A stretch of 64,000 nucleotides of DNA from an uncultured Reyranella sp. (GTDB lineage: Bacteria > Pseudomonadota > Alphaproteobacteria > Reyranellales > Reyranellaceae): NCBI RefSeq assembly GCF_945957355.1, contig NZ_CAMFKM010000019.1, forward strand, positions 1 to 64,000. The letters are read 5' to 3'. Both the position numbers and the translations under genes were made by a program. Under the pieces are notes generated by a model. That model was given only the letters and a program-made list of their open reading frames with translations. It was not told where the DNA came from and searched no databases. Below are positions 1-64,000 of this stretch, one piece after another. Every line of letters starts with the position of its first letter. The first letter of the stretch is position 1.

Positions 1-698
1 CCTACCGCCAGATGTCGCTGCTGCTGCGCCGCCCGCCGGGCCGCGAAGCCTATCCCGGCGACGTGTTCTATCTCCACTCGCGCCTGCTCGAGCGCGCGGC
101 CAAGCTGAACGACAAGAACGGCGCGGGCTCTCTGACGGCGCTGCCGGTCATCGAGACGCAGGCCGGCGACGTGTCGGCCTACATTCCGACGAACGTCATC
201 TCGATCACCGACGGCCAGATCTTCCTCGAGACCGAGCTCTTCTATCAGGGCATCCGTCCCGCCATTAACGTCGGCCTGTCGGTCAGCCGCGTCGGCTCGG
301 CCGCGCAGATCAAGGCGATGAAGCAGGTCGCCGGCACCATCAAGCTGGAGCTGGCGCAGTATCGCGAGATGGCGGCCTTCGCCCAGTTCGCCTCGGACCT
401 CGACGCCTCGACCCAGCGCCTGCTGGCGCGCGGCCAGCGCCTCACCGAGCTGCTGAAGCAGGGCCAGTTCTCGCCGATGCCGGTCGAGGAGCAGGTCGTG
501 TCGCTGTACGCCGGCACCCGCGGCTTCCTCGACTCGCTGCCGGTGAACAAGGTGAACGACTTCGAGCATCAGCTGCTCGATGCCGTTCGCGCCGAGGGCT
601 CGATCCTCGCCTCGATCCGCGAGAAGCGCGAGATCGTCAAGGAGACCGACGACAAGCTGAAGGCGTTCCTCGGCGATTTCGTCAAGAAGTTCGCCTAA
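1..698 (+). CDS. atpA: F1 ATP synthase subunit alpha, C-terminal part (partial)
   Basis: C-terminal ~231 residues of the alpha subunit of the F1Fo ATP synthase, which with beta forms the nucleotide-binding hexamer on the cytoplasmic side. The frame is open to the left edge (codons in phase from base 3), so the ATG at 12 in the ORF track is internal. The motif [20 protein letters not shown] is the highly conserved stretch of alpha subunits, followed by the helical C-terminal domain. It is followed 17 bp later by atpG in the usual atpHAGDC order. The Walker A region lies outside the window. Confidence 0.97.
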
Positions 699-715
699 GG
701 CGCCCGCAGGTTTAG

Positions 716-1600
716 ATGCCCAGTCTCAAGACCTACCGGCTGCGGATCCGAAGCGTCCAGTCGACGCAGAAGATCACGAAGGCCATGAAGATGGTGGCGG
801 CCGCCAAGCTGCGGCGCGCCCAGGAGCAGGCCACGGCGGCCCGTCCCTATGCGGAAGCCATGGACAAGATCCTGGCTTCGCTGGGCGCGAGCTTCAAGGG
901 CGCAACCGGCGGGCCGCGTCTGCTGGCGGGCACCGGCTCCGATCAGGTCCACCTGGTCATCGTCGCCACCGGCGACCGCGGCCTCTGCGGCGGCTTCAAC
1001 AGCACCATCGTGCGCGAGGCGCGGCGACAGATCCGCGCCCTGCTGAACGAAGGCAAGACGGTCAAGATCTTCTGCGTCGGCCGCAAGGGTCGCGACCAGC
1101 TGCGGCGCGACTTCAGTTCGCTGATCGTCGAGACGATGACCGACCTGGGCCGTCCGCGCCTGTCCTTCGGCGACGCCCAGAAGGTCGCCGCGCGGGTCAT
1201 GGAGATGTACGACGCGGGCGAATTCGACGTCGCCAAGGTGATCTTCAACCAGTTCAAGTCGGCGATGACGCAGGTCGTCACCGTCCAGCAGCTGATCCCG
1301 CCGCCGATGCCTGAAGCCTCGGCCGCGCCGGCCGCGGCCGGCGGCGCGATCTACGAGTTCGAGCCGGACGAGGGCGAGATCCTCGCCGACCTGCTGCCGC
1401 GCAACCTCACCGTCCAGATCTTCCGCGTCCTGCTGGAGAATGCGGCGAGCTTCTACGGCTCGCAGATGACGGCCATGGACAATGCCTCGCGCAACGCGGG
1501 CGACGTGATCAAGAAGCTGACGTTGCAGATGAACCGCTCGCGCCAGGCGTCGATCACCAAGGAACTCATCGAGATCATCTCGGGCGCCGAGGCCATCTAG
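716..1600 (+). CDS. atpG: F1 ATP synthase subunit gamma
   Basis: Central rotor shaft of F1, coupling proton flow through Fo to catalysis in the alpha3-beta3 ring. At 294 residues it has the normal family length. The N-terminal coiled-coil half ([20 protein letters not shown]) and the C-terminal helix ([14 protein letters not shown]) are the conserved ends that form the shaft. A Pro/Ala-rich insert near residues 195-215 is within normal variation. It sits between atpA and atpD in the operon. The start at 716 is the only sensible ATG near the conserved N terminus. Confidence 0.97.
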
Positions 1601-3061
<1,461 letters not shown>

Positions 3062-3065
3062 GCAC

Positions 3066-3479
3066 ATGGCCAAGGTCTCCTTCCGTCTGGTGATGCCCGA
3101 GCGCGAGCTGCTCGCGACCGAGGCCGACATGGTGGTCGTCCCGGGCAGCGAAGGCGACTTCGGTGTCCTCCCGGGTCACGCCCCGCTGGTCTCGACCGTT
3201 CGCCCCGGCGTTCTCGAGGTCTATCAGGGCAGCAAGGTCGAGCGCCGTTTCCTGGTGGCCGGCGGCTTCGCCGAAGTCACCCCGGAGCGGTGCACGGTCC
3301 TCGCCGATGAGGCTGTGCCCTTCGAACAGGTTACCGTCGCGCAGCTCGACGACCGCGAGCGCGCGGCGCGCAACGATATCACCGACGCCGCTACGCCCGC
3401 CGAGAAGGCCGCCGCCGAGAAGAACCTGGGGATCGCCCAGGATCTGAAGCGCGCGCAGGCCTTCTACGCCAGCCGCTGA
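3066..3479 (+). CDS. atpC: F1 ATP synthase subunit epsilon
   Basis: Epsilon subunit, contacting gamma and the c-ring and regulating ATP hydrolysis. At 137 residues it has the N-terminal beta-sandwich (GSEGDFGVLPGHAPLVSTVRPG is typical) and a C-terminal helical hairpin rich in Ala, Glu and Lys. It is the last atp gene. A short GCGC hairpin followed by AATTTTC just after the stop may act as a weak terminator, but this is uncertain. Confidence 0.96.
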   Translation: MAKVSFRLVMPERELLATEADMVVVPGSEGDFGVLPGHAPLVSTVRPGVLEVYQGSKVERRFLVAGGFAEVTPERCTVLADEAVPFEQVTVAQLDDRERAARNDITDAATPAEKAAAEKNLGIAQDLKRAQAFYASR

Positions 3480-3590
3480 TTTCAGCGCTACTGCGCAATT
3501 TTCAGTCGAAAAGTAATCCGGTCTGCCATTGAAAGGCGGGCCGGAGGCGGCTTTATTACGCTGGTAAGACAATGCGCCGGGGGCTCGTTG

Positions 3591-4409
3591 ATGGGTAACT
3601 GGACACTCGAGACGATCGCCTGGGATCGCTTCGATGCGTCGAAGGTGGATCCTGAGATCCTCCGCAACATCAAGGCGGCGGCCCTGGTGGAGCGGAACGG
3701 CGGCGACTACGGCATCTATCTCGGCCGGGTCTTTGCCGACGACCCCGAGTTCATGGCCGCCGTCGACAACTGGGTGACCGAAGAGGTCCAGCACGGCATG
3801 GCGCTCGGTCGCTGGGCACAGCTTGCCGATCCGTCCTGGGATTTCGATGCCGCCTTCGAGCGCTTCCGGACGGGCTACCAGGTGCCGCTCCATGTCAGCG
3901 AATCGGTGCGCGGTAGCCAGGCCGGCGAGATGATCGCCCGCTGCATCGTCGAGACCGGCACCAGCTCCTACTACAGCGCCCTCAAGGATGCGACCGAGGA
4001 GCCGGTCCTGAAGCAGGTATGCCAGAAGATCGCAGCTGACGAATTCCGTCACTACAAGCTCTTCTACGAACACCTCAATCGCTGCCTGGAACGCGATCGG
4101 CTGAACCGGTGGTCCCGCCTGCGTATCGGCTGGGGACGCCTGGCCGAGAGCGAGGACGACGAACTGGCCTATGCCTACTTCGCCGCCAACGGGCGGCCCG
4201 ACGCTGTCTACGACCGCAAGCGCAACATGCAGGCCTATGCCAGGCGCGCCTATCCGCTCTATCGTCAGACCCATGTCCAGCGCGCCATGGCGATGGTGTT
4301 GAAGGCCGTAGGGCTGGAGCCGCAGGGCCGCCTCAACAACCTGATGACCCGCGCGGGCCTGTGGTTCCTTCGCCGCAACGCCGCCAAGCTGGCGTCGCAG
4401 GGGGCTTGA
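3591..4409 (+). CDS. Ferritin-like diiron-fold protein
   Basis: A 272-residue soluble protein. Likely diiron ligands occur in EEVQH (about residue 62) and DEFRHY (about residue 150), with an intervening ETGTSSYY helix. These two E(E/F)xxH helices are the pattern of the ferritin/rubrerythrin/acyl-ACP-desaturase four-helix fold. No signal peptide or membrane segment is seen. The ORF track begins at a TTG at 3588; the ATG at 3591 is the better start. It stands alone about 110 bp after atpC and converges on rppH. Substrate and reaction are unknown. Confidence 0.75.
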   Translation: MGNWTLETIAWDRFDASKVDPEILRNIKAAALVERNGGDYGIYLGRVFADDPEFMAAVDNWVTEEVQHGMALGRWAQLADPSWDFDAAFERFRTGYQVPLHVSESVRGSQAGEMIARCIVETGTSSYYSALKDATEEPVLKQVCQKIAADEFRHYKLFYEHLNRCLERDRLNRWSRLRIGWGRLAESEDDELAYAYFAANGRPDAVYDRKRNMQAYARRAYPLYRQTHVQRAMAMVLKAVGLEPQGRLNNLMTRAGLWFLRRNAAKLASQGA

Positions 4410-4452
4410 AGCGTCTCATTGGAGTGGCGCGCTCCGATGATCGGTCCTGCAC

Positions 4453-4926
4453 TCAGGAAATCAGGTCGGCGAATTCCTGGAACACCGCGTCGTAGACAGC
4501 CTTCTTGAACGGCACGATCAGCCCCGACAGTTCGCTGGGCGCAATCCAGCGCCAGGCCGCGAATTCCTGGTCGTGCGCATCGATGTCGATATCGGCATCC
4601 GTGCCGGTGAAGGCCAGCGCAAACCACTTCTGCGACTGACCGCGCCAGCGACCCTTCCAGTAGGCGGGCCGCCGCTCCTCCGGCACCTCGTAGGAAATCC
4701 AGCCGGCGCTCTCGCGCAGCAGCAGCGCCTTGGTCGTGCCGACCTCCTCGTGCAGTTCGCGGCAGGCGGCCTCCACCGGCGTCTCACCCCTGTCGATGCC
4801 GCCCTGGGGCATCTGCCAGGCGTCGGGCTGGTTGGCGCGGCAGCCGACGAAGACACGGCGGTCCGGAGCGATCAGCATCAGGCCGACGTTCCGTCGATAT
4901 TCTTGCGGGGTAATGGCGGTGGTCAT
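4453..4926 (-). CDS. rppH: RNA pyrophosphohydrolase (Nudix)
   Basis: Removes pyrophosphate from the 5' triphosphate end of RNA, opening transcripts to RNase E-type decay. The 157-residue product begins MTTAITPQEYRRNVG, close to the usual RppH start YRxNVG. The Nudix box GGIDRGETPVEAACRELHEE is complete, with the catalytic REXXEE glutamates. The upstream extension in the ORF track (start 4992) overlaps the preceding gene and is not typical. It lies 8 bp downstream of the polysaccharide-deacetylase-like gene, so it is probably co-transcribed. Confidence 0.93.
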   Translation of the reverse strand: MTTAITPQEYRRNVGLMLIAPDRRVFVGCRANQPDAWQMPQGGIDRGETPVEAACRELHEEVGTTKALLLRESAGWISYEVPEERRPAYWKGRWRGQSQKWFALAFTGTDADIDIDAHDQEFAAWRWIAPSELSGLIVPFKKAVYDAVFQEFADLIS

Positions 4927-4934
4927 GGACCTCG

Positions 4935-6080
4935 TCAGGGGCGGAGCTGCGCCGGTTGGGCCCGCAGGCGAGCCATGCAGGCGTCGCGGCACTCGAAATG
5001 CCCGATGATCGGCACGAAGGACAAGGTCGATTTTCCTTCCTGCCCCTTGTACCAGGCGGCGATGGCGGTGATGGCCTCGTCGTCCGGCTGCACGACGCCG
5101 AAGGCATGGCGTGGCGCGCGGTCGGCCGATGTCTCGCCAACCCAGGCGCCCAGCCGGTCGAGATTGCCGCCGACGCCGTCGCCCGCGAGCTTGTAGTCCA
5201 GCACATCGGTGCTGCGGGCATAGCCCACGCCCAGCTCCTCGGTCAGGCGCTGGATCGGCGATGTTCCGGGGGCCGGATTGACCTCGATCACCGCGAGGCC
5301 TCGCTCGGCGATCTCCATGACCAGCGGCCGCATCACCGTCTCAGACTGAGCTGCGCGGCCGGGTGGCGAGATCACCAGGCCGACATAGCCTTCGCCGCGC
5401 GCCAGGGTGGCGCGCAGGCGACGCAGGTTCTCCGGCCCATCGGCGGTGGCTTCGATCGGCCGCACGCCGCGCTCGGCGACGGCGGGATCGTCCATGGGCA
5501 GCATCAGGTAGCTCTCGTGGCCGAACGTACGGGCCTGCGCCAGCCAGCGCGGCAGGTCGGGCGTACCGGGCAGGAATGCCAGGCTGACCTCGGGTGGGAG
5601 GTCCTCGATGGCACGACGCATCGCGGCCTCGTTGACGCCGATATTGATCACGAGCAGGCCGAGGCGCGCCGGCGGGCCCGCCGGATCGAAGCGCCTCGCA
5701 TTGGCGATCCATGGCATCCAGCCGGAGGGTGCTACGCGCGGCAGGCGAAGCCCGTCGGCGGTCGTCTCGGTCATCGCCGCGAGATCTTCGGCGGGCAGGC
5801 TGCGGAATCCCGACGGCTTCGGCGGGCGACGCGGCAGCGGCAGCGACAGTATTCCAGCCGCCGGTGGTGCCAGGGCGACGGGCTCCCCGGTTACGGGCGG
5901 CGGTACCGAGGCCGCCACGGCGCTATCGACGAGCTGCGGAGTCCTTTCACCGAAGTCGCCGAAGGCGACGCCGGCCGAGGCCGCGATCAGTCCGATCACC
6001 AGGAGATAGGCCGCGACCAGACCCCTGGGGTCTGGCCGTTTCTTTGCGATTATCGCGACGCGCCGGCCGGGACTGGCCAT
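4935..6080 (-). CDS. Divergent polysaccharide deacetylase family protein
   Basis: A 381-residue protein with a short basic N terminus, one transmembrane segment at about residues 23-44 (LVAAYLLVIGLIAASAGVAF), a Pro-rich linker and a C-terminal globular domain. The stretch GLLVINIGVNEAAMRRAIEDLP resembles the start of the DUF610/PF04748 divergent polysaccharide deacetylase domain. In alphaproteobacteria this family usually sits next to ctpA and envC and is linked to envelope remodelling. Here it lies directly downstream of ctpA (21 bp) and upstream of rppH. Catalytic activity has not been shown for most members. Confidence 0.85.
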   Translation of the reverse strand: MASPGRRVAIIAKKRPDPRGLVAAYLLVIGLIAASAGVAFGDFGERTPQLVDSAVAASVPPPVTGEPVALAPPAAGILSLPLPRRPPKPSGFRSLPAEDLAAMTETTADGLRLPRVAPSGWMPWIANARRFDPAGPPARLGLLVINIGVNEAAMRRAIEDLPPEVSLAFLPGTPDLPRWLAQARTFGHESYLMLPMDDPAVAERGVRPIEATADGPENLRRLRATLARGEGYVGLVISPPGRAAQSETVMRPLVMEIAERGLAVIEVNPAPGTSPIQRLTEELGVGYARSTDVLDYKLAGDGVGGNLDRLGAWVGETSADRAPRHAFGVVQPDDEAITAIAAWYKGQEGKSTLSFVPIIGHFECRDACMARLRAQPAQLRP

Positions 6081-6101
6081 GGCGTCATCCTCGGAGTGCG
6101 G

Positions 6102-7493
6102 TCAGTTGGCCTTTCCGGTGTAGAGCGAGATGCCGCGGATCAGGTCGGCCGCGCGCAGAAGCTGGTAGTCGGCAGCCTGCTCCTTCGGCGGCTCGTCCGG
6201 GTCGCCGGCCGGCGCTGCCTGCGGCGCCGCCTGCGGGGCGGTCTGGCCGGCCGCCTTGTCGTCGGTCTTGTCGCCCGGCTTGCCGGCTTCGGGCTTCGCG
6301 GGCGCCGCCGGCTTCTCGTTCGGGTTGGTGATCGAGCGGCGCAGGTTCTCCTCGCGGAAGCTCGAGCGCTGCTGGATGTTCTCGATCTTCGCGGGCTCGA
6401 CCTCGATGTCCGGCTTGATGCCTTCCTTCTGGATCGAACGGCCCGAGGGCGTGAAATAAAGCGCCGTGGTCAGTCGGATCGCACCGCCGCCGGTGACCTG
6501 CATGATGGTCTGGACCGAGCCCTTGCCGAACGAGCGCGTGCCGAGAACGATGGCGCGGCGGTGATCCTGCAGCGCACCGGCCACGATTTCGGAGGCCGAG
6601 GCCGAGCCGCCGTTCATCAGCACCACGATCGGCAGGCCGTTGGCGACGTCGCCGGGCTTGGCGTTCCAGCGCTGCACGTCGTCGTTCTTGCGCGCCTTGA
6701 CCGAGACGATCTCGCCCTTGTCGAGGAAGGCGTCCGACATCGCGATGGCCTGGTCGAGCAGGCCGCCCGGGTTGTTGCGCAGGTCGATGATGTAGCCCTT
6801 GAGCTTGTTGCCGGCTTCCTTCTTGAGCTTCTCGACCGCGTCGAGCACGCCGGGCGTGGTCTGCTCGGTGAAGGAGGTGACGCGGATGTAGCCGATGTCG
6901 CCGCCCTCGAGGCGGAACTTGACCGGCTTCACCTTGATGGTCTCGCGGGTCAGCGAGACGTCGAACGGATCCTTGGTGCCGCGGCGGATCGAGACCTTGA
7001 TCGGCGTGCCGACCTTGCCGCGCATCTTCTCGACGGCTTCCTGCAGGGTGAGGCCTTGCACCGGCTCGCCGTCCAGCGCGAAGATCAGGTCGCCGGGCAG
7101 GATGCCGGCCTTCGAGGCGGGCGTGTCGTCGATCGGAGACACGACCTTGATGACGCCATTGTCCATCGTGACCTCGATGCCGAGGCCGCCGAACTCACCC
7201 TTCGTCTGGACCTGCATGTCCTTGTAGGACTTGGGGTTCATGTAGCTCGAATGCGGATCGAGCGCGCTCAGCATGCCGTTGATGGCATTCTCGATGAGCT
7301 GCTTCTCCTCGACCGGCTCGACATAGTCGCGGCGGATTCGCTCCAGCACGTCACCGAACAGATTGAGCTGCTGGTAGAGTTCGCTCTTGTCGCCGCCGGC
7401 GGCCTTCGGATCGGGGGCTTTGGTCTGCGCGAGGGCGGGTGTGGCCAGGAAAGCCACGGCCGTGGCGAGGGAGGCGAAGCGCAGAAAGGTCAT
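6102..7493 (-). CDS. ctpA: S41 family C-terminal processing protease
   Basis: Periplasmic serine protease of the CtpA/Prc type, 463 residues. A cleavable signal peptide is visible (MTFLRFASL...TPALAQT, about 22 residues). A PDZ domain (about residues 95-175) is followed by the peptidase core with the Ser-Lys dyad in GGSASASEIVAGALQDHR and TRSFGKGSVQ. The C-terminal tail is rich in Pro, Ala and Gln and looks disordered. Its usual job is trimming periplasmic or envelope proteins. It is followed by the deacetylase-like gene and rppH. The murein-hydrolase activator gene envC, common between gpmI and ctpA in relatives, is not here. Confidence 0.95.
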   Translation of the reverse strand: MTFLRFASLATAVAFLATPALAQTKAPDPKAAGGDKSELYQQLNLFGDVLERIRRDYVEPVEEKQLIENAINGMLSALDPHSSYMNPKSYKDMQVQTKGEFGGLGIEVTMDNGVIKVVSPIDDTPASKAGILPGDLIFALDGEPVQGLTLQEAVEKMRGKVGTPIKVSIRRGTKDPFDVSLTRETIKVKPVKFRLEGGDIGYIRVTSFTEQTTPGVLDAVEKLKKEAGNKLKGYIIDLRNNPGGLLDQAIAMSDAFLDKGEIVSVKARKNDDVQRWNAKPGDVANGLPIVVLMNGGSASASEIVAGALQDHRRAIVLGTRSFGKGSVQTIMQVTGGGAIRLTTALYFTPSGRSIQKEGIKPDIEVEPAKIENIQQRSSFREENLRRSITNPNEKPAAPAKPEAGKPGDKTDDKAAGQTAPQAAPQAAPAGDPDEPPKEQAADYQLLRAADLIRGISLYTGKAN

Positions 7494-7594
7494 TTGGGTG
7501 CCTTCAGGAGGGAGTCGCCAGGGGCTTTGGGAGCCCGGCGATCCGGTGTTTCAGCGTGGGTTGGAAGATACAGGGGCGTCTTTGGCAGGATCAA

Positions 7595-7613
7595 GGCGCC
7601 GGGGCCCGGCGCC
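7595..7613. repeat. Perfect GC-rich inverted repeat between gpmI and ctpA
   Basis: Arms GGCGCCGGG and CCCGGCGCC are separated by a single base, 9 bp each and perfect. It lies 11 bp beyond the gpmI stop and about 100 bp before the ctpA start on the minus strand. It could fold as a transcript-end hairpin for gpmI, but no run of U follows (TTGATCC). It may instead mark a processing or Rho-linked end. About 80 bp of remaining spacer presumably holds the ctpA promoter, which I could not place. Confidence 0.55.
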
Positions 7614-7623
7614 GCTTCACAAA

Positions 7624-9216
7624 TCAGGCAGAGGCTGCGGCCGCTGGGCGCGGTACCGCCAGGACAGCAGGTCGAGAGGCGTTCGAGAGCATTGATCTAC
7701 CGGTCATTTCCACGGGTTGCGGAACGCCCATCAGGGCCAGCATCGTGGGGGCCACGTCGGCCAGCTTGCCGTCGGTCAGCGAATGGACCGAGGCGGGGGC
7801 GTTGAACAGCAGCGCGGGCACCCGGTTCAACGTGTGCTGGGTGTGTTTCTGATGCGACTGCTCGTCGTACATCTGCTCGGCATTGCCATGGTCGGCGGTG
7901 ACGAACATGACGCCGCCGGCCGCCTGGATCGCCTGCATCAGCCGTCCGAGGCAGCCATCGACCGCCTCGACCGCCCTGGTCGCCGCCGAGAGGTCGCCGG
8001 TATGGCCGACCATGTCGGTGTTGGCGTAGTTGACCACGATCAGGTCGAACTTGCCCGATCCGATGGCCTCGACGAGCTTTTCGGTGACTTCCGGCGCGCT
8101 CATCTCCGGCTTCATGTCGTAGGTCTTCACCTTGGGCGATGGTACGAGGATGCGCTCCTCGCCCTCGAACACGCGCTCCTCGCCGCCGTTGAAGAAGAAG
8201 GTGACGTGGGCATATTTCTCGGTCTCGGCGATGCGCAGCTGCTTCAGGCCCGCGCGCGACACCGTCTCGCCGAGACCCATCTTGATGATCTCGGGTGGGA
8301 ACAGCGTCTTCAGGAAGGGATTGAGCGCGGCCGAATACTCGGCCATGCCGACGGCCGTACCGAAAGCCACGACGCGATTGCGGTTGAAACCGTCGAACCG
8401 CGGATCGAGCAGTGCCGTCAGAATTTCCCGCGCCCGGTCGGAGCGGTAGTTGAACATCAGCAGGCCATCGCCGTCCTTCATGCCGGCATAGCCGTCGATC
8501 ACCGTCGGCAGGACGAACTCGTCGTCGAGCTTGGCCGCATAGGCCTTGTCGACGGCCTCCTTCGGCGCCATGGCCCTTTCACCGTTGGCATCGACCATGG
8601 CGTCGTACGCCAGGGTCACGCGCTCCCATCGCTTGTCGCGGTCCATGGCATAGAAGCGGCCGGTCACGGTGGCGAAGCGGATCGGCAGGCCGGGCTTCAG
8701 TCCGGCCTCGATATGGTCGAGGCATTCCAGCGCGCTGCGCGGCGGCATGTCCCGTCCGTCGAGGAATGCATGGATCCAGACCGGCACGCCCTGGCCCGCG
8801 ACGAGGTTGGCGAGGAAGACCAGATGGTCCTGGTGGGCATGCACGCCGCCCGGCGAGGCGAGGCCCATCAGATGCAGCGCCGCACCGCTCTGCTTCAGCC
8901 GCTCGATCGTCCCGGCGAGGGTCGGGCTCCTGGCGAGCGAGCCGTCCTCGATCGCATTGTCGATGCGCGGCAGGTCCGGCACGGCGACCCGGCCGGCGCC
9001 GAGATTCATGTGGCCGACCTCGGAATTGCCCATCTGGCCCTTGGGCAGGCCGACGAAGGTCTCGGAGGCGTCGATCAGCCCCTGCGGGCAGGTCGCGACC
9101 AGCCGGTCGAAGTTCGGCGTGCGGGCGCCCAGGATCGCGTTGTTCGAGAGATCGGTGCGATGACCCCATCCGTCGAGGATGCAGAGCAGGACGGGACGCG
9201 GAGCAGGAGACGCCAT
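7624..9216 (-). CDS. gpmI: 2,3-bisphosphoglycerate-independent phosphoglycerate mutase
   Basis: Interconverts 3- and 2-phosphoglycerate in glycolysis using two manganese ions. The 530-residue protein starts MASPAPRPVLLCILDGWGHR. Metal and phosphoserine motifs are present: LDGWG, the GQMGNSEVGHMNLGAGR stretch and the TADHGNAEQM motif near the C terminus. The ATG overlaps the TAA of the upstream gene by one base (TAATG), so translation is coupled. The longer ORF in the track, reaching 9798, reads through an unrelated frame. Its usual alphaproteobacterial neighbours rlmH and ctpA are nearby. Confidence 0.95.
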   Translation of the reverse strand: MASPAPRPVLLCILDGWGHRTDLSNNAILGARTPNFDRLVATCPQGLIDASETFVGLPKGQMGNSEVGHMNLGAGRVAVPDLPRIDNAIEDGSLARSPTLAGTIERLKQSGAALHLMGLASPGGVHAHQDHLVFLANLVAGQGVPVWIHAFLDGRDMPPRSALECLDHIEAGLKPGLPIRFATVTGRFYAMDRDKRWERVTLAYDAMVDANGERAMAPKEAVDKAYAAKLDDEFVLPTVIDGYAGMKDGDGLLMFNYRSDRAREILTALLDPRFDGFNRNRVVAFGTAVGMAEYSAALNPFLKTLFPPEIIKMGLGETVSRAGLKQLRIAETEKYAHVTFFFNGGEERVFEGEERILVPSPKVKTYDMKPEMSAPEVTEKLVEAIGSGKFDLIVVNYANTDMVGHTGDLSAATRAVEAVDGCLGRLMQAIQAAGGVMFVTADHGNAEQMYDEQSHQKHTQHTLNRVPALLFNAPASVHSLTDGKLADVAPTMLALMGVPQPVEMTGRSMLSNASRPAVLAVPRPAAAASA

Positions 9217-9815
9217 TACGAAGCCTTCCGGATCTGGGGCTGGGCGCGTTCGACGGCATTGAACTTGTTGGGACAGCTCAACTCGCGCGGATCGGTGTTG
9301 GGATTCTGGTCCGGCACCTCGATGGCGCAGAACACGAACTCGCCGCGCGGTTCGCCGTCGATGCTGACATCGTAGGTGTAGGTGCCGGGCGGATCGCCAG
9401 GGATGATGCACCAGGAGCGCTGCAGCACGCCGTCCTGCACCGTCTCGAGCATGCGCGTCGTGGCCTTGGTCTTGTCGGCGCTGACCTCGGTCTCGGGGCC
9501 GGCGATCACCTGCTCTGCCGGTTGCGAGGTCGTGAGGACCTCCTTCAGCGAGACGACCCGGTTGGGGCCGCCGAGATACATGCGCCACCCGAAGCAGGCG
9601 CGGTGGAACAGGAGCGGGATGGCGTTGGTCTCGTAGTGGCGCTGCTTTCCGTCTTCGCCCGTGATCGAGACGTAGGGGATGCTGCGGACGGGCTTCGCGG
9701 CCGGCTTCTGGACGGGTGTCGTCGGGCTCGTCGACTGGGCCATTGCGGCGCTCGAAGCGGCTGCCAGGAGAAGGGCGGACGAAGTGGCCACGAGCCACCG
9801 GGAGAATGGGTGCAT
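9216..9815 (-). CDS. Secreted or periplasmic protein of unknown function
   Basis: A 199-residue protein with a clear N-terminal signal peptide (MHPFSRWLVATSSALLLAAA...AMAQ). The mature part starts with a Pro/Thr/Lys-rich linker and has three cysteines (RACFGW, SWCIIPGD, FVFCAIE, with a fourth in LSCPNKF) that could form disulfides in the periplasm. I do not recognise the domain. It is inserted between rlmH and gpmI and its stop overlaps the gpmI start, so both are probably on one transcript. A role in the envelope is only a guess. Confidence 0.75.
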   Translation of the reverse strand: MHPFSRWLVATSSALLLAAASSAAMAQSTSPTTPVQKPAAKPVRSIPYVSITGEDGKQRHYETNAIPLLFHRACFGWRMYLGGPNRVVSLKEVLTTSQPAEQVIAGPETEVSADKTKATTRMLETVQDGVLQRSWCIIPGDPPGTYTYDVSIDGEPRGEFVFCAIEVPDQNPNTDPRELSCPNKFNAVERAQPQIRKAS

Positions 9816-9866
9816 GGTGCCAATGTAGCCCCGGTTTTTCGTCAGAACAGAGGCAAAATCGCCTTT

Positions 9867-10325
9867 TCAGGCCCGATGATAGGGATGGCCGGCGAGGAGT
9901 TGCTGGGCGCGGTAGATCTGCTCGGCCAGCATCCCGCGTGCGAGGAGATGGGGCCAGGTCATGGCGCCAAATGACAGGACGAGCGTGGCTTTTTTCAGCA
10001 TCGCTTCCGTGTGGCCATCGGCGCCGCCGATCAGGAAGGCTACATCGGAGACCGACGTGTCGCGCCAGCCACCCAGGCGGGCGGCGAAGGTTTCGCTGTC
10101 CAGCACCTTGCCGCGGCGGTCCAGCATCACCAGCGTCGCGCCGGCCGGGGCGGCTTCGAGCAGCAGCTCACCTTCGCGCTGCATGAGCTGGGGCGCCGGC
10201 AACTTCCGCTTCTCCTCGATCTCGCGCAACACGAGCGGCCAGCGGATGCGGCCGGCATAGTGGTCGTAAAGGTCCCGCTCCGGCCCGCGCGAGGCGCGGC
10301 CGATGGCGGCAATCGTGATCTTCAA
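9867..10325 (-). CDS. rlmH: 23S rRNA pseudouridine-1915 N3-methyltransferase
   Basis: SPOUT-class methyltransferase that modifies helix 69 of 23S rRNA on the assembled 70S ribosome. At 152 residues it has the normal size. The conserved SAM-knot segments AFLIGGADGH and LAEQIYRAQQLLAGHPYHR close the protein, as in the E. coli enzyme. It lies 21 bp downstream of the nadD-rsfS frame, the common rsfS-rlmH order in proteobacteria. Confidence 0.96.
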   Translation of the reverse strand: MKITIAAIGRASRGPERDLYDHYAGRIRWPLVLREIEEKRKLPAPQLMQREGELLLEAAPAGATLVMLDRRGKVLDSETFAARLGGWRDTSVSDVAFLIGGADGHTEAMLKKATLVLSFGAMTWPHLLARGMLAEQIYRAQQLLAGHPYHRA

Positions 10326-10346
10326 TCGAAGCTCACGCCGCCGGCA

Positions 10347-11435
10347 TCACGAGGCGCGCTTGCGTCGGGCCGCGGGCTTGGCCGCCGCCTTCTTCACGGC
10401 CGTCTTGCGGACGGCGGTCTTCTTGACCGGCTTGGCGGCGGCCTCGTCCTCGAGCGCCCACATCTTTTCGAGCGCATAGAAGGCGCGCGCTTCGGGGCGG
10501 AAGACGTGCACGATCACGTCGCCGGCATCGACCAGCACCCAGTCGCCGGTCTGCTTGCCTTCCACGGGCGTGTAGCCGTGGCCGGTCTGCTTCAGCTTGT
10601 CGGCGAGATGCTCGGCGATGGCCACGACCTGGCGGGTCGAGCGGCCGGAGGCGATCACCATGTAATCGGCGAAGGCCGACTTGCCCTTGAGGTCGATGAC
10701 GACGATGTCCTCGGCCTTGTTGTCGTCCAGCGACTGGCGCACCAGTTCGAGGAGCGCGTCGGAGGCTTTGCTTCGATCGGGAAGCGTGCGGGTCTGGGCG
10801 GGGATGGTCTTTCCTTTCGATCTGGTCCGTCGGGGCCGCCCGGCGCGGATGGCCGTCGCGGAATGTTCATCCAACCTGCTCGGGATAAAGCACCAGGCCG
10901 GCGGCTCGCAAGTGGCCAGCTGCCGGGCCTGGTCCGCTCCCAGGCGGAATCGCGCGAAGGTTCGCGGCGCCGGCGAGGCCAGCGCGGCAAGGCCCCAGCC
11001 CGGCCGCGCGAAGGCTGCGATGGCAACGGTTGCGAACAGCTCGCGCCAGTTCGCCCAGTCGACGAGCTGGGGCAGGATGTCGGCCCCCATCAGCCAGACG
11101 AACTTCGCGTCACGGTAGACGCGCTTCAGCGCCCGCACCGTGTCGAGCGTGTAGCGCGTGCCCAGCACCAGCTCGGGCGCGGCGACGCGGATGCGCGGAT
11201 GGCGGGCGAGCTGGCGGGCGCGGGCCACACGGGTCGAGAGCGGCTCCATGCCGTCGCCGCTCTTCAGCGGGTTCTGCGGCGAGACCACCCACCAGACCTC
11301 GTCGAGGCCGAGCCGCTTCAGCGCCTCCAGGCTGATGTGCCGATGGCCGTCATGCGCCGGGTTGAACGAACCGCCCAGCAGGCCGATGCGCCGCGTCGTG
11401 GCCCGCGATACGCCCGGCATCGGGTGCAGGCTCAT
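10347..11435 (-). CDS. nadD-rsfS: Nicotinate-nucleotide adenylyltransferase joined in frame to ribosomal silencing factor RsfS
   Basis: One open frame of 362 codons from the ATG at 11435. Residues 1 to about 200 are NadD, which makes nicotinate adenine dinucleotide: GLLGGSFNPAHDGH near residue 18 and HSATAIR near residue 191 are the nucleotidyltransferase signatures. Residues from about 224 are RsfS, which binds L14 and blocks subunit joining (LVRQSLDDNKAEDIVVIDLKGKS), ending in a Lys/Ala-rich tail. No stop lies between them and no in-frame ATG precedes the RsfS domain. An AAAGGAAAG Shine-Dalgarno-like sequence sits 5-6 bases before an in-frame ATC at 10805, a possible rare start. The product may be a fusion, or two proteins with a non-standard second start. 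Confidence 0.88.
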   Translation of the reverse strand: MSLHPMPGVSRATTRRIGLLGGSFNPAHDGHRHISLEALKRLGLDEVWWVVSPQNPLKSGDGMEPLSTRVARARQLARHPRIRVAAPELVLGTRYTLDTVRALKRVYRDAKFVWLMGADILPQLVDWANWRELFATVAIAAFARPGWGLAALASPAPRTFARFRLGADQARQLATCEPPAWCFIPSRLDEHSATAIRAGRPRRTRSKGKTIPAQTRTLPDRSKASDALLELVRQSLDDNKAEDIVVIDLKGKSAFADYMVIASGRSTRQVVAIAEHLADKLKQTGHGYTPVEGKQTGDWVLVDAGDVIVHVFRPEARAFYALEKMWALEDEAAAKPVKKTAVRKTAVKKAAAKPAARRKRAS

Positions 11436-11445
11436 GACGCGATGT

Positions 11446-12726
11446 TCACGGGCGAAGCGTGCCCGTGCCGCGCACGATGTTCTTGTAGGTCGTGAGCTCG
11501 ACCAGCCCGACCGGGCCGCGCGCATGCATGCGGTTGGTCGAGATGCCGATCTCCGCGCCCAGGCCGAACTCGCCGCCGTCGGCGAACTGCGTGCTGGCAT
11601 TGTGCATCACGATGGCGCTGTCGACCTCGCTCAGGAAGCGCTGTGCCGTCGCGTCGTTGTCGGTGACGATCGATTCGGTGTGCTGGCTGCCGTAGCGCGC
11701 GATGTGCCGGATGGCGCCGTCGACGCCGTCGACCGTGGCGACCGAGATGATCGGTTCGAGATATTCCGTGCGCCAGTCCTTCTCGGTGGCGGCCAGCGCC
11801 TTGGGATCGCGCTTGCGGACCTCGTCGTCGCCGCGCACTTCGCAGCCCAGCTCGTGCAGCCTGTCGAGCACCGGCTTCAGGTGCGTGTCGAGCGCAGCGC
11901 GGTCGACCAACAGGGTCTCGGCGGCGCCGCAGACGCTGACCCGGCGCATCTTGGCGTTGGCCACGAGGTCGCGCGCCATGGCGACGTCGGCGTCACGATC
12001 GACATAGACGTGGCAGATGCCGTCATAGTGGCGCAGCACCGGCACGCGGCTTTCCTGCGTCACGCGGTCGATCAGCGAGCGCCCGCCGCGCGGCACGATG
12101 AGGTCGAGCCAGTCCATGGCGCGCAGCATCTCGCCCACGGCGGCGCGATCCGTCGTCGGCACCAGCGCCACGCAATCCTCCGGCAGGCCGGCACTGGCCA
12201 GCGCGCGGCGCAGCAGCTCGACGATGGTGCGCGAGGAATGGAAGCTGTCGGAGCCGCCGCGCAGGACCACGACATTGCCCGATTTGATGCACAGCGCACC
12301 GGCATCGGCGGTAACGTTGGGCCGCGCCTCGTAGATCACGCCGATGATGCCGATCGGCACCCTCACGCGGCTGAGGGCGAGACCGTTGGGCCGTTTCCAC
12401 TCCTCGATGATCGCGCCGACCGGATCGGGCAGGGCGGCGATGTCGTCGAGGCCCTTGGCCATCGCCTCGATGCGCGCGTCGTTCAGCAGCAGCCGGTCCT
12501 GCAGGGCGCTGGTCATGCCGGCGGCCCTGGCCGCCTCGATGTCGCGCGCATTGGCGGTCAGGATCGCGCTCTTTTCCGCGCGGATCAGGCGGGCGGCTTC
12601 GAGGAGCGCCCTGTTCTTGGCGTCGGTCGGAGCGTTGCGCAGGAAGGCGGCGGCGGCTTTCGCGCGGCGGCCGAGCTCGGCCACGATGACCGTGGCGTCT
12701 TCGGCGGGCTTGGTCTGGACGTTCAT
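11446..12726 (-). CDS. proA: Gamma-glutamyl phosphate reductase
   Basis: Second step of proline synthesis: NADPH-dependent reduction of gamma-glutamyl phosphate to the semialdehyde. The 426-residue protein starts MNVQTKPAEDATV; the longer ORF start at 12858 overlaps proB and is a frame extension. The catalytic cysteine lies in VCGAAETLLVDR (about residue 260), and the LRGGSDSFHSSR and GPVGLVELTTYK segments are family hallmarks. It follows proB by 16 bp, giving a proBA unit downstream of obgE. Confidence 0.95.
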   Translation of the reverse strand: MNVQTKPAEDATVIVAELGRRAKAAAAFLRNAPTDAKNRALLEAARLIRAEKSAILTANARDIEAARAAGMTSALQDRLLLNDARIEAMAKGLDDIAALPDPVGAIIEEWKRPNGLALSRVRVPIGIIGVIYEARPNVTADAGALCIKSGNVVVLRGGSDSFHSSRTIVELLRRALASAGLPEDCVALVPTTDRAAVGEMLRAMDWLDLIVPRGGRSLIDRVTQESRVPVLRHYDGICHVYVDRDADVAMARDLVANAKMRRVSVCGAAETLLVDRAALDTHLKPVLDRLHELGCEVRGDDEVRKRDPKALAATEKDWRTEYLEPIISVATVDGVDGAIRHIARYGSQHTESIVTDNDATAQRFLSEVDSAIVMHNASTQFADGGEFGLGAEIGISTNRMHARGPVGLVELTTYKNIVRGTGTLRP

Positions 12727-12742
12727 GGACTGCTCCGTCTGT

Positions 12743-13858
12743 TCACTCGACCACGAGGTCGTCGCGATGGACGATCTCGTCGCGGCCGCGGAAGCCCAGC
12801 AGCCGCTCGATGTCGACGCTCTTGCGGCCGGCGATGCGGCGCGCATCCTCGGCGGCATAGGCGACCAGCCCGCGCGCGAGAACCCTGCCGCCGCGATCCT
12901 TCACGTCGACCACATCCCCGCGCCGGAATTCGCCGGCGACCGCGGTCACGCCGGCCGGCAGCAGGCTCTTGCCGGAGGACAGCGCGCGCACCGCACCATC
13001 GTCGACGACGAGCGTGCCGGCAGTCTTGAGCGAGCCCTTGATCCACTTCTTGCGCGCCGACAGGGGCGAGCCCTCGGGCAGGAACCAGCTGCAGCGCGCG
13101 GTGCCGTCGATCAGCGCGCCCAGCGCGCCCACCTTGCGGCCGTCGGCAATGGCCATGCGGCAGCCCGCGGCCATGGCGATACGGCCGGCCATCAGCTTGG
13201 TCACCATGCCGCCGTTGGACATCTCCGAGGCCGCAACACCTGCCATCGCCTCGATCTCGGGCGTGATCTCGCGGATCTCGGGAATGAACGTCGCCGAGGT
13301 ATCGCTGCGCGGGTCGCCCGTATAGAGACCGTCGATGTCGGACAGCAGGACCAGCGTGTCGGCCGAGATCATCTCGGCGACGCGAGCGCCGAGGCGGTCG
13401 TTGTCGCCGAAGCGGATCTCGTCGGTGGCGACCGTGTCGTTCTCGTTGATCACCGGGATGGCGCCGAGGCCGAGCAGGGTGGCCATGGTCTGCCGCGCAT
13501 TGAGGTAGCGGCGGCGCTCCTCCGAATCGTTCAGGGTCAGCAGGATCTGCGCCACGGTGATGCCGTGCCGTGCCAACGCCTCCTGGTAGGCCTGGGCGAG
13601 CCGGATCTGGCCGGTGGCCGCGGCGGCCTGGCTCTCCTCGAGGCGCAGCGGCCCCGACGCCAGCTTGAGATGGGTACGGCCCAGGCGAATGGCGCCGGAC
13701 GAGACCAGCACGACCTCGCAGCCGCCTTTGTGCAGGCGCGCCACATCGTTGGTCAGGGCCTCGAGCCAGTCGCGCCGGACCTCGCCCTTCGTCTCGTCCA
13801 CCAGGATCGAGGAGCCGATCTTGACGACCAGCCGCCTGGCGCGGGCGAGGGGAGTCAT
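12743..13858 (-). CDS. proB: Glutamate 5-kinase
   Basis: First, usually proline-feedback-inhibited, step of proline synthesis. The 371-residue protein has the amino-acid-kinase domain ([12 protein letters not shown] at the start, [30 protein letters not shown]) and a C-terminal PUA domain (about residues 280-360). Its ATG overlaps the obgE stop by 4 bases (ATGA), so its translation is probably coupled to that of obgE. Confidence 0.95.
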
Positions 13859-14868
13859 GCCGCGTCCTCGGCGGGTGCGCGCTGCTTGTCGACCAGCTTC
13901 ATCAGCTCGTGCAGCAGCGGTTGGACGCCCTGGCCCGAGACGGCCGAAATCACATGCACGGTCTTGCGGCTCACCTTCGCGAGCTGCGCGCGCTTGGTTT
14001 CGATGTCTTCGGGCGTCATGGCATCGGTCTTGTTGAGGGCCAGGATTTCCTTCTTGCGCGCGAGGTTGCCGCCATAGGCCTTCAGCTCGCGACGCACCGT
14101 GCGATAGGCATCGGCCACGTCGTCCTGCGTGCCGTCGACCAGGTGCAGCAGCGCGCGGCAGCGCTCGACATGGCCGAGGAAGCGCGTGCCGAGGCCCGCA
14201 CCTTCATGCGCGCCCTCGATGAGGCCCGGAATGTCGGCCATCACGAACTCGCGCTCGCCCACCTTCACCACACCGAGGCCGGGGTGCAGCGTCGTGAATG
14301 GATAGTCGGCGATCTTGGGCTTGGCGTTGGTGTTGGTGGAGAGGAACGTCGACTTGCCGGCATTGGGCAGGCCGACCAGGCCGATATCGGCGATCAGCTT
14401 GAGCCTGAGCCACAGCGCCATCTCCTCGCCGGGCCAGCCCTTGTCGGCGCGGCGCGGCGCGCGGTTGGTCGAGGTCTTGTAGTGCAGGTTGCCATAGCCG
14501 CCGTCGCCGCCCTTGGCGATGACGATCCTCTGGCCGATCTCGGTCATGTCGGCCAGCAGCGTCTCGTTGTCCTCGGCGAAGACCTGCGTGCCGCGCGGCA
14601 GGCGCAGCACGATGTCCTTGCCCTTGGCGCCGGTGCGCTGGCTGCCCATGCCGTGATGGCCGGTCTCGGCCTTGAAGTGCTGGGCGTAGCGGTAGTCGAT
14701 CAGCGTGTTGAGGCCGTCGACGCATTCGAGGATGACGTCGCCGCCGCGGCCGCCGTCGCCGCCGTCCGGACCGCCGAACTCGATGAACTTCTCACGGCGA
14801 AAGCCCGCGCATCCCGCGCCGCCATTGCCGGAGCGGATGTAGATCTTGGCCTGGTCGAGGAACTTCAT
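13855..14868 (-). CDS. obgE: Obg family GTPase
   Basis: Ribosome-associated GTPase acting in 50S maturation and stress control. The 337-residue product starts [17 protein letters not shown]. The glycine-rich Obg fold covers residues 1-158. The G domain follows: G1 [10 protein letters not shown]3 [12 protein letters not shown] and G4 NKTD. There is no long C-terminal acidic tail. An intrinsic terminator separates it from rpmA upstream, so obgE-proBA may be transcribed from its own promoter or by readthrough. The start at 14919 in the ORF track runs into that terminator and is rejected. Confidence 0.96.
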
Positions 14869-14883
14869 GGGTAGGGTCCAGAA

Positions 14884-14916
14884 ACGAAAAGGGGGAACGG
14901 CGAGCCGCTCCCCCTT
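14884..14916 (-). terminator. Intrinsic terminator after rpmA
   Basis: On the minus strand a stem begins AAGGGGGA and closes with TCCCCCTT, with an inner CGG/CCG helix and a CTCG tetraloop. It is followed directly by TTTTCGTTT. It lies about 25 bp after the rpmA stop and about 20 bp before the obgE ATG. Stem length and the T-run fit a Rho-independent terminator or attenuator between the ribosomal-protein genes and obgE. Confidence 0.8.
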
Positions 14917-14941
14917 CACAAATCCAATGGGATGAACGGCT

Positions 14942-15214
14942 CTATTCGGCAGCCAGTGCCGGCGCCGGGAGCACGTTCACCTCGACCTTGCCACCCGACC
15001 GGGTGCGGAAGGACACGACGCCGTCCGCGACGGCGAAGAGGGTGTGGTCGCGGCCGACGCCGACATTCTCGCCGGCGCTCATCTTGGTGCCGCGCTGGCG
15101 GACCAGGATGTTGCCCGAGACGACCTTCTGGCCGCCGAAGCGCTTCACGCCCAGGCGCTTGCCGTCGGAATCGCGGCCGTTACGCGAGGAGCCGCCTGCT
15201 TTCTTATGTGCCAT
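14942..15214 (-). CDS. rpmA: 50S ribosomal protein L27
   Basis: Large-subunit protein whose N terminus reaches the peptidyl-transferase centre. The 90-residue protein starts [20 protein letters not shown], which is diagnostic, followed by [11 protein letters not shown]. There is no Firmicutes-type N-terminal extension needing cleavage. It lies 22 bp downstream of rplU, the normal order, and is followed by a strong terminator. Confidence 0.98.
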
Positions 15215-15236
15215 CGTACTACTCCGGTCGCTTCAG

Positions 15237-15536
15237 TTAGGCGACGATCTGTTCGATCTTGACCACCGTCAGGTCCTGACGGTGACCGTTCTTGCGCCGC
15301 GAGTTCTGGCGACGGCGCTTCTTGAAGACGATCAGGTGCTCGCCGCGGGCCTGCTTCACGATCGAGCCCACGACCTTGGCGCCGGCAACGGTCGGCGCGC
15401 CGACCTTGTCGCCGACCATCAGCACGTCGGTGAATTCGACCTTGGCGCCGGCCTCACCGTCGATCTTCTCGACCGTGAGCTGGTCGTCGGCGGCGACCGT
15501 GTATTGCTTTCCACCCGTGCGGATTACGGCGATCAT
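15237..15536 (-). CDS. rplU: 50S ribosomal protein L21
   Basis: Large-subunit protein binding 23S rRNA, 99 residues. It starts [20 protein letters not shown] and carries the conserved [23 protein letters not shown]-binding segment. It is first gene of the rplU-rpmA operon, transcribed from the promoter at 15627-15654 through an 84-base leader with a strong hairpin. Confidence 0.98.
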
Positions 15537-15593
15537 GATGACACCTGGCTTGAGGTTCTCCGGCTCGAATTGCCGAAAAACACGAAAGAACGC

Positions 15594-15614
15594 GGCGGAC
15601 CCGCAGGGCCCGCC
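15594..15614 (-). promoter_or_regulatory. Leader hairpin of rplU mRNA
   Basis: Transcribed from the minus strand this is GGCGG-G-CCC-TGC-GGG-T-CCGCC: a 9-bp stem with one G-U pair and a three-base loop, extended by a flanking C-G pair. It begins within about 10 bases of the predicted transcription start and is followed by CGTTCTTTCGTGTTTTTC. On the opposite strand the G-U becomes an A-C mismatch, which favours a role in this transcript. It may be an attenuator or an L21 autoregulatory site. Confidence 0.6.
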
Positions 15615-15626
15615 GAAGAAGCGCGG

Positions 15627-15654
15627 AATATACGCATGCCGGTTCTTGAGTCAA
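15627..15654 (-). promoter_or_regulatory. Sigma-70 promoter for rplU-rpmA
   Basis: On the minus strand, TTGACT (15649-15654) and TATATT (15627-15632) are separated by 16 bases. Both hexamers are close to consensus. The predicted start point near 15620 gives a leader of about 84 bases before rplU. Confidence 0.78.
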
Positions 15655-15848
15655 TGTCGGAGAAGCGCCGGGCGATGCCTCGTCGATGGGGCGGTTCGGG
15701 CCCGGAAAATCCAATGATTTCAGGGGGCGACGCGCGGGACAGCGCTCGCTGGAAACATCAAACGGCCTCCGGGTGTGCGATCTGGGGGTCCTTAAGAGCT
15801 TGAATTGATGCGCTTATTCGGATTTCCGCCTCCCTGTGCCGGAACCTG

Positions 15849-15877
15849 TTGCTCCCCCAAGGACGCCCGCCTATAAA
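15849..15877 (+). promoter_or_regulatory. Promoter of the tRNA-Ser gene
   Basis: TTGCTC (15849-15854) and TATAAA (15872-15877) are separated by 17 bases, with the tRNA beginning 10 bases after the -10 element. Spacing and position fit a stable-RNA promoter. The 200 bp between this and the rplU promoter hold nothing else I can identify. Confidence 0.65.
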
Positions 15878-15886
15878 CCCGCGCTC

Positions 15887-15976
<90 letters not shown>

Positions 15977-16277
15977 TTTGTCCGTGAACTGACAGTCTCT
16001 CCGTCCCCGCGACGGCCACAGAAAGCCCAATAGCCGCGGGCATTCCGATTTGGACCTGTTGACCGGCCTCGGCGCCGGAAGGGCCGAATGTCTCTCTCCC
16101 AGGCCCTTTCTCTCCAAAGCTGATGACTGCGGGATTTAGTACGCTTCTTGTAAGTCTCTGATCTAATTGACGAATTCGGGGCGTGGTTCTGCGTGTTTCG
16201 ATGGTCCGGGCGGTCAGAGAGCGGAGCCGGGATCCGAAGTTCGGGTAGGCGCGGCCGCAATAGCTGGACCTTCGTCG
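15977..16277. other. Intergenic spacer between tRNA-Ser and hsdR
   Basis: About 300 bp without a credible gene. The tRNA end and the hsdR stop border it. It may contain an attachment scar, since islands often begin beside tRNA genes. I see no direct repeat of the tRNA 3' end, no integrase fragment and no clear terminator. Confidence 0.5.
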
Positions 16278-19200
16278 TTATGCACTCGTATCAGCACGTG
16301 GCGGCGCTTGCGGTGGCGCCGCACCCTGATGGTAAGTCGCATCGAATACCGTGTCCGTTAGCCAGCGCTTGAAGCCGGGGTTGTCGCTGAACTGTTTGAA
16401 CAGCTCGGTATGATCGGACAGCAGCTCTAGCACCACGCGATTGAGCGCTTTGTCATGCTCCAGCTTGGCGTTTTGCTTGTCGGAGTGCGCTTGTGCGTTC
16501 TGGTATGCCTTGTCCTGCGCCACCCGCGCGGGGATCTCCTCGGCGATAACCTTGCGGATCTTATCCTCGTCTTTCCACTCGATGTTCCCGAAAAGGTCAT
16601 TAAAAGTTCTGACGATCGCTGAGAGCCTATCGATCTCTGCCTCGGCCCTGCCTCCACCACCTGCCGGCGGTACTGGCTCAACCGTGGCGTCCGCGTCGGC
16701 CATCACCATCTTCAAAGCAGCTTTGGCCTCCACTCGGTAGCTGTCCATGTCGATGGTCTCCAGCACCCCTCTTGAGAGGTCCTCTTCCTTGGGAGCGGGC
16801 AACTTGGGGATTAGGAAGTTCAGGAAGATCGACAGCTTTTCCCACGCCGGGTGGCCATAGCTCAGGATCGCGGCAAGGAAGCCGTAACTGCGCACGAAGG
16901 CTTTGGCTTTTCCCTTGAAGTTGACCTGATCGGCTTCGCCGAGCTTATCGTTGTATTCGGCCACGCAAGCATCGAGGACGGGGTCGAGTTTGTCCCGGTC
17001 TGCGCCGCTCAGGTACAGCGCCACCAAATCTTCCACCTGCGGCCAGCTATATACCTGCTGCCCGTCGAGTTCAGCCTTCAGGTCGTGCAGCTTGTTGGCG
17101 TCTGTCTCGCCGGTCTGGATGGTGGCGCGGTAGTAGTCCTGGAACGCAGACTTGACCGCCTCGGCGTTGTCGGCGAAGTCGAGCACAAAGGTGTCGTGCT
17201 TCTGCGGATGCGCGCGGTTCAAGCGCGATAGAGTCTGAACCGCCAGAACACCTGCTAACGGCTTGTCCACGTACATCGTGTGCAGCAGGGGTTCATCGAA
17301 GCCGGTGACGAACTTGTTGGCAACGACCAGGAACCGATACGGGTCTTGCTTGAGATTGGCCGGAATGTCCTTGCTCGGAAACCCGTTCAGATCGGCTTCG
17401 GTCTTCTTATGGCCCCCAATCGCAAAGTCACCTGAGTACGCCACGATGGCCTTATACGGGCTCTTGATCATCGTGAGGTAGTCCGACACCTCGCGCCAGT
17501 AGTCGATGGCCCTCGCAATGCCGTTGCACACAATCATCGCCCGCGCCTTGCCGCCGATTTTCTGCTTGCCCGCGACCTGTGCGATGAAGTGGTCGACCAT
17601 GATCTCGGCCTTGCTGCGGATGGCCTTATCGTTTGATTCGACGTAGTGGCGGATCTTTTTGAGCGCTTTAACCTTGTCGAATTCCGGGTCGTCCGCCACC
17701 GTCTTGGCCACCTGGTAGAAGCTGTTGTAGGTGGTGTAGTTCTCTACTACGTCGAGGATAAACCTTTCCTGGATGGCCTGCTTGGTGGTGTAGGTGAGTT
17801 CCCCAGGTGAACGGAACTGGACCTCGTCGCCAACGAGGATCTTCTCGCCGAACAACTCTAGCGTCTTGTTCTTGGGGGTGGCGGTGAAGGCGAAGTAGCT
17901 GGCGTTGGCCAGCAGCTTGCGCGAGGCGATGCGCTTTTCGATTTCCGTGTTGACCGCATCCTGTGTGCTGTCTTCCTCGAACTCCTCCTCCGTAACCTTG
18001 CCACCGAGAGCTTCGTGCATCCGCGCCGTGGTCTTGCCGCCTTGGCTGGAATGCGCCTCGTCAATCAACAGCGCGAAGCTTTTGCTGGAGAGGTCACCCA
18101 GTTCATCAAGGATGAACGGAAATTTCTGCACCGTGGTGACGATGATTTTCTTACCGCGACGTAAGTACTCCCGTAATTCCTGCGCGTTATCGGAGTGGCC
18201 GAAGATCGCTGCCACGTGGTCGTAACCCTTAATGGTACGAGCGATCTGTGTATCCAGCGCGCGCCGGTCGGTGATGACGATGATGGAATCGAACTGCGCT
18301 GTCAGCGGGTCGTCCTTGCGACGAAGCTCCACCAACTGGTGCGCCAGCCAAGCAATGGTGTTGCTCTTGCCACTGCCTGCCGAATGTTGAACTAGGTAAC
18401 GCCTGCCGACCCCATCGCCGTGTGCCCGACGCAGTAGGGCGCGAACCGTGCGCAACTGATGGAAGCGCGGAAAGACCTGCTTACGCTTCTTGCGCTTCTT
18501 GCTGCTGGCGCCCGCTTCTTCCTCTTCCACTACCTGCGCATAACTCTCGATGATGTTGGCCAGCGACTCGCGAGTCAAAACCTGCTTCCACAGGTAGTCG
18601 GTCTTCAGACCATCCGGGTTAGGCGGATTGCCTGCGCCGCTGTTCCAACCCTGGTTGAATGGCAAGAACCAAGACGCTTTGCCCTTCAATTCGGTGCAGA
18701 ACGCGGCCTCCGCGTCATCGATCGCAAAGTGCGCAACGCATCGACCCAATTGAAACAGTAGCTCCTGGGGGTTGCGCGTGGTCTCATATTGGACAATGGC
18801 ATCCGCTAACGTCTGCTTGGTCAGCGAGTTCTTCAATTCGAACGTTAGTATCGGCAGACCGTTGATGAAAATAACCAAATCCAGTTCGTTGCCGGAGTCG
18901 TTGCTGTAACGCACCTGCCTGGTAACGCTGAAGATGTTTCTGCCAAAGGCGTCCGCTGCGACGGCGTTGCCTGGCGTGGGCAGCAGTTTGTAGAGATCGA
19001 CGTGTACCGGCCCATGGCTCACGCCCTTACGCAGCACATCCACCACGCCGCGCTTGGTAATCTCACCTTGCAGCCGGTGCAAGAACTGAGTGCGTTTGAT
19101 ACCGTCCGCCGATAGTTCCAGCGTATCTAACGCCTTGGGCTGGGTGGCTTGCAAAAAGGCTAGCAGTTGCACCACATCCAGCGCTACGTCGCGGTTGTAG

Positions 19201-19349
19201 TCGGTAGGTTTGCCCTGTTTGTAACCGTTGTGGGTTGCGGCGAAGTCGGTGGGAGCCAGGGCATGGCTGTACTCGGGCTGCGGCACGCCGGTCAGGCCGC
19301 GCACCACGCGCGCCTCGAACCAGCGCTCGCTGGTGTCAGTCTTAGCCAT
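16278..19349 (-). CDS. hsdR: Type I restriction enzyme subunit R (HsdR)
   Basis: Motor and nuclease subunit of a type I restriction-modification complex, 1023 residues. The N-terminal nuclease core is visible in ELDLVIFINGLPILTFELKN (Asp and Glu-Leu-Lys of a PD-(D/E)XK site, about residues 155-172). SF2 translocase motifs follow: Walker A HSAGSGKSN (about residue 325), LLIDEAHSSQGG (about 430) and FTATPKNKT. It pulls DNA through the complex and cuts when translocation stalls on unmodified DNA. Its ATG overlaps the hsdS end by 8 bp. GC content looks lower than in the core genes. Confidence 0.96.
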   Translation of the reverse strand: MAKTDTSERWFEARVVRGLTGVPQPEYSHALAPTDFAATHNGYKQGKPTDYNRDVALDVVQLLAFLQATQPKALDTLELSADGIKRTQFLHRLQGEITKRGVVDVLRKGVSHGPVHVDLYKLLPTPGNAVAADAFGRNIFSVTRQVRYSNDSGNELDLVIFINGLPILTFELKNSLTKQTLADAIVQYETTRNPQELLFQLGRCVAHFAIDDAEAAFCTELKGKASWFLPFNQGWNSGAGNPPNPDGLKTDYLWKQVLTRESLANIIESYAQVVEEEEAGASSKKRKKRKQVFPRFHQLRTVRALLRRAHGDGVGRRYLVQHSAGSGKSNTIAWLAHQLVELRRKDDPLTAQFDSIIVITDRRALDTQIARTIKGYDHVAAIFGHSDNAQELREYLRRGKKIIVTTVQKFPFILDELGDLSSKSFALLIDEAHSSQGGKTTARMHEALGGKVTEEEFEEDSTQDAVNTEIEKRIASRKLLANASYFAFTATPKNKTLELFGEKILVGDEVQFRSPGELTYTTKQAIQERFILDVVENYTTYNSFYQVAKTVADDPEFDKVKALKKIRHYVESNDKAIRSKAEIMVDHFIAQVAGKQKIGGKARAMIVCNGIARAIDYWREVSDYLTMIKSPYKAIVAYSGDFAIGGHKKTEADLNGFPSKDIPANLKQDPYRFLVVANKFVTGFDEPLLHTMYVDKPLAGVLAVQTLSRLNRAHPQKHDTFVLDFADNAEAVKSAFQDYYRATIQTGETDANKLHDLKAELDGQQVYSWPQVEDLVALYLSGADRDKLDPVLDACVAEYNDKLGEADQVNFKGKAKAFVRSYGFLAAILSYGHPAWEKLSIFLNFLIPKLPAPKEEDLSRGVLETIDMDSYRVEAKAALKMVMADADATVEPVPPAGGGGRAEAEIDRLSAIVRTFNDLFGNIEWKDEDKIRKVIAEEIPARVAQDKAYQNAQAHSDKQNAKLEHDKALNRVVLELLSDHTELFKQFSDNPGFKRWLTDTVFDATYHQGAAPPQAPPRADTSA

Positions 19350-20703
19350 CGCCGTCCTCCGCGTCCGTCACATTCCCTTGGCCATCGCCGAGCGCGGCTA
19401 AGGCCGTGTCGTCCGCCATGTCCTCCGGGCCAGGCTGCCAGTCACGCACGTCGACTTGGCCTGTGACCGCGTCGGCAATCAGGCGGTCCCGGTATTCGCG
19501 GATCAGCTTGATTTCTTCTTCGGTGCGGGCGATGGCGTCATCAACTGGAGCCGTTTCAGCTTCAACGTGCCCCACGATCTGCATCTGCTCGATTTTGCCA
19601 GGAACGGGAAAACGAAGGCGCTTCACGTCACCGGACGAAAGGTGTTTCACCGTCGTCGATAGCGTAAGATCATTGACGAACTTGAGGGCTTTCGTGATGA
19701 CTAGCGCCAAGTACTCCGTGGTGATCTGCTTACGCGGGCGTAAACAGCACATCCGCTGGTTTAGCAAGGCGCGCCCGCCACGCCAACGTGCTGCATTGAA
19801 GTCGCCATCCATTCCGACGATGAGATCGCCAGTGTTGATCACTGCTTCACGAACTTCCGGACCATTGAAGTGGACTTCCGTGTGGGTTCGATTTAGGTCG
19901 CGAATACGAACTAACGGATGCCCAATGGTCGCGTCAAAGAATCCACTGTCGAACGGATAGCCGTTGACGATCTGCACTGCGGAGCCGATGTGAACGACTT
20001 GCCAATGCTCCGGCACCTCGCCTAGCCATTCGATGCCGGACGGCTTGAGCGTGACCGCCGCGTCGAGACCACGTGTGACCGCTTGGTCGATGATGCGCAG
20101 CTTCTGCTCGGTGAGCAACTTGATGAGATCGCGCTTGGCCTTGATGAAGCGGGCGATGTGTACGTCCTGCGCGTGCAGGTAGGCGACGATCTGGTCTTGC
20201 TCAGGGCGCGGTGGCTGGATCAGCGTAATGTCGAGGAACTGGTTTGGATACAGTCGTAGGCGCGAGGATTGGATGCCAGTCGAGCGACCGATGTATTCAG
20301 CCACGTAAGCGCGGGTGCGCAACAGGTAGTCTAGGTAGGCCGGGTTGAAGCTGTCGGCGCGGTGCGGCCGGTACACTCCGTAGGCGGGACTGACGATGCC
20401 CACGTGTCTGCTCGCACCAAGCGCCGCCATCCATGCCCACAGCGTGTTGATGACGATGTCGCCTGGACGGCACAGCTTCGAGCCAACATAGCTCGCTGCC
20501 TTGAACATCGTGACATTCTTTTGGCTGCGCGGTGTGACGCCGGTTAGGTGCGATACCGACAGCAGTTCCTCCTGCCCGGTGCGCGAGCGTTCGTCTACCT
20601 CGCGGAAGAAGGTCTTGGCGCGTTGCTCGTTCCAGTGTTCTGGTACGGTAGGCAACCAACGCATCTTTGGCAGCCGGTAGCTTGGATATATGCTCCTTAT
20701 CAC
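19342..20703 (-). CDS. hsdS: Type I restriction enzyme specificity subunit (HsdS)
   Basis: DNA-recognition subunit, 453 residues, with two target-recognition domains. Each begins with a WLPTVPEHW or WLGEVPEHW motif (about residues 15 and 225) and is followed by a coiled-coil spacer (QDQIVAYLHAQDVHIARFIK in the middle, EEIKLIREYRDRLIADAVTG at the end). The start in the track is a GTG that overlaps the hsdM TAG by one base. An AAGGAG lies just inside this start, so the exact N terminus is uncertain. The acidic C-terminal tail is unusual but has no known function. Recognition sequence cannot be read from the protein. Confidence 0.92.
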   Translation of the reverse strand: MIRSIYPSYRLPKMRWLPTVPEHWNEQRAKTFFREVDERSRTGQEELLSVSHLTGVTPRSQKNVTMFKAASYVGSKLCRPGDIVINTLWAWMAALGASRHVGIVSPAYGVYRPHRADSFNPAYLDYLLRTRAYVAEYIGRSTGIQSSRLRLYPNQFLDITLIQPPRPEQDQIVAYLHAQDVHIARFIKAKRDLIKLLTEQKLRIIDQAVTRGLDAAVTLKPSGIEWLGEVPEHWQVVHIGSAVQIVNGYPFDSGFFDATIGHPLVRIRDLNRTHTEVHFNGPEVREAVINTGDLIVGMDGDFNAARWRGGRALLNQRMCCLRPRKQITTEYLALVITKALKFVNDLTLSTTVKHLSSGDVKRLRFPVPGKIEQMQIVGHVEAETAPVDDAIARTEEEIKLIREYRDRLIADAVTGQVDVRDWQPGPEDMADDTALAALGDGQGNVTDAEDGDG

Positions 20704-23090
20704 TATCGCGCGCCCCCAACGATCTTGTGTAGCAGTCCTTCGCTCTGTTGCTCGAGCGCGAGGATGTCAGCGCGAATTTCCGCCAGCGTGCGGAGCGGTG
20801 CGGGTTTGTAGAAGTAGCGGGCGAACGAAATCTCGTAGCCGATCTGGGTCTTGTCTCTGGCAATCCACGCATCCGGCGCGTGCGGCAGTACCTCGCGGGC
20901 AAAGAAGGCGTCGATGCCGCCCGGTTCCTTCAACGGCACCTGCTCGGTATCGCGCAACTCGCTGTCAGGTTCGTACTCAACTGTGAAGCGATCCTTGCCT
21001 ACAGCCTCCAGGTGCACGCCATCAAGTCCGGGCTCAAAGTTCTCGCCCGCTTTGAGCTTGCTTCGCTTGGTGACGACCGGTGGCGCGGTCTCGTCGCGCC
21101 AGCTCACTACCTTGTAGATGGCTTTCTTCTCGGGCGCTCCGAGCTTGTCGCCCTGCGCCTTGAGTGCGGCATCGAAGCGGGAGCGGAACTCGTTGTGGTC
21201 GTCGAACACGGCGCTACCCATCGCCCTTTGCGTTCGTAGTGCCACCTCCATTAGCGCCTTGTCGCGGTACCACGTAGAGGCGTCGAGGAGCTTCTTGCGG
21301 CGCTTGGCGGGCACGGCCTTACGGGCGGTGGAGCCTTCGCCGTCATCGCCAATGTCGCTGTCTTCACTATCGTCTTCTTCGTCCTCATTCTCGCCTTTCA
21401 ACCACGCTTCGATGATCGGTTTGCGCTTGGCGAACTCAGTATAAAGCGCCTCGCCGTGCGTGGCGTAGATCTCGGCGCGCAGTGCCTCTTCGCCGGTGGC
21501 AAAACGCAGGGGCTCGATTCTTTCGTCGGAGAGTTGGCTTTTCAGCCGCAGCGGACGTTCGACAGTGATCTTCCAGTAGCCAAAGTCCTGTGTGTCGAAC
21601 CACTTGGACTCAGCGGTTTCTCCTGCATTGCCGAGGTAAAGATCCAGGATGCGGGCTACATCGGCATCACTCAGTTCGCAATTCTTCTTACCAAGGTTGC
21701 GGCGCAGCGGCTGGAACCACCGAGATGCATCGATCAGCTGCACTTTGCCACGGCGCTCTTCGGTCTTCTTGTTGGCTAGCACCCAGACGTAGGTAGCGAT
21801 TCCCGTATTGTAGAAGATGTTGAGCGGCAGGGCGATGATGGCTTCGAGCCAGTCGTTCTCCAGTACCCAGCGGCGGATGTTGCTTTCGCCCTGGCCCGCG
21901 TCGCCGGTGAACAGCGCCGAGCCGTTGTGCACGAGTGCGATGCGGCTCCCCAGCGGCGTGTTGTGCTTCATCTTTTGCAGCTTATTCACCTGGAACATGA
22001 GCTGCCCGTCGCTGGATCGGGTGAGGAGCTTGAATTCGGCGTTGCCCGCATGGCTGACGATGAAGCGTGGGTCGCTGAATTCCTTCTTGCCGCCCATGCG
22101 CTCGAGATCGGTCTTCCAGCTCTTGCCGTAGGGCGGATTGGAGATCATGAAGTCGAATTCGCGACTGCGGAATTGGTCGGCAGACAGAGTGGATTTGTCC
22201 GCGCCGCCAAAGATGTTCTCGGCCTCCGCGCCTTCGCCTTTCAAGAGCAGGTCGGCTTTGCAGATGGCGTAGGTTTCGTCGCTGATTTCCTGTCCGAACA
22301 GATGGATGGATACTTCCTTGCCGTGTTCGCCGGCCAGTTCGTGCAAGGCTTCTTCGGCAACGGTCAGCATCCCGCCAGTTCCGCAGGAACCGTCGTAGAG
22401 CGAATAAGTGCTAGATTCGATGCGGTCGGCCACCGGCAGAAACAGCAGCTTCGCCATGAGCTGCACCACGTCGCGCGGGGTGAAGTGCTCGCCGGCCTCT
22501 TCATTGTTTTCTTCGTTGAAGCGCCGGATAAGCTCCTCGAACACCGTGCCCATGCCGTGGTTGTCCAGCGCGGGCAGCTTGATGCGGCCGTCGACATCCC
22601 TAACCGGCAGCGGCGCGAGATTGATCTCGGGGTCGAGGAAGTCTTCGATTAGGTAGCCTAGGACGTGGGAATCCACGAGCTTCTGGATCTGGTTGCGGAA
22701 ATTGAACTTGTTGAGAATTTCCTGCACGTTGGGCGAGAAGCCATCAAGATAGGCAATGAAATCGTCTCGAAGGCGCTGCCCTGACGCGCTGGCTTTCAGC
22801 TTGGTAAGGGTGAATTCTGACACGTTGTAGAAAGCTTGGCCTGCTGCCATACGCAGCGCGCCGTCTTGTTCGGCTACCTTGTGGGTATCGAGAAACCTCT
22901 TGCGCTCAAGCACCTCGTTCTTAGTGGCCTCAAGCACGGCGTCGAGCCGACGTAGCACAGTGAATGGAAGGATCACGTCGCGGTACTTGCCGCGCACATA
23001 GACGTCGCGCAGGCGATCGTCGGCGATGTTCCAGATGAAGTCGGAAATCCACTTTATCTGGCTTTTGTCTTGCTGTTGCTTCTTCTGCAT
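20703..23090 (-). CDS. hsdM: Type I restriction enzyme modification subunit (HsdM)
   Basis: Adenine-N6 DNA methyltransferase that, with HsdS, protects host DNA and forms the core of the restriction complex. The 795-residue protein starts MQKKQQQDKSQIKW. SAM-binding motif I is DGSCGTGGML (about residue 234) and catalytic motif IV is NPPYGK (about 321), the gamma-class order. An acidic Glu/Asp/Ser-rich stretch occurs near residues 565-590, and the C-terminal region carries extra sequence compared with the usual ~500-residue HsdM, typical of the longer HsdM family. It starts 11 bp after the DUF262 gene stop. Confidence 0.95.
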   Translation of the reverse strand: MQKKQQQDKSQIKWISDFIWNIADDRLRDVYVRGKYRDVILPFTVLRRLDAVLEATKNEVLERKRFLDTHKVAEQDGALRMAAGQAFYNVSEFTLTKLKASASGQRLRDDFIAYLDGFSPNVQEILNKFNFRNQIQKLVDSHVLGYLIEDFLDPEINLAPLPVRDVDGRIKLPALDNHGMGTVFEELIRRFNEENNEEAGEHFTPRDVVQLMAKLLFLPVADRIESSTYSLYDGSCGTGGMLTVAEEALHELAGEHGKEVSIHLFGQEISDETYAICKADLLLKGEGAEAENIFGGADKSTLSADQFRSREFDFMISNPPYGKSWKTDLERMGGKKEFSDPRFIVSHAGNAEFKLLTRSSDGQLMFQVNKLQKMKHNTPLGSRIALVHNGSALFTGDAGQGESNIRRWVLENDWLEAIIALPLNIFYNTGIATYVWVLANKKTEERRGKVQLIDASRWFQPLRRNLGKKNCELSDADVARILDLYLGNAGETAESKWFDTQDFGYWKITVERPLRLKSQLSDERIEPLRFATGEEALRAEIYATHGEALYTEFAKRKPIIEAWLKGENEDEEDDSEDSDIGDDGEGSTARKAVPAKRRKKLLDASTWYRDKALMEVALRTQRAMGSAVFDDHNEFRSRFDAALKAQGDKLGAPEKKAIYKVVSWRDETAPPVVTKRSKLKAGENFEPGLDGVHLEAVGKDRFTVEYEPDSELRDTEQVPLKEPGGIDAFFAREVLPHAPDAWIARDKTQIGYEISFARYFYKPAPLRTLAEIRADILALEQQSEGLLHKIVGGAR

Positions 23091-23101
23091 CGCTATTTTC
23101 C

Positions 23102-24820
23102 CTAGCTCACCGCCGTGCCTGTCACGACGCTGAGATGCCAATGGTCTTCGAGGACACCCACAAGTCGTTTCTGACGCTCTGCCAGAAGCGCGGGAGTCCA
23201 CTCGCTTTCTGCTCTGACTTCCTGCGTCAGCACAAAAGGTGAGGCCTTGCCTTTACCCTTGAAATATGTGTCCTTTTTCCTGGAAAACTCGTAGTTGCTG
23301 GCTGATGAGTTCTTGTGCTTATCCAGCGGAACCAGATTGGCTAAACGGTGCGTCCAGGCATTGCGCTCGCTTTCATCCGGGAACCACTTTATCCAGGCGG
23401 AATCGTCGGGCGGTGTTTGCGGCAGGACATGCTCGAGTGAAACAGCATCTTGAAGCTGCACACCAGGGGCGCGCACCAAGGATTCAAGACGCAAGACCAA
23501 CGCCATCCTTGCCTTCGGCAGATCGACGTACACGTCTCCATCAAGCGCCGAGACGAACTTGCGCTTTTGGGCGTCTGTTAGGGCCAGCGTGGTGAGCTCG
23601 TCTAGATCCCCCTTGAAGGTATCCGGCTCGACTTCCTTGGTAAGTGCAGCATAGGTTTCGATGCGCTCGTTGATGCCCACCTTGGTGGCCAGCAGGAAAT
23701 AGGTCAGGCGTTCCAGCGACTCGAAGAATTCCGCCAGCAGCTTGGGCTTTTGCCGGAAGCGCTTGAAATACACCAGCGCCGGAGGCACCCAGTCCTTGAA
23801 GTCTACGCGGTTGAGCCAAGATAGGTGCTCATTGATCGTCTCGGCGTGCTCGGTGGCCTCGAAGTCGGCGTCACGCACGAAGTCCCACACTTCGGCATAA
23901 GGCTTTACGACCTTGTCAACGAGATCGATGGGAGTTTTGTACTCAGTGACGTGCTCCTGGAATTCCTTGACCAGAGTGGCCCGTTGCTTCTGCTTGGCGT
24001 AGATGGTGCGGATGTGGCCGAATAAGTCGCCGAAGGCGTCTCGACCTAGCGCGCTTTCAATCCGGCTCCATTCTTTAGCGTAGGCGCGGCTCTTGACTTC
24101 GCCTGCCGTGGTTCGGATTAGTCCCAGAACCTGTGCCTTGATGATGTCGATAGGCGCAAGGTCGAGCCCGCGGTTGTTGAGCACGGAGAAGATTCGGTAA
24201 GCGGCCTCAAGATCGGGTGTGGAGATGACGACCAGCGAGCAGTCGTTGGCCAAGAACTGCCAAAGCGCACTCAGGTCAGCAGGCGGTAGTGCCTTGGCTT
24301 TGGTAAGCAGTAGCGTGGCGTTTTCGCGGTAGCGCAAGCGGCTGTCTTCAAGTTTGTCGGTATTTGTGACCAATTGTGCGATGCCGCCCGGCTCTTGAAT
24401 GTTGGTGCGGAAGAAGTCGGCATCTTCCTCGCGGGCGGTTAGGCGGTATTCGTTCTTTTCGCCAAGGCTGACCTTGCCCCTCTTGTATAGGAAGTCGGTG
24501 ATATCGTCTGCTGCGTACGGCATGGCTTCGCGCAGCACCGCGAACAGCATCGTCAGCGTGGACAGGCGCTGCTGACCATCCACCACCGACGATTTCGGCT
24601 CGCGGTCGTTTTTGATGAGAACGATGCTGCCGAGGAAGTATTGGCTGGTCACGCCGGAGACGCGCGCGTCCTGCATGGCGGAGATAAGATCATCGAACAA
24701 CTCGCCTGCTTGTTCGGTCGTCCAGGCGTAGGGGCGCTGGTAGTCTGGAATCTCGAACTGGTAACTGCCCTCGAAAATCTCCCGAATCAGCTTGTCGTGC
24801 GCTTCAAGTGTCTTGGCCAT
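23102..24820 (-). CDS. DUF262/DUF1524 protein, GmrSD-like restriction nuclease
   Basis: A 572-residue protein with the layout of GmrSD-family type IV restriction enzymes, which cut phage DNA carrying modified bases. The N-terminal DUF262 domain has YQRPYAW and the DGQQRLSTLTML motif (about residue 80), a ParB-like NTPase/nuclease core. The C-terminal DUF1524 domain has the HNH-type LEHVLPQTP (about 462) and the WTHRLANLVPLDKHKNSSASN motif. The start MAKTLEAHDKL follows a short leader; the longer ORF start is not supported. It is the first gene of a tight operon with hsdM, hsdS and hsdR, so it probably acts alongside or as part of that system. A 6-bp inverted repeat, AGACTA and TAGTCT, lies upstream at 24865-24885. 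Confidence 0.88.
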   Translation of the reverse strand: MAKTLEAHDKLIREIFEGSYQFEIPDYQRPYAWTTEQAGELFDDLISAMQDARVSGVTSQYFLGSIVLIKNDREPKSSVVDGQQRLSTLTMLFAVLREAMPYAADDITDFLYKRGKVSLGEKNEYRLTAREEDADFFRTNIQEPGGIAQLVTNTDKLEDSRLRYRENATLLLTKAKALPPADLSALWQFLANDCSLVVISTPDLEAAYRIFSVLNNRGLDLAPIDIIKAQVLGLIRTTAGEVKSRAYAKEWSRIESALGRDAFGDLFGHIRTIYAKQKQRATLVKEFQEHVTEYKTPIDLVDKVVKPYAEVWDFVRDADFEATEHAETINEHLSWLNRVDFKDWVPPALVYFKRFRQKPKLLAEFFESLERLTYFLLATKVGINERIETYAALTKEVEPDTFKGDLDELTTLALTDAQKRKFVSALDGDVYVDLPKARMALVLRLESLVRAPGVQLQDAVSLEHVLPQTPPDDSAWIKWFPDESERNAWTHRLANLVPLDKHKNSSASNYEFSRKKDTYFKGKGKASPFVLTQEVRAESEWTPALLAERQKRLVGVLEDHWHLSVVTGTAVS

Positions 24821-24896
24821 TGTTGGCTGTATTCTCCGTGAATGTCCGTCTACGGCGGGTGGCAAGACTAGCAGTTTTTTAGTCTCGCACTCATAC

Positions 24897-24998
24897 GAAC
24901 GAGTGTCGGCTGGTGCGGAAGTCGGCGCAGCGGGCTCGCTTGCGCACGGCGAGTGGGGGCTTGATGGAGGCGACGGCCGGGGCATGCCTAGACATGAG
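24897..24998 (-). pseudogene. Fragment resembling the N terminus of the recombinase-module third gene
   Basis: Translated on the minus strand, MSRHAPAVASIKPPLAVRKR matches the N terminus of the intact gene at 26268-26663 (MPRQEPAVVTIKVPFAVRKR). The match stops after about 22 residues. It lies directly downstream of a fragment of the C-terminal half of the same gene type, so two different truncated copies are joined. It is not expected to encode a working protein. Confidence 0.7.
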
Positions 24999-25012
24999 GA
25001 AGTCGCTCATCC

Positions 25013-25160
25013 AGGATCGCCTCCACCGTCGCCGGCGCGCGAGCAACGTCAGGCGGAGCACGCGTGAGACGTAGGACGGATTGATATTCTGGGCCTTAGC
25101 GATCTCGCTGATGGTCGTGTAGCGACCCGTCTCCAGCATCTTCTCTCGCCGCAAGCCGGA
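25013..25160 (-). pseudogene. Fragment resembling the HTH half of the recombinase-module third gene
   Basis: Minus-strand reading gives EKMLETGRYTTISEIAKAQN followed by INPSYVSRVLRLTLLA, matching the HTH region of the intact gene at 26268-26663. A two-base insertion (GCGCGCGAGC here against GCGCGAGC there) breaks the frame just after this. The copy differs by scattered substitutions, so it is an older relative and not a recent duplication. Together with 24897-24998 it marks a scar of earlier element insertion or recombination. Confidence 0.75.
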
Positions 25161-25175
25161 GACGGTTGAGGCGCG

Positions 25176-26141
25176 CTAAGACCTGACTGACTGCAACAAC
25201 ACAGCGTTCCTGTGGAAGTCGAGAAACTGCTTTTGGCCGCTGGTAAACCCACCCACATTGACGGCGGCGGTCGTGTCGATGCCCATTCGCTGCAGGGAGG
25301 GCCGGTGAGCGACCGGCGAGATTATAAGCCTGCCGTTGTCCTCGAAGCCAATGAAGCCCCGATCGAAGAGATGATCGATGCTCGGGGTTAGGAGGAGTCC
25401 ATTCTCGCCGTTGAGCCGTTCCTCGTTGGTCGCATCGCGCCACGGCTTGCAGTGACTGGCGATCAGGTGGACGGAATTCTCGACGCCGGTGACACGACAG
25501 CGGGTTTCGATTTTGGCCACCCGTTCCTTAAATAGGCCTTGTCCAATCCGGGCACGAATGATCGCCTGCCGTTCAGTATCTGGAACTGTGGCATCCTCGG
25601 CGAGTTGCCGCTCGAGCCTCCGCTCCCAGAGATCGAGATCGTCGGCTGCGATAGGTTTCACGGCGCTTGCCGCTGCCACGAGGGGCACGACCTCATGCCC
25701 GATCAGGCCAACGAGCACCTCCGCCAGCCCGATGGGCACTTCAGTGAGGTAGACCGATTGAAGACCATTCCCGTTGGGTTGCAGTGGCGAATATTTTTCC
25801 GGGAGAAGGGGGCGAAGGATCTCTATGTAGTCCTTGGGGCGCACCTTGTTGGCAAGCTCGGTGAAGCTGACCTTTACCTTCCAACCTATATTCTCCCAGT
25901 TTTGGCCAGCTGTGCCGAACTCCAGCGGCTTCGGGCTTTCCCAGCAATATGACTGTGCAATCCCAACCGCGAGGATACGGGTGTCCATGAATGAGAAGAT
26001 CAAGTCGCCCGGCGCGACCTCGCGCATTGACTCATAGAAAGGGTTTCTCGCGCCGTTGGCGTTGCGTTTGGGCGACCAGAGGTAACCACCCTGAACTTCG
26101 TGGTGGTAGGTCTGGTTCTGATTGACCCACCAATAGCGCAT
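25176..26141 (-). CDS. HNH endonuclease with N-terminal EVE/PUA-like domain (predicted)
   Basis: A 321-residue protein. The N-terminal ~150 residues (MRYWWVNQNQTYHHEVQGG, DLIFSFMDTRILAVGIA) look like an EVE/PUA-type domain of the kind that reads modified bases; this assignment is by resemblance. The C-terminal HNH_2-type nuclease contains CRVTGVENSVHLIASHCKPW, with GENGLLLTPSIDHLFDRGFI (about residues 225-280). Proteins of this layout are predicted modification-dependent restriction nucleases. The start MRYWW at 26141 is preferred over the ORF-track start at 26210. It stands between recombinase-module fragments and the intact module. Confidence 0.82.
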   Translation of the reverse strand: MRYWWVNQNQTYHHEVQGGYLWSPKRNANGARNPFYESMREVAPGDLIFSFMDTRILAVGIAQSYCWESPKPLEFGTAGQNWENIGWKVKVSFTELANKVRPKDYIEILRPLLPEKYSPLQPNGNGLQSVYLTEVPIGLAEVLVGLIGHEVVPLVAAASAVKPIAADDLDLWERRLERQLAEDATVPDTERQAIIRARIGQGLFKERVAKIETRCRVTGVENSVHLIASHCKPWRDATNEERLNGENGLLLTPSIDHLFDRGFIGFEDNGRLIISPVAHRPSLQRMGIDTTAAVNVGGFTSGQKQFLDFHRNAVLLQSVRS

Positions 26142-26267
26142 CTGCCTGCCGCTGGCTTTCTCAGCTACGCACTGATCGCGGACCCGCGGATCAGCCACGG
26201 AACGAAACAATGATAGTGGATCGTTGGACTTCGGAACAGCGACAGCATGGTCTTCGGCGTTGACCTG

Positions 26268-26663
26268 CTAAGGACGGCGGAATCCTGCGTTGATCTGCTC
26301 ATGCCACTCCACCGGAAACACCCCCATCGCCTCCGCGAGCGTCGGCGCTTGTTCAGCGCGTCCACCCAGAATCGCCTCCACCGTCGCCGGCGCGAGCAGC
26401 GTTAGCCGGAGCACGCGGGATACGTAGGACGGGTTGATCTTCTCCGCCTTGGCGATCTCCCTGATGGTCGCGTACCGACCCGTCTCCAGCATCTTTTGCC
26501 ATCGGAACGCCCGGGCGATGGCCTTCACGAGCGTGCTGTCGTTTTGGGGCGCGGCAGGGGGCACCGGCGCGCCGTCTGGCGCCAGGACCAGCTTCCGGCC
26601 ACCCCGCTTGCGCACGGCAAAGGGCACCTTGATGGTCACGACGGCGGGTTCTTGCCGCGGCAT
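26268..26663 (-). CDS. HTH protein of the serine-recombinase module
   Basis: A 131-residue protein starting MPRQEPAVVTIKVPFAVRKR. A helix-turn-helix of the ParB/KorB type is apparent in TIREIAKAEKINPSYVSRVL (about residues 65-85), followed by a conserved end around MGVFPVEWHEQINAGFRRP. It probably binds DNA, perhaps to aid or control the recombinase. Its ATG overlaps the recombinase stop (ATGA), so it is translationally coupled. Broken relatives of this gene lie at 24897-25160. Confidence 0.75.
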   Translation of the reverse strand: MPRQEPAVVTIKVPFAVRKRGGRKLVLAPDGAPVPPAAPQNDSTLVKAIARAFRWQKMLETGRYATIREIAKAEKINPSYVSRVLRLTLLAPATVEAILGGRAEQAPTLAEAMGVFPVEWHEQINAGFRRP

Positions 26664-27967
26664 CAGGCAGCCCTCCGGAGATCGCCCAGTTGCTGGACCA
26701 CGTGGCCGAGCCCCTGTGTCCGGAGCTGGAGCTCGAGCCCATCTGCCTTGAGGTCGATGCGCTGGACCAGCAGCTGGATGATGCGAGTCTGCTCAGCGGG
26801 GAAGAGCTCCTCCCAGAGCGGATCGAGACGCTCCAGGGCCTCCCGCACCAGTCCTTCCGACAGTCCGTCGCCTTGGGGCCCGGCAGCCCGCCATGTCGCC
26901 ACCACGACTTCAGGGGACCTCAGCAGGGTGCGCAGCTGGTCGATGACCGCAGCCTCGATGGCAGCCGCCGAGACCCGTCGGATGGGTGACGGCTCTGTCT
27001 CGCCTTTCAGGGCTGCCTGACACACGTAGTAGCGATAGAGCTTGCCATGCTTGCGGGTGTGCGTTGGGCTCATGGCGCGGCCTGTAGGGCCAAACAGCAG
27101 CCCCTTGAGCAGCGCGGGAGTAGCGGCCCGAGCCCGGCACCCCCGGACCCGGGGACTCTGCTGCAGGATCGACTGCACCTTGTCCCAAAGGGCCTGGCTG
27201 ATGATCGCGGCGTGCTCGCCGGGATAGGCCGCGCCCTTGTGCACTGCGAGCCCGACATACACCCGGTTCCGGAGGATCCGGTACAGGGCTCCCTTGTCGA
27301 CGACCCGACCTCGATGGCTGCGGACATCCTCGGCCCGAAGCTGGCGTGCCAGAAGCGTCGCCGAGCCGACCTTCAGGAAGCGCTCGAAGATCCGGCGGAT
27401 GATAGCAGCCTCGGGCTCGTGGACGACCAGCTTCCGGTTCTCGACCCGGTATCCCATGGGCACGAACCCGCCCATCCACATGCCGCGCCGGCGCGAGGCA
27501 GCGACCTTGTCGCGGATGCGCTCGCCAATCACTTCGCGCTCGAACTGGGCGAATGAGAGCAGCACGTTCAGGGTCAACCTGCCCATGCTGGTGGTCGTAT
27601 TGAAGGACTGGGTGACGGAGACAAAGGTGACGCCGCACCGGTCGAACACCTCGACCAGCCGGGCGAAGTCCATCAGCGCGCGGCTGAGGCGATCGATCTT
27701 GTAGACGACCACCACATCGACACGGCCCGCCTCGATATCGGCCATCAACCGCTGCAGCGCCGGCCGCTCCAGCGTACCGCCCGAGAAGCCGCCGTCATCG
27801 TACGGATCGGCCAGTTCGACCCAGCCCTCCGAGCGCTGGCTCGCAATGTACGCGCTACAAGCCTCGCGCTGGGCATCGAGGCTGTTGAACTCCATGTCGA
27901 GCCCTTCCTCGGTCGACTTCCGGGTGTAGATGGCGCATCGGAGCTTGCGGACGACCGGCTTCTTCAT
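26663..27967 (-). CDS. Large serine recombinase
   Basis: Site-specific recombinase of the resolvase/invertase superfamily, 434 residues. The catalytic domain (about residues 1-150) has CAIYTRKSTEEGLDMEFNSL with the nucleophilic Ser and YKIDRLSRALMDF. A recombinase domain (about 165-270) and a reduced zinc-ribbon-like domain (LLFGPTGRAMSP, RYYVCQ) follow. Large serine recombinases integrate and excise phages and elements by strand cleavage at att sites. The start MKKPVVRKLRCAIYTRKS overlaps the DUF2924 stop by ATGA. It is the only integrase-like gene in the window and so the best candidate for prophage or island mobility. Confidence 0.93.
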   Translation of the reverse strand: MKKPVVRKLRCAIYTRKSTEEGLDMEFNSLDAQREACSAYIASQRSEGWVELADPYDDGGFSGGTLERPALQRLMADIEAGRVDVVVVYKIDRLSRALMDFARLVEVFDRCGVTFVSVTQSFNTTTSMGRLTLNVLLSFAQFEREVIGERIRDKVAASRRRGMWMGGFVPMGYRVENRKLVVHEPEAAIIRRIFERFLKVGSATLLARQLRAEDVRSHRGRVVDKGALYRILRNRVYVGLAVHKGAAYPGEHAAIISQALWDKVQSILQQSPRVRGCRARAATPALLKGLLFGPTGRAMSPTHTRKHGKLYRYYVCQAALKGETEPSPIRRVSAAAIEAAVIDQLRTLLRSPEVVVATWRAAGPQGDGLSEGLVREALERLDPLWEELFPAEQTRIIQLLVQRIDLKADGLELQLRTQGLGHVVQQLGDLRRAA

Positions 27968-28416
27968 GCCGCCCTCCGCCGATTCTTGAGCCCGAAGAAG
28001 AGCAGCCCGTTCCACCGAGTGCCGGTGATGGCCCGGGCGATGGCCGAAAGCGACTTGTATGGGCGGCCCTGCCACTCGTAGCCGTCAGTCATCACCGTTA
28101 CGGTGTGCTCGACACCTTGGTACTCCCGGATCAGCCGAGTGCCGGCGATGGGGATGTCGCTGCCTCGCACCCGGCGCACGGCGATGTTGCCGCCGTCGAG
28201 CTGCTCGCCGAGCTGTTCCAGCCGGCGCACCGTCTCGGGCTTCAGGCCGCCGAAGGCCAGCTCCTGGATCCGGTAAGCCAACCGGCTCTCCAGGAAGCGT
28301 CGGTTATAGGGCGGTGGCGGAGTGTTGAAGAGCGCCGTCCACTGCTCCTTCAGCTTCGTGGTTGGCGTCGTCTTCAAGGCCGCGATGCGGGCCAATACAC
28401 TGTCGTTTTGCTTCAT
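27964..28416 (-). CDS. DUF2924 domain protein
   Basis: A 150-residue protein. The stretches KLKEQWTALFNTPPPPYNRR and GTRLIREYQGVEHTVTVM, with GRPYKSLSAIARAITGTRWN, are the DUF2924 pattern, a family that accompanies serine recombinases in alphaproteobacterial elements. Function unproven; the C-terminal half resembles small DNA-associated restriction or partition accessory folds. It has a good Shine-Dalgarno (GGAGAACGGC then ATG) and overlaps both neighbours by ATGA. Confidence 0.88.
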   Translation of the reverse strand: MKQNDSVLARIAALKTTPTTKLKEQWTALFNTPPPPYNRRFLESRLAYRIQELAFGGLKPETVRRLEQLGEQLDGGNIAVRRVRGSDIPIAGTRLIREYQGVEHTVTVMTDGYEWQGRPYKSLSAIARAITGTRWNGLLFFGLKNRRRAA

Positions 28417-28616
28417 GCCGTTCTCCGTTTGGGGGCGGCAGCATGACCGCTTCGGTCGAGCGGGAAGTCGACCGAACTGTCTCCGCGGTCGGCAGATAGT
28501 GGACTGGACTTCCGGGCATGGAGGCGCATCAGGCCGGCGGCCAGGATCTGGCCGAGTTCGGCCAGGCGTTCGGTGGGTTTCAATCGATCAGCGTGAAGGG
28601 GGCTCGGGTGGTCCAT
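28413..28616 (-). CDS. Small conserved protein at the head of the recombinase module
   Basis: A 67-residue frame starting MDHPSPLHADRLKPTERLAE and ending RSGHAAAPKRRTA. The pattern of a short helical start (RLAELGQILAAGLMRLHARKS) and a Ser/Asp-rich tail recurs, as far as I recall, upstream of DUF2924-recombinase pairs in alphaproteobacteria. Its stop overlaps the DUF2924 ATG (ATGA), which supports it being real. No clear Shine-Dalgarno sequence is seen. Function unknown. Confidence 0.6.
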   Translation of the reverse strand: MDHPSPLHADRLKPTERLAELGQILAAGLMRLHARKSSPLSADRGDSSVDFPLDRSGHAAAPKRRTA

Positions 28617-28690
28617 GCTCGGTACCAACCAAAAGCCATTCTGGGACAGGCAGTGGGACAGGCTGATCTGCCCTATGCCGCCCGTAGGTT

Positions 28691-30994
28691 GTGAACAAGT
28701 TGTCCCGAGCCGGGCTGGTTGCGGGACGCCCACGAGCCGTGATTATCATGGCGTACGCGGCAGCCTGTGCAGGTGAGAACGTGCGACGCAAAAATTCTGT
28801 CGGCCCATCTACTTTGAGTGTCATCGACGACGCGCGCGTGGACCTGGCGCTTGCTGTACTCTCCCTCCGGGAGGGCGACACTGAACCTAATATCGCGTTG
28901 CCTGAGCTTCTGGCCGAGCTAGATGAGCAGGACAGGATAACCGCATTTCGACGGTCGTTGACGGAAGCGTTATTGCCTTTCGGTCATGACGAGCTTCAGC
29001 CACTCGAACACCGTTGTCGCAGGGTTCGCCGTTTGGCGGACGGCAAGGGGCCATCTTCGCTTGAGATGATTGCTGGCCGGCAGTTTGATGATGGTCGGCG
29101 CCAGGAGTTCATGAGCCAACCGGATCGGCTGTGCCGGAGCATTTGGGCTTTTTTGAACGAGCGCGACGCGTTTGAGGACGCCGAAAGCTTCTATTTTGCG
29201 AGGCAGTTTCGGGACTACGGGAGGCTGTATGACGCGTTCGAAGTAGACCTAGGGAGCCCGCAAATACTCGATGCAGCGTCGATCGATGCTGCCGCATTGG
29301 CCGCCAAGATCACCAAGAATCTTGATCTCAAGACTGCTTGCACGGTGAAGGCGATTGATCTGCCTGAAACGTCCACGCATCCCGCTTCGGTCATGCTTAT
29401 CGTGCGCCATGGTGGGCCGCTATCCAGCGTGCATGATCACAGAGACGATGGGCACAGAAGGACGATCTACTATCGGCCGCCCAACGAGGCGACGCTCATC
29501 TACACGCCGTCATTGCTTCAAATCGAGGTTTGCGCAGACAGTCCGGTAGTTCGCCAGGTGGCGAGTGAAGCATTTGCGGAGGTCGTGCTCGGCCATGATG
29601 TCTCACAGAAGCCGCTTACCTGGAAGCAGTATAATCTTTCGCGCTTTCGCTCGTCCCTGCGCCTGGAGTCTCCCAGGGTCGACGGATACGAGATCGAGTT
29701 CGCCCGCGTGCTGGAGGCGGAGGTTCGGCTTGGAGTGTGGCGGCGGAAGCTTCTTCTGAAGGTTACGATCGACGACGATATCGAGGAAGTGGCCGATAGG
29801 TATCTTGGACCCGGCAACGTTATGCGGCGCGCCGATGCCTTCAGCCGCATTGGCATCGCGGTCGCCTACAATCGAGTAGGCGACGCGACCAAGCGTACGC
29901 TCAACATCACCATCTCCGGTGCGAAGAGCAATCTGCAGAGCAACAAGGATCCGGAGGAGCGCAGCCTTGGCTTTGCTCTGCTCCAGCAATGGGGAATCTT
30001 GAGCGCATTCAGGCAGATCGATCCCGCCGACGTGCACGCGATGTTTGGCCAGCTGCTCCGTCTACACGACAGAGGCGAGGAGGAGGTGAGCGGGGGCCAC
30101 CTCCGTGAACTCGGTTTGGACCCCGATTGCCTCGTTCAAGGCGGCCTGCTCGAGCGTCGCCATCGGCAGGCTGTCGTGCTGATTGAAGATGGCGATATCG
30201 ATGGCGAGGCCGACGTTGCCCCGTCGGCCAAGAAGGGGATGGTGCGAGAAGTCGGCCCGTTTGGTGAGGTGGCAGGAGAGCGGCCGGCGCTACATCTCGA
30301 AATGTATGGGATCAATGCTCAGTGGCTGCATGAAACGCTTCTGAAGCAAATGCAGCCGCTACTTGGAAAGCGTGCATCGCAAGTACTGGACCCAGACCTG
30401 ACGTTGCTCGGCGAGATGAAGATCGGCGATACTAGGGTACCGGTGTATTTCGCGAGACGACTGGATCACATGCAGACCCTTCGGCGGCTGGATCTGCTGT
30501 TGCGTGCGAGGAGCAGTACGGGCGCCGGCATCGTGCTGGCGGCCAGTGCGGAGATGCCGGGGTGTCTTGGGCCGAACGTGGTCGTGCCGCTGCTTTCGAA
30601 CATGTCATCGAAGGACGAGGAGTTCGTCCTGTCGCGAGACGGTCTCGAACTCGCCTACCGGAACAGCTTCTTGCTCGCGAGCGGAGGCTCGACGCCCCAA
30701 GTGGTCCGGTCGGGCAAGCAATCCGGCACCCTGTACGTTCCAGGCAAAGACCCGCTGCACTTGGGGGGCAATGACCAGCTTACGATATTCGAGCGCCTCG
30801 TAGCGGCGCGCAGGAAAGGCAGTCCAGACGTTCAGGTCAAGGACCTTATGGAAGGCTTCGCCTCAGGAAGCCCCCAGCAGATATTCGAGAAGGTGGTGTG
30901 GAAAAGCATCCTGGACGTCTACATCAGTAAGGGGGCCAAGCGCGGCTACTGGCGTCTGGTCGTCGCCAGGTCATCAACGGTAGCCCCCATCTAA
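28691..30994 (+). CDS. Large protein of unknown function beside the recombinase module
   Basis: A 767-residue protein I do not recognise. No signal peptide, membrane segment, Walker motif or known nuclease motif is evident. The N-terminal half is acidic and helical (DEQDRITAFRRSLTEALLPF), the middle is mixed alpha/beta (HPASVMLIVRHGGPLSSVHD, WKQYNLSRFRSSLRLESPRV) and the end looks globular. The track start is GTG at 28691; an in-frame ATG at 28748 is an alternative, and neither has a strong Shine-Dalgarno. It is divergent from the recombinase module and precedes the phage early genes. Codon use and GC are lower than in the core. Its island position makes a defence or element-maintenance role possible but unproven. 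Confidence 0.75.
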   Translation: MNKLSRAGLVAGRPRAVIIMAYAAACAGENVRRKNSVGPSTLSVIDDARVDLALAVLSLREGDTEPNIALPELLAELDEQDRITAFRRSLTEALLPFGHDELQPLEHRCRRVRRLADGKGPSSLEMIAGRQFDDGRRQEFMSQPDRLCRSIWAFLNERDAFEDAESFYFARQFRDYGRLYDAFEVDLGSPQILDAASIDAAALAAKITKNLDLKTACTVKAIDLPETSTHPASVMLIVRHGGPLSSVHDHRDDGHRRTIYYRPPNEATLIYTPSLLQIEVCADSPVVRQVASEAFAEVVLGHDVSQKPLTWKQYNLSRFRSSLRLESPRVDGYEIEFARVLEAEVRLGVWRRKLLLKVTIDDDIEEVADRYLGPGNVMRRADAFSRIGIAVAYNRVGDATKRTLNITISGAKSNLQSNKDPEERSLGFALLQQWGILSAFRQIDPADVHAMFGQLLRLHDRGEEEVSGGHLRELGLDPDCLVQGGLLERRHRQAVVLIEDGDIDGEADVAPSAKKGMVREVGPFGEVAGERPALHLEMYGINAQWLHETLLKQMQPLLGKRASQVLDPDLTLLGEMKIGDTRVPVYFARRLDHMQTLRRLDLLLRARSSTGAGIVLAASAEMPGCLGPNVVVPLLSNMSSKDEEFVLSRDGLELAYRNSFLLASGGSTPQVVRSGKQSGTLYVPGKDPLHLGGNDQLTIFERLVAARRKGSPDVQVKDLMEGFASGSPQQIFEKVVWKSILDVYISKGAKRGYWRLVVARSSTVAPI

Positions 30995-30995
30995 T

Positions 30996-31030
30996 GACGA
31001 TCTAATATGTCGTAGGGGACGATCTAACAT
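30996..31030. repeat. Direct repeat, 22-bp period, upstream of the Com-like gene
   Basis: GACGATCTAATAT (30996-31008) and GACGATCTAACAT (31018-31030) match in 12 of 13 bases and start 22 bp apart, about two helical turns. A smaller TCGT/ACGA inverted pair lies between. The pair ends 42 bp before the first early phage gene, the place for a regulator binding site. Confidence 0.6.
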
Positions 31031-31072
31031 AGTGCTGATTATTGGAAGGACTCCAGAGCAGAGGAGCCTTCC

Positions 31073-31321
31073 ATGCCGACTCCCATACAGTCCAGCCAGC
31101 CCGGCCCGTTGAGCCGGAGCAGCGCCGAGAAAACCAAGTCCACGGCCACCGCGAACAGGGAATGGCGCTGTACGCGCTGTCAAAAGTTGCTGGGGGTCCG
31201 CCAGGACACCGGCATGCACCTGCGGTTTGCGCGGGCGCACGAATACTTCGTGGGCTTTCCGGTCGTGGCGACCTGCCGCGGTTGCGGAACGTTGAACCAG
31301 GCGGCCAGCACGGCGCGCTGA
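31073..31321 (+). CDS. Com-like zinc-binding phage protein
   Basis: An 82-residue protein with a basic low-complexity N terminus and two Cys pairs, CTRCQKLLG and CRGCGTLN. This is the layout of Com of phage Mu, a zinc protein that activates translation of the mom DNA-modification gene by binding its mRNA. No mom-like gene follows; the next gene is a sigma-like factor. Shine-Dalgarno GAGGAG stands 6 bases before the ATG. It is the first gene of the early prophage region. Confidence 0.75.
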   Translation: MPTPIQSSQPGPLSRSSAEKTKSTATANREWRCTRCQKLLGVRQDTGMHLRFARAHEYFVGFPVVATCRGCGTLNQAASTAR

Positions 31322-31422
31322 CGCGCGCATCTACGCCACTCCCTCCAAAATCGCAGAGACGCACGACGTCCTGACCCGGCCAAGACAAGGCGCTGGACGC
31401 CTGGCCGCAAGGCAGGCGTCCG

Positions 31423-32145
31423 ATGTCCTCCGCGTGGCACGAGATCCGCGACCACCTCATCAGATCCGCTTCGACCCTTGGCTTCCAGCGCAGCTTCGAC
31501 ACGATCCGGAGCACGCAGGGCCTCCTCGCGCAGTTCCGGGATCCGGCGGCCCTGCTCGACGGGCTGCATCGCTGTTCCGACGCTCCGGAGCGGAAGAATC
31601 TCATCCTGTCGGCGTTGGTCGTGACGGCGCAGGGCAAGGGACGCGTGTCGGACTGCGCCCTGACACTACTGTTGTTGGCGCTATGGCCTGGGCTCGACGC
31701 GGTCCGGCGCCGCTTGGCGTGGCGCAGGATCGGCACTGCCGACGAGATCACCTCCGACATCCTCGCTCGGACGACCGAGGCTGTTCGTGCGCTCGAGCTG
31801 CGGCGGGTCAACTGGATCGCTGCAACCGTCCTCAGGAACGTCGAACGTGACGCGCTGCGTGCGCATCGGCGTGAAGCGGATCGGCAGGGCGTCGTCGTCG
31901 AAGCCGACCCCGATGAGGTCGTGGGAGACTGTGCCACGCCTGCGACAGAGCACAGTCATGCCCGGCTGCATCGCGACATCCGCCGGCTGATCGGGGCCGA
32001 TGCGACGCTTGTGATGCGGGCCGCCGTCGAGGGCTTCTCGCATGCCGAAGTCGCCGCCGAACTCGGCTTGTCCGAAGGCGCCGCTCGCAAGCGCTACCAG
32101 CGCGCTACTCGCAAGTTACGCGAAGCCCTCCACGAAATCGTCTGA
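31423..32145 (+). CDS. Sigma-70-like RNA polymerase factor (predicted)
   Basis: A 240-residue protein with a C-terminal region-4-like helix-turn-helix (SHAEVAAELGLSEGAARKRY, about residues 205-225) of the kind that contacts the -35 element. An upstream helical segment (DEITSDILARTTEAVRALEL, then VNWIAATVLRNVERDALRAH) resembles region 2. The N-terminal 90 residues are not recognised. Encoded by the prophage early region, it may redirect host RNA polymerase to phage promoters. Confidence 0.75.
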   Translation: MSSAWHEIRDHLIRSASTLGFQRSFDTIRSTQGLLAQFRDPAALLDGLHRCSDAPERKNLILSALVVTAQGKGRVSDCALTLLLLALWPGLDAVRRRLAWRRIGTADEITSDILARTTEAVRALELRRVNWIAATVLRNVERDALRAHRREADRQGVVVEADPDEVVGDCATPATEHSHARLHRDIRRLIGADATLVMRAAVEGFSHAEVAAELGLSEGAARKRYQRATRKLREALHEIV

Positions 32146-32226
32146 GCGGCTGTCCCGAACCCAGGGCGGATACGGCTTTTCATTGGTGATCGGCCACCCC
32201 GGCCAACTGCATGAGCAAGACCAAGC

Positions 32227-32535
32227 ATGTTCAAGAATCGCCCAGTTCTGGAAGCCGAGATGGTCAAGATCCCAGGTCTGTTCCGACGCTGGGAGCTTCC
32301 TCAGGTCCTGACCAACCATCTCGCATTCCGAATCGAAGATGCCGGCGCGCACGAGGACGGCACGCCCTTGCTGGCGATCTACACCGCTGGTGATCGCGAT
32401 CGGGAAAGTGAAATCGGCAACGTGTCGCTCGGCAACTTCCTCAGCGAGAGCAAGAGATCCTGCAGACGCGTGCCGTCGCAGTTCTCGGCGCTTCCTTCTT
32501 CACCGCACGCACACGCAGCGCTGCGTCGAGCGTAG
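32227..32535 (+). CDS. Small hypothetical phage protein
   Basis: A 102-residue frame starting MFKNRPVLEAEMVKIPGLFR. The first 75 residues look protein-like; the last 25 (RRVPSQFSALPSSPHAHAAL) look like a frame-shifted tail. No known domain is seen. It is followed by a good intrinsic terminator at 32544-32573, which overlaps a 10-bp tandem repeat. Both the start and the end are uncertain. Confidence 0.5.
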   Translation: MFKNRPVLEAEMVKIPGLFRRWELPQVLTNHLAFRIEDAGAHEDGTPLLAIYTAGDRDRESEIGNVSLGNFLSESKRSCRRVPSQFSALPSSPHAHAALRRA

Positions 32536-32570
32536 TTGTGCGTAGCTCTGCGTAGTCGTGCGGAGCTGTT
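32531..32570. repeat. Four 10-bp tandem repeats
   Basis: Consecutive units CGTAGTTGTG, CGTAGCTCTG, CGTAGTCGTG and CGGAGCTGTT, each 10 bp. A weaker unit, CTGCGTCGAG, precedes them. The period matches one helical turn, so a protein could bind all copies on one DNA face. The last two units also form the stem of a terminator. Confidence 0.6.
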
Positions 32571-32573
32571 TTT
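32544..32573 (+). terminator. Intrinsic terminator in the early phage region
   Basis: AGCTCTGC (32544-32551) pairs with GCGGAGCT (32560-32567) over 8 bp with one G-U pair and an 8-base loop, followed by GTTTTT. It ends the unit containing the Com-like and sigma-like genes; the next gene has its own Shine-Dalgarno about 50 bp on. Confidence 0.7.
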
Positions 32574-32636
32574 CCCGCAATGGCTGTTATCAACGTTGGT
32601 GAGACGGATCGCGAAAGCGATGAGTAGGAGCAAGGT

Positions 32637-32975
32637 GTGAGCAGGCAATTCTCCAATCCATCGCTGGTCCGTCAACTCTCCGACGCCGCCTTCTGTGCGT
32701 GGATTGCACAGGCCCAACCGGGTGCCCGGATCGAGTACCACCGTGGTGTGCTTGCGCTGGATGCCAGCGTTGACAGCAATGAATCCGCAACCAGTCAGCG
32801 CCGCCAGCTGAACCGTGTCGCTCATCGTGCCCGTTGGGCAGCCCAGCAGGGGCTGGTTCACCTGCTCCAGCGCCGTCTGGGTCCCGACAGCTTCAGCTAC
32901 CTCGCGGTCATACGACCGCGCAGCAGCGAAGCGGTCGTCTCCATGTCGAAGCTCCTGCTGAAGGAGGCCGCATGA
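32637..32975 (+). CDS. Small conserved phage protein
   Basis: A 112-residue protein from a GTG start with an AGGAG Shine-Dalgarno 6 bases upstream. The sequence SLVRQLSDAAFCAWIAQAQP and RIEYHRGVLALD suggests a compact fold, ending in a helical region. No catalytic motif is visible. The stop overlaps the next start (ATGA), so it is coupled to the following gene in the early operon. Confidence 0.7.
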   Translation: MSRQFSNPSLVRQLSDAAFCAWIAQAQPGARIEYHRGVLALDASVDSNESATSQRRQLNRVAHRARWAAQQGLVHLLQRRLGPDSFSYLAVIRPRSSEAVVSMSKLLLKEAA

Positions 32976-33754
32976 CCAACGTGCCCGCCATCTCAACCGC
33001 CATCAACCACTTGCCGACGCTGGTCGCCGACGCGGCGGCGACGCTTGTGAAGGCGCGGGACGCTGCAGAGGTGCTGGAAGCTCGTGATCTGGCAACCTTG
33101 GCCTACGACGCGGCCAAGCGGGCCGCGCGGCTGGCAAAGGCCAAGCAGGCGCACGACGAGTTGATCGTCGCGGCCCATCGTGCCCAGGCGCACGCGCTGC
33201 AGATCGAGGCGCAGGCGAAGATCCGGCTGGCCGACGAATACGACGCAGCCCAGGAGCGGGGCGAGGTGTCTGGCGGTGGCCGGCCCGCAAAAACCGTTCC
33301 GGAGCAGAACGGTTTTTCGACGCCCACAGCTGCCGACCTTGGCCTCTCCCGAAAGGACGTGCACGAGGCGCGCCTGGTGCGCGATGCGGAGCAGGCTGAG
33401 CCCGGCATCATCCACCGTACACTCGAGCAACAGATGGAACGTGGCGACGAGCCGACCAAGGCGGCGCTGCGCAAGATGGTCGTGGACGCCGCGATGCGGG
33501 GCCTGCGAGGCGGCCGCTCGAAGAAGCGAGCCCGCAACCCCCTCTACGAGCCCAATCCCGCCTTCGACGCCAGCGCCGGCATCGACGGCTGCTGCACCCG
33601 CATCGCCGATTACCTCGATGCGCACGGCGCTGAGTTCATTCTGTCGGGTTGCCTCGACGCCCCCATGCTCGAACGCAGCGTCGCGAAGATGACGCGCGGT
33701 CGAGACGCCCTCAACACCATCCTGGAGACTGCACGTGCACAATCGAACACCTGA
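32972..33754 (+). CDS. Helical phage protein of unknown function
   Basis: A 260-residue protein starting MTNVPAISTAINHLPTLVAD. Residues 15-85 are Ala/Lys/Glu-rich helix, probably coiled coil. A middle region AADLGLSRKDVHEARLVRDA resembles a helix-turn-helix, and a basic segment GGRSKKRARNPLYEPNP follows. It may bind DNA in phage replication or control. The ATG is preferred to the upstream ORF-track start because of the ATGA overlap with the previous gene. Confidence 0.7.
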   Translation: MTNVPAISTAINHLPTLVADAAATLVKARDAAEVLEARDLATLAYDAAKRAARLAKAKQAHDELIVAAHRAQAHALQIEAQAKIRLADEYDAAQERGEVSGGGRPAKTVPEQNGFSTPTAADLGLSRKDVHEARLVRDAEQAEPGIIHRTLEQQMERGDEPTKAALRKMVVDAAMRGLRGGRSKKRARNPLYEPNPAFDASAGIDGCCTRIADYLDAHGAEFILSGCLDAPMLERSVAKMTRGRDALNTILETARAQSNT

Positions 33755-34241
33755 CTTTGCGCATCATGTCTGGGAGGCCGTCGACCACGTGGGCCGCAGC
33801 GCGCCGCGCATCGTCGATCACATCCTGAAGTCGCTCTTCCCCAACACCACCGATGCTGCCGAGTCAGAGGGCGCGTCGCGGATGCTGCGCAACGGCTGCA
33901 TCTCGGAGGTGAAGCGTGTCCTGCACAAGCGCGGCAACGCTGATGACCAGGTCGACTTCCGCGAGATCAACTCGACATTCCTTCCGCTCGTCCGGTCGCT
34001 GCAGCGGCCTTCGTACTTCGTGCCCGAACGCGACGAAGAAGTGCCCGTCAGGGAGCTGATTGCTGATCCCGCTCAGCTCGATGCCGCGCGCCGCTTCATG
34101 CGGCTTAAAGGCATGGAGTGCCTGGACGAGGCCGACCGGCTCGACCGCCTGTACGAGGCCGTGATGGGCGAGGGCGACGCCGCTGTAGTTCTGCCAGTTG
34201 GCGTAGTCAGCTACGCGGAACAAGGGGAGCTGCCGCGATGA
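33735..34241 (+). CDS. Hypothetical phage protein
   Basis: A 168-residue protein from a GTG start preceded by GGAG. It overlaps the previous gene by 20 bp. Segments such as CISEVKRVLHKRGNADDQVD and FVPERDEEVPVRELIADPAQ look like an ordered, mostly helical protein. Its end overlaps the next start (ATGA). No family assignment is possible from reading alone. Its place just before a P-loop ATPase suggests a replication or recombination role. Confidence 0.7.
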   Translation: MHNRTPDFAHHVWEAVDHVGRSAPRIVDHILKSLFPNTTDAAESEGASRMLRNGCISEVKRVLHKRGNADDQVDFREINSTFLPLVRSLQRPSYFVPERDEEVPVRELIADPAQLDAARRFMRLKGMECLDEADRLDRLYEAVMGEGDAAVVLPVGVVSYAEQGELPR

Positions 34242-35125
34242 TCTCCCCCACCGCCTTCCGCATCATCACCGCCGACCAGCGCCTGGCCGAGCAGCGCGGC
34301 ATCAAGGGCGTGCTGACCGGCATCTCGGGCATCGGCAAGACCTCGCAGCTGTGGACGCTGGACGCGCCCCGCACGCTGTTCCTGAACCTGGAGGCGGGCG
34401 AGCTGGCCGTGCAGGGCTGGCCCGGCGACGAGGTTCGCATCCGCGACTGGGAGCTGGCACGCGACCTGGCCTGCTGGGTGGGCGGCCCGAACCCGGCGAT
34501 GCGCGCCGACCAGACCTACAGCAGCTCGCACCACGAGCGGGTCTGCGCCGCGTTCGGCGATCCGTCGGTTCTGGCGAGGTACGACACGTTGTTCGTCGAC
34601 TCGATCACGGTCGCCTCGCGGCTCTGCCTGCAGTGGTGCAAGGGCCAGCCGCAGGCGACCTCGGACCGCAGCGGCAAGCCCGACATGCGCGGCGCCTACG
34701 GCCTGCTCGGCCAGGAGATGATCGCCTGGTTGACCCACCTGCAGCACACGCCGGGCAAGAACGTCTGGCTGGTCGGCATCCTCGACAAGCGGCTCGACGA
34801 CTTCAGCCGGCCGTACTTCTCGCTGCAGGTCGAGGGCGCCAAGACCGGTCTGGAACTGCCCGGCATCGTCGACGAGGTCGTGACGATGGCGGAACTGAAG
34901 ACCGAGGACGGCCAGCCGTACCGCGCCTTCGTCTGCACGACGCTGAACCCATTCGGGTACCCGGCGAAGGACCGCAGCGGCCGCCTCGACACGATCGAGG
35001 AGCCACACCTCGGCCGGCTGATGGAGAAGATCCGCCGCCCCGCGGGCGCGCCGCCGCCGCAGCTCGACTACAGCCGCCCGGCCGACGCCACCACGCCCAA
35101 CACCGACACCGCCAAGGGAGCCTGA
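34238..35125 (+). CDS. Phage P-loop ATP-binding protein
   Basis: A 295-residue protein with Walker A GISGIGKTSQ near residue 30 and a Walker B-like LFVDSITVASRL near residue 112. The order fits RecA-like phage nucleotide-binding proteins (AAA_24/Sak-type) used in recombination or replication. The true start MISPTAFRIITADQRLAEQR overlaps the previous stop; the earlier ORF-track start is a frame extension. The adjacent 35128-35775 product may be its DNA-binding partner. Confidence 0.82.
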   Translation: MISPTAFRIITADQRLAEQRGIKGVLTGISGIGKTSQLWTLDAPRTLFLNLEAGELAVQGWPGDEVRIRDWELARDLACWVGGPNPAMRADQTYSSSHHERVCAAFGDPSVLARYDTLFVDSITVASRLCLQWCKGQPQATSDRSGKPDMRGAYGLLGQEMIAWLTHLQHTPGKNVWLVGILDKRLDDFSRPYFSLQVEGAKTGLELPGIVDEVVTMAELKTEDGQPYRAFVCTTLNPFGYPAKDRSGRLDTIEEPHLGRLMEKIRRPAGAPPPQLDYSRPADATTPNTDTAKGA

Positions 35126-35127
35126 TC

Positions 35128-35775
35128 ATGTCCATGGGCAACTCGTTCGACTTCAACGGCGCGGAGACCCAGTCCTCGGCCTTTGCGCTCATCCCGGCCA
35201 ACACGCTGGTGAAGGTGCGGCTCTCCATTCGTCCCGGCGGTGCCGGTCCGGAGGGTTGGATGACGCAGAGCAAGTCCTCAGAGGCGATGTACCTCAATAC
35301 CGAGGCCGTGATCCTCGACGGGCCCTACGCCCGGCGGCGGCTGTTCACCCGCATCGGCATCAAGGGCCGGTCAGCCAACGAGCGCGGCGAGGATGTCTAC
35401 GCCAATCGGGGCCGGTCGCTGATCCGCGGCATCCTTGAGTCGGCACGCGCGGTGCGATCGGAGGACACGTCCGAGACCGCACGGGCGGCGCGCACCATCC
35501 GCACGCTGGGCGATCTGAATGGTCTGGAGTTCGTGGCAAAGGTCGGCATCGACCGCGACCGCAAGAACCCCGAGGACGACGGGCGGAACGTCATCGCGGC
35601 GGCGATCACGGCCGAGCACGCCGACTACATGAAGCTGATGGGCGGGATGCCTGCCACCGTGGTGGGGGCTCCCGCAGGGACTTCCGCGGCTCCGTCGAGC
35701 CCGACGCCGTCCTGGGCGGGCAACCAGCCCGGCAGTGCGCCGCCCGCGGCCACAGCGCCGTTCTGGGCACGCTGA
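35128..35775 (+). CDS. Phage protein, possibly single-stranded DNA binding
   Basis: A 215-residue protein starting MSMGNSFDFNGAETQSSAFA. The middle looks like a beta-rich fold (TLVKVRLSIRPGG, YLNTEAVILDGPYARRRLFT), and the C-terminal 40 residues are Pro/Ala/Ser-rich and disordered, like single-stranded DNA-binding or recombination mediators. It sits between the P-loop ATPase and a helicase, 2 bp after the ATPase stop. The function is inferred from context only. Confidence 0.72.
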   Translation: MSMGNSFDFNGAETQSSAFALIPANTLVKVRLSIRPGGAGPEGWMTQSKSSEAMYLNTEAVILDGPYARRRLFTRIGIKGRSANERGEDVYANRGRSLIRGILESARAVRSEDTSETARAARTIRTLGDLNGLEFVAKVGIDRDRKNPEDDGRNVIAAAITAEHADYMKLMGGMPATVVGAPAGTSAAPSSPTPSWAGNQPGSAPPAATAPFWAR

Positions 35776-35785
35776 GGTTCTGCCC

Positions 35786-37465
35786 ATGATCCCCCGGGAC
35801 TACCAGCAGGCGGCCGTCGCGGCCGCCCGAACCAAGACCGCCGAGCACGGCAACACGATCCTCGTGTTGCCAACCGGAGCGGGGAAGACAGCCATCGCCG
35901 GCTTCTACATCGGCGAGGAAGCGGCCGAGGCGCCGGGCAGCCGGTTTCTCATGCTGCAGCACACCGACGAGCTGATCGAGCAGAACCGGGCCACCGTCAG
36001 CGCCGTCGCCGGCGTGGCCGGAAGCGTCGTAAAGGCCGAGCAGGACGACTGGTCGGGCCGGGTGGTGTTCGGCAGCGTGCAGACGCTGGCGCGGACCAAC
36101 CGGCGCACCCGGATGCCGGCAGTGTCGCATCTGGTGATCGACGAGTGCCATCGGGCAGCATCTGATAGCTACCAGAGCATCGTCGCCCACGTCCGATCGC
36201 TCAATCCGCAGATCAAGCTGCTCGGGCTGTCGGCGACTCCGGGGCGTGGTGACGGCCGCAGCCTGCGCAAGACCTTCAGCAACGTCGGCTACCAGCTGCC
36301 GATCGGCACCCTGATCGAGCAGGGCATCCTGGTTCCGCCCAGGACCTTCACCATCGACCTGGGCGTGGACGCGGAGCTGTCCGGCGTGGAAGCGACCGCC
36401 GGCGACTTCGACATGGGCCAGGCGGCCCAGGTGCTGAACCACTCGGTGTTGAACGAGGCGGTGGTGGCTCACTGGAAGGAGAAGGCGGGCGGTCGCCGGA
36501 CCATCGCCTTCTGCGCCACCGTCGAGCACGCCCAGTCGGTGGCCGCAGCGTTCCGGTCAGCGGGTATCACCGCTGAGACTGTAACGGGTGAGATGAAGGC
36601 CCGCGACCGCGTCGACGCCCTTGCCCGGTTCGACCGCGGGGAGGTGCAGGTGCTCACCAACTGCATGGTGCTGACCGAGGGCTTCGACAGCCAGCCGGTG
36701 GGGTGCATCACGATCCTGCGGCCGATGCTGCACAAGGGCACGTTCATCCAGGCGGTCGGGCGGGGGCTGCGCAAGGTCGATCCCGAGCGCTACCCCGGCA
36801 TCGTGAAGACCGACTGCATCGTGCTCGACTTCGCGGGGGCGGCCCAGCGGCACGGTTCGATCGAGCAGGAAGTGCAGCTCGACGGCGAGGAAGCAACGGG
36901 CGAGGCACCGTACAAGACGTGCCCGGACTGCGCGGCGGAGTTGCCGCTCGGCACGACCACCTGTCCGTTCTGCGGCCACGTCTGGCTCAGGCAGTCGGGC
37001 GAGAAGCGGGTCATCGAACAGTTCGCTCTGACCGAGATCGACCTGCTGGCCCGTTCGCCGTTTCGCTGGTGCGACCTGTTCGGCGACGACCAGGCGCTGA
37101 TCGCCAGTGGCTTCGACGCCTGGGGCGGCGCGTTCTTCGACGGCACCCACTGGCACGCCGTCGGCCAGCCGCGTCGAGGGCGGTTGCGGCATCTCGCGGT
37201 CGGCGAGCGATCGCAGGTGCTCGCGGCGGCCGACGACTTCCTCCGACAGGTCGAGACCACCGATGCGGCCAGCAAAAGCAGGGGTTGGCTGTCGCAGCCG
37301 GCGAGCCTCAAGCAGCAGGACCTGCTGCGCCGTGCGGGGTACGCCAATGCCAGCCTCGACTTCGGTCTCTCGAAGTATGCCGCCAACTGCCACCTGAACT
37401 TCCTGTGGAACCGGCCAGCGATCCGGGCGGCGGTGCTCGCGTCGGCGCCGAGGAGGGCCGCGTGA
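35786..37465 (+). CDS. DEAD/DEAH-type SF2 helicase
   Basis: A 559-residue helicase. Motif I is LPTGAGKTAI (about residue 31), motif II DECHRA, motif III LSATPGRGDG and motif VI QAVGRGLRKVD. A four-cysteine zinc element CPDCAAELPLGTTTCPFCGH follows the helicase core (about residues 380-400). The C-terminal region seems to be a phage-specific extension. It starts MIPRDYQQAAVAAARTKTAE and probably opens or translocates DNA during phage replication. A type III restriction or XPB-like ancestry is likely for the core. Confidence 0.9.
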   Translation: MIPRDYQQAAVAAARTKTAEHGNTILVLPTGAGKTAIAGFYIGEEAAEAPGSRFLMLQHTDELIEQNRATVSAVAGVAGSVVKAEQDDWSGRVVFGSVQTLARTNRRTRMPAVSHLVIDECHRAASDSYQSIVAHVRSLNPQIKLLGLSATPGRGDGRSLRKTFSNVGYQLPIGTLIEQGILVPPRTFTIDLGVDAELSGVEATAGDFDMGQAAQVLNHSVLNEAVVAHWKEKAGGRRTIAFCATVEHAQSVAAAFRSAGITAETVTGEMKARDRVDALARFDRGEVQVLTNCMVLTEGFDSQPVGCITILRPMLHKGTFIQAVGRGLRKVDPERYPGIVKTDCIVLDFAGAAQRHGSIEQEVQLDGEEATGEAPYKTCPDCAAELPLGTTTCPFCGHVWLRQSGEKRVIEQFALTEIDLLARSPFRWCDLFGDDQALIASGFDAWGGAFFDGTHWHAVGQPRRGRLRHLAVGERSQVLAAADDFLRQVETTDAASKSRGWLSQPASLKQQDLLRRAGYANASLDFGLSKYAANCHLNFLWNRPAIRAAVLASAPRRAA

Positions 37466-37468
37466 CCG

Positions 37469-37867
37469 ATGCCTTCCGCGTTCTCCTTGCGACTGCGGTG
37501 CTGGCACCCGCGCGGCGTGCTCTGCGCGGTCTGCCGTCGACCGGCCAGTGGCTTTGGCTGGTTCGACCCGGTGCGCTCGAAGCGGCCGCGGCCATCGGTC
37601 TGGTTCTGCTCGATGGCATGCCAAGGGTTCTGGTCGCGCTTGGCTGGGAGGTCCTTCGCCGTGGTTGACCTCACCGAGCAGGAGAAGGCGGCCATCGCCG
37701 CCGCCCTGAAGCCGGTCGCCGAGATCATGGCCGAGATCGGCTGGCCGACGCGGCTCAACGAGCTTTCCGAGCAGCAGGTGCTGACCCTGATCGAGGCCGC
37801 CGTCGGTGGTTTCCAGGACGCCATGCACACCACCGCCCGCAACGACATCCCGGAGATCCCCTTCTGA
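37469..37867 (+). CDS. DUF6511 domain protein with N-terminal zinc finger
   Basis: A 132-residue protein. The N-terminal CAVCRRPASGFGWFDP and WFCSMACQGFW give four cysteines of a small zinc-binding finger. The C-terminal segment LTEQEKAAIAAALKPVAEIM to the DIPEIPF end matches the DUF6511 pattern of phage proteins. It lies 3 bp after the helicase stop and its stop overlaps the next ATG (TGATG). The role is unknown, perhaps a helicase or nuclease accessory. Confidence 0.78.
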   Translation: MPSAFSLRLRCWHPRGVLCAVCRRPASGFGWFDPVRSKRPRPSVWFCSMACQGFWSRLAGRSFAVVDLTEQEKAAIAAALKPVAEIMAEIGWPTRLNELSEQQVLTLIEAAVGGFQDAMHTTARNDIPEIPF

Positions 37868-38607
37868 TGGACACCCTCGACTTCAACCACCGGCCCAGGG
37901 AGCCGAACTTTGCCGACGGGCTGAACGCGCTGATCGATCGTGCCCTGGAGGCCGAGAACGAGACCCGGCCCGGCCGGGACTATCTCGGCGGCTCGCGGCT
38001 CGGTGACTCCTGCGTTCGGCGCCTGCAATTCGAGTACCTGAACGTGCCGCGCGATCCCGGGGCCGGCTTCCCCGGACGGACGCTCCGGACCTTTGCCCTG
38101 GGACACAGTCTGGAGGATCTCGCCGTCGAGTGGCTGCGCAAGGCCGGGCTGGACCTGCGCACGCGCAATCGAAGCGGCGAGCAGTTCGGGTTCTCGGTCG
38201 CCGGCGGTCGCGTGAAGGGGCACATCGACGGTGTGATCGTGGCGGCCGAGGGGTTCGCCGTGCCGGCGCTCTGGGAGTGCAAGACGGCCAACGCGAAGAA
38301 CTGGCGCGACATGGCCCGGCGCGGCGTCACCGTGGCCAAGCCGGTCTACGCCGCGCAGATCGCCCTTTATCAGGCCTACATGGGCCTGACCGAGGCGCCG
38401 GCGCTGTTCACGGCGATCAACAAGGACACGAGCGAGCTCTGGCATGAGCTGGTGCCCTTCGATGGCGGTCTCGCACAGTCGGTCAGCGACAAGGCCGTTC
38501 GCATCCTGCAGACCTGCGACGCCGGCGAGTGGCTGCCGAGGGTCGCCTCCGAGCCCGGCTTCTTCGAGTGCACGACCTGTGCCTTCAAGCAGCGGTGCTG
38601 GGCATGA
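37867..38607 (+). CDS. PD-(D/E)XK nuclease (phage exonuclease type)
   Basis: A 246-residue nuclease. The catalytic signature is GHIDGVI (Asp, about residue 120) followed by LWECKTANAK (Glu and Lys, about 140), the Cas4/RecB-like arrangement. Cysteines near the start (GDSCVRRL) and a cluster at the end (CTTCAFKQRCWA) could hold an iron-sulfur or zinc site as in Cas4/AddB-like nucleases. It overlaps both neighbours by 1-4 bases and lies between DUF6511 and the primase-helicase, so it probably processes DNA ends in replication or recombination. Confidence 0.85.
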   Translation: MDTLDFNHRPREPNFADGLNALIDRALEAENETRPGRDYLGGSRLGDSCVRRLQFEYLNVPRDPGAGFPGRTLRTFALGHSLEDLAVEWLRKAGLDLRTRNRSGEQFGFSVAGGRVKGHIDGVIVAAEGFAVPALWECKTANAKNWRDMARRGVTVAKPVYAAQIALYQAYMGLTEAPALFTAINKDTSELWHELVPFDGGLAQSVSDKAVRILQTCDAGEWLPRVASEPGFFECTTCAFKQRCWA

Positions 38608-40961
38608 TGGTGGCCAGCACCGATCCCGTGCCGGTTGCGCCGGACGCCGTCGCCATCGCCACCTTCGCTGAGATCGTGTTCGGCTACTGCGAAGGCTTCG
38701 TGCCGGTGCGCGCCCTGGCCGAGAAGGGCGCCGCCGACCGACCGCCGCACACGCCGTTCCTGGTGGCGGATGCCGACCTCGCGTCCCGGCTCGCGATCCA
38801 GGCGGATTGGGCCACCGAGACCGGCATGGCGCTCTACGTAGTGCCGGGCACGGTGGCATCGCCCGGCGAGGCGCGCGCCGAACACATCGTACAGACGCAG
38901 GTCGTGCTGGTGGACCTCGACCACGGCGACATCGCCACCAAGCGCGACCACCTGGTCCAGCATCTGGGGGCGCCGACGCTCGACATCGCCTCGGGTGGCG
39001 TGACGCCCGAGGGGCAGCGCAAGCGGCATCTCTACTGGCAGCTGACCGAGCCGGCTATTGGCGAGGACATCGCGAAGGTCTGCCGGCTGCGGCACGCCAT
39101 CGCCGCCAAGGTCGGCGGCGATCCGGCCTTCCGGTCCGCCCACCAGCCGATCCGGGTGGCAGGCTCCGTGCACGCCAAGGGTGGGGTGCGGCGCCCTGTC
39201 GAGATCCTGCAGCGCAATGCAGTCGAGTTCGACTTGCGTGAGTTCGCCGAGGCCGTGCTCGCCATGCCGCCGCTGGACGGCGAGGCGCCTTCCGACCTCG
39301 ACTTCAACGACGCCACCGCGATCCGGGGAACCGTTACCGAGCTATTCGGCCAGCAGGTCCGCGAAGGTGGTGTCGACGGCACGACCCGGTTCGACGCGCT
39401 GTCCCGGGTGATCGGCTACTGGATCCGCCGCTGCCGCGAGGGCCATGTCGAGGCGAGCCAGGCCTGGGCCGAGATCGTGGCTTACAACGAGGCTCGCATC
39501 GACCCACCCTGGCCGCTCGATCGGCTGCAGCACGAGGCCGAGCGCCTGTGGCGGCGGGATTCCGACCGGAACAGCGATCATAGCGGCGGGCCTGGCCAGC
39601 CGCCGCATGATGGCGGGCCCGAGGACGAGGCGCCGCCGCCGCAATACACCGAGGATGCGTTGGCGCTCGAGTTCACGCGCCGCAACGGTGACGACTGGCG
39701 CTTCGTGGCTGCGTGGGGGCAATGGCTGGTCTGGACCGGCAGCCAGTGGCAGCACGAGACGACGCTCAGGGGCCTCCACCTGTCGCGCCTGGTCTGTCGC
39801 GAGGCTGCGGCGCAGTGCGGCCGGGCCAAGCTCGCGGCGAGGCTGGCCAGCGCCTCCACGGTGTCGGCGGTGGAGCGTCTGGCCCGCGCGGACCGGCGGC
39901 ACGCTGCAACGGTCGAGGAATGGGACCGCGATCCGTGGGCGCTCAACACGCCCGGCGGGGTCGTGAACCTCAAAACCGGCAACCGGCGCGCCCATGATCG
40001 TGCCGACCGCATGACGCGTCTCGCCGGCGCCACGCCGCAGGGCGACTGCCCGACGTGGAAGACGTTCCTCGCCACTATCACCGACAACGACGCCGAGCTG
40101 CAGGCCTACCTGCAGCGCATGGTGGGCTACAGCCTGACCGGCCTGACCAGCGAGCACGCGCTCTTCTTCCTCTACGGCACGGGTGCCAACGGCAAGTCGG
40201 TGTTCTGCAACGTCGTGGCCGCCATTCTCGGCGACTACGCCACCACCGCGCCGATGGACATGTTCATGGCCACGACCGGCGATCGGCATCCGACTGATCT
40301 CGCCGGTCTGCGCGGGGCGCGCTTCGTGTCGGCGGCCGAGACCGAGCAGGGCCGCCGGTGGGCCGAGAGCAAGCTCAAGCTCATGACCGGCAGCGACCCG
40401 ATCAAGGCCCGCTTCATGCGCCAGGACTTCTTCGAGTTCCTGCCGCAGTTCAAGCTGGTGATCGCCGGCAACCACAAGCCCGCGATCCGCAACATCGACG
40501 AGGCCATGCGGCGGCGCTTCCACATGGTGCCGTTCACGGTGACCATCCCCAAGCCGCGGCGCGACAAGACCCTCGCCGACCGCCTGCTCTCCGAGCGCGA
40601 TGGCATCCTCGCCTGGGCCGTCCAGGGATGCCTGGACTGGCAGCGACAGGGTCTGATGCCGCCCACCGCTGTGCAGGCCGCGACCCAGGAATACTTCGAC
40701 GACGAGGATGCTCTAGGCCGCTGGATGGCCGAGGTGTGCGACGTCGGGCCCGCCCGGACCGAGCTCACCGCGACCCTGTACGGCGCCTGGAAGATCTGGA
40801 CCGAAGCCGCCGGCGAGTACGCCGGCTCGATCCGTCGGTTCTCCGAGAGCCTTGCCGCCCGGGGCTTCGAGAAGTGGCGCGAACCCACGAGCACCCGGAT
40901 GGGGTTCCGCGGGATCGCACTCAAGCCCGCAACCATGTCCACCGCCCCTCTGGAGTTCTGA
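38604..40961 (+). CDS. P4/D5-type phage primase-helicase
   Basis: A 785-residue replication protein starting at ATG ATG (38604). The N-terminal ~250 residues contain a primase-like region (QVVLVDLDHGD, LDIASGGVTPEGQRKRHLYW). A D5-type segment follows. The SF3 helicase is at the C terminus: Walker A LYGTGANGKSV (about residue 525), Walker B-like GARFVSAAETEQG and FKLVIAGNHKP sensor. Such proteins start and unwind phage DNA on their own. It overlaps the PD-(D/E)XK gene by ATGA. An inverted-repeat and CG-tract element follows just downstream. Confidence 0.9.
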   Translation: MMVASTDPVPVAPDAVAIATFAEIVFGYCEGFVPVRALAEKGAADRPPHTPFLVADADLASRLAIQADWATETGMALYVVPGTVASPGEARAEHIVQTQVVLVDLDHGDIATKRDHLVQHLGAPTLDIASGGVTPEGQRKRHLYWQLTEPAIGEDIAKVCRLRHAIAAKVGGDPAFRSAHQPIRVAGSVHAKGGVRRPVEILQRNAVEFDLREFAEAVLAMPPLDGEAPSDLDFNDATAIRGTVTELFGQQVREGGVDGTTRFDALSRVIGYWIRRCREGHVEASQAWAEIVAYNEARIDPPWPLDRLQHEAERLWRRDSDRNSDHSGGPGQPPHDGGPEDEAPPPQYTEDALALEFTRRNGDDWRFVAAWGQWLVWTGSQWQHETTLRGLHLSRLVCREAAAQCGRAKLAARLASASTVSAVERLARADRRHAATVEEWDRDPWALNTPGGVVNLKTGNRRAHDRADRMTRLAGATPQGDCPTWKTFLATITDNDAELQAYLQRMVGYSLTGLTSEHALFFLYGTGANGKSVFCNVVAAILGDYATTAPMDMFMATTGDRHPTDLAGLRGARFVSAAETEQGRRWAESKLKLMTGSDPIKARFMRQDFFEFLPQFKLVIAGNHKPAIRNIDEAMRRRFHMVPFTVTIPKPRRDKTLADRLLSERDGILAWAVQGCLDWQRQGLMPPTAVQAATQEYFDDEDALGRWMAEVCDVGPARTELTATLYGAWKIWTEAAGEYAGSIRRFSESLAARGFEKWREPTSTRMGFRGIALKPATMSTAPLEF

Positions 40962-40966
40962 ACGTC

Positions 40967-41572
40967 ATGCACCTCGAAAAACCCCGTAAAATGGGCATCC
41001 TGAAGGTTCTGAAGGATCAAACCGTTAACGGCCCCACGCGCGCGCGTGCGCGCGTAGAGGGAGTAACCGATGGAACCTTCAGAAGCTTCAGAACCCGACC
41101 GAAACAGTCGGTTATTCTGGCCCTCGACCTCGGCACCACGACCGGCTGGGCCATGGCGCTGCCCGACGGCGGTATCGTGAGCGGCACGGTGTCGTTCCGC
41201 CCGAGCCGCTACGACGGCGGTGGCATGCGGTACCTGCGGTTCCGCGCCTGGCTGGAGGGCATCGCCCAGGACACGCCCGGCATTGCGGCCATCCACTTCG
41301 AGGAGGTTCGCCGGCATCTCAGCACGGATGCCGCGCACGTTCACGGCGGTCTGCTGGCCATGCTGACGGCGTGGTGCGAGGAGCAGGCCGTCGCCTACCA
41401 GGGCGTGCCGGTCGGCACGATCAAGCGGTTCATCGCGGGGCGTGGCAACGCCGACAAGGCGGCGGTCATGAACGCCGTCCGCGAGCGCGGCTACAGCCCG
41501 GCCGACGACAACGAGGCCGATGCCATCGCCATCCTGCTGTGGGCCCTGCAGACCCAGGGAGGCGTTCGATGA
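40967..41572 (+). CDS. RuvC-like Holliday-junction resolvase
   Basis: About 201 residues if started at the ATG at 40967. The RNase H fold is clear: ILALDLGTTTGWAMA (first Asp), IHFEEVRRH (Glu) and ADDNEADAIAILLWAL (terminal Asp pair). It likely cuts branched phage DNA after recombination. The first ~48 residues have poor protein character and translate the repeat element at 41002-41095. A strong GAGGGAG Shine-Dalgarno precedes an out-of-frame ATG at 41070, so the true N terminus is uncertain. Confidence 0.82.
   Translation: MHLEKPRKMGILKVLKDQTVNGPTRARARVEGVTDGTFRSFRTRPKQSVILALDLGTTTGWAMALPDGGIVSGTVSFRPSRYDGGGMRYLRFRAWLEGIAQDTPGIAAIHFEEVRRHLSTDAAHVHGGLLAMLTAWCEEQAVAYQGVPVGTIKRFIAGRGNADKAAVMNAVRERGYSPADDNEADAIAILLWALQTQGGVR
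41005..41095. repeat. Inverted repeat around an alternating CG tract upstream of the resolvase
   Basis: Arms GGTTCTGAAG (41005-41014) and CTTCAGAACC (41086-41095) are perfect complements. Between them are the palindrome CCGTTAACGG and the tract ACGCGCGCGCGTGCGCGCGT (41036-41055). The tract alternates purine and pyrimidine over 20 bases and is self-complementary (8-bp arms), so it could form a hairpin or left-handed DNA. Position between primase and resolvase suggests a replication origin or an RNA control element. Confidence 0.65.
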
Positions 41573-41826
41573 GCGCGGAAACGATCCTCGCGCGCGCGGC
41601 CGACGTCTTGGCCGACCGCAGCAAGACCTACGGCGAGCCGCGCCAAAACATGGCCGCCATTGCCGCCCGCTGGTCTGTCACGCTTGGTCACCCCGTGACC
41701 CCGGCGCAGGTCGTGCTGTGCATGCTGGACCTCAAGCTGGCCCGGCTGCGGCGCGATCCCGGCCACCAGGACAGCATGGTCGACGTCATCGGCTACGCCG
41801 CGCTGCTGAACGAGGTGACGCGATGA
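41569..41826 (+). CDS. DUF6378 domain phage protein
   Basis: An 85-residue protein starting MSAETILARAADVLADRSKT. The conserved pattern (YGEPRQNMAAIAARWSVTLG, LCMLDLKLARLRRDPGHQDS, DVIGYAALL) matches the DUF6378 family of small phage proteins, which resembles MazG-like all-alpha NTP pyrophosphohydrolases; this relation is tentative. It overlaps the resolvase stop by ATGA and the next start by ATGA. Confidence 0.8.
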   Translation: MSAETILARAADVLADRSKTYGEPRQNMAAIAARWSVTLGHPVTPAQVVLCMLDLKLARLRRDPGHQDSMVDVIGYAALLNEVTR

Positions 41827-42023
41827 GGTGGGCACCACGAGGCTTCGGCGGCGAGCGCCAGCCGCCCGAGGACATCAAGCGACAGGGTTGGCAGGCGCAG
41901 CGCGTGCTGGTCGTCGATGCCGACGACGAACGTCTGACCTGGCCCGAGCGCGAGCTGATCCGCCAGCTCGGCGAGAAGCTCTACGGCAACAGGCCGAAGC
42001 GACAGGAGACGCGGCATGGCTGA
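41823..42023 (+). CDS. Small basic phage protein
   Basis: A 66-residue protein starting MRWAPRGFGGERQPPEDIKR. The central LTWPERELIRQLGEKLYGNR is helical. It has an ATGA overlap with the preceding gene and an 8-bp overlap with the next. No family is recognised. The tight coupling to both neighbours supports it being real. Confidence 0.65.
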   Translation: MRWAPRGFGGERQPPEDIKRQGWQAQRVLVVDADDERLTWPERELIRQLGEKLYGNRPKRQETRHG

Positions 42024-42501
42024 CTGGACGCCGGAGATGGTCGAGGAGCGGTTGATCGAGGCGGCTGCAGTCCTGCGGCGGCTGCCGGCACCCCGCAAGC
42101 AGGGCTACTTCAGCACCTGGCCGAAGATGATGGTCGAGTTTTCGGACCTGGTCGGGCAGACGCCCGAGCCGATGCGGCTGCCACCCCCGACCGCGGCCGC
42201 CATCAGCCGGATGGAGGAAGCACTGGTGTGGTGGGCCTGGCTGGAGCCGATAGACTCGAAGATCGCCTGGCTTAGGGCCAGCGGCATGCGGTGGAAGTCG
42301 ATCTGCTGGTCGGTCGGACTGGCCCGCGCTGCGGCCCACGAGCACTGGATCTACGCGCTGTGCGTCATCGCGTGGCGGCTGAATGGCAATCAACTGCAGC
42401 GGCATGTTAGCAAACGTAACCTGATTGCCCGATGTCGGGCTTCACACGATCATTGTTCAGGCGCTAGCCTTGTCCGGTTTCCTCGTGCTGAGCCTGGGTG
42501 A
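42016..42501 (+). CDS. DUF6362-like phage protein
   Basis: A 161-residue protein. The motif series MVEERLIEAAAVLRRLPAPR, VWWAWLEPIDSKIAWLRASG and HWIYALCVIAWRLNGNQ fits the DUF6362 family of phage proteins with a helix-turn-helix-like end. The last ~40 residues (KRNLIARCRASHDHCSGASL) look atypical and may come from a changed 3' end where the methyltransferase segment joins. It is the last gene of the replication block. Confidence 0.7.
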   Translation: MADWTPEMVEERLIEAAAVLRRLPAPRKQGYFSTWPKMMVEFSDLVGQTPEPMRLPPPTAAAISRMEEALVWWAWLEPIDSKIAWLRASGMRWKSICWSVGLARAAAHEHWIYALCVIAWRLNGNQLQRHVSKRNLIARCRASHDHCSGASLVRFPRAEPG

Positions 42502-42573
42502 GCGCGGGGTTGTCAGATGGCGGCTTGGAGCTTCTGTTTGTGCCAGGTCAGGCGTCCCACGACGGAGGCTTCC

Positions 42574-43191
42574 GTGGACGATCGAAAAGATCATTGGGAG
42601 ACGGTCTATACGACCAAGTCGGCCACTGCCGTCAGCTGGTACCAGGCGGACCCCGGACGATCATTGGAGTTGATCCGTGGTGCGTCCCCGGATCGTCGTG
42701 CGTCAGTCATCGATGTTGGCGGAGGAGCGTCCGTTCTGGTCGACAGATTATTGGCTGATGGTTTCCAGGATCTCTCCGTCCTCGACATTTCAGGGGCGGC
42801 GCTGGAGAGCGCCAGTCATCGCCTGGGCGGAGATGCCGCGAGGGTTTCGTGGATCGTCACGGACATCACGCAGTGGACGCCCACCAGAACCTGGAACATC
42901 TGGCATGACCGCGCGGTGTTTCATTTCCTGACCGACCCTGAGCAACAGAAGAAATACATTGCCGCGCTCGAAGCGGCGATCCCATCGGGTGGCACGGTGA
43001 TCATGGCCACCTTCGCTCTTGATGGACCCGAGAAATGCAGTGGACTGCCGGTTCAACGATACAGCCCAGCTTCATTGGCGCAGCGGCTTGGCCCGAACTT
43101 TTCCCTGATTGACGAAAGCAGTGAGTCGCATGTCACGCCATGGGGATCGGAGCAGAAGTTTTCCTACGCGGTCTTGAGCAAGGTTTCATAG
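42574..43191 (+). CDS. Class I SAM-dependent methyltransferase (prophage cargo)
   Basis: About 205 residues from a GTG start preceded by GGAGG at 5 bases; the ORF-track ATG at 42517 lacks such a signal. SAM motif I is VIDVGGGASVLVDRL and the post-motif segments VLDISGAALESA and WHDRAVFHFLTDP are typical of small-molecule or peptide methyltransferases related to UbiE/TehB-like enzymes. I see no DNA-methylase motif. GC is lower than in surrounding phage genes. It looks like a chromosomal-type gene picked up by the prophage. The substrate is unknown. Confidence 0.82.
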   Translation: MDDRKDHWETVYTTKSATAVSWYQADPGRSLELIRGASPDRRASVIDVGGGASVLVDRLLADGFQDLSVLDISGAALESASHRLGGDAARVSWIVTDITQWTPTRTWNIWHDRAVFHFLTDPEQQKKYIAALEAAIPSGGTVIMATFALDGPEKCSGLPVQRYSPASLAQRLGPNFSLIDESSESHVTPWGSEQKFSYAVLSKVS

Positions 43192-43376
43192 GGGTGGCTA
43201 GGGGGGGCCTGGAGAAGTCGTCCTTGCAGACACTTTTCGCTCAGACAGATTCAGCCAGATAGGCTAGATTTCTTGTCATGCTCGCGGGACGCGTGCGTGG
43301 CGGGCATCACCAGCACCATGAACGACAAACCGGCGACCGCGCCGTGACGCAGCCGCCGGTTCGGTGATCGCTCGGT
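43192..43376. other. Spacer between convergent methyltransferase and DUF3489 genes
   Basis: A 185-bp gap. Near its end AACCGGCG (about 43338) and CGCCGGTT (about 43357) form an 8-bp inverted repeat that may act as a shared terminator for the converging genes. No U-run of note follows. Otherwise I see nothing here. Confidence 0.4.
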
Positions 43377-43667
43377 TTACCCGGCTATCCGGTAGACGCG
43401 GCCTCGGCCATCTACCTTCTGGGATTCGATCGTAAACCCGAGCTTCTTCTTCAGCGCGCCGGACATTGAGCCTCTCACCGTGTGAGCCTGCCAGTCGAGG
43501 GTCTTCACGATCTCGTCGATGGTGACGCCCTCTGGCTGGCGTAGCATCTCGATCAGCCGGGCCTGTTTGCTGGCGGGTTGTATAGCCTTGGCTTCGGCGG
43601 GCGCGGCCTTCGTTGTGGTGCGCTTGGCGGTCTTGGTGGTGGTCTGTTTGCGCTTGGTCTCGGACAT
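43377..43667 (-). CDS. DUF3489 domain protein
   Basis: A 96-residue protein. The Lys/Thr/Ala-rich N terminus (RKQTTTKTAKRTTTKAAPAE) is a nucleic-acid-binding-like tail. The C-terminal winged-helix-like part, QARLIEMLRQPEGVTIDEIV to the DGRGRVYRIAG end, is the DUF3489 pattern. Such proteins are often found with DUF2924 and serine recombinases in alphaproteobacterial elements. Here it lies about 15 kb away from that module and on the same strand as it. Shine-Dalgarno AGGAGC precedes the ATG. Confidence 0.85.
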   Translation of the reverse strand: MSETKRKQTTTKTAKRTTTKAAPAEAKAIQPASKQARLIEMLRQPEGVTIDEIVKTLDWQAHTVRGSMSGALKKKLGFTIESQKVDGRGRVYRIAG

Positions 43668-43686
43668 GGCGGTTGCTCCTGATAGC

Positions 43687-43707
43687 GAGCCGCGACCGTC
43701 GCGGCTC
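43687..43707. repeat. Perfect palindrome upstream of the DUF3489 gene
   Basis: GAGCCGCGAC and GTCGCGGCTC flank a single C; arms are 10 bp and perfect. It lies 20-40 bp upstream of the DUF3489 ATG on the minus strand, a good position for an operator. It may alternatively be a hairpin in the transcript of the upstream gene. A second repeat, AGCCCCG and CGGGGCT, lies at about 43717-43745. Confidence 0.55.
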
Positions 43708-43765
43708 CTACTGACCAGAGCCCCGCCAGCTTGAGCCGGTCGGGGCTGGGGAGCGTGGTCCGCTG

Positions 43766-43972
43766 CTATTCGGCGTGCTCGCCTTCCCTGAAGGCGCTGT
43801 CGGTGATGCGCTTCAGTAGCTCGGCGTAGTGGGCGAGGGTGCCGACGTGGCCCCAGTTGATCTCGTCGGGGGCGGTGTTGAAGTGGTCCTCGCTCAGTGC
43901 CGTGAGACGCGCGAGCATCGTGTCGATCTCGCTTTTCTTGGCGATGTAGGCGTCGAGAGCGGTGCGGCGCAT
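43766..43972 (-). CDS. Small hypothetical protein
   Basis: A 68-residue protein starting MRRTALDAYIAKKSEIDTML, with a GGAG Shine-Dalgarno about 7 bases upstream of the ATG; this start is chosen over the ORF-track start at 44074, which overlaps the divergent HNH gene. The sequence is helical (coiled-coil-like), ending LLKRITDSAFREGEHAE. Function unknown; paired with DUF3489 on the same strand. Confidence 0.65.
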   Translation of the reverse strand: MRRTALDAYIAKKSEIDTMLARLTALSEDHFNTAPDEINWGHVGTLAHYAELLKRITDSAFREGEHAE

Positions 43973-44072
43973 GTCGGTCTCCGTTGTTGGTGACCGCATA
44001 AGCGCTTCGTTCGCGGCGCGAGCCAAGCGAACAACCCGATCATCGAATTGCTTTCTGCGGAGCATCACGATC

Positions 44073-44393
44073 ATGGGATTACAGGTGCTGCGACAGCGCG
44101 TGCCGACGCTCAGCCTGCAGACGGCGGCGTTACCGCCGAAGGTCGCGGACCCGTTCTACTCGTCTGCCGCGTGGATCGCGCTGCGTGATCGTGTGCGCCG
44201 TGAGGCACGAGGGCGATGCCAGGTGCAGGGCTGCACGCAACGCGGCGCCATCGTCGACCACATCGTGGAGCTGAAGGATGGCGGCGCGCCGCTGGAGCGG
44301 AGCAACACGATGTTGATGTGCACGTCACATCATGCAGCAAAGACTGCCGTCGAGCGCGCGAAGCGAACGGCCTGGAGGCCGGGGGGCCTCTGA
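44073..44393 (+). CDS. HNH endonuclease
   Basis: A 106-residue HNH nuclease starting MGLQVLRQRVPTLSLQTAAL. The zinc and catalytic residues are C..C in RCQVQGC, DHIVELKDGG and NTMLMCTSHHAAKT. Small HNH proteins of this kind next to terminase genes assist DNA packaging by cleaving at cos or pac sites in other phages (established for HK97-like systems). Here two further genes and a toxin-antitoxin pair separate it from terminase. Confidence 0.88.
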   Translation: MGLQVLRQRVPTLSLQTAALPPKVADPFYSSAAWIALRDRVRREARGRCQVQGCTQRGAIVDHIVELKDGGAPLERSNTMLMCTSHHAAKTAVERAKRTAWRPGGL

Positions 44394-44506
44394 TCCTTGG
44401 GACCTTTGGGGCCGTCTGCCGGCGTGGGGCTCACGCGGAGAATTTTTCCCGCCCGCCAATACCGCCAGGAATTCGCCCGTACAGGGCCTCGACCTGAAAG
44501 GGGATA

Positions 44507-45799
44507 ATGACCGCCAAGAGGGCGACAAGCCGCCGTGCCGGCAAAGAAACCGGCGCGGTCACCGCGACGGAGGCCAGGTGGCCAGCCGACGCGGTCGAAC
44601 GCCGGCCGGTGGCGACACTGGTGCCGTTTGCGCGGAACGCCAGGACTCATTCCGACGAGCAGGTCGCCCAGATCGCGGCGTCGATCCGGGAATGGGGGTG
44701 GACGGTACCGGTCCTGATCGACGAGGCGGGCACTATCATCGCCGGCCATGGCCGGGTGCTGGCGGCCCAGCGGTTGGGCTTCACCGAGATCCCGGTGATG
44801 GTTGCGGCTGGGTGGTCTGAGACCAAGCGCCGGGCGTATGTCATCGCCGACAACAAGCTGGCGCTGAATGCCGGTTGGGACGAGGAGTTGCTGCGGCTCG
44901 AACTGGGTGAGCTGAAGGGTCTGGGCGTCGACCTCGGTTTGACCGGCTTCGGCGAACTCGAGCTGGAGAAGTTGCTGCTCGGCACCGACGACGACGACGG
45001 CGACCCGGACGAGGCGCCAGCGCCGCCGGCCGAGCCAATCAGCCGTCCGGGCGATCTCTGGATCTGCGGTGAGCACCGAGTGCTGTGCGGCGATGCGACG
45101 GTCCGTGCCGATGTCGAGAAGCTGCTGGACGGCGAACTGGCCGACATGGCCTTCACCGATCCGCCCTACAACGTGAACTACGCCAACTCGGCCAAGGACA
45201 AGCTGCGTGGCAAGAACCGGGCGATCCTGAATGACGCCTTGGGCTCGGAGTTCGGGACGTTCCTCCAGGCCGCAAGCGCCAACATGCTCGCCGTTACCAA
45301 GGGGGCGATCTACATCTGCATGTCGTCGTCAGAGCTGGACACGCTGCAAAAGGCATTCCGCGAGGCCGGCGGCAAGTGGTCGACCTTCGTGATCTGGGCA
45401 AAGAACACGTTCACCCTCGGCCGCGCCGACTACCAGCGGCAATACGAGCCGATCCTGTACGGCTGGAAGCACGGCGCCGACCACTACTGGTGCGGTGCGC
45501 GCGATCAGGGCGACGTCTGGTTCTTCGACAAGCCGGTGAAGAACGACCTGCATCCGACGATGAAGCCCGTGGCGCTGGTTGAGCGTGCCATCAGGAACTC
45601 ATCGAAGAGCCGGGACATTGTGCTCGACCCGTTCGGCGGGTCAGGCACGACGATGATTGCGGCGGAGCGCACGAGCAGGCGGGCACGGTTGCTGGAACTC
45701 GATCCGAGGTACGTCGATGTGATCGTGCACCGGTGGCAAGGGACGACTGGTGGTCGTGCCCGTCACGCCCTGACGGGTGACCAATTTCCAATGACTTAA
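44507..45799 (+). CDS. ParB-domain DNA methyltransferase
   Basis: A 430-residue protein. The N-terminal ParB/sulfiredoxin-like domain (ARNARTHSDEQVAQIAASIR, GHGRVLAAQRLG; about residues 35-110) is joined to a beta-class DNA methyltransferase with DPPY motif AFTDPPYNVNYAN (about residue 215) followed by FGGSGTTMIAAE near the C terminus. This order marks N6-adenine or N4-cytosine methylation. Such phage proteins can protect phage DNA from host restriction. An acidic linker (TDDDDGDPDE) joins the domains. It ends against the convergent antitoxin gene, overlapping by 4 bp. Confidence 0.92.
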   Translation: MTAKRATSRRAGKETGAVTATEARWPADAVERRPVATLVPFARNARTHSDEQVAQIAASIREWGWTVPVLIDEAGTIIAGHGRVLAAQRLGFTEIPVMVAAGWSETKRRAYVIADNKLALNAGWDEELLRLELGELKGLGVDLGLTGFGELELEKLLLGTDDDDGDPDEAPAPPAEPISRPGDLWICGEHRVLCGDATVRADVEKLLDGELADMAFTDPPYNVNYANSAKDKLRGKNRAILNDALGSEFGTFLQAASANMLAVTKGAIYICMSSSELDTLQKAFREAGGKWSTFVIWAKNTFTLGRADYQRQYEPILYGWKHGADHYWCGARDQGDVWFFDKPVKNDLHPTMKPVALVERAIRNSSKSRDIVLDPFGGSGTTMIAAERTSRRARLLELDPRYVDVIVHRWQGTTGGRARHALTGDQFPMT

Positions 45800-46125
45800 G
45801 CAGCCTTCCGCTTGCGTTCCACGGTCTTCCTGGCCCGCCTAGCTGGTGGTTGGACGGCAAGGGAGAAGCCAAGCGACCGGATGACGCCCAGCAGCGTCGT
45901 CAGCTTGGGATCGCCGGTCGGGCTCAAGGTCTTGTAAAGAGCCTCGCGCGTTACGCCCGCGCCCCGGGCGACCTCCGCCATACCCCGCGCTCTTGCGATG
46001 ACGCCAAGTGCATTGGCGATGTATCCGGCGTCGCCCGACTCCAGAGCGTCAGTCAAGAGTTCGGCCTGAGCCTCGGCGGAGTCAATGTAGCGTGCCGCAT
46101 CGAAGGGAACCGTCTTCGTAGCCAT
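45796..46125 (-). CDS. HigA-like antitoxin of a toxin-antitoxin pair
   Basis: A 109-residue protein starting MATKTVPFDAARYIDSAEAQ with a strong GGAGG Shine-Dalgarno. The HTH region GVIARARGMAEVARGAGVTR followed by EALYKTLSPTGDPKL is the XRE-type pattern of addiction-module antidotes, which neutralise RelE/ParE-type toxins and bind the promoter. The C terminus is basic. It lies 2 bp downstream of the toxin gene, the toxin-first order. Confidence 0.88.
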   Translation of the reverse strand: MATKTVPFDAARYIDSAEAQAELLTDALESGDAGYIANALGVIARARGMAEVARGAGVTREALYKTLSPTGDPKLTTLLGVIRSLGFSLAVQPPARRARKTVERKRKAA

Positions 46126-46127
46126 CT

Positions 46128-46424
46128 TCAATCCTCCAGGTCGGCCGCTAGGGCTCTTGCCTTCCCGATGTCGCGGGCTTGCGTACGCTTGTCGCCGCCG
46201 CACAAGAGAACAATCAGGATCTTGCCTCGTTGCACGAAGTACACGCGATAGCCGGGCCCGTAGTCGACTCGCAACTCGGAGATACCTTCACCGACTGGCT
46301 TGACGTCTCCGAAAAGACCCGACTGCAATCGCACGATGCGCTGCGCAATGCGGGCAGCCGCACGCTGGTCGGCGAGCCCCTCCAGCCAACGGCTGAACAC
46401 AACAGTCTGCCGTACTTCAAGCAC
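46128..46424 (-). CDS. RelE/ParE-family (Gp49/HigB-like) toxin
   Basis: A 98-residue toxin-like protein. The pattern VRQTVVFSRWLEGLADQRAA to GYRVYFVQRGKILIVLLCGG, then DKRTQARDIGKARALA is the addiction-module killer family, predicted mRNA interferases. The start in frame is GTG at 46424, which directly borders the palindrome at 46426-46443. It is first in the operon and the antitoxin follows after 2 bp. Confidence 0.88.
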   Translation of the reverse strand: MLEVRQTVVFSRWLEGLADQRAAARIAQRIVRLQSGLFGDVKPVGEGISELRVDYGPGYRVYFVQRGKILIVLLCGGDKRTQARDIGKARALAADLED

Positions 46425-46425
46425 A

Positions 46426-46443
46426 TGTAACCTGTAGGTTACA
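46426..46443. promoter_or_regulatory. Perfect palindromic operator upstream of the toxin-antitoxin operon
   Basis: TGTAACC-TGTA-GGTTACA, 7-bp arms and a 4-base spacer, perfect. It ends one base before the toxin start codon, so bound antitoxin would block both transcription and initiation. A GGATTACA-like half-site (AGATTACA) occurs about 30 bp further upstream. Confidence 0.75.
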
Positions 46444-46517
46444 AAGCTCGGACCGTCAACTGCAGATTACAAGTGCAACGGTTCGCCGCATGGCGCCCCA
46501 ACCATAGGAATCAAAAA

Positions 46518-46907
46518 GTGACCCGCCCTGGCCGTGGCCGGCCTCCACACGTGCCGACCGACGAAACCCGCAACCTGGTCGAATCCCTTTCTGGCTTCGG
46601 CATCCCCCAAGACGAGATCGCCCGGCTGGTGGGCATCGACCCGAAGACGCTCAGATTCCACTACGCCGACCAGATCGAGCTGGGGACCATCAAGGCCACG
46701 GCCAAGGTCGCACAGAACTTGTTCACCATGGCCTGCAAGCCCACGCGCGAGGGGCTGTCGGCGGCGATCTTCTGGCTGAAGGTGCGGGCTGGGTGGTCGG
46801 AGTACGCGCCGAAGCGCGTGGAGGAGCCTCTGGGCAAGAAGGAGGCTGCCGAGCGCGATGCGCTGACGGCGGGTGCCGACAGCGAGTGGGGCCGCCTGGT
46901 CAACTGA
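46518..46907 (+). CDS. Terminase small subunit-like protein
   Basis: About 129 residues from a GTG start with an AGGA Shine-Dalgarno; the ORF-track ATG at 46473 is weaker. A helix-turn-helix is visible in LSGFGIPQDEIARLVGIDPK. The C-terminal half forms helices (GLSAAIFWLKVRAGWSEYAP). It lies directly upstream of the large terminase subunit (stop then ATG after 1 bp), the small subunit position. Small terminases recognise the packaging site. Confidence 0.8.
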   Translation: MTRPGRGRPPHVPTDETRNLVESLSGFGIPQDEIARLVGIDPKTLRFHYADQIELGTIKATAKVAQNLFTMACKPTREGLSAAIFWLKVRAGWSEYAPKRVEEPLGKKEAAERDALTAGADSEWGRLVN

Positions 46908-46908
46908 G

Positions 46909-48606
46909 ATGCAGCCGTGGTCGCTTGCCGTACCGGACTGGCGGGAACGTATCCGGACGGGGCGATCTCTATTACCCGATATGCCACACCTCAATCGCGG
47001 CCAGGCTAACCGGGCGATAGCGATCTTCAACAAGCTGCGGCTGCCAGATGTGATCGGCACGCCGGCCCTGGCCGAAGCGGGGGCGGACTGGTTCCGCGAG
47101 ATTGTGGGTGCCCTGCATGGCTCGTTCGATCCGGTAGCCCGGGAGCGGATGATCCGCGAGATCTTCCTGCTGGCGCCGAAGAAGAGTTCGAAGACGTCAT
47201 ACGCCGCGGCGCTGATGGTGACCACGCTGCTGATGAACGAGCGTCCGCGGGCGGAGTTCCTGCTGGTCGCGCCCACGGTGTCGCTGGCCCACATCGCCTT
47301 CAGCCAGGCGCTAGGGATGGTCGACAAAGATCCGGACGAGTTTCTCAGGAAGCGCCTGCACGTGCAGGAGCACCTGCGCAAGATCACCGACCGGCGGACC
47401 AAGGCGACGCTGGAGATCAAGGCGTTTGATACCACGGTGCTGACCGGGGTGAAGCCGACCGGCGTGCTACTGGACGAGCTGCACGAGATCGCCAAGGTGG
47501 CGGCGGCCGAGCGCATCATCGGTCAGCTGCGGGGCGGGCTGCTGCCCAACCCCGAGGGATTCCTGGTGTTCATCACGACGCAGTCGGACGAGCCGCCGCG
47601 AGGGGCATTCCGGGCCGAGCTGATGGTGGCGCGCGCCATTCGGGACGGTAAAGCCCAGGGAGCCATGCTGCCGGTGCTGTACGAGTTCCCCGAGGACATC
47701 GCCAACGATCCGGCCGATCCGCCGGCGTGGCAGGATCCCAGTAAGTGGTGGATGGTGACGCCGAACCGGGACCGGTCGGTCACGATCAAGCGGCTGGAGG
47801 ACGACTGGGCGCAGGCGAAGGCAAAAGGCCAGGGCGAGATCATCCGCTGGGCGTCCCAGCACCTGAACATCGAGATCGGGTTGGCCCTGCGGTCCGATCG
47901 ATGGGTCGGCGCCGACCTCTGGCAACGCGCCGCTGACAAGACCTTGACCCTGGACGCTCTGCTCGAGCGGAGCGAGGTGGTGGTGATCGGCATCGACGGC
48001 GGCGGCCTGGACGATCTGCTGGGTCTCGCGGTGCTGGGACGGGACAGGATCACCCGGCACTGGCTGCTCTGGTCAAAGGTATGGGCCCATGGCTCCGTTC
48101 TGGAACGGCGCAAGAGCGAGGCCTCGGTGCTGCGCGACTTCGAAACCGCCGGCGACCTGCGGATCGTTGCCAACCTGGGCGACGACATCGCCGAGATTGC
48201 GGCGCTGGCCGAGAGGATCGACGAGAGCGGCAAGCTGGGCTCGGTCGGCCTCGATCCATTCGGCGTCGGTGCCATCGTTGACGCCCTGGCTGAGGTCGGG
48301 ATCGCGGGCAACGACCGAGTGGTTGGTGTCACACAGGGCTGGAAGCTCACCGGTGCGATCAAGACGGCAGAGCGCAAGCTGGCCGACGGCACGCTGATCC
48401 ATGGCGGGACGGGACTGATGGCCTGGGCGGTGGGCAACGCGAAGGTCGAGCCCAAGGGCAATGCCATCGTCATCACGAAGCAGGCGTCGGGTACGGCCAA
48501 GATCGATCCGCTGATGGCGGCCTTCAACGCGATAGCGCTGATGGCGATGAACCCGCAGGCCGCCGGACGGTCATATCTGCGGTCGAGCGAGATGCTCGTT
48601 CTTTAG
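46909..48606 (+). CDS. terL: Terminase large subunit
   Basis: Packaging ATPase and nuclease, 565 residues, starting MQPWSLAVPDWRERIRTGRS. The non-standard Walker A LLAPKKSSKTSYAA (about residue 93) and Walker B LLDELHEIA (about 188) are typical of terminase ATPases. The nuclease domain shows VIGIDGGGLDDLLGLAV (about 365), with further acidic residues (GSVGLDPFG). It pumps phage DNA into the head and cuts it. It follows the small subunit and precedes a small membrane protein and the portal. Confidence 0.93.
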   Translation: MQPWSLAVPDWRERIRTGRSLLPDMPHLNRGQANRAIAIFNKLRLPDVIGTPALAEAGADWFREIVGALHGSFDPVARERMIREIFLLAPKKSSKTSYAAALMVTTLLMNERPRAEFLLVAPTVSLAHIAFSQALGMVDKDPDEFLRKRLHVQEHLRKITDRRTKATLEIKAFDTTVLTGVKPTGVLLDELHEIAKVAAAERIIGQLRGGLLPNPEGFLVFITTQSDEPPRGAFRAELMVARAIRDGKAQGAMLPVLYEFPEDIANDPADPPAWQDPSKWWMVTPNRDRSVTIKRLEDDWAQAKAKGQGEIIRWASQHLNIEIGLALRSDRWVGADLWQRAADKTLTLDALLERSEVVVIGIDGGGLDDLLGLAVLGRDRITRHWLLWSKVWAHGSVLERRKSEASVLRDFETAGDLRIVANLGDDIAEIAALAERIDESGKLGSVGLDPFGVGAIVDALAEVGIAGNDRVVGVTQGWKLTGAIKTAERKLADGTLIHGGTGLMAWAVGNAKVEPKGNAIVITKQASGTAKIDPLMAAFNAIALMAMNPQAAGRSYLRSSEMLVL

Positions 48607-48614
48607 AGGGAAGC

Positions 48615-48818
48615 ATGATGAACCTGCTCGCCACCGCCGTGCGTGCCATAGCGGCGGCTGTACCCGGCATCGTGCGTGACCTTGCTGGCCTCTGCGGTGT
48701 CGGCTTCGTTTCCTACGGTGCCTGGATGATCTACCCGCCCGCCGGTTTCATCACCGCGGGCATTCTGCTGATTGTCGGCACCCTGATGATCGCGCTCGGT
48801 AACCGCGCGGTCGGTTGA
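48615..48818 (+). CDS. Small phage membrane protein
   Basis: A 67-residue protein with two probable membrane segments: LAGLCGVGFVSYGAWMIYPP and GFITAGILLIVGTLMIALGN. It lies between terL and the portal gene and its stop overlaps the portal start (TGATG). Its role is unknown; holin or assembly function cannot be told from the sequence, and the place is atypical for a holin. Confidence 0.7.
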   Translation: MMNLLATAVRAIAAAVPGIVRDLAGLCGVGFVSYGAWMIYPPAGFITAGILLIVGTLMIALGNRAVG

Positions 48819-50050
48819 TGAGTGGCCTGTTCGGCTCCCTTGCCTCGGGCCTTCGGCGCCGCGGGACTAAGGCGGCCGACGTATCCGGCTTGACCTGGTC
48901 GGCCCTGTTCGGCCAGCAGAACTCGCGCGCCGGCGTGTCGGTCAACGTCGACAGTGCGCTGAAGGTCTCGACGGTGTTCGCCTGCCTGCGCGTGTTGGCG
49001 GATGGCATCGCGCAGGTGCCGCTGAAGGTCTACCGGGAGAAGGCGGACGGCACGAAGGAGCTGGCGAAGGACCATCCGGCCTACCGGCTGTTGTCGCGCC
49101 GGCCGAACGAGTGGATGACGTCGTTCGAGTTCCGCCAGGTGATGATGTTCCATGCTGTTCTGCTCGGGAACGGCTGCGCCTATATCGGCCGGATCAGGGG
49201 CGTGCCGCGGGAACTGATCCCACTGATGCCAGGCAGCTTCACGATCGATCAGGCGAACGACTATACGCTTACCTATCGGGTGACCGATCTCGCAGGCCGG
49301 ACCACGGTGTTGCCCCGGGAGGACGTGTTCCATCTGCGAGGCCCTAGCTGGACCGGCACGGCCGGCCTGGACGCGCTGCAGGTGGCGCGTGAGGCGGTGG
49401 GCCTGGCGATTGCCACCGAGCAGACGCACGCGGCGCTTCACGCCAACGGCACCCAGCCTGGCGGCGTGCTGTCGGTGAAGGGCTCGCTGGACGATGCCTC
49501 ACGCGCCCGTCTCAAGGAGGCCTGGGCGCAGTACCAGGGCGGTCTGCAGAACCGGTTCAAGACGGCTGTCCTGGACATGGATAGCACCTGGACGCCGCTC
49601 GCCATGAAGGGCGTCGATTCTGAGCACCTGGACACAAGGCGGTTCCAGATCGAGGAGATTTGCCGGGACCTGAAGGTATTCCCGCAGATGGTGGGCTATG
49701 CCGACAAGACGGCGACTTTCGCGTCGGCCGAGGCGTTCTTCCTGGCGCACGTCATCCACACGCTGGCGCCGTGGATCGAGAACTGGGAGCAGTCGCTGGC
49801 CCGCGACCTGTTCCCGGACGAGGACGATATCGCAGCCAAGTTCTCGCTGCAGGGGCTGCTGCGCGGCGACAACACGGCGCGCGCCAACTTCTACGCCAGC
49901 GGCATCACGAACGGCTGGCTTACCCGCAATGAAGCCCGCCGCTTCGAGGACCTGAACCCGATCGATGGACTGGAGGAGCCATTGCTGCCGTTGAACATGG
50001 CAACACAGGCGGAGCGCTCGGCACTGCAGCCTGCTGGAGGCAATAGCTGA
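48818..50050 (+). CDS. HK97-family portal protein
   Basis: Dodecameric channel at the head vertex, 410 residues. The sequence VNVDSALKVSTVFACLRVLA and IAQVPLKVYREKADG, with LIPLMPGSFTIDQAND and the GLDALQVAREAVGLAIATEQ segment, is typical of the HK97 portal fold. The ATG at 48818 (preceded by TTG in the ORF track) overlaps the upstream stop. It precedes the prohead protease by a TGATG overlap. Confidence 0.94.
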   Translation: MSGLFGSLASGLRRRGTKAADVSGLTWSALFGQQNSRAGVSVNVDSALKVSTVFACLRVLADGIAQVPLKVYREKADGTKELAKDHPAYRLLSRRPNEWMTSFEFRQVMMFHAVLLGNGCAYIGRIRGVPRELIPLMPGSFTIDQANDYTLTYRVTDLAGRTTVLPREDVFHLRGPSWTGTAGLDALQVAREAVGLAIATEQTHAALHANGTQPGGVLSVKGSLDDASRARLKEAWAQYQGGLQNRFKTAVLDMDSTWTPLAMKGVDSEHLDTRRFQIEEICRDLKVFPQMVGYADKTATFASAEAFFLAHVIHTLAPWIENWEQSLARDLFPDEDDIAAKFSLQGLLRGDNTARANFYASGITNGWLTRNEARRFEDLNPIDGLEEPLLPLNMATQAERSALQPAGGNS

Positions 50051-50736
50051 TGCGACTGACGGCGACCCGGCCGTTCGAGGTGAAGTTCGCCAAGGACGGA
50101 CCGCCGGGATCCTTCTCCGGCTACGGCGCCGTGTTCGGCAATGTCGATGACGGGGGCGACGTGCTGGTGAAGGGCGCCTTCGCGGCCTCGCTCGCCGGCT
50201 GGAAGGCACGGGCCAAGCTGCCGAAGATGCTCTGGCAGCACGGGCTGGGCACGGCGGCCGAGGACAAGATGCCGGTCGGCTACTGGACTGCCATGGAAGA
50301 GGATGCCCACGGCCTGAAGGTCGAGGGCCAGCTCGACCCGATCGATACGGAGCGGGGGAGAACGCTGCTCGCGGGCCTCCGCAACGGTTCGATCGACGCC
50401 ATGTCCATCACCTATTCGGCGGTGGATTTTGCCTATGGCAAGGCCGCCACCGACCCGTTCAGGACCATCACCAAGGTCGAACTCTACGAGGTGGGCCCGG
50501 TTCTCTGGGGAATGAACCCCCTCGCCGGGATCGAGGACGCCAAGGCGGCGTCCCGGATCCGCACCATTCGCGACTTCGAGGCCTTCCTGCGGGACGCAGG
50601 CGGGTTCTCGCACGCCGCCGCCAAGGCGATCGCCAAAGGCGGCTACAAGGCCAATCCGAATCCTCGGGACGAGGGCGGGATGGACGAGCTCCTGGACCTG
50701 CAGCGGCAGGCCGAGAGGCTTTTCAGCACCACCTGA
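50050..50736 (+). CDS. HK97-family prohead protease
   Basis: A 228-residue maturation protease that removes the scaffold part of capsid protein. Core residues are FSGYGAVFGNVDDGGDVLVK, LWQHG (His, about residue 60) and the Ser in DAMSITYS (about 118). It starts immediately at the portal stop and is followed by the capsid gene, the standard order. The C-terminal ~55 residues form a helical tail. Confidence 0.93.
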   Translation: MRLTATRPFEVKFAKDGPPGSFSGYGAVFGNVDDGGDVLVKGAFAASLAGWKARAKLPKMLWQHGLGTAAEDKMPVGYWTAMEEDAHGLKVEGQLDPIDTERGRTLLAGLRNGSIDAMSITYSAVDFAYGKAATDPFRTITKVELYEVGPVLWGMNPLAGIEDAKAASRIRTIRDFEAFLRDAGGFSHAAAKAIAKGGYKANPNPRDEGGMDELLDLQRQAERLFSTT

Positions 50737-50749
50737 TTCCGAGGACAAC

Positions 50750-52117
50750 ATGCACGAACACAATCGCCCCGTCGGGCGCACGCACGCGCTCGAGCGCAAG
50801 GAAGCCAGCGACCTCCCGGCCGTGCTGGCCGAGGTCAAGAAGATCGTGACGCCGCTGATGACGGGCTTCGAGGAGTACAAGAAGACCAACGACCAGCGGC
50901 TCCGCGAGATCGAGACCACGGGCAAGGCCGATCCGCTGACGGAGGAGAAGCTCGCCCGGATCGAGGCGACGCTCGCGGGCTTCGAGACGGTGAACCAGAA
51001 GCTGGTCAATGCCGAGGCGATCGAGGCCAAGCGTGCCGAACGCGAGAAGCAGATGCAGGAGCAGCTCGACCGGCTGCAACTGAAGGTCCAGCGACCCGGT
51101 CTCGGCTCCGAGGAAGCCCGCGTCGAACGCAAGACCTACTTCAACGACTGGGCGCGCGGGGTGATCGGCGCCTACACGACAGGCGTGCCGAACCTGCCGG
51201 AGGCCCAAGCCAAGGCGATCGCCCGGGCGACGGCGGAGTTCAAGTCGCTGTCGGTCAGCAACGACACGACCGGCGGCTACCTGGCGCCGGCGGAATATGT
51301 GGCCGACATCATCAAGGGCATTACCCTGGTGAGCCCGGTTCGTTCGCTGGTCTCGGTGAAGCCCACGGCGAACAAGTCCCGGATGCAGCCCAGGCGGACC
51401 GGTCAGTTCGCCGCCCAGTGGGTAGCCGAGCAGGGGACCCGGTCCGAGACCACGGGGCTGGCCTACGGCATGGTCGAGATCCCGACGCACGAGATGTTCG
51501 CCCTGATCGACATCAGCCACCAGAACCTGGAGGACACGGCGTTCGATCTGGAGGCCGAGATCCGCGGCGAGGCCGAGGAGCAGTTCGCCGTGGCAGAAGG
51601 GGCGGCCGTGGTCGGCGGCAATGCCGTGGGCAAGCCCGAGGGCTGGCTGGTCAATACCGACATTGCGTCCAACAACTCGGGCACGGCAGCCACGATCGCG
51701 GACGCGAACGGCCAGGCTGACGGGCTGCTCACCCTAAAATACGCGCTGAAGAGCGGCTATGCACGCAACGCCAAGTGGGCCCTGAACCGGACGACCATGG
51801 GGTCGGTGCGCAAGCTGAAGGACGCCAACAGGCAGTACATCTGGATGCCGGGCCTGGCGCAGGGCCAACCCAACACCATCGATGGCGACCCGTATGTCGA
51901 GGTGCCGGACATGCCGAACGAGGGGGCCAATACTTTCCCGATCGTCTACGGCGACTTCGCCCGCGCCTATACGCTGGTCGACCGCATCGCCATGTCGATG
52001 CTGCGGGATCCCTACACCCAGGCGACGAGCGGCAACATCCGCTTCCTGTTCTATCGCCGCATCGGCGGACAGATCGTGCTGGCCGAGGCGATCCGCAAGC
52101 TGAAGTGCTCGACCTGA
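50750..52117 (+). CDS. Major capsid protein, HK97 fold
   Basis: Main head protein, 455 residues. The N-terminal ~110 residues are charged and coiled coil (EEKLARIEATLAGFETVNQK and KRAEREKQMQEQLDRLQLKV), the delta domain expected to be removed by the protease. The mature domain follows (TTGGYLAPAEYVADIIKGIT, QWVAEQGTRSE, FSHQNLED-like ISHQNLEDTAFDLEAEI, GKPEGWL). A GAGGACAAC element precedes the ATG. GC-rich inverted repeats follow the gene. Confidence 0.95.
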   Translation: MHEHNRPVGRTHALERKEASDLPAVLAEVKKIVTPLMTGFEEYKKTNDQRLREIETTGKADPLTEEKLARIEATLAGFETVNQKLVNAEAIEAKRAEREKQMQEQLDRLQLKVQRPGLGSEEARVERKTYFNDWARGVIGAYTTGVPNLPEAQAKAIARATAEFKSLSVSNDTTGGYLAPAEYVADIIKGITLVSPVRSLVSVKPTANKSRMQPRRTGQFAAQWVAEQGTRSETTGLAYGMVEIPTHEMFALIDISHQNLEDTAFDLEAEIRGEAEEQFAVAEGAAVVGGNAVGKPEGWLVNTDIASNNSGTAATIADANGQADGLLTLKYALKSGYARNAKWALNRTTMGSVRKLKDANRQYIWMPGLAQGQPNTIDGDPYVEVPDMPNEGANTFPIVYGDFARAYTLVDRIAMSMLRDPYTQATSGNIRFLFYRRIGGQIVLAEAIRKLKCST

Positions 52118-52144
52118 CCGGCTGAACCGGCCGGATCGGCGACG

Positions 52145-52168
52145 GCGGCGCGGCTCCGGTCGCGCCGC
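52145..52168 (+). repeat. Hairpin after the capsid gene
   Basis: GCGGCGCG and CGCGCCGC form an 8-bp stem with an 8-base loop, followed by TCTCTTCCTC, without a T-run. A second small repeat (CCGGCTGAACCGGCCGG region) lies just before. It may act as a partial terminator or mRNA stabiliser that raises capsid over downstream gene expression. Confidence 0.5.
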
Positions 52169-52208
52169 TCTCTTCCTCACATTCACAAATCCCCGAAAGG
52201 AAAGCGCC

Positions 52209-52637
52209 ATGGCGCGCGATATTCACAACAACCTGCACGTTCGTCGTGGCATCAGCCCTGCGGCGGCAGTCGTCGACAATACGCCCTTCGTCTCCCAGAT
52301 CGCCGATCTGCTGGGCTACGAGGCCGCCGAGTTCGTCATCCTGACCGGTGCGCTCGCCGATGCGGACGCCACCTTCACCACCTTGGTGGAGCATGGCGAC
52401 GCGGCCAACCTGTCCGACGCAGCCGCCGTTCCCGATGACCAGCTGATCGGGCTCGAAACCCAGGCGAGCTTTACCTTCGCGGACGACGACAAGGTATTCA
52501 AGATCGGCTACCGCGGGCCCAAGCGCTACGCGCGGGTAACCGTCACGCCGGCGGCCAACGCCGGCAACGCCTTCGTCGCAGGCGTTTGGGTGCTTGGCCA
52601 TCCGCGCAATCGCCCGACTGCCAATCCGCCGGCCTGA
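52209..52637 (+). CDS. Hypothetical head protein
   Basis: A 142-residue protein with a strong AAGGAAAG Shine-Dalgarno. It is beta-rich (EFVILTGALADADATFTTLV, ASFTFADDDKVFKIGYRG, RYARVTVTPA). Position just after the capsid gene and good translation signal fit a head-decoration or capsid-associated protein; no family was recognised. Confidence 0.68.
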   Translation: MARDIHNNLHVRRGISPAAAVVDNTPFVSQIADLLGYEAAEFVILTGALADADATFTTLVEHGDAANLSDAAAVPDDQLIGLETQASFTFADDDKVFKIGYRGPKRYARVTVTPAANAGNAFVAGVWVLGHPRNRPTANPPA

Positions 52638-52639
52638 TC

Positions 52640-52828
52640 ATGAAGGCGAGGGTCATCAAGGCATTCGTGGGGGCGCCCGATGGCGTCCTCCATCCCCGAC
52701 TGGTCGAGGTTTCGGAGCTGGTCGAGGGAGATCTCGCGAGGGTCGCTGTTGCCGAGGGGTGGGCAGAGGCGCTGGGCGCTGCTCCGACGGAGCAAGAACC
52801 TCCGCGGCGGCGATCGCCGAGCCGGTGA
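52640..52828 (+). CDS. Small phage head-region protein
   Basis: A 62-residue frame starting MKARVIKAFVGAPDGVLHPR. The VEGDLARVAVAEGWAEAL part resembles the short Gp5.5/head-assembly proteins that end with a GWAE-type motif found upstream of connector genes. Its stop overlaps the next GTG start. Function unknown. Confidence 0.65.
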   Translation: MKARVIKAFVGAPDGVLHPRLVEVSELVEGDLARVAVAEGWAEALGAAPTEQEPPRRRSPSR

Positions 52829-53490
52829 ACGAGCCCCTGTTCGAGGTCGTCACCCCCGTGGCGAACGCCGCTGCACGGCGGCTGACGACAGCGGATAAGG
52901 TCCAGGCGGCTCTCCGGCTGGGCAGTATCGATAGCACGTTGATCGAGAGCATCATCGATGCCGTCAGCGGGGAGTGTGTCCGGTTCGCTCGGCTCGCTCG
53001 CGCGGCCTCTGCCGCGATACCAACCTTCGGGCAGGAAGTGCTTCGCGCAACCTGGTTGGCGGCCGACCAAGACCGCAGTCCGGTGATGATCTTGCCCTGG
53101 CGGGCGCCTGTCACCGCGATCGGCAGCGTCCTCGAGGCTGGCACAGCGCTGATACAGGGCGCGGACTACCGGCTGACGGCCGGTGGAATGCTCGAACGAA
53201 CGGCCGATGACAGCGCGATTCCGTGGTCATCGACCAAGATTATGGTCACCTACACGGCGGGATGGCTGCTGCCCGATGGCGTGCCAGCCGAACTCGAGGG
53301 GCAGGTGATCGAGCAGGTCAAGATGAGGTACCTGGCCACCGATCGCGATCCGGCACTCAGATCCGAAAACATCCCCGATGTCTGGTCAGGTAGCTACGCT
53401 GTTGCCGGCGGCGACAGTATTGGCGAGAGCGGCCTGCTTCGTTCCCTGGAGTTGGCGCTTTCGCCTTATCGCGACTGGAGCGCGGGATGA
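52825..53490 (+). CDS. Head-tail connector protein (gp6-like)
   Basis: A 221-residue protein from a GTG that overlaps the previous stop by 4 bases. The N terminus LTTADKVQAALRLGSIDSTL and the pattern VSGECVRFARLARAA and VTYTAGWLLPDGVPAELEGQ fit the gp6/gp15-like adaptor family that binds the portal ring. It is the first of a short row of connector genes before the tail tube. Confidence 0.75.
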   Translation: MNEPLFEVVTPVANAAARRLTTADKVQAALRLGSIDSTLIESIIDAVSGECVRFARLARAASAAIPTFGQEVLRATWLAADQDRSPVMILPWRAPVTAIGSVLEAGTALIQGADYRLTAGGMLERTADDSAIPWSSTKIMVTYTAGWLLPDGVPAELEGQVIEQVKMRYLATDRDPALRSENIPDVWSGSYAVAGGDSIGESGLLRSLELALSPYRDWSAG

Positions 53491-53819
53491 GCGCGGGCGA
53501 TGCTGCTCGCAACGCCGCTCGCCTGGTGGCGCGGCACGGCGAGACGATGGTGCTGAAGCGGGCGAGCGAAGCCACGACCATTACGCTGAAGGGCAAACGC
53601 CTCGTCGGTTCGACGGTCGACGTCGGCGGTTCGGCCGTCCAACAGGAGTTCCGGGTGAAGATCGGCACGTCGGAACTGTCATCGTCGGCCTGGATGAGTA
53701 AAGCCCCGGCTCGCCACGACAGCATCGTCGTCGACGGCCGGGAGCGGTCTATTCTGGACGTCCGTCCCTTGGGCGACGCGGGCACTGTCGCACTCTACGA
53801 GCTCCTGGTCGCGGGCTGA
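53487..53819 (+). CDS. Head closure-like phage protein
   Basis: A 110-residue protein, beta-rich: ETMVLKRASEATTITLKGKR and the VVDGRERSILDVRPLGDAGT stretch. Its size and place between a connector and a tail-completion gene are typical of head-closure (stopper) proteins. It overlaps the connector by 4 bases. Confidence 0.65.
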   Translation: MSAGDAARNAARLVARHGETMVLKRASEATTITLKGKRLVGSTVDVGGSAVQQEFRVKIGTSELSSSAWMSKAPARHDSIVVDGRERSILDVRPLGDAGTVALYELLVAG

Positions 53820-53820
53820 C

Positions 53821-54492
53821 ATGCCCGTCATTGTCGAGGGCATCACGACCGCGCAGCTCGGCCGCAGCATCGCCGACTGGGTCAAAGCTGCCACCATCGA
53901 AACCGCCGAGCGCGCCTTGCGTGAGGAGGTGGCCAGAGGCTTCGACAACGACCCCGTGGTCATTACCGACGGCATGCCGCGGCGGGACTATCTGCAGGTA
54001 AGGCCGTTCGGCAGGATCGAATTCGCGGCGCGCACCAGCATGGCGGAGGCGGTTCGCTGGGCGCTGACCGAATTGCAGAAGAAGAGCCCGGTGCTGACAG
54101 GGCGCTATGCCAGTTCGCACACCGTGATGATCAACGGTGCCGAGGTAGAGGGCAACATCTGGGTTGCGCTGCGCAACGTTCGGCCGACGGATCGCGTCCA
54201 GATCGTCAATCCGCAGCCCTATGCCCGAAAGATCGAGGGCGCGACGGCCAATAGAAGAACGAGGCGCGGCAAGCGGGCAGCCCTCAGTCGGCAGGCCAGG
54301 AGCGGCGTCTATCGCGTCGTGCTGCGGGCCCTGGTCAACCGGTTCGGCAAGGCGCTGTTCTTCGACTTCAAGTACGTGAACCTGAACATCGGGATCAAGG
54401 TGTGGGGCAAACGGGGCGCCCAGCGCGTCCAACGGGACCAGGTGTATCCGGCGCTGCAATTCTTCATCAAGCCCACCCAGCTTCCTGCCTGA
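53821..54492 (+). CDS. Tail-completion-like phage protein (HK97 gp10-like)
   Basis: A 223-residue protein. ELQKKSPVLTGRYASSHTVM and RVQIVNPQPYARKIEGATAN resemble the HK97 gp10-type tail-completion proteins (K-S-P-V-x-T-G-R pattern). A basic middle segment (NRRTRRGKRAALSRQARSG) is unusual. It starts 1 bp after the closure gene and is followed by 54505-54999. Confidence 0.75.
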   Translation: MPVIVEGITTAQLGRSIADWVKAATIETAERALREEVARGFDNDPVVITDGMPRRDYLQVRPFGRIEFAARTSMAEAVRWALTELQKKSPVLTGRYASSHTVMINGAEVEGNIWVALRNVRPTDRVQIVNPQPYARKIEGATANRRTRRGKRAALSRQARSGVYRVVLRALVNRFGKALFFDFKYVNLNIGIKVWGKRGAQRVQRDQVYPALQFFIKPTQLPA

Positions 54493-54504
54493 GGCCGATC
54501 CACG

Positions 54505-54999
54505 ATGTACGGCGTTCATCCCATCGCCAGCCTACCGCTGGGCGCGACGGCTACAGGCCTTGTTGTCGGCGACCCCCTGCGCATGGCGTTCCGCGACCGG
54601 CTCGTCGTCTGGTTGGCCGATCTCGGCATCGGCTGGCCGATCAGGGATCTCTGCAACACCGGTGACAATCCGGACGCCTCGCAAGGCTTCGTGGCGCTGG
54701 ATTTTCCGGGTGGCACGGAGGATCAGTACACGTTTGGCGCGCCAGGACTGAACTTCTGGCACGAGCAGGGTCAGGTGACGCTCTACGTAAAGACCCGGCT
54801 CGGCGCCGGTATCGTGGTGCGCAATCTGGCGGAATCCTACGCGGGTGGTCTGCGAGCCCGGTTCCGCAACGACCGCTTCGCCGCCGGCAACGGCACCGTT
54901 CGCATCGTCTCCACCGCCCCGATGGGTGGCGGGCACGACGAGGCGGGACTGTGGGTCGAAGCCGTGGCCCTCGGGTACGAGACTTTCAACGTCGGCTGA
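54505..54999 (+). CDS. Tail terminator-like phage protein
   Basis: A 164-residue protein starting MYGVHPIASLPLGATATGLV. The sequence ends in GLWVEAVALGYETFNVG. It sits directly upstream of the tail-tube gene, where tail-terminator or completion proteins lie. Position supports this call more than sequence does. A terminator follows within 60 bp. Confidence 0.6.
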   Translation: MYGVHPIASLPLGATATGLVVGDPLRMAFRDRLVVWLADLGIGWPIRDLCNTGDNPDASQGFVALDFPGGTEDQYTFGAPGLNFWHEQGQVTLYVKTRLGAGIVVRNLAESYAGGLRARFRNDRFAAGNGTVRIVSTAPMGGGHDEAGLWVEAVALGYETFNVG

Positions 55000-55039
55000 G
55001 CCGCCGCCAACCTTACGCGCCACCGGGTGCATCTGACCG

Positions 55040-55060
55040 CCGCCCCACGGGCGGGTTTTT
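55040..55060 (+). terminator. Intrinsic terminator before the tail-tube gene
   Basis: CCGCCC (55040-55045) and GGGCGG (55049-55054) form a 6-bp stem with a CAC loop, followed by GTTTTT. It divides head-connector genes from the tail genes, so the tail block may have its own promoter or depend on readthrough. Confidence 0.78.
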
Positions 55061-55087
55061 GTTGTCTGGAATTTGGGAGAAGGCCTC

Positions 55088-56017
55088 TTGGACAGCGCCA
55101 ACAAGCAGACCGCCGTCATCACCGAAGCGACCGTCGGCACCACGCCCGCAACGCCGGCCTTTCTGCTCACCCGCGACATCCGCGTCAGCGGCGCGCCGCA
55201 GCGTCCCAATACCCGCTCGCCCGAGCGGCGTCCCGACCGCCAGGCGGCCTCGATGGTGCAGGGTGTGGCGACCTACCCCAAGCAGATCGAGATGCCCTGG
55301 GTCCGGGACGCAGCCAGCGACGTGCTGTGGGCCTCGCTCTTCTGCAGCCCCTGGGTGTCCAATGTCCTCAAAGTCGGCTCGGTGCGAAGCGGCACGACGT
55401 TCACCCTGGAAGAGAAGTACGAGGGCGGCGCCACCGACCCCTATCGCCGCCTGACCGGCTGCATGGTCGACAACGTCTCGATCGCCTTCCAGAACGGCAA
55501 CCCGGGCCAGATCACCTTCTCTCTGCTGGCCCTGGGCGAGACCACGGCGACGACGGCGATCGCATCATCGACCTATGCGGCGCCGACGCCGGCCTACGAT
55601 CCCTCGACGCCGGCCGACATCGTGGTCAACAGCCTGTTCGGCCTTGCCTCGCCGAAGGTCCGCTCGCTGCAACTGCAGATCTCGAACAACCTGCAGCAGC
55701 AGTACGCCTTCGGTTCGGCCGATCCCTTTGCGATCGGCCTGGGCGAGTTCAACGTGCAGGGCGTGGTCGAGGTCTACTTCAACGCCCTTGCCGACTACTC
55801 GGCCTTCGTCGTCAAGCAGACCGGCCAGACCTTCGACATCACGATCGGCGCCACGATGAACTTCAAGGACCGGCTCGTGCTGGGCAATTGCGACGTCTTC
55901 AACCCGAACGTCGACGATCCCGGCCAGACGGGTGTTCACGCGGTGACCCTGAACTTCCTCGGCAAGTACTACGCCACCGACGCCTCGGCGATGAAGCTCA
56001 CCCGCAACGTGCCGTAA
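55088..56017 (+). CDS. Major tail tube protein
   Basis: A 309-residue protein from a TTG start at 55088, chosen because GGAGAAGG stands just upstream; the ORF-track start at 55073 is also TTG. The beta-rich sequence (ALLTRDIRVSG-like FLLTRDIRVSG, TTFTLEEKYEGG, IAFQNGNPGQITFSLLALGE, QTFDITIGATMNF) fits the tail-tube fold of siphophages. It lies between the terminator and tail-chaperone genes, as expected. Confidence 0.85.
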   Translation: MDSANKQTAVITEATVGTTPATPAFLLTRDIRVSGAPQRPNTRSPERRPDRQAASMVQGVATYPKQIEMPWVRDAASDVLWASLFCSPWVSNVLKVGSVRSGTTFTLEEKYEGGATDPYRRLTGCMVDNVSIAFQNGNPGQITFSLLALGETTATTAIASSTYAAPTPAYDPSTPADIVVNSLFGLASPKVRSLQLQISNNLQQQYAFGSADPFAIGLGEFNVQGVVEVYFNALADYSAFVVKQTGQTFDITIGATMNFKDRLVLGNCDVFNPNVDDPGQTGVHAVTLNFLGKYYATDASAMKLTRNVP

Positions 56018-56037
56018 GGACGGCACTGGAGACCCAC

Positions 56038-56199
56038 ATGGAAACAACCGTCCTCATTCTCCAGACCTTCCACCGCTTCGTGTCCGAAGGCGAGGGCAGG
56101 CCCGAGCGCAAGGAGCGCTTTGCCCAGGGCCAGACGGTCAAGGTGTCCGAGGAGGATGCCGCCGACTGGATCGCGAAGGGACTCGCGCGAGAAGCATGA
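56038..56199 (+). CDS. Small phage tail-region protein
   Basis: A 53-residue protein, METTVLILQTFHRFVSEGEG to ADWIAKGLAREA, from the ATG at 56038. It is buried in a longer ORF of the track. The QGQTVKVSEEDAADWIAKGL end resembles small phage proteins found near the capsid and tail-tube genes. Function unknown. Confidence 0.65.
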   Translation: METTVLILQTFHRFVSEGEGRPERKERFAQGQTVKVSEEDAADWIAKGLAREA

Positions 56200-56248
56200 T
56201 CCCCCAAATCCGCAGCGTCCTGCGGCATCCCACTTCCCGGAGCACGAC

Positions 56249-56677
56249 ATGAGCCAGTTCAAGTTCGGCAATATCGACAAGCTGAAGCGTAATCGCGAGA
56301 TCGAAGGGGTAGCAGGGACCGAGATCGGCCTGCCCGGCGGCATCTCGCTGATCGCGCTCTGCGCCTCGGATGCCAATCCGGCCTGGCGGCGCGGCGGCGA
56401 GGATTTTCTGGCCGAGCTGAAGCGGCTGAGCCGCGCCCATGCCTCGGACGAACGCGTAAAGCGCTTCCTGGCCGAGCAGCTCGCCCGCATGCTGGTCAAG
56501 GACTGGAGCGGCGTTGTCGACCAGGACGGCAACGCCATCCCATTCAGCACCGATGCGTGCATGGAATTCCTGATCGAGGCCGACGATGCGATCCCCGCCC
56601 TGCAGGCGGTCGTCTACGAGACGCAGAACTTCCGCGGCCAGCGCATCGAAGCAATCGTCGACCACGCAAAAAACTGA
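56249..56677 (+). CDS. Tail assembly chaperone, short form (gpG-like)
   Basis: A 142-residue protein, MSQFKFGNIDKLKRNREIEG to IVDHAKN, that stops at TGA 56675-56677. Its place between tail tube and tape measure, length and mostly helical sequence (FLAELKRLSRAHASDERVKR) are those of lambda gpG-like chaperones, which bind the tape-measure protein. A canonical -1 slippery heptamer covers the last codons, so a longer gpGT form is expected. Confidence 0.85.
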   Translation: MSQFKFGNIDKLKRNREIEGVAGTEIGLPGGISLIALCASDANPAWRRGGEDFLAELKRLSRAHASDERVKRFLAEQLARMLVKDWSGVVDQDGNAIPFSTDACMEFLIEADDAIPALQAVVYETQNFRGQRIEAIVDHAKN

Positions 56678-57063
56678 TCCGCTGGGACAGCATCAACGCT
56701 TCGGAGATCGCGGGCTGGAGCGATCGCGCCCGCGCGGGCGATGCCGAGTTCGTCGACCGCCTGCTGTCCCGGCCGCAACCCGACATCGAGACGGCAACTT
56801 ACTGGGAAGCCTTCCAGTATCTCTCCCGGGATCGGATCATGCTGTCTCTCTCCCTTGGGATGGCCGGCGGCCTGGTGCTGCCACAGCCGATCCCGCGTGA
56901 GTCGATCCGACGGTACGGCCGGACCCTTCGTCTCTCCGGCGAGGAACTGGCCGACTTCGTGGAGATCGTGGCTGCCATCGACGACTTCTGGGTCGTGACC
57001 GAGCAGCGTAAGCAGACGGATGCAGCGGTTCGCGCTGCCAGGGGCATGAGCAGGCAACGCTGA
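56249..57063 (+). CDS. Tail assembly chaperone, frameshifted long form (gpGT-like)
   Basis: Predicted product joined at the slippery site: 56249-56674 continues from 56674 in the -1 frame to the stop at 57063, about 271 residues. The second frame reads KKLIRWDSINASEIAGWSDR and continues as a helical, protein-like sequence (YWEAFQYLSRDRIMLSLSLG) with no ATG of its own near the join. It ends 3 bp before the tape-measure ATG. This matches the lambda G/GT rule that a few percent of ribosomes shift frame; the actual rate is unknown here. Confidence 0.82.
56668..56674 (+). promoter_or_regulatory. -1 ribosomal frameshift slippery site
   Basis: The heptamer A AAA AAC in the frame of the short form (codons GCA AAA AAC TGA) lets both tRNAs re-pair one base back as AAA AAA, then CTG. 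It lies exactly at the end of the short frame. A CGCGGGC/GCCCGCG stem (56709-56715 with 56728-56734, 12-base loop) follows 34 bases on, farther than the usual 5-9 bases. Confidence 0.85.
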
Positions 57064-57066
57064 TCC

Positions 57067-60000
57067 ATGGCTGAAGAAACCAGGATAATCCGGCTCGTAA
57101 TCGACAGCTCGAAGGCTGTCGAGGGCGGACGGGCGGCGCAGCGGGCGCTGGAGCAGATCGAGCGCAGCACGTCCTCGCTGGACGGCGCCATGGCGCGGAT
57201 GGAGCAGTCGCTGGGCCGCATCGGCGGTTACATGAAGGCGCAGCTTGCCCTCATGGCGGCCGAACTCGCCGCTCGCTTCGTGCAAATCGGCAAGGAAGCC
57301 TTCGACGCCGCGTCCGGCATGGGCGAGCTTGCGGACCAGCTCGGCGTCACCACGCGTGGTCTTCAGGCGCTGCAGTATTCAGCCGTCCAGAATGGCGTGA
57401 AGCTCGAGCAACTCGAGACTGGCGTCTCGAAGTTCAGCCAGAGAATCGGCGAAGCGGCGGGTGGCTCCAGGGAGATGATCGAGGCGCTCAACGGCATGGG
57501 CGTCAAGGTTCTCGACCTGAACGGCAAGCTGCGGCCGACTGAAACGCTGATGAGCGAGGTTGCCGCCAGCATTCTGGCCATCGACGATCCGGCGAAGCGG
57601 TCCGCCGCGTCCGTCGACTTCTTCGGCAAGGCCGGTACGAGGTTCCTGCCGGTGCTGCAGGACATGGCGAAGGGCCTCGACGCCATGGGCGCTGCTGCCG
57701 ATCGTGGTGGAGCGATGATCTCGGAGCGGGCGATCGTTCGCCTGGATCAGCTTGGCGATGCAGTGGCCCGATCCGGGCTGAAGATGAGGGCGACGTTTGC
57801 AAATACCTTCGTCGACCTGCTCGACGAGATCGAGGCGCGGCTCGCCAAAGTCAACATCGGCTTTTCGGAGGCCGACTGGGCGAAGGGTGCTGCCTACAAC
57901 AAGCAAAAGCTCGACGAGCTTGCGGCCTTTCTCGGTCGGGTGGAGGAAGAATCAGCGGTCAGCGTCGCGCGCTTCATCGCCGGGTTCGAGAAAGCGATCT
58001 CCACGATTCCCGAGTTGTTGGGCAAGGCCTTCGTTGACGGCATGAACAATGCGTTGGGCGCGCTCGAAAGCGGCCTCTCCAGGATCACGGGCACGCTGGA
58101 GCGCAACGCGCCCTGGCTGGGCGTGAAAAGCGGCGATATCAGTCTTGGCCGACTGTCTGGCGGCGGCGCTTCGCTCTCTGACCGAAATTCGCAGATCCAG
58201 GCGGCTGAAAACCAGGCCGAAGCCGGCATCCGGACCTACTATGCAGCCAACCGGGAGCAGCGCGACCGTGCCGCTCTGATTGCGCGGCAGGCGGGGTACG
58301 CCGGCGATGAAGATGCCGCCCGCCGCGGGACGCCTGGCGCCGTCGTTGCCGACGGCAAATCCAACCCCGCGGTCAAGGGTGCGGGCGATGCCGTGGCCGA
58401 TCGCATCGGCAAGGCGTTAGCTGATTCCGCGCGCGAACTGGAGCAGGCCCGCGCCTTCGCCGAAGTCGCCAACCAGGGCGCCGAAGCCTTGGCCAGGTTG
58501 GAGGCCCACTTCAAGGCGCTGAAGACGGCGCAGGACGTCTTCGGCAAGACCGCGAACGACAATGCCCGCGGCGTCGCCGACCTCACGGAGAAGCTCGAGG
58601 AGCAGGCGGTTGTCACCCTGAAGCTGAAGAACCTCGGTGATTTCCACGCCAGCACCGAGACGCTGCGCGACCAGAACGAATTGCTCGAGGCGGAGCTTCG
58701 GCTCGCCAACCAACTGCCCGAGGTCCGTGCCCGCGAGATCGCGGTCCTGAAGACCATGCAGGAGGTCAAGGCGAAGGGTCTGGAGGGCGAGATCGAGGCC
58801 ATCGAGCAGCGACGTCAGGCGATCGAGCAGAACGAGCGCCTGAAGAGCCAGGGCGAGGAGCTGAAGCGCGCCAACGAACTGTGGACCGAACCGCTCAAGA
58901 CGGCGCTCAACTCGATTCAGTCCACGGCGGCCGATGCATTCGCCACGATGCTCGAAAGTGGCAAGCTCTCGTTCCAGGCGCTGGGCGATGTGGTCAAGAA
59001 GACCGTGTTCCGCATGATCGCGGAGTTCGCTGCTCTGGCCACCATCCGGCCCCTGATGGGCGCGCTGATAGGGGGCCTCACCGGGATCGGGCTGGTGTCG
59101 CCGTCGATGGCCGCCAGCATGGGCTACGGAGCCGGCGGATCGACGGTGCCCTCGATCTCGATGCCGTCGCCTGGCGGCAACAGCCTCTCTCTGCCAGGAG
59201 GCAATGGACTCGGGGGCATGTTCGGCGGCAGTACCGGCTTCTTCAGCCAGCCCATCGCCTCGCTGTTCCCGTCATCGGCCCCGGCCGGCGGCTACGCCGA
59301 TGTCGGTGCCCTGCTGGCAAGTGGCAATACCGGTGCCACCGCCTCGGCGGCCGGGATCGGCGGTCTCGGCGGCATCAGCATTGGTTCCGCCCTTGGTGCC
59401 ATCGGCGGAATCGGCATGGGCGCCTACCAGCTGTTCAACTCGAAGAGCACGGGGCAGACCCTCGGCGGCATTGGTTCAATGATCGGTGCCGGCGTCTCGC
59501 TGATCCCGGGTGTGGGCCAGATCGCGGGCCCGCTGATCATGATGGCGTCGGCGCTGCTGCCGAGCCTGTTCGGCGAGTCCAACACTCGCACCCACAGCAG
59601 CACGAACGCCTCGCTGCACTACGGCGATGGCAACTGGTACACCACGGGCGGTGCCTGGGGGCCGAACGCCAATAGCAGCCAGTCGGAAAGTGCCCTCCGC
59701 GGTCTCACCGGCGGCATCGATCAGGTCTTCGGGCTGCTCGGCGGCGTCAAGGATGCGTCGAAGGTCTGGGGCCTCAACGCCTCGTCCTGGACCGCCCAGG
59801 GCAAGGACTGGAGCTACACCTCGAACGCCACGCACCTGGTCGATCCCTCGGGGAACCAAGAAGCCTGGCGGATGAACATGGACGACATGATGGACACCGG
59901 CGCTGCCCAGGTGGCGATCCGGTCGATCCTGTCCGGCGCCGTCGGCGAGATCTCCGCGACGATGAAGACCGCGCTGGAGCACATGCGCGCCGCGGCGATG

Positions 60001-60840
60001 GGCATCAAGGAGACCGCCGAAAGCATCGTCTTCGTCGACGAGGTCTATGAGCGCCTCGGCAAGGGTGCGCTGACCGTCAGGATGCAGTTCCGCGAGCTGG
60101 AGAAGCAGTTCGGCGACATGACCGACAAGGCGACCAGGCTCGGGCTTGCCCTGGCGCCGATCGAGGCCGAGCAGAAGAAGGCGACCGAACGCCTCGGCCA
60201 GGACTATGTCGACAACCTCATCGATCCGATCGCCGCCAGCCTGCGCGCCTGGGAGGACGAGAAGCAGTCGATCCTGGCGAACATCGACTACATCCGCCAG
60301 CACACCGACGTGATCGTCGACCAGGCCCGCATCGCCGAGGCCCTGCTGCGCCGCGAAGCCGCGCTGAAGGATCAGCTCTACGGCGGTGCGATCTCGCAGC
60401 TGGAGGACGCGATCCGGCGTCTCAGCCTGGGCGATCTCGCCAACCTCTCGCCCACCACCATGCTGACAGGCGTGCAGGCGGCCTATCAGGCCACCGTCGC
60501 GCAGGCCCGTTCGGGCGACAGCAGCGCCATCGCGCGCGTCGCGGCCGAAGGCACGAGCTTCGCGCAGGCCGCCCAGTCCTACTATGCGAGCGGTCCCGAC
60601 TATGAGGCGCTGAAGCAGCAGATCCTCGACGATCTGCTGACCCTCCAGTCGCAGATCGCCGGCGGCGGGAGCACGACGGGCTCGGCGTTGAACGACAACA
60701 ATGGTGCCACGCGAGCGGCCGTGGCCCAGGTGGCTGAGCTTCAGTCTGTCGTCTCCGAGCAGAGCCGTCAGATCGCAACGCTGATGGCAAAGCTCTCCGA
60801 GACCAACGACCTGCTGCTACGCCGCGCGGTGAACGGCTGA
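57067..60840 (+). CDS. Tail length tape-measure protein
   Basis: A 1257-residue protein, one of the largest in the window, which sets tail length and runs through the tail tube. The N-terminal part resembles the family start (IIRLVIDSSKAVEGGRAAQR), followed by helical and coiled-coil regions (SDRNSQIQAAENQAEAGI; ELEQARAFAEVANQGAEALA) and a Gly/Ser-rich hydrophobic middle (GGISIGSALGAIGGIGMGAY, LIMMASALLP) typical of membrane-interacting tape-measure segments. The C-terminal region is helical. It follows the chaperone GT stop by 3 bp. Its length suggests a tail of roughly 190 nm by the usual 1.5 angstrom per residue rule, an estimate only. Confidence 0.9.
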   Translation: MAEETRIIRLVIDSSKAVEGGRAAQRALEQIERSTSSLDGAMARMEQSLGRIGGYMKAQLALMAAELAARFVQIGKEAFDAASGMGELADQLGVTTRGLQALQYSAVQNGVKLEQLETGVSKFSQRIGEAAGGSREMIEALNGMGVKVLDLNGKLRPTETLMSEVAASILAIDDPAKRSAASVDFFGKAGTRFLPVLQDMAKGLDAMGAAADRGGAMISERAIVRLDQLGDAVARSGLKMRATFANTFVDLLDEIEARLAKVNIGFSEADWAKGAAYNKQKLDELAAFLGRVEEESAVSVARFIAGFEKAISTIPELLGKAFVDGMNNALGALESGLSRITGTLERNAPWLGVKSGDISLGRLSGGGASLSDRNSQIQAAENQAEAGIRTYYAANREQRDRAALIARQAGYAGDEDAARRGTPGAVVADGKSNPAVKGAGDAVADRIGKALADSARELEQARAFAEVANQGAEALARLEAHFKALKTAQDVFGKTANDNARGVADLTEKLEEQAVVTLKLKNLGDFHASTETLRDQNELLEAELRLANQLPEVRAREIAVLKTMQEVKAKGLEGEIEAIEQRRQAIEQNERLKSQGEELKRANELWTEPLKTALNSIQSTAADAFATMLESGKLSFQALGDVVKKTVFRMIAEFAALATIRPLMGALIGGLTGIGLVSPSMAASMGYGAGGSTVPSISMPSPGGNSLSLPGGNGLGGMFGGSTGFFSQPIASLFPSSAPAGGYADVGALLASGNTGATASAAGIGGLGGISIGSALGAIGGIGMGAYQLFNSKSTGQTLGGIGSMIGAGVSLIPGVGQIAGPLIMMASALLPSLFGESNTRTHSSTNASLHYGDGNWYTTGGAWGPNANSSQSESALRGLTGGIDQVFGLLGGVKDASKVWGLNASSWTAQGKDWSYTSNATHLVDPSGNQEAWRMNMDDMMDTGAAQVAIRSILSGAVGEISATMKTALEHMRAAAMGIKETAESIVFVDEVYERLGKGALTVRMQFRELEKQFGDMTDKATRLGLALAPIEAEQKKATERLGQDYVDNLIDPIAASLRAWEDEKQSILANIDYIRQHTDVIVDQARIAEALLRREAALKDQLYGGAISQLEDAIRRLSLGDLANLSPTTMLTGVQAAYQATVAQARSGDSSAIARVAAEGTSFAQAAQSYYASGPDYEALKQQILDDLLTLQSQIAGGGSTTGSALNDNNGATRAAVAQVAELQSVVSEQSRQIATLMAKLSETNDLLLRRAVNG

Positions 60841-60852
60841 GAAGGCGACTAC

Positions 60853-62589
60853 ATGGCCAGCACGATCTACCTGACGGGCTTGCCCGGGCCCTCGGGGACG
60901 GTCGACTATCCCGCGCTGACGCAGTTCCCGGTCGATGTCGGCGCCGATGCCGTCGACCTGCAGTCGGCGCGGGGCCTTTCCTACCTGCTGCGGGCCGCAC
61001 CACCTGATCCCAGCACCAACTTCGTGCTCTCCGGTGGTGCGCCCTATCCCTCGGGCATGACCGATTGGCCGACGCCCTTCCAGGTCGAGTGGCCTGGTGC
61101 CCGCACCGTCATCTATCCGGCCGCCTCGCTGGGCCGATCCACGGTGCCCGACGATACGCCTGCGAATACCTACGTGCCGGGCAAGCTGAACGGTCCGATC
61201 AACTACGGCATCAGCCTGTTCGACGGCATAGAACCCTCGCCCAACGGCAAGGGCGGCGTCGGCGCCATCACCCTGATCGACCCGGACGGTGAGCTGGACG
61301 GGTTGACCCAGCTCGCCTGGGACGGCGCCAGCCTCGACATCCTGCGTGGCGATCCGCTCGCAGCCTTCTCGACCTTTGAGACCGTCGGACGGCTAACGAC
61401 CAATGGGCTGCTCTACGACCAGCGCCGCAAGGAGATCAGGCTGCGCGACCTCGGCTGGCAACTGGCCGCGGCCGAGCTGCATGGCCTGCGCTATGGCGGC
61501 ACTGGCGGCGCCGATGGCGATGCGTCCATTGCCGGGCAGATGAAGCCCTACGCAGTGGGGCCGGTCTACAATTGCGAGCCGACGCAGCTGAGTGCCGCGC
61601 TGCTGATCTTCCAGCTGTCCTGCAGTTCGATCCTGGCCGTGGATGGCGTGCGGGATGGCGGCGTGCCTCTCGCGTTCGATGCCGACTACCCGGACTGGAC
61701 GGCGCTGGCCGCTGCCGCGGTGCCCGCCTCAACATATGCCACCTGCCTGGCGCAGGGCCTGATCCGGCTGGGCTCTGCGGTGGTCTACACCCTCACGGTA
61801 GACCTCCGCGGCGACAACGACACCATCAACGACCAGGCCTATCCCTCGACGCGAGGCCAGATCGCCCGGCGCATCGCTACGGGTCGCGGCACGATCGCGC
61901 TCTCCGATGCCCAGATCGACTTCGCGGCCCTGAACTACATGGAACAGGAACAGGCCGGCACGGTGGGCTTTTACTTCAAGGACGCGATCACCAAGGCGGA
62001 GGCCCTGACCGAGGTCATGGTGGGCTGTCTGGGCTGGTGGGCGGTACGCGCCAACGGCCTGCTCGCCCTGGGCTTCCTGGAAGAGCCGACACGTTCCCCG
62101 GCCTTGACCATCCAGTACCCCGAGGACTTCGGCTCCTCGGAGCCGCAGATGATGCAGACCTACCAGGCGCCCCGTCGCGCCACCTATGTCGGCTGGCAGC
62201 GCAATTACACGCCGCAGGATCCCAGCCGGCTGGCCGGTTCCGTCGATGCGGCGGCGGCGCTCCTCTATCGGGGCACCGAGCGCTTTGCCAGCTCGTCCGA
62301 CGGCTTCCAGGCGAGCCTCTGGCCCACGGCGGCCGCGGTCTATGTGAGCGGGGGCTTCTCGCAGGAGGTAGCGGCCCATGCCGAGGCGGCTCGGCAGCAG
62401 CGCGTCATGGGTATCCGGCGCGAGCGGTGGCGGGTGACCGTGCCCTGCGATCCCTTCGCCAACCTGCTGGGCAAGGTGATCCAGATCTATGGATTCACGC
62501 GTTACGGCTGGGGCGGCGCCCGCAAGTTCATCTGCGTCGGCATGAGCTTCGCCTCGTCGAAGTCTGTCGCGCTCGATCTATGGGGATAG
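60853..62589 (+). CDS. Tail tip / minor tail protein
   Basis: A 578-residue protein starting MASTIYLTGLPGPSGTVDYP with a GAGAAGG Shine-Dalgarno. Segments GVGAITLIDPDGELDGLTQL and SLFDGIEPSPNGKGG, with LRLRDLGWQLAAAEL-type repeats of beta structure, resemble tail-tip hub proteins. A long C-terminal part continues with GWWAVRANGLLALGFLEEPT. Its position after the tape measure fits a distal-tail or hub role. No enzymatic motif is seen. Confidence 0.72.
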   Translation: MASTIYLTGLPGPSGTVDYPALTQFPVDVGADAVDLQSARGLSYLLRAAPPDPSTNFVLSGGAPYPSGMTDWPTPFQVEWPGARTVIYPAASLGRSTVPDDTPANTYVPGKLNGPINYGISLFDGIEPSPNGKGGVGAITLIDPDGELDGLTQLAWDGASLDILRGDPLAAFSTFETVGRLTTNGLLYDQRRKEIRLRDLGWQLAAAELHGLRYGGTGGADGDASIAGQMKPYAVGPVYNCEPTQLSAALLIFQLSCSSILAVDGVRDGGVPLAFDADYPDWTALAAAAVPASTYATCLAQGLIRLGSAVVYTLTVDLRGDNDTINDQAYPSTRGQIARRIATGRGTIALSDAQIDFAALNYMEQEQAGTVGFYFKDAITKAEALTEVMVGCLGWWAVRANGLLALGFLEEPTRSPALTIQYPEDFGSSEPQMMQTYQAPRRATYVGWQRNYTPQDPSRLAGSVDAAAALLYRGTERFASSSDGFQASLWPTAAAVYVSGGFSQEVAAHAEAARQQRVMGIRRERWRVTVPCDPFANLLGKVIQIYGFTRYGWGGARKFICVGMSFASSKSVALDLWG

Positions 62590-62592
62590 CGA

Positions 62593-63237
62593 ATGGCGCA
62601 CAGAATACTCGACCGGGTGCAGGAGACGACGACCAGCACCGGAACGGGCGGGCTTACGCTCGCGGGGGCCACGTCGAGGATGTTGTCGCTGTCCGGCGCC
62701 GGCTTCGTCAACGGCGACACCTTCTGGGGCCTGATCGAACACGCGACGGCCGCCGAGTGGGAGATCGCGCTCTGCACCTATGCCAGCGCCGGCGCCGGCA
62801 GCATCACGCGCGCCACCCCCCTCAAGTCCAGCACCGGTGCCGCCGTGTCATTCTCGGCTGGCACCAAGACGATCTCGCTGGTGGCGCCGGCGGCCGTGCT
62901 CACCCTCCTGGGCTCGCTCGAAGCTGTCAACGCGCCAACGATCTCGGCCGGTGCACTGACCCTCGATCTGCTGCTGGGCACCGTGCACAGGGTCGCGCTC
63001 AACGCCGACGTGACGGGCATCACCATCTCGAACGCACTGGCAGGCTTCGCCTCGGGCTTCACGCTGGAGTTCACCGCCGACGGCACGACCCGCACCGTGA
63101 CGATGCCCGGCAACGTCACCGCCCTGAACGGCACCTACACGCCCTCCATCTCCAACGGCACACGCGATCTCCTGAACTTCGTGACCCTCGACGGCGGCAC
63201 GACGTGGTTGATGTCGATCGTCGCGCAGAACTACTAG
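62593..63237 (+). CDS. Tail tip or tail fibre-associated protein
   Basis: A 214-residue Gly/Thr/Ala-rich beta protein (TTSTGTGGLTLAGATSRMLS, GSITRATPLKSSTGA, FTLEFTADGTTRTVTMPG). The low-complexity, repeated Thr/Gly strands suggest a fibrous or exposed tail component. It lies 3 bp after the tip protein and before a partial gene at the window edge. The precise family is unknown. Confidence 0.68.
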   Translation: MAHRILDRVQETTTSTGTGGLTLAGATSRMLSLSGAGFVNGDTFWGLIEHATAAEWEIALCTYASAGAGSITRATPLKSSTGAAVSFSAGTKTISLVAPAAVLTLLGSLEAVNAPTISAGALTLDLLLGTVHRVALNADVTGITISNALAGFASGFTLEFTADGTTRTVTMPGNVTALNGTYTPSISNGTRDLLNFVTLDGGTTWLMSIVAQNY

Positions 63238-63250
63238 GCGAGGGGTCACA

Positions 63251-64000
63251 ATGAGTTCGATCACCCGCCGCCTCGGCGTCATGGGGCAGGCGGATGTGGA
63301 CGTGCTGTCGTGGCGCGACACCATCGTGGCCGCCGGCGGCAGCATCTCCATTGCGATTCTTTCCATCGCGTCGCGCTTCGTGGCGGCCGAGAAGGCGAGC
63401 GGCGCCTGGGGGCTGACCGACGACTACTGGCCGTTCTGGGGCGAGAACCTGATCCAGGCGACAGTGTCCCTCAAACAGCGGCGCACCGTGACGCTGGTCA
63501 ACGCACCGGCCTTCACGGCACGGCGGCATTTTGCGACCAACGGCTCGTCCAGTTATCTCGACACCGGATTCATTCCCTCGACGCACAAGATCGCGGCCAG
63601 CACACATAATGTGCGCCTCGCGGTCTATCTGCGCGACAATCTGTCGAGCAACTCGTACGCGGCAGGAGCCAGTTCCAGTTCAAACAGGGCCCTCCGGCTG
63701 CGCCCGCGCAATGCCAGCGTGGCCTATCTCGACGCCAATTCGTCTTCCGGCACTTACACGCTTCCTGCGGCGACCAGCGCCGGCTACACGGCCGGCTCGC
63801 GCGATGCGGCGCTCGGTGCCAACAGCTACGGCTACAAGAACGGGGTCGCCATGGTGCAGACCGTCGCTCCGACGGCTTTCGGCTCGGCAAGCCTGCCCGT
63901 GGTCCCGATCCTTGTCGGCGGATACAACAACGCGGGCGTCTTCGCGGGTCCCCGCGCCACGTCGATCGGCTTCATGACTGTGGGCGCCACCCTCAGCGCG
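63251..64000 (+). CDS. Tail-region protein, partial at the right edge
   Basis: An open frame of 250 codons from the ATG at 63251 (GAGGGG Shine-Dalgarno) that runs off the window, so it is absent from the ORF track. It starts MSSITRRLGVMGQADVDVLS and includes a Ser/Thr/Gly-rich section (ASSSSNRALRLRPRN, GSRDAALGANSYGYKNG) like concanavalin/LamG-type folds of tail fibres and receptor-binding proteins. A receptor-binding role is possible but not shown by the sequence. Confidence 0.7.
   Translation, partial: MSSITRRLGVMGQADVDVLSWRDTIVAAGGSISIAILSIASRFVAAEKASGAWGLTDDYWPFWGENLIQATVSLKQRRTVTLVNAPAFTARRHFATNGSSSYLDTGFIPSTHKIAASTHNVRLAVYLRDNLSSNSYAAGASSSSNRALRLRPRNASVAYLDANSSSGTYTLPAATSAGYTAGSRDAALGANSYGYKNGVAMVQTVAPTAFGSASLPVVPILVGGYNNAGVFAGPRATSIGFMTVGATLSA

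Follow-up and report, generated by a model that had tools for sequence, protein, structure and literature searches.

Comparative evidence for an AUC or AUU start of rsfS inside the fused nadD-rsfS reading frame of Reyranella

How does a bacterium obtain RsfS when its gene shares one uninterrupted reading frame with nadD? The question is raised by a stretch of 64,000 nucleotides from the contig NZ_CAMFKM010000019.1 of an uncultured Reyranella sp. (hereafter the window), the minus strand of which can be read from an ATG at 11435 to a TGA at 10349-10347 as 362 codons without a stop, with zero stops and zero in-frame ATG codons in the stretch between the NadD and RsfS domains. An earlier note, which named no strand, had described a complete NadD and a complete RsfS in this one frame and a Shine-Dalgarno (SD) sequence 5-6 bases before an ATC at 10805, and our analysis bears out both descriptions. 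The note went on to propose that the species makes a fusion protein, or that RsfS starts at the rare ATC, or that a stop and an ATG had each been lost by one base. The first two proposals are not mutually exclusive, and both appear to hold: we consider it likely that RsfS has its own conserved start of the kind discriminated against by IF3, and that Reyranella also makes a NadD-RsfS fusion beside free RsfS.

The frame (10347..11435, minus strand, as are all features given below) comprises 362 codons plus TGA and would encode a fusion of 39.9 kDa, with either the ATG at 11435 or an in-frame ATG at codon 6 possibly serving as the nadD start. The NadD part is complete, bearing the motifs GGSFNPAHDGH and HSATAIR and matching NF000843 in an NCBIfam search with 262.7 bits against a cut-off of 240 over residues 11-208 (10842..11405); this equivalog match and the motifs identify it as a nicotinate-nucleotide adenylyltransferase, predicted to adenylylate NaMN. 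The RsfS core (residues 229-326, 10458..10751) is likewise complete, covering positions 2-99 of the 99 of TIGR00090 with 124.4 bits (cut-off 56.9) and matching also PF02410 with 118.8 bits, and the full-length TIGR00090 match identifies it as RsfS (iojap/YbeB), predicted to bind uL14 and to block subunit joining. An AlphaFold2 model based on 27 fused sequences (mean pLDDT 66.7, pTM 0.50), used solely for domain borders and linker disorder, has two folded domains separated by a low-confidence stretch, residues 188-221 (10773..10874), which is predicted to be a disordered linker and holds codon 211. Codon 211 is the ATC (10805-10803), preceded by AAAGGA (10817-10812) and the 6-nt spacer AAGACC. 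Read from this ATC, rsfS (10347..10805) would specify 152 amino acids (16.6 kDa, pI 9.7). Its Lys/Ala-rich C-terminal tail (10350-10440) lies past the end of the family model, is modelled with low confidence and varies in length within the genus. The neighbouring genes, identified from the sequence without a family search, are proA (11446..12858), directly upstream of nadD, and rlmH (9867..10325, TTG start), the next gene of the cluster. A search of the window's genome returned one match to the nadD-rsfS frame and one RsfS, and no second copy of rsfS or nadD was found in it.

The junction between the two domains is strikingly uniform in the genus. In 60 distinct Reyranella loci, which come from many assemblies, some of them single-contig genomes (G016 and G022, for example), the nadD-rsfS junction is open without exception, and in all of them AAAGGA (once AGAGGA) is followed by ATC (54 loci) or ATT (six loci), never by ATG. 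A codon other than AUG, GUG or UUG is hence kept at a proper distance from the SD, with AUG avoided in the relatives. Comparison of the junction in related genomes had been suggested in the earlier note, and among the Reyranella relatives it brought to light neither a stop between the domains nor an ATG for rsfS. Apparent internal stops, considered as possible junction stops, proved from the junction codons not to be such, and those read through sit beyond the RsfS end. A codon alignment of 57 Reyranella fused ORFs reveals, moreover, a constraint that a protein linker would not be expected to impose: the junction glycine is encoded by GGA in 57/57 sequences (GGA accounts for no more than 7% at any of the 16 other conserved glycine columns), the lysine by AAA in 56/57 (next highest column 59%) and the threonine by ACC in 53/57 (next highest column 33%). 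Since synonymous positions are beyond the reach of amino-acid constraint, this conservation, which exceeds chance, indicates that the constraint acts on the nucleotides, as it would on a ribosome-binding site and a start codon.

Reyranella taken alone offers no forced case, because its frame is open into nadD and translation could simply run through from there. Sister genera within the family have a nadD with a normal end (SATALRARxxx followed by TGA or TAG), and close behind it lies rsfS, either out of frame with nadD or in a closed frame that is short, with the layout GGAG(A)-n-GCC-ATT-CCC, in which the ATT after the SD is the sole well-placed start. Six sister-family loci have no ATG, GTG or TTG at all between the nadD stop and the RsfS core; one locus of the family (L072) has TTG in place of ATT, and one from a sister genus (L068) has nadD and rsfS fused as in Reyranella. 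Given these separate genes with the SD-ATT layout and the six loci devoid of a canonical start, the ATT/ATC start of rsfS is probably older than the fusion, which probably arose through loss of the nadD stop in the Reyranella ancestor and also in L068. As one possibility, the earlier note had derived the CGA of a CCC CGA pair from TGA; that change is plausible, as other sister genera keep TGA or TAG at the site, but the loss would be ancestral to the genus and not an event of the strain. Its companion proposal, ATC from ATG, fares worse: ATT in the sister genera and ATA, ATT, ATC or CTG in much of the class indicate that the earlier codon was probably not ATG. Nor is there support for the suggestion that the fusion links NAD supply to translation shut-off, as nadD and rsfS generally lie side by side as separate genes (118 alphaproteobacteria and 31 of 40 non-alphaproteobacteria) and the linker is predicted to be disordered. 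Four alphaproteobacterial loci outside the family (L151, L169, L193 and L196) also have nadD and rsfS in one open frame, with linkers unlike those of Reyranella.

To follow the rsfS start over the class, 5' ends were anchored with the RsfS profile and, because kinship inflates raw counts, counted in 121 alphaproteobacterial lineages, i.e. clusters separated at 75% identity. An exact SD match of at least 5 nt occurs in 77 of these lineages and is missing from 44. An in-frame ATA, ATT, ATC or CTG follows 4-11 nt past the SD in 57 of the 77, whereas the two alternative phases give 5 and 10. When the 77 lineages are sorted by the start-like codon that comes first in frame, it is CTG in 22, ATA in 17, ATC in ten, ATT in seven, ATG in four, GTG in two and TTG in two, with none in 13, single assignments outside the constrained groups being subject to error. 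A duplex-energy scan of 200 alphaproteobacterial loci outside the family found 19 in which the frame is closed and has no ATG, GTG or TTG anywhere ahead of the core, so that no canonical start is available in these 19 and the six sister-family loci. Among 47 named loci of Rhodobacteraceae the common arrangement is GGAGGAC-n-CTG-TCN (the search pattern itself included GGAGG and CTG, the flanking conservation being independent of it), and Rhizobium and Hoeflea have AAGGA-n-CTG. A plausible ATG start is present in sphingomonads, Sneathiella and some other alphaproteobacterial lineages, and the first two appear to use it. The survey suggests that ATA, ATT, ATC or CTG after an SD is the usual state of rsfS in Alphaproteobacteria, found in most of the lineages sampled. 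An rsfS of alphaproteobacterial type with an ATT start also occurs on a contig labelled Candidatus Kuenenia stuttgartiensis (locus L237); its 5' end nearly equals that of L173, and the contig is probably mis-binned.

Two general explanations of this pattern can be set aside. That Alphaproteobacteria use such starts for everything is ruled out by rlmH, which begins with ATG, GTG or TTG in 113 of 120 other alphaproteobacteria and in 57/57 Reyranella; that RsfS does so in all bacteria is ruled out, within Pseudomonadota, by 40 rsfS loci from the other classes of that phylum, none of which is a forced case and in which the codon best placed after the SD is ATG in 19, TTG in seven, GTG in three and another in 11. 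The same kind of reading, anchored by homology, recovers the known case of infC, whose start in 30 alphaproteobacterial loci is ATA (25), ATC (four) or ATT (one), and is ATA after CAGGAGAAAGAC in the window's own genome (L301, G000:C28). The recovery of infC, together with the contrasts provided by rlmH and by the other classes, argues that the rsfS pattern is specific to the gene and the class, and the comparative evidence that rsfS starts at AUC or AUU is strong. As to rlmH itself, its starts in Reyranella are GTG in 36, TTG in 19 and ATG in two of the 57, with ATG in 89 of the 120 other alphaproteobacteria, and in four loci of a sister genus (L071, L074, L075 and L077) its start lacks ATG, GTG and TTG, leaving CTG or ATC as the sole apparent candidates.

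The explanation that we favour is that in Reyranella the 3' end of nadD harbours rsfS as an in-frame nested gene. After the ancestral loss of the nadD stop, ribosomes coming from nadD would run on to give the 39.9 kDa NadD-linker-RsfS fusion, and internal initiation at AUC (or AUU), directed by the gene's own AAAGGA, which is only a moderate SD, would yield free RsfS of 16.6 kDa. IF3 is known to discriminate against starts other than AUG, GUG and UUG, and against an over-extended SD (PMC4611024), and RsfS is described as binding uL14 and preventing subunit association (PMC7125091). RsfS output would accordingly be limited by IF3 through a poor start codon of the same class as that of infC: when there is too little IF3 for the 30S subunits present, more IF3 (a block on the 30S side) and more RsfS (a block on the 50S side, via uL14) would be made. 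IF3 control of rsfS and the presence of both proteins are what we infer from the start-codon pattern and the frame. In its fullest form, with IF3 and RsfS set together by the ratio of free IF3 to 30S, rsfS a second class-wide target of IF3, and both fusion and free form present in Reyranella, the model seems to us about as likely to be right as wrong.

Because ATA, ATT, ATC and CTG are weak also for reasons unrelated to IF3, the start may be real and yet serve solely to keep RsfS constitutively low, a reading that departs from the nested, IF3-limited gene in its last step only. It is a possibility to be taken seriously, albeit on the doubtful side: the Reyranella junction, the synonymous constraint and the class-wide pattern all fit it, and the AUU of S. 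aureus cvfC1 gave a lower yield without dependence on the medium (PMC13009471). Against it stand the same codon class at infC in the same genomes, the discrimination of IF3 against precisely these codons (PMC4611024) and the rarity at alphaproteobacterial rsfS of GTG and TTG, which would lower the yield too.

Should the fusion instead be the sole product, with RsfS a tethered domain and AAAGGA..ATC a relic, the maintenance of the frame would be readily understood. The linker 5' of the SD occurs in six lengths (7, 8, 9, 10, 12 and 13 codons), all in frame and free of stops in the 60 loci, which implies that the fused reading frame has been maintained too, through indels, and four other alphaproteobacteria have fused frames of their own. 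A relic, however, would hardly hold GGA, AAA and ACC at synonymous sites, nor keep the codon to ATC or ATT throughout the genus, and sister genera have the same SD-ATT layout before separate genes; we regard an obligate fusion as unlikely. Even less credible is a canonical RsfS start elsewhere, such as the GTG that the window has inside the core (at ELVRQ), for starting there would cut the domain's first helix (222-238 in the AlphaFold2 model), this GTG is far downstream of the conserved SD, and the closed frames of the sister genera contain no canonical codon before the core. The A-rich site A AAA GGA, conserved at the junction, might call to mind a programmed frameshift releasing NadD in another frame in place of the lost stop, an idea that we rule out as highly improbable, as beyond the site the other two frames stay open for 54 and 145 codons (medians), with a stop within 15 codons in just one and four of the 60 loci, respectively. 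Finally, the third proposal of the earlier note, a sequencing error or recent mutations in the strain, for which two single-base changes would be enough in this one sequence, is refuted for practical purposes by the 60 distinct loci of many assemblies, the single-contig genomes included, which share this junction, all open and none with ATG.

The nested, IF3-limited rsfS would join a short list. The textbook gene policed by IF3 is infC, with AUU, AUC or AUA starts, pcnB is another bacterial gene with a proven non-canonical start, and sigR, ccpN and cvfC1 are also among the few known. Like rsfS, infC (in E. coli, Streptomyces, S. aureus and Alphaproteobacteria) has a non-canonical AUN that follows an SD and is conserved across large clades, and its product is a ribosome anti-association factor; unlike rsfS, it encodes IF3 itself, so that its loop is one of autoregulation and rsfS would be a second target, and it is not nested in the frame of another gene. 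Both the autoregulation of infC through start discrimination and the repression by IF3 of sigR, with its GTC start, are documented (PMC5472188). The Streptomyces sigR resembles rsfS as a regulatory gene with a strong SD and a conserved rare start mis-annotated by standard pipelines, but its starts are GTC or GTT, its product is a sigma factor, its distribution is genus-wide and not class-wide, and its dependence on IF3 is experimental (PMC5472188). In S. aureus, infC, ccpN and cvfC1 use AUA or AUU starts; the conserved starts of staphylococcal ccpN (AUA) and cvfC1 (AUU), with their extended SD, are comparable to that of rsfS, although they belong to unrelated proteins of Firmicutes and were seen by Ribo-Ret (PMC13009471). 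The E. coli rsfS (ybeB), of the same family, also has a sub-optimal start, UUG (PMC10917681), which is canonical for IF3, and no fusion of this gene to nadD is known. Internal starts giving a shorter second product from one frame are found among the 75 alternative starts reported for Caulobacter, but these were mapped to ATG, whereas Reyranella has AUC or AUU and a frame that joins two complete, functionally unrelated domains (PMC4117421). Within the open-access literature searched we found no report of rsfS with an AUC, AUU, AUA or CUG start or of a NadD-RsfS fusion.

Conserved rare starts under IF3 are thus of an already known kind; what is new is the gene, the breadth over much of a class and the nesting inside a fused frame. 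If our interpretation is correct, a nearly universal ribosome factor with AUA, AUU, AUC or CUG through most of Alphaproteobacteria would be a large addition to the known cases. As gene callers assume ATG, GTG or TTG, the rsfS 5' end would then probably be mis-annotated in many genomes, and automatic annotation in Reyranella would probably yield a long NadD alone, without a distinct start for RsfS. It would also provide a testable mechanism for IF3 and RsfS levels moving together, as they do in E. coli lacking rimM, where both rise (PMC13246957). The pattern suggests that the rsfS start is poor by design, and that the output of this gene may be set by IF3, the very factor that polices translation starts.

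Follow-up and report, generated by a model that had tools for sequence, protein, structure and literature searches.

Few programmed recoding events are as widespread as the frameshift in phage tail chaperone genes. The gpG/gpGT -1 frameshift of phage lambda is reviewed, together with its counterparts in other long-tailed dsDNA phages, in PMC5009743. In an HK97-related cluster, two tail chaperone genes gave measured rates of 6-7% (PMC3711429). For Acinetobacter phage Loki, the available text of PMC5313236 records the heptamer, and a search of that text found no stem at the chaperone site. Where a downstream stem accompanies such a heptamer, the usual spacing between the two is 5-8 nt (PMC4066793). 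Here we compare with these systems a prophage locus in a 64-kb stretch of DNA from an uncultured Reyranella sp. (64,000 nt, forward strand; hereafter the window). We consider it very likely that a programmed -1 frameshift at this locus yields two tail assembly chaperones from one gene, with the ribosome held by an 11-bp long-range stem.

The G/T junction and its slippery heptamer

Along with terminase, portal, prohead protease and capsid genes, the prophage in the window carries the gene order tail tube - G/T - tape measure, with one small ORF without a family match between the tail tube gene and G. The features referred to below are as follows.

55073-56017, + strand: tail tube gene (context, upstream); PF18906 Phage_tube_2, E 1.3e-30; phrog_290
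56039-56199: small ORF of 53 aa between the tail tube and chaperone genes; no family match in our searches
56249-56677, + strand: G, the short frame of the tail assembly chaperone gene (142 aa, stop TGA); phrog_313, E 1.9e-10; phrog_8233, E 4.2e-8
56668-56674, + strand: slippery heptamer A AAA AAC, from sequence; kept in 32/32 distinct core relatives and 85/85 XAJ2/Loki-like loci
56675-56677, + strand: TGA stop of G, abutting the heptamer, from sequence
56674-57063, + strand: T, the -1 frame part of the predicted fusion; 129 aa, beginning with the Leu codon that starts on the final base of the heptamer; open frame and homology
56675-56680, + strand: 6-nt spacer between heptamer and stem; no excess pairing at +1 to +6 in relatives
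56681-56691, + strand: stem, 5' arm, GCUGGGACAGC; overlaps the codons for R W D S in T
56692-56762, + strand: 71-nt loop between the arms; predicted fold branched, structure not conserved
56710-56733, + strand: local hairpin within the loop, the stem of the original prediction; not conserved
56763-56773, + strand: stem, 3' arm, GCUGUCCCGGC; overlaps the codons for L L S R P in T
57067-60840, + strand: tape measure gene (context, downstream); phrog_8462 tape measure, E 8.8e-24; PF10145

The junction reads GAC CAC GCA AAA AAC TGA, the heptamer forming the last two sense codons of G. The original prediction had placed a canonical -1 frameshift site here, with the short frame ending exactly at A AAA AAC and the -1 frame staying open and protein-like up to the tape measure, and the locus bears this out. 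First, the heptamer lies in the frame of the ORF at 56249-56677 with the TGA adjoining it. Second, the T frame runs open from 56674 to a stop at 57063, with the next ORF, that of the tape measure, beginning at 57067. Third, the profile of the tail assembly chaperone family phrog_8233 covers both frames in order (profile positions 4-132 in G and 162-252 in T), while T on its own matches the tail chaperonin family phrog_3817 (E 2.1e-13) and scores 26.3 bits, just under the cut-off of 27, against Pfam PF23812 (Phage_TAC_18). AAAAAAC occurs only twice in the 64-kb window, versus 1.2 expected from shuffles, so that chance does not account for a copy falling in frame precisely on the last two sense codons of G.

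Relatives were collected from viral contigs and genomes, giving a core set of 32 distinct relatives whose G identity ranges from 100% to about 32%. Loss of the heptamer in relatives had been named in advance as a result that would speak against the site; instead, every relative examined retains a slippery heptamer at the junction, the 32 core sequences dividing into 21 A_AAA_AAC, 4 G_GGA_AAC, 3 G_GGA_AAA and 4 G_GGG_GAA. This persistence of the slip property through changes of letters is predicted by selection for tandem tRNA slippage and counts against slippage on an A run in the transcript. On sequence grounds, the G/T junction is thus a programmed -1 frameshift site of the lambda G/GT type. 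G_GGG_GAA is not a strict X_XXY_YYZ heptamer and would re-pair perfectly only in the P site. It was found at L044:3417-3423, L049:3414-3420, L050:2380-2386 and L053:1080-1086, on separate branches of the tree; both its position and the accompanying stem match those of the canonical sites in close relatives.

The six consecutive A residues in the window would also suit a frame change that arises in transcription, through RNA polymerase slipping on the A run, and not in translation. Transcriptional slippage is inefficient on short runs, however, the G_GGA_AAC, G_GGA_AAA and G_GGG_GAA sites of relatives have no long single-base runs, and the fixed 6-nt spacing of the stem described below suits ribosomes, so that we regard polymerase slippage as highly unlikely. 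Alternatively, T could be an independently initiated gene to which the heptamer is incidental: the T frame of the window has a GTG 111 nt before the heptamer, and in several phage records T is annotated as a gene in its own right, starting further downstream. Yet 22 of the 33 core loci and 74 of the 78 distant ones have no upstream in-frame ATG, GTG or TTG, a count that excludes an independent start of T in most relatives. Moreover, homology among relatives begins exactly at the heptamer, and a separate T would leave a slippery heptamer universal among relatives without a reason. We therefore hold a separate T gene to be very improbable, and continue with T as the -1 extension of G.

A fusion of a ParB N-terminal domain with an N6/N4 DNA methylase (44507-45799) stands directly before the packaging genes, and a toxin-antitoxin-like module on the minus strand (45796-46424), consisting of a Gp49-like protein (PF05973) and an HI1420-type antidote (PF21716), runs opposite to the phage genes between methylase and terminase. 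The capsid protein (50750-52117) shares 63% identity with its counterpart in Rhizobium phage RHph_X2_25, the next best match being 33%, yet this phage gave no match in the G or T searches, which hints at module exchange.

The long-range stem downstream of the heptamer

The stimulating stem, if any, had originally been thought to lie unusually far downstream (34 bases). That hairpin (56710-56733, 34-35 nt past the heptamer) has a predicted energy of -14 kcal/mol, but among relatives only 57% of its cells are paired and its two-sided changes do not exceed the shuffle level. We rejected it as a stimulator, and this part of the original prediction was not upheld: the stem that is conserved has an ordinary 6-nt spacer, and what is distant in it is the 3' arm, not the start. 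This conserved stem was first seen on folding 123 nt from the heptamer in the window alone, as GCUGGGACAGC paired with GCUGUCCCGGC. Its 11 bp join 56681-56691 with 56763-56773 across a 71-nt loop, the 3' arm beginning 88 nt after the heptamer and the start lying within the 5-8 nt usual for stem-stimulated bacterial -1 frameshifting.

Because the single-sequence fold of the window was not significant (z -1.25) and gave weak evidence for the stem region too (z -2.5), comparison with relatives was needed. RNAalifold on 30 relatives returned exactly this helix as the sole consensus helix. In the same alignment the covariation score was 0.210 compared to 0.092 in shuffles, and two-sided cells in the stem numbered 22 compared to 6.3, with none of 500 shuffles as high. 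Shifting the partner by 1-3 columns lowered pairing from 91% to 25-59%. An Rfam search of the region (E up to 5) returned nothing but a chance match to a CRISPR repeat. A covariance model built on heptamer and stem matched the host genome once, at this site; the weak hits that it gave in 26 further genomes of the class were dismissed as chance, because the four that were opened have no frameshift heptamer there.

As the arms encode RWDS and LLSRP of T, conservation of the protein had to be excluded as the cause of the pairing. Synonymous codons were redrawn from each locus's own codon use with the proteins unchanged. The full stem is present in 26 of 30 loci, versus a mean of 0.14 after redraw (largest value 3), and a set of 17 representatives less than 85% identical forms 179 of its 187 pairs, versus 115.6 ± 5.8 on redraw. 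Third positions swap together: Asp GAC goes with Leu CTG and GAT with CTA, and among Arg codons CGC goes with CGG, CGG with CGC and CGA with CGT. On a tree constructed with the arm residues left out, two third-position pairs each switch type four times or more; a tree-based sign test stayed below significance, with too few independent pairs. Codon shuffles of the core family (20 representatives) confined the pairing excess to +7 to +18 after the heptamer (combined z 4.95), and in both the core and the XAJ2-like groups the excess was absent from the first six bases after the heptamer.

These results bear on a reading in which the frameshift is real and the stem has no function, its arms matching only through the conserved protein motifs. 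The arms do sit on conserved residues, and many phage frameshift sites have been described without a stimulator. Against this reading stand the redraw, which yields 0.14 stems per 30 loci where 26 are observed, and the joint swapping of third positions. Covariation beyond what the codons require establishes, at the level of sequence, that the 11-bp stem exists; it has been kept by evolution and probably sets the frequency of the slip.

L055 is without the stem, L021 and L043 do not share the conserved stem, and in L018 and L019 the best single fold favours other pairs, in one setting each. The relatives with a GGGAAAA heptamer (L021, L030, L043, L054 and L055) have lost or altered the conserved stem, and the G_GGA_AAA loci look as if this heptamer might need another stimulator or none.

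The stem in the distant XAJ2/Loki-like group

The same question can be put to the XAJ2/Loki/Titanvirus-like group (240 phage records; 77 further loci). The heptamer is canonical in 85 of 85 distant loci (69 AAAAAAC, 15 GGGAAAC and 1 GGGAAAT). Homology links the T proteins of the core family and the XAJ2 group (hhalign probability 98%, about 17% identity), and the LLSRP block of the former aligns with the NAPEL block of the latter. Codon shuffles of 58 unselected representatives revealed a pairing excess at about +8 to +19 after the heptamer (combined z 8.46), codon choice favouring a stem at a similar distance, formed with the homologous codons or with a nearer partner. Since this positional excess recurs in distant relatives that were not selected for it, it also argues against a functionless stem, which we judge to be unlikely; a functional stem remains the preferred reading.

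By predicted fold the group splits into 38 loci with a distant partner, typically the NAPEL codons, and 33 with a nearer one, typically the EQN codons. As the split was made by predicted fold, the paired percentages are circular, and the evidence consists of the covariation excess and the unselected positional scan. Covariation exceeded shuffles in both fold classes, aligned as small, more alike subsets that were chosen by fold; RNAalifold on the codon-aligned distant group, split by fold class, gave no structure. The long-range form also occurs in Xanthomonas phage XAJ2 and Shewanella phage S0112. Across L090-L166, the same 5' arm at +8 to +19 has its partner about 30-40 nt or more than 90 nt away, depending on the lineage, which as judged from predicted pairing is a switch of stem partner. 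The remote alphaproteobacterial chaperones (L062-L071) have slippery heptamers, but mostly local hairpins in place of the long-range stem.

There is, in our estimation, about an even chance that a stem between the post-slip codons and a conserved block of codons some 90-110 nt further on is an ancient frameshift stimulator common to this chaperone superfamily, its arms having changed fully in sequence at homologous positions and some lineages having moved to a nearer 3' partner.

Proposed mechanism and relation to known systems

In the mechanism that we propose, the majority of ribosomes would terminate at the TGA at 56675 and release G, while in a minority the tRNAs on AAA and AAC of A_AAA_AAC would shift back by one base, giving G-T (predicted fusion ...DHAKN-LIRWDS..., 142 + 129 aa). 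The stem 6 nt downstream would hold the ribosome on the heptamer, the loop between the arms being free to vary; on reaching the base of the stem, a ribosome would have the heptamer in its P and A sites. By analogy with lambda, G would bind the tape measure protein and G-T would recruit tail tube subunits, so that the ratio set by the slip would matter. The sequences show the frames, the heptamer with its conservation and the stem; the slipping, its rate, the raising of this rate by the stem and the roles of G and G-T are what we infer. With 71 nt between the two arms, a preceding ribosome on the loop, or folding of the loop, might modulate formation of the stem, although this is speculation.

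A covariation-backed stem at a fixed distance makes the control of the rate of chaperone frameshifting testable by standard reporters, and the stem-bearing groups include, besides prophages, a group with isolated phages of E. coli K-12 (Shy and Halfdan). Local folding can miss such stimulators, the partner arm beginning 88 nt past the heptamer. The locus also holds a warning to annotators, because annotations often overlook T or enter it as a gene of its own. In phage records L073, L074, L081, L087 and L088, T appears as a separate downstream gene or is unannotated, and the frameshift is missing despite the heptamer.

Like lambda gpG/gpGT, the locus has a first chaperone frame with a heptamer close to its end, a second frame at -1, a place between the tail tube and tape measure genes and two products predicted to be tail assembly chaperones. 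Unlike in lambda, the heptamer is A_AAA_AAC (G_GGA_AAG in lambda), the stop abuts it, and a covarying long-range stem follows, for which the lambda descriptions in the available text of PMC5009743 contain no counterpart that we found. In the literature searched, as far as its accessible text goes, and in Rfam we found no covarying long-range stem described for tail chaperone sites, and there may be an earlier mention. Within that text, then, the G/GT frameshift itself is of an already known kind, and the covarying long-range stem is a variant for which we found no description.

With Loki and the XAJ2/Titanvirus/Lokivirus-like phages (PMC5313236, in its available text) the locus shares a homologous T, AAAAAAC beside the stop and a stem at a similar distance. 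By contrast, G and T are very divergent from theirs, the arm sequences differ, and about half of that group use a nearer 3' arm. From E. coli dnaX and IS911 it differs in the genes concerned and in a Shine-Dalgarno-like stimulator upstream of the heptamer, which is absent in the window and found in only 3 of 33 core loci; a further difference is that only the closing stem is conserved here and the inner hairpins are not. It resembles both, on the available text of PMC5009743 and PMC4066793, in a stem that begins 5-8 nt past the heptamer, dnaX in a stem of about 11 bp, and IS911 in the branched interior that is predicted in the window.
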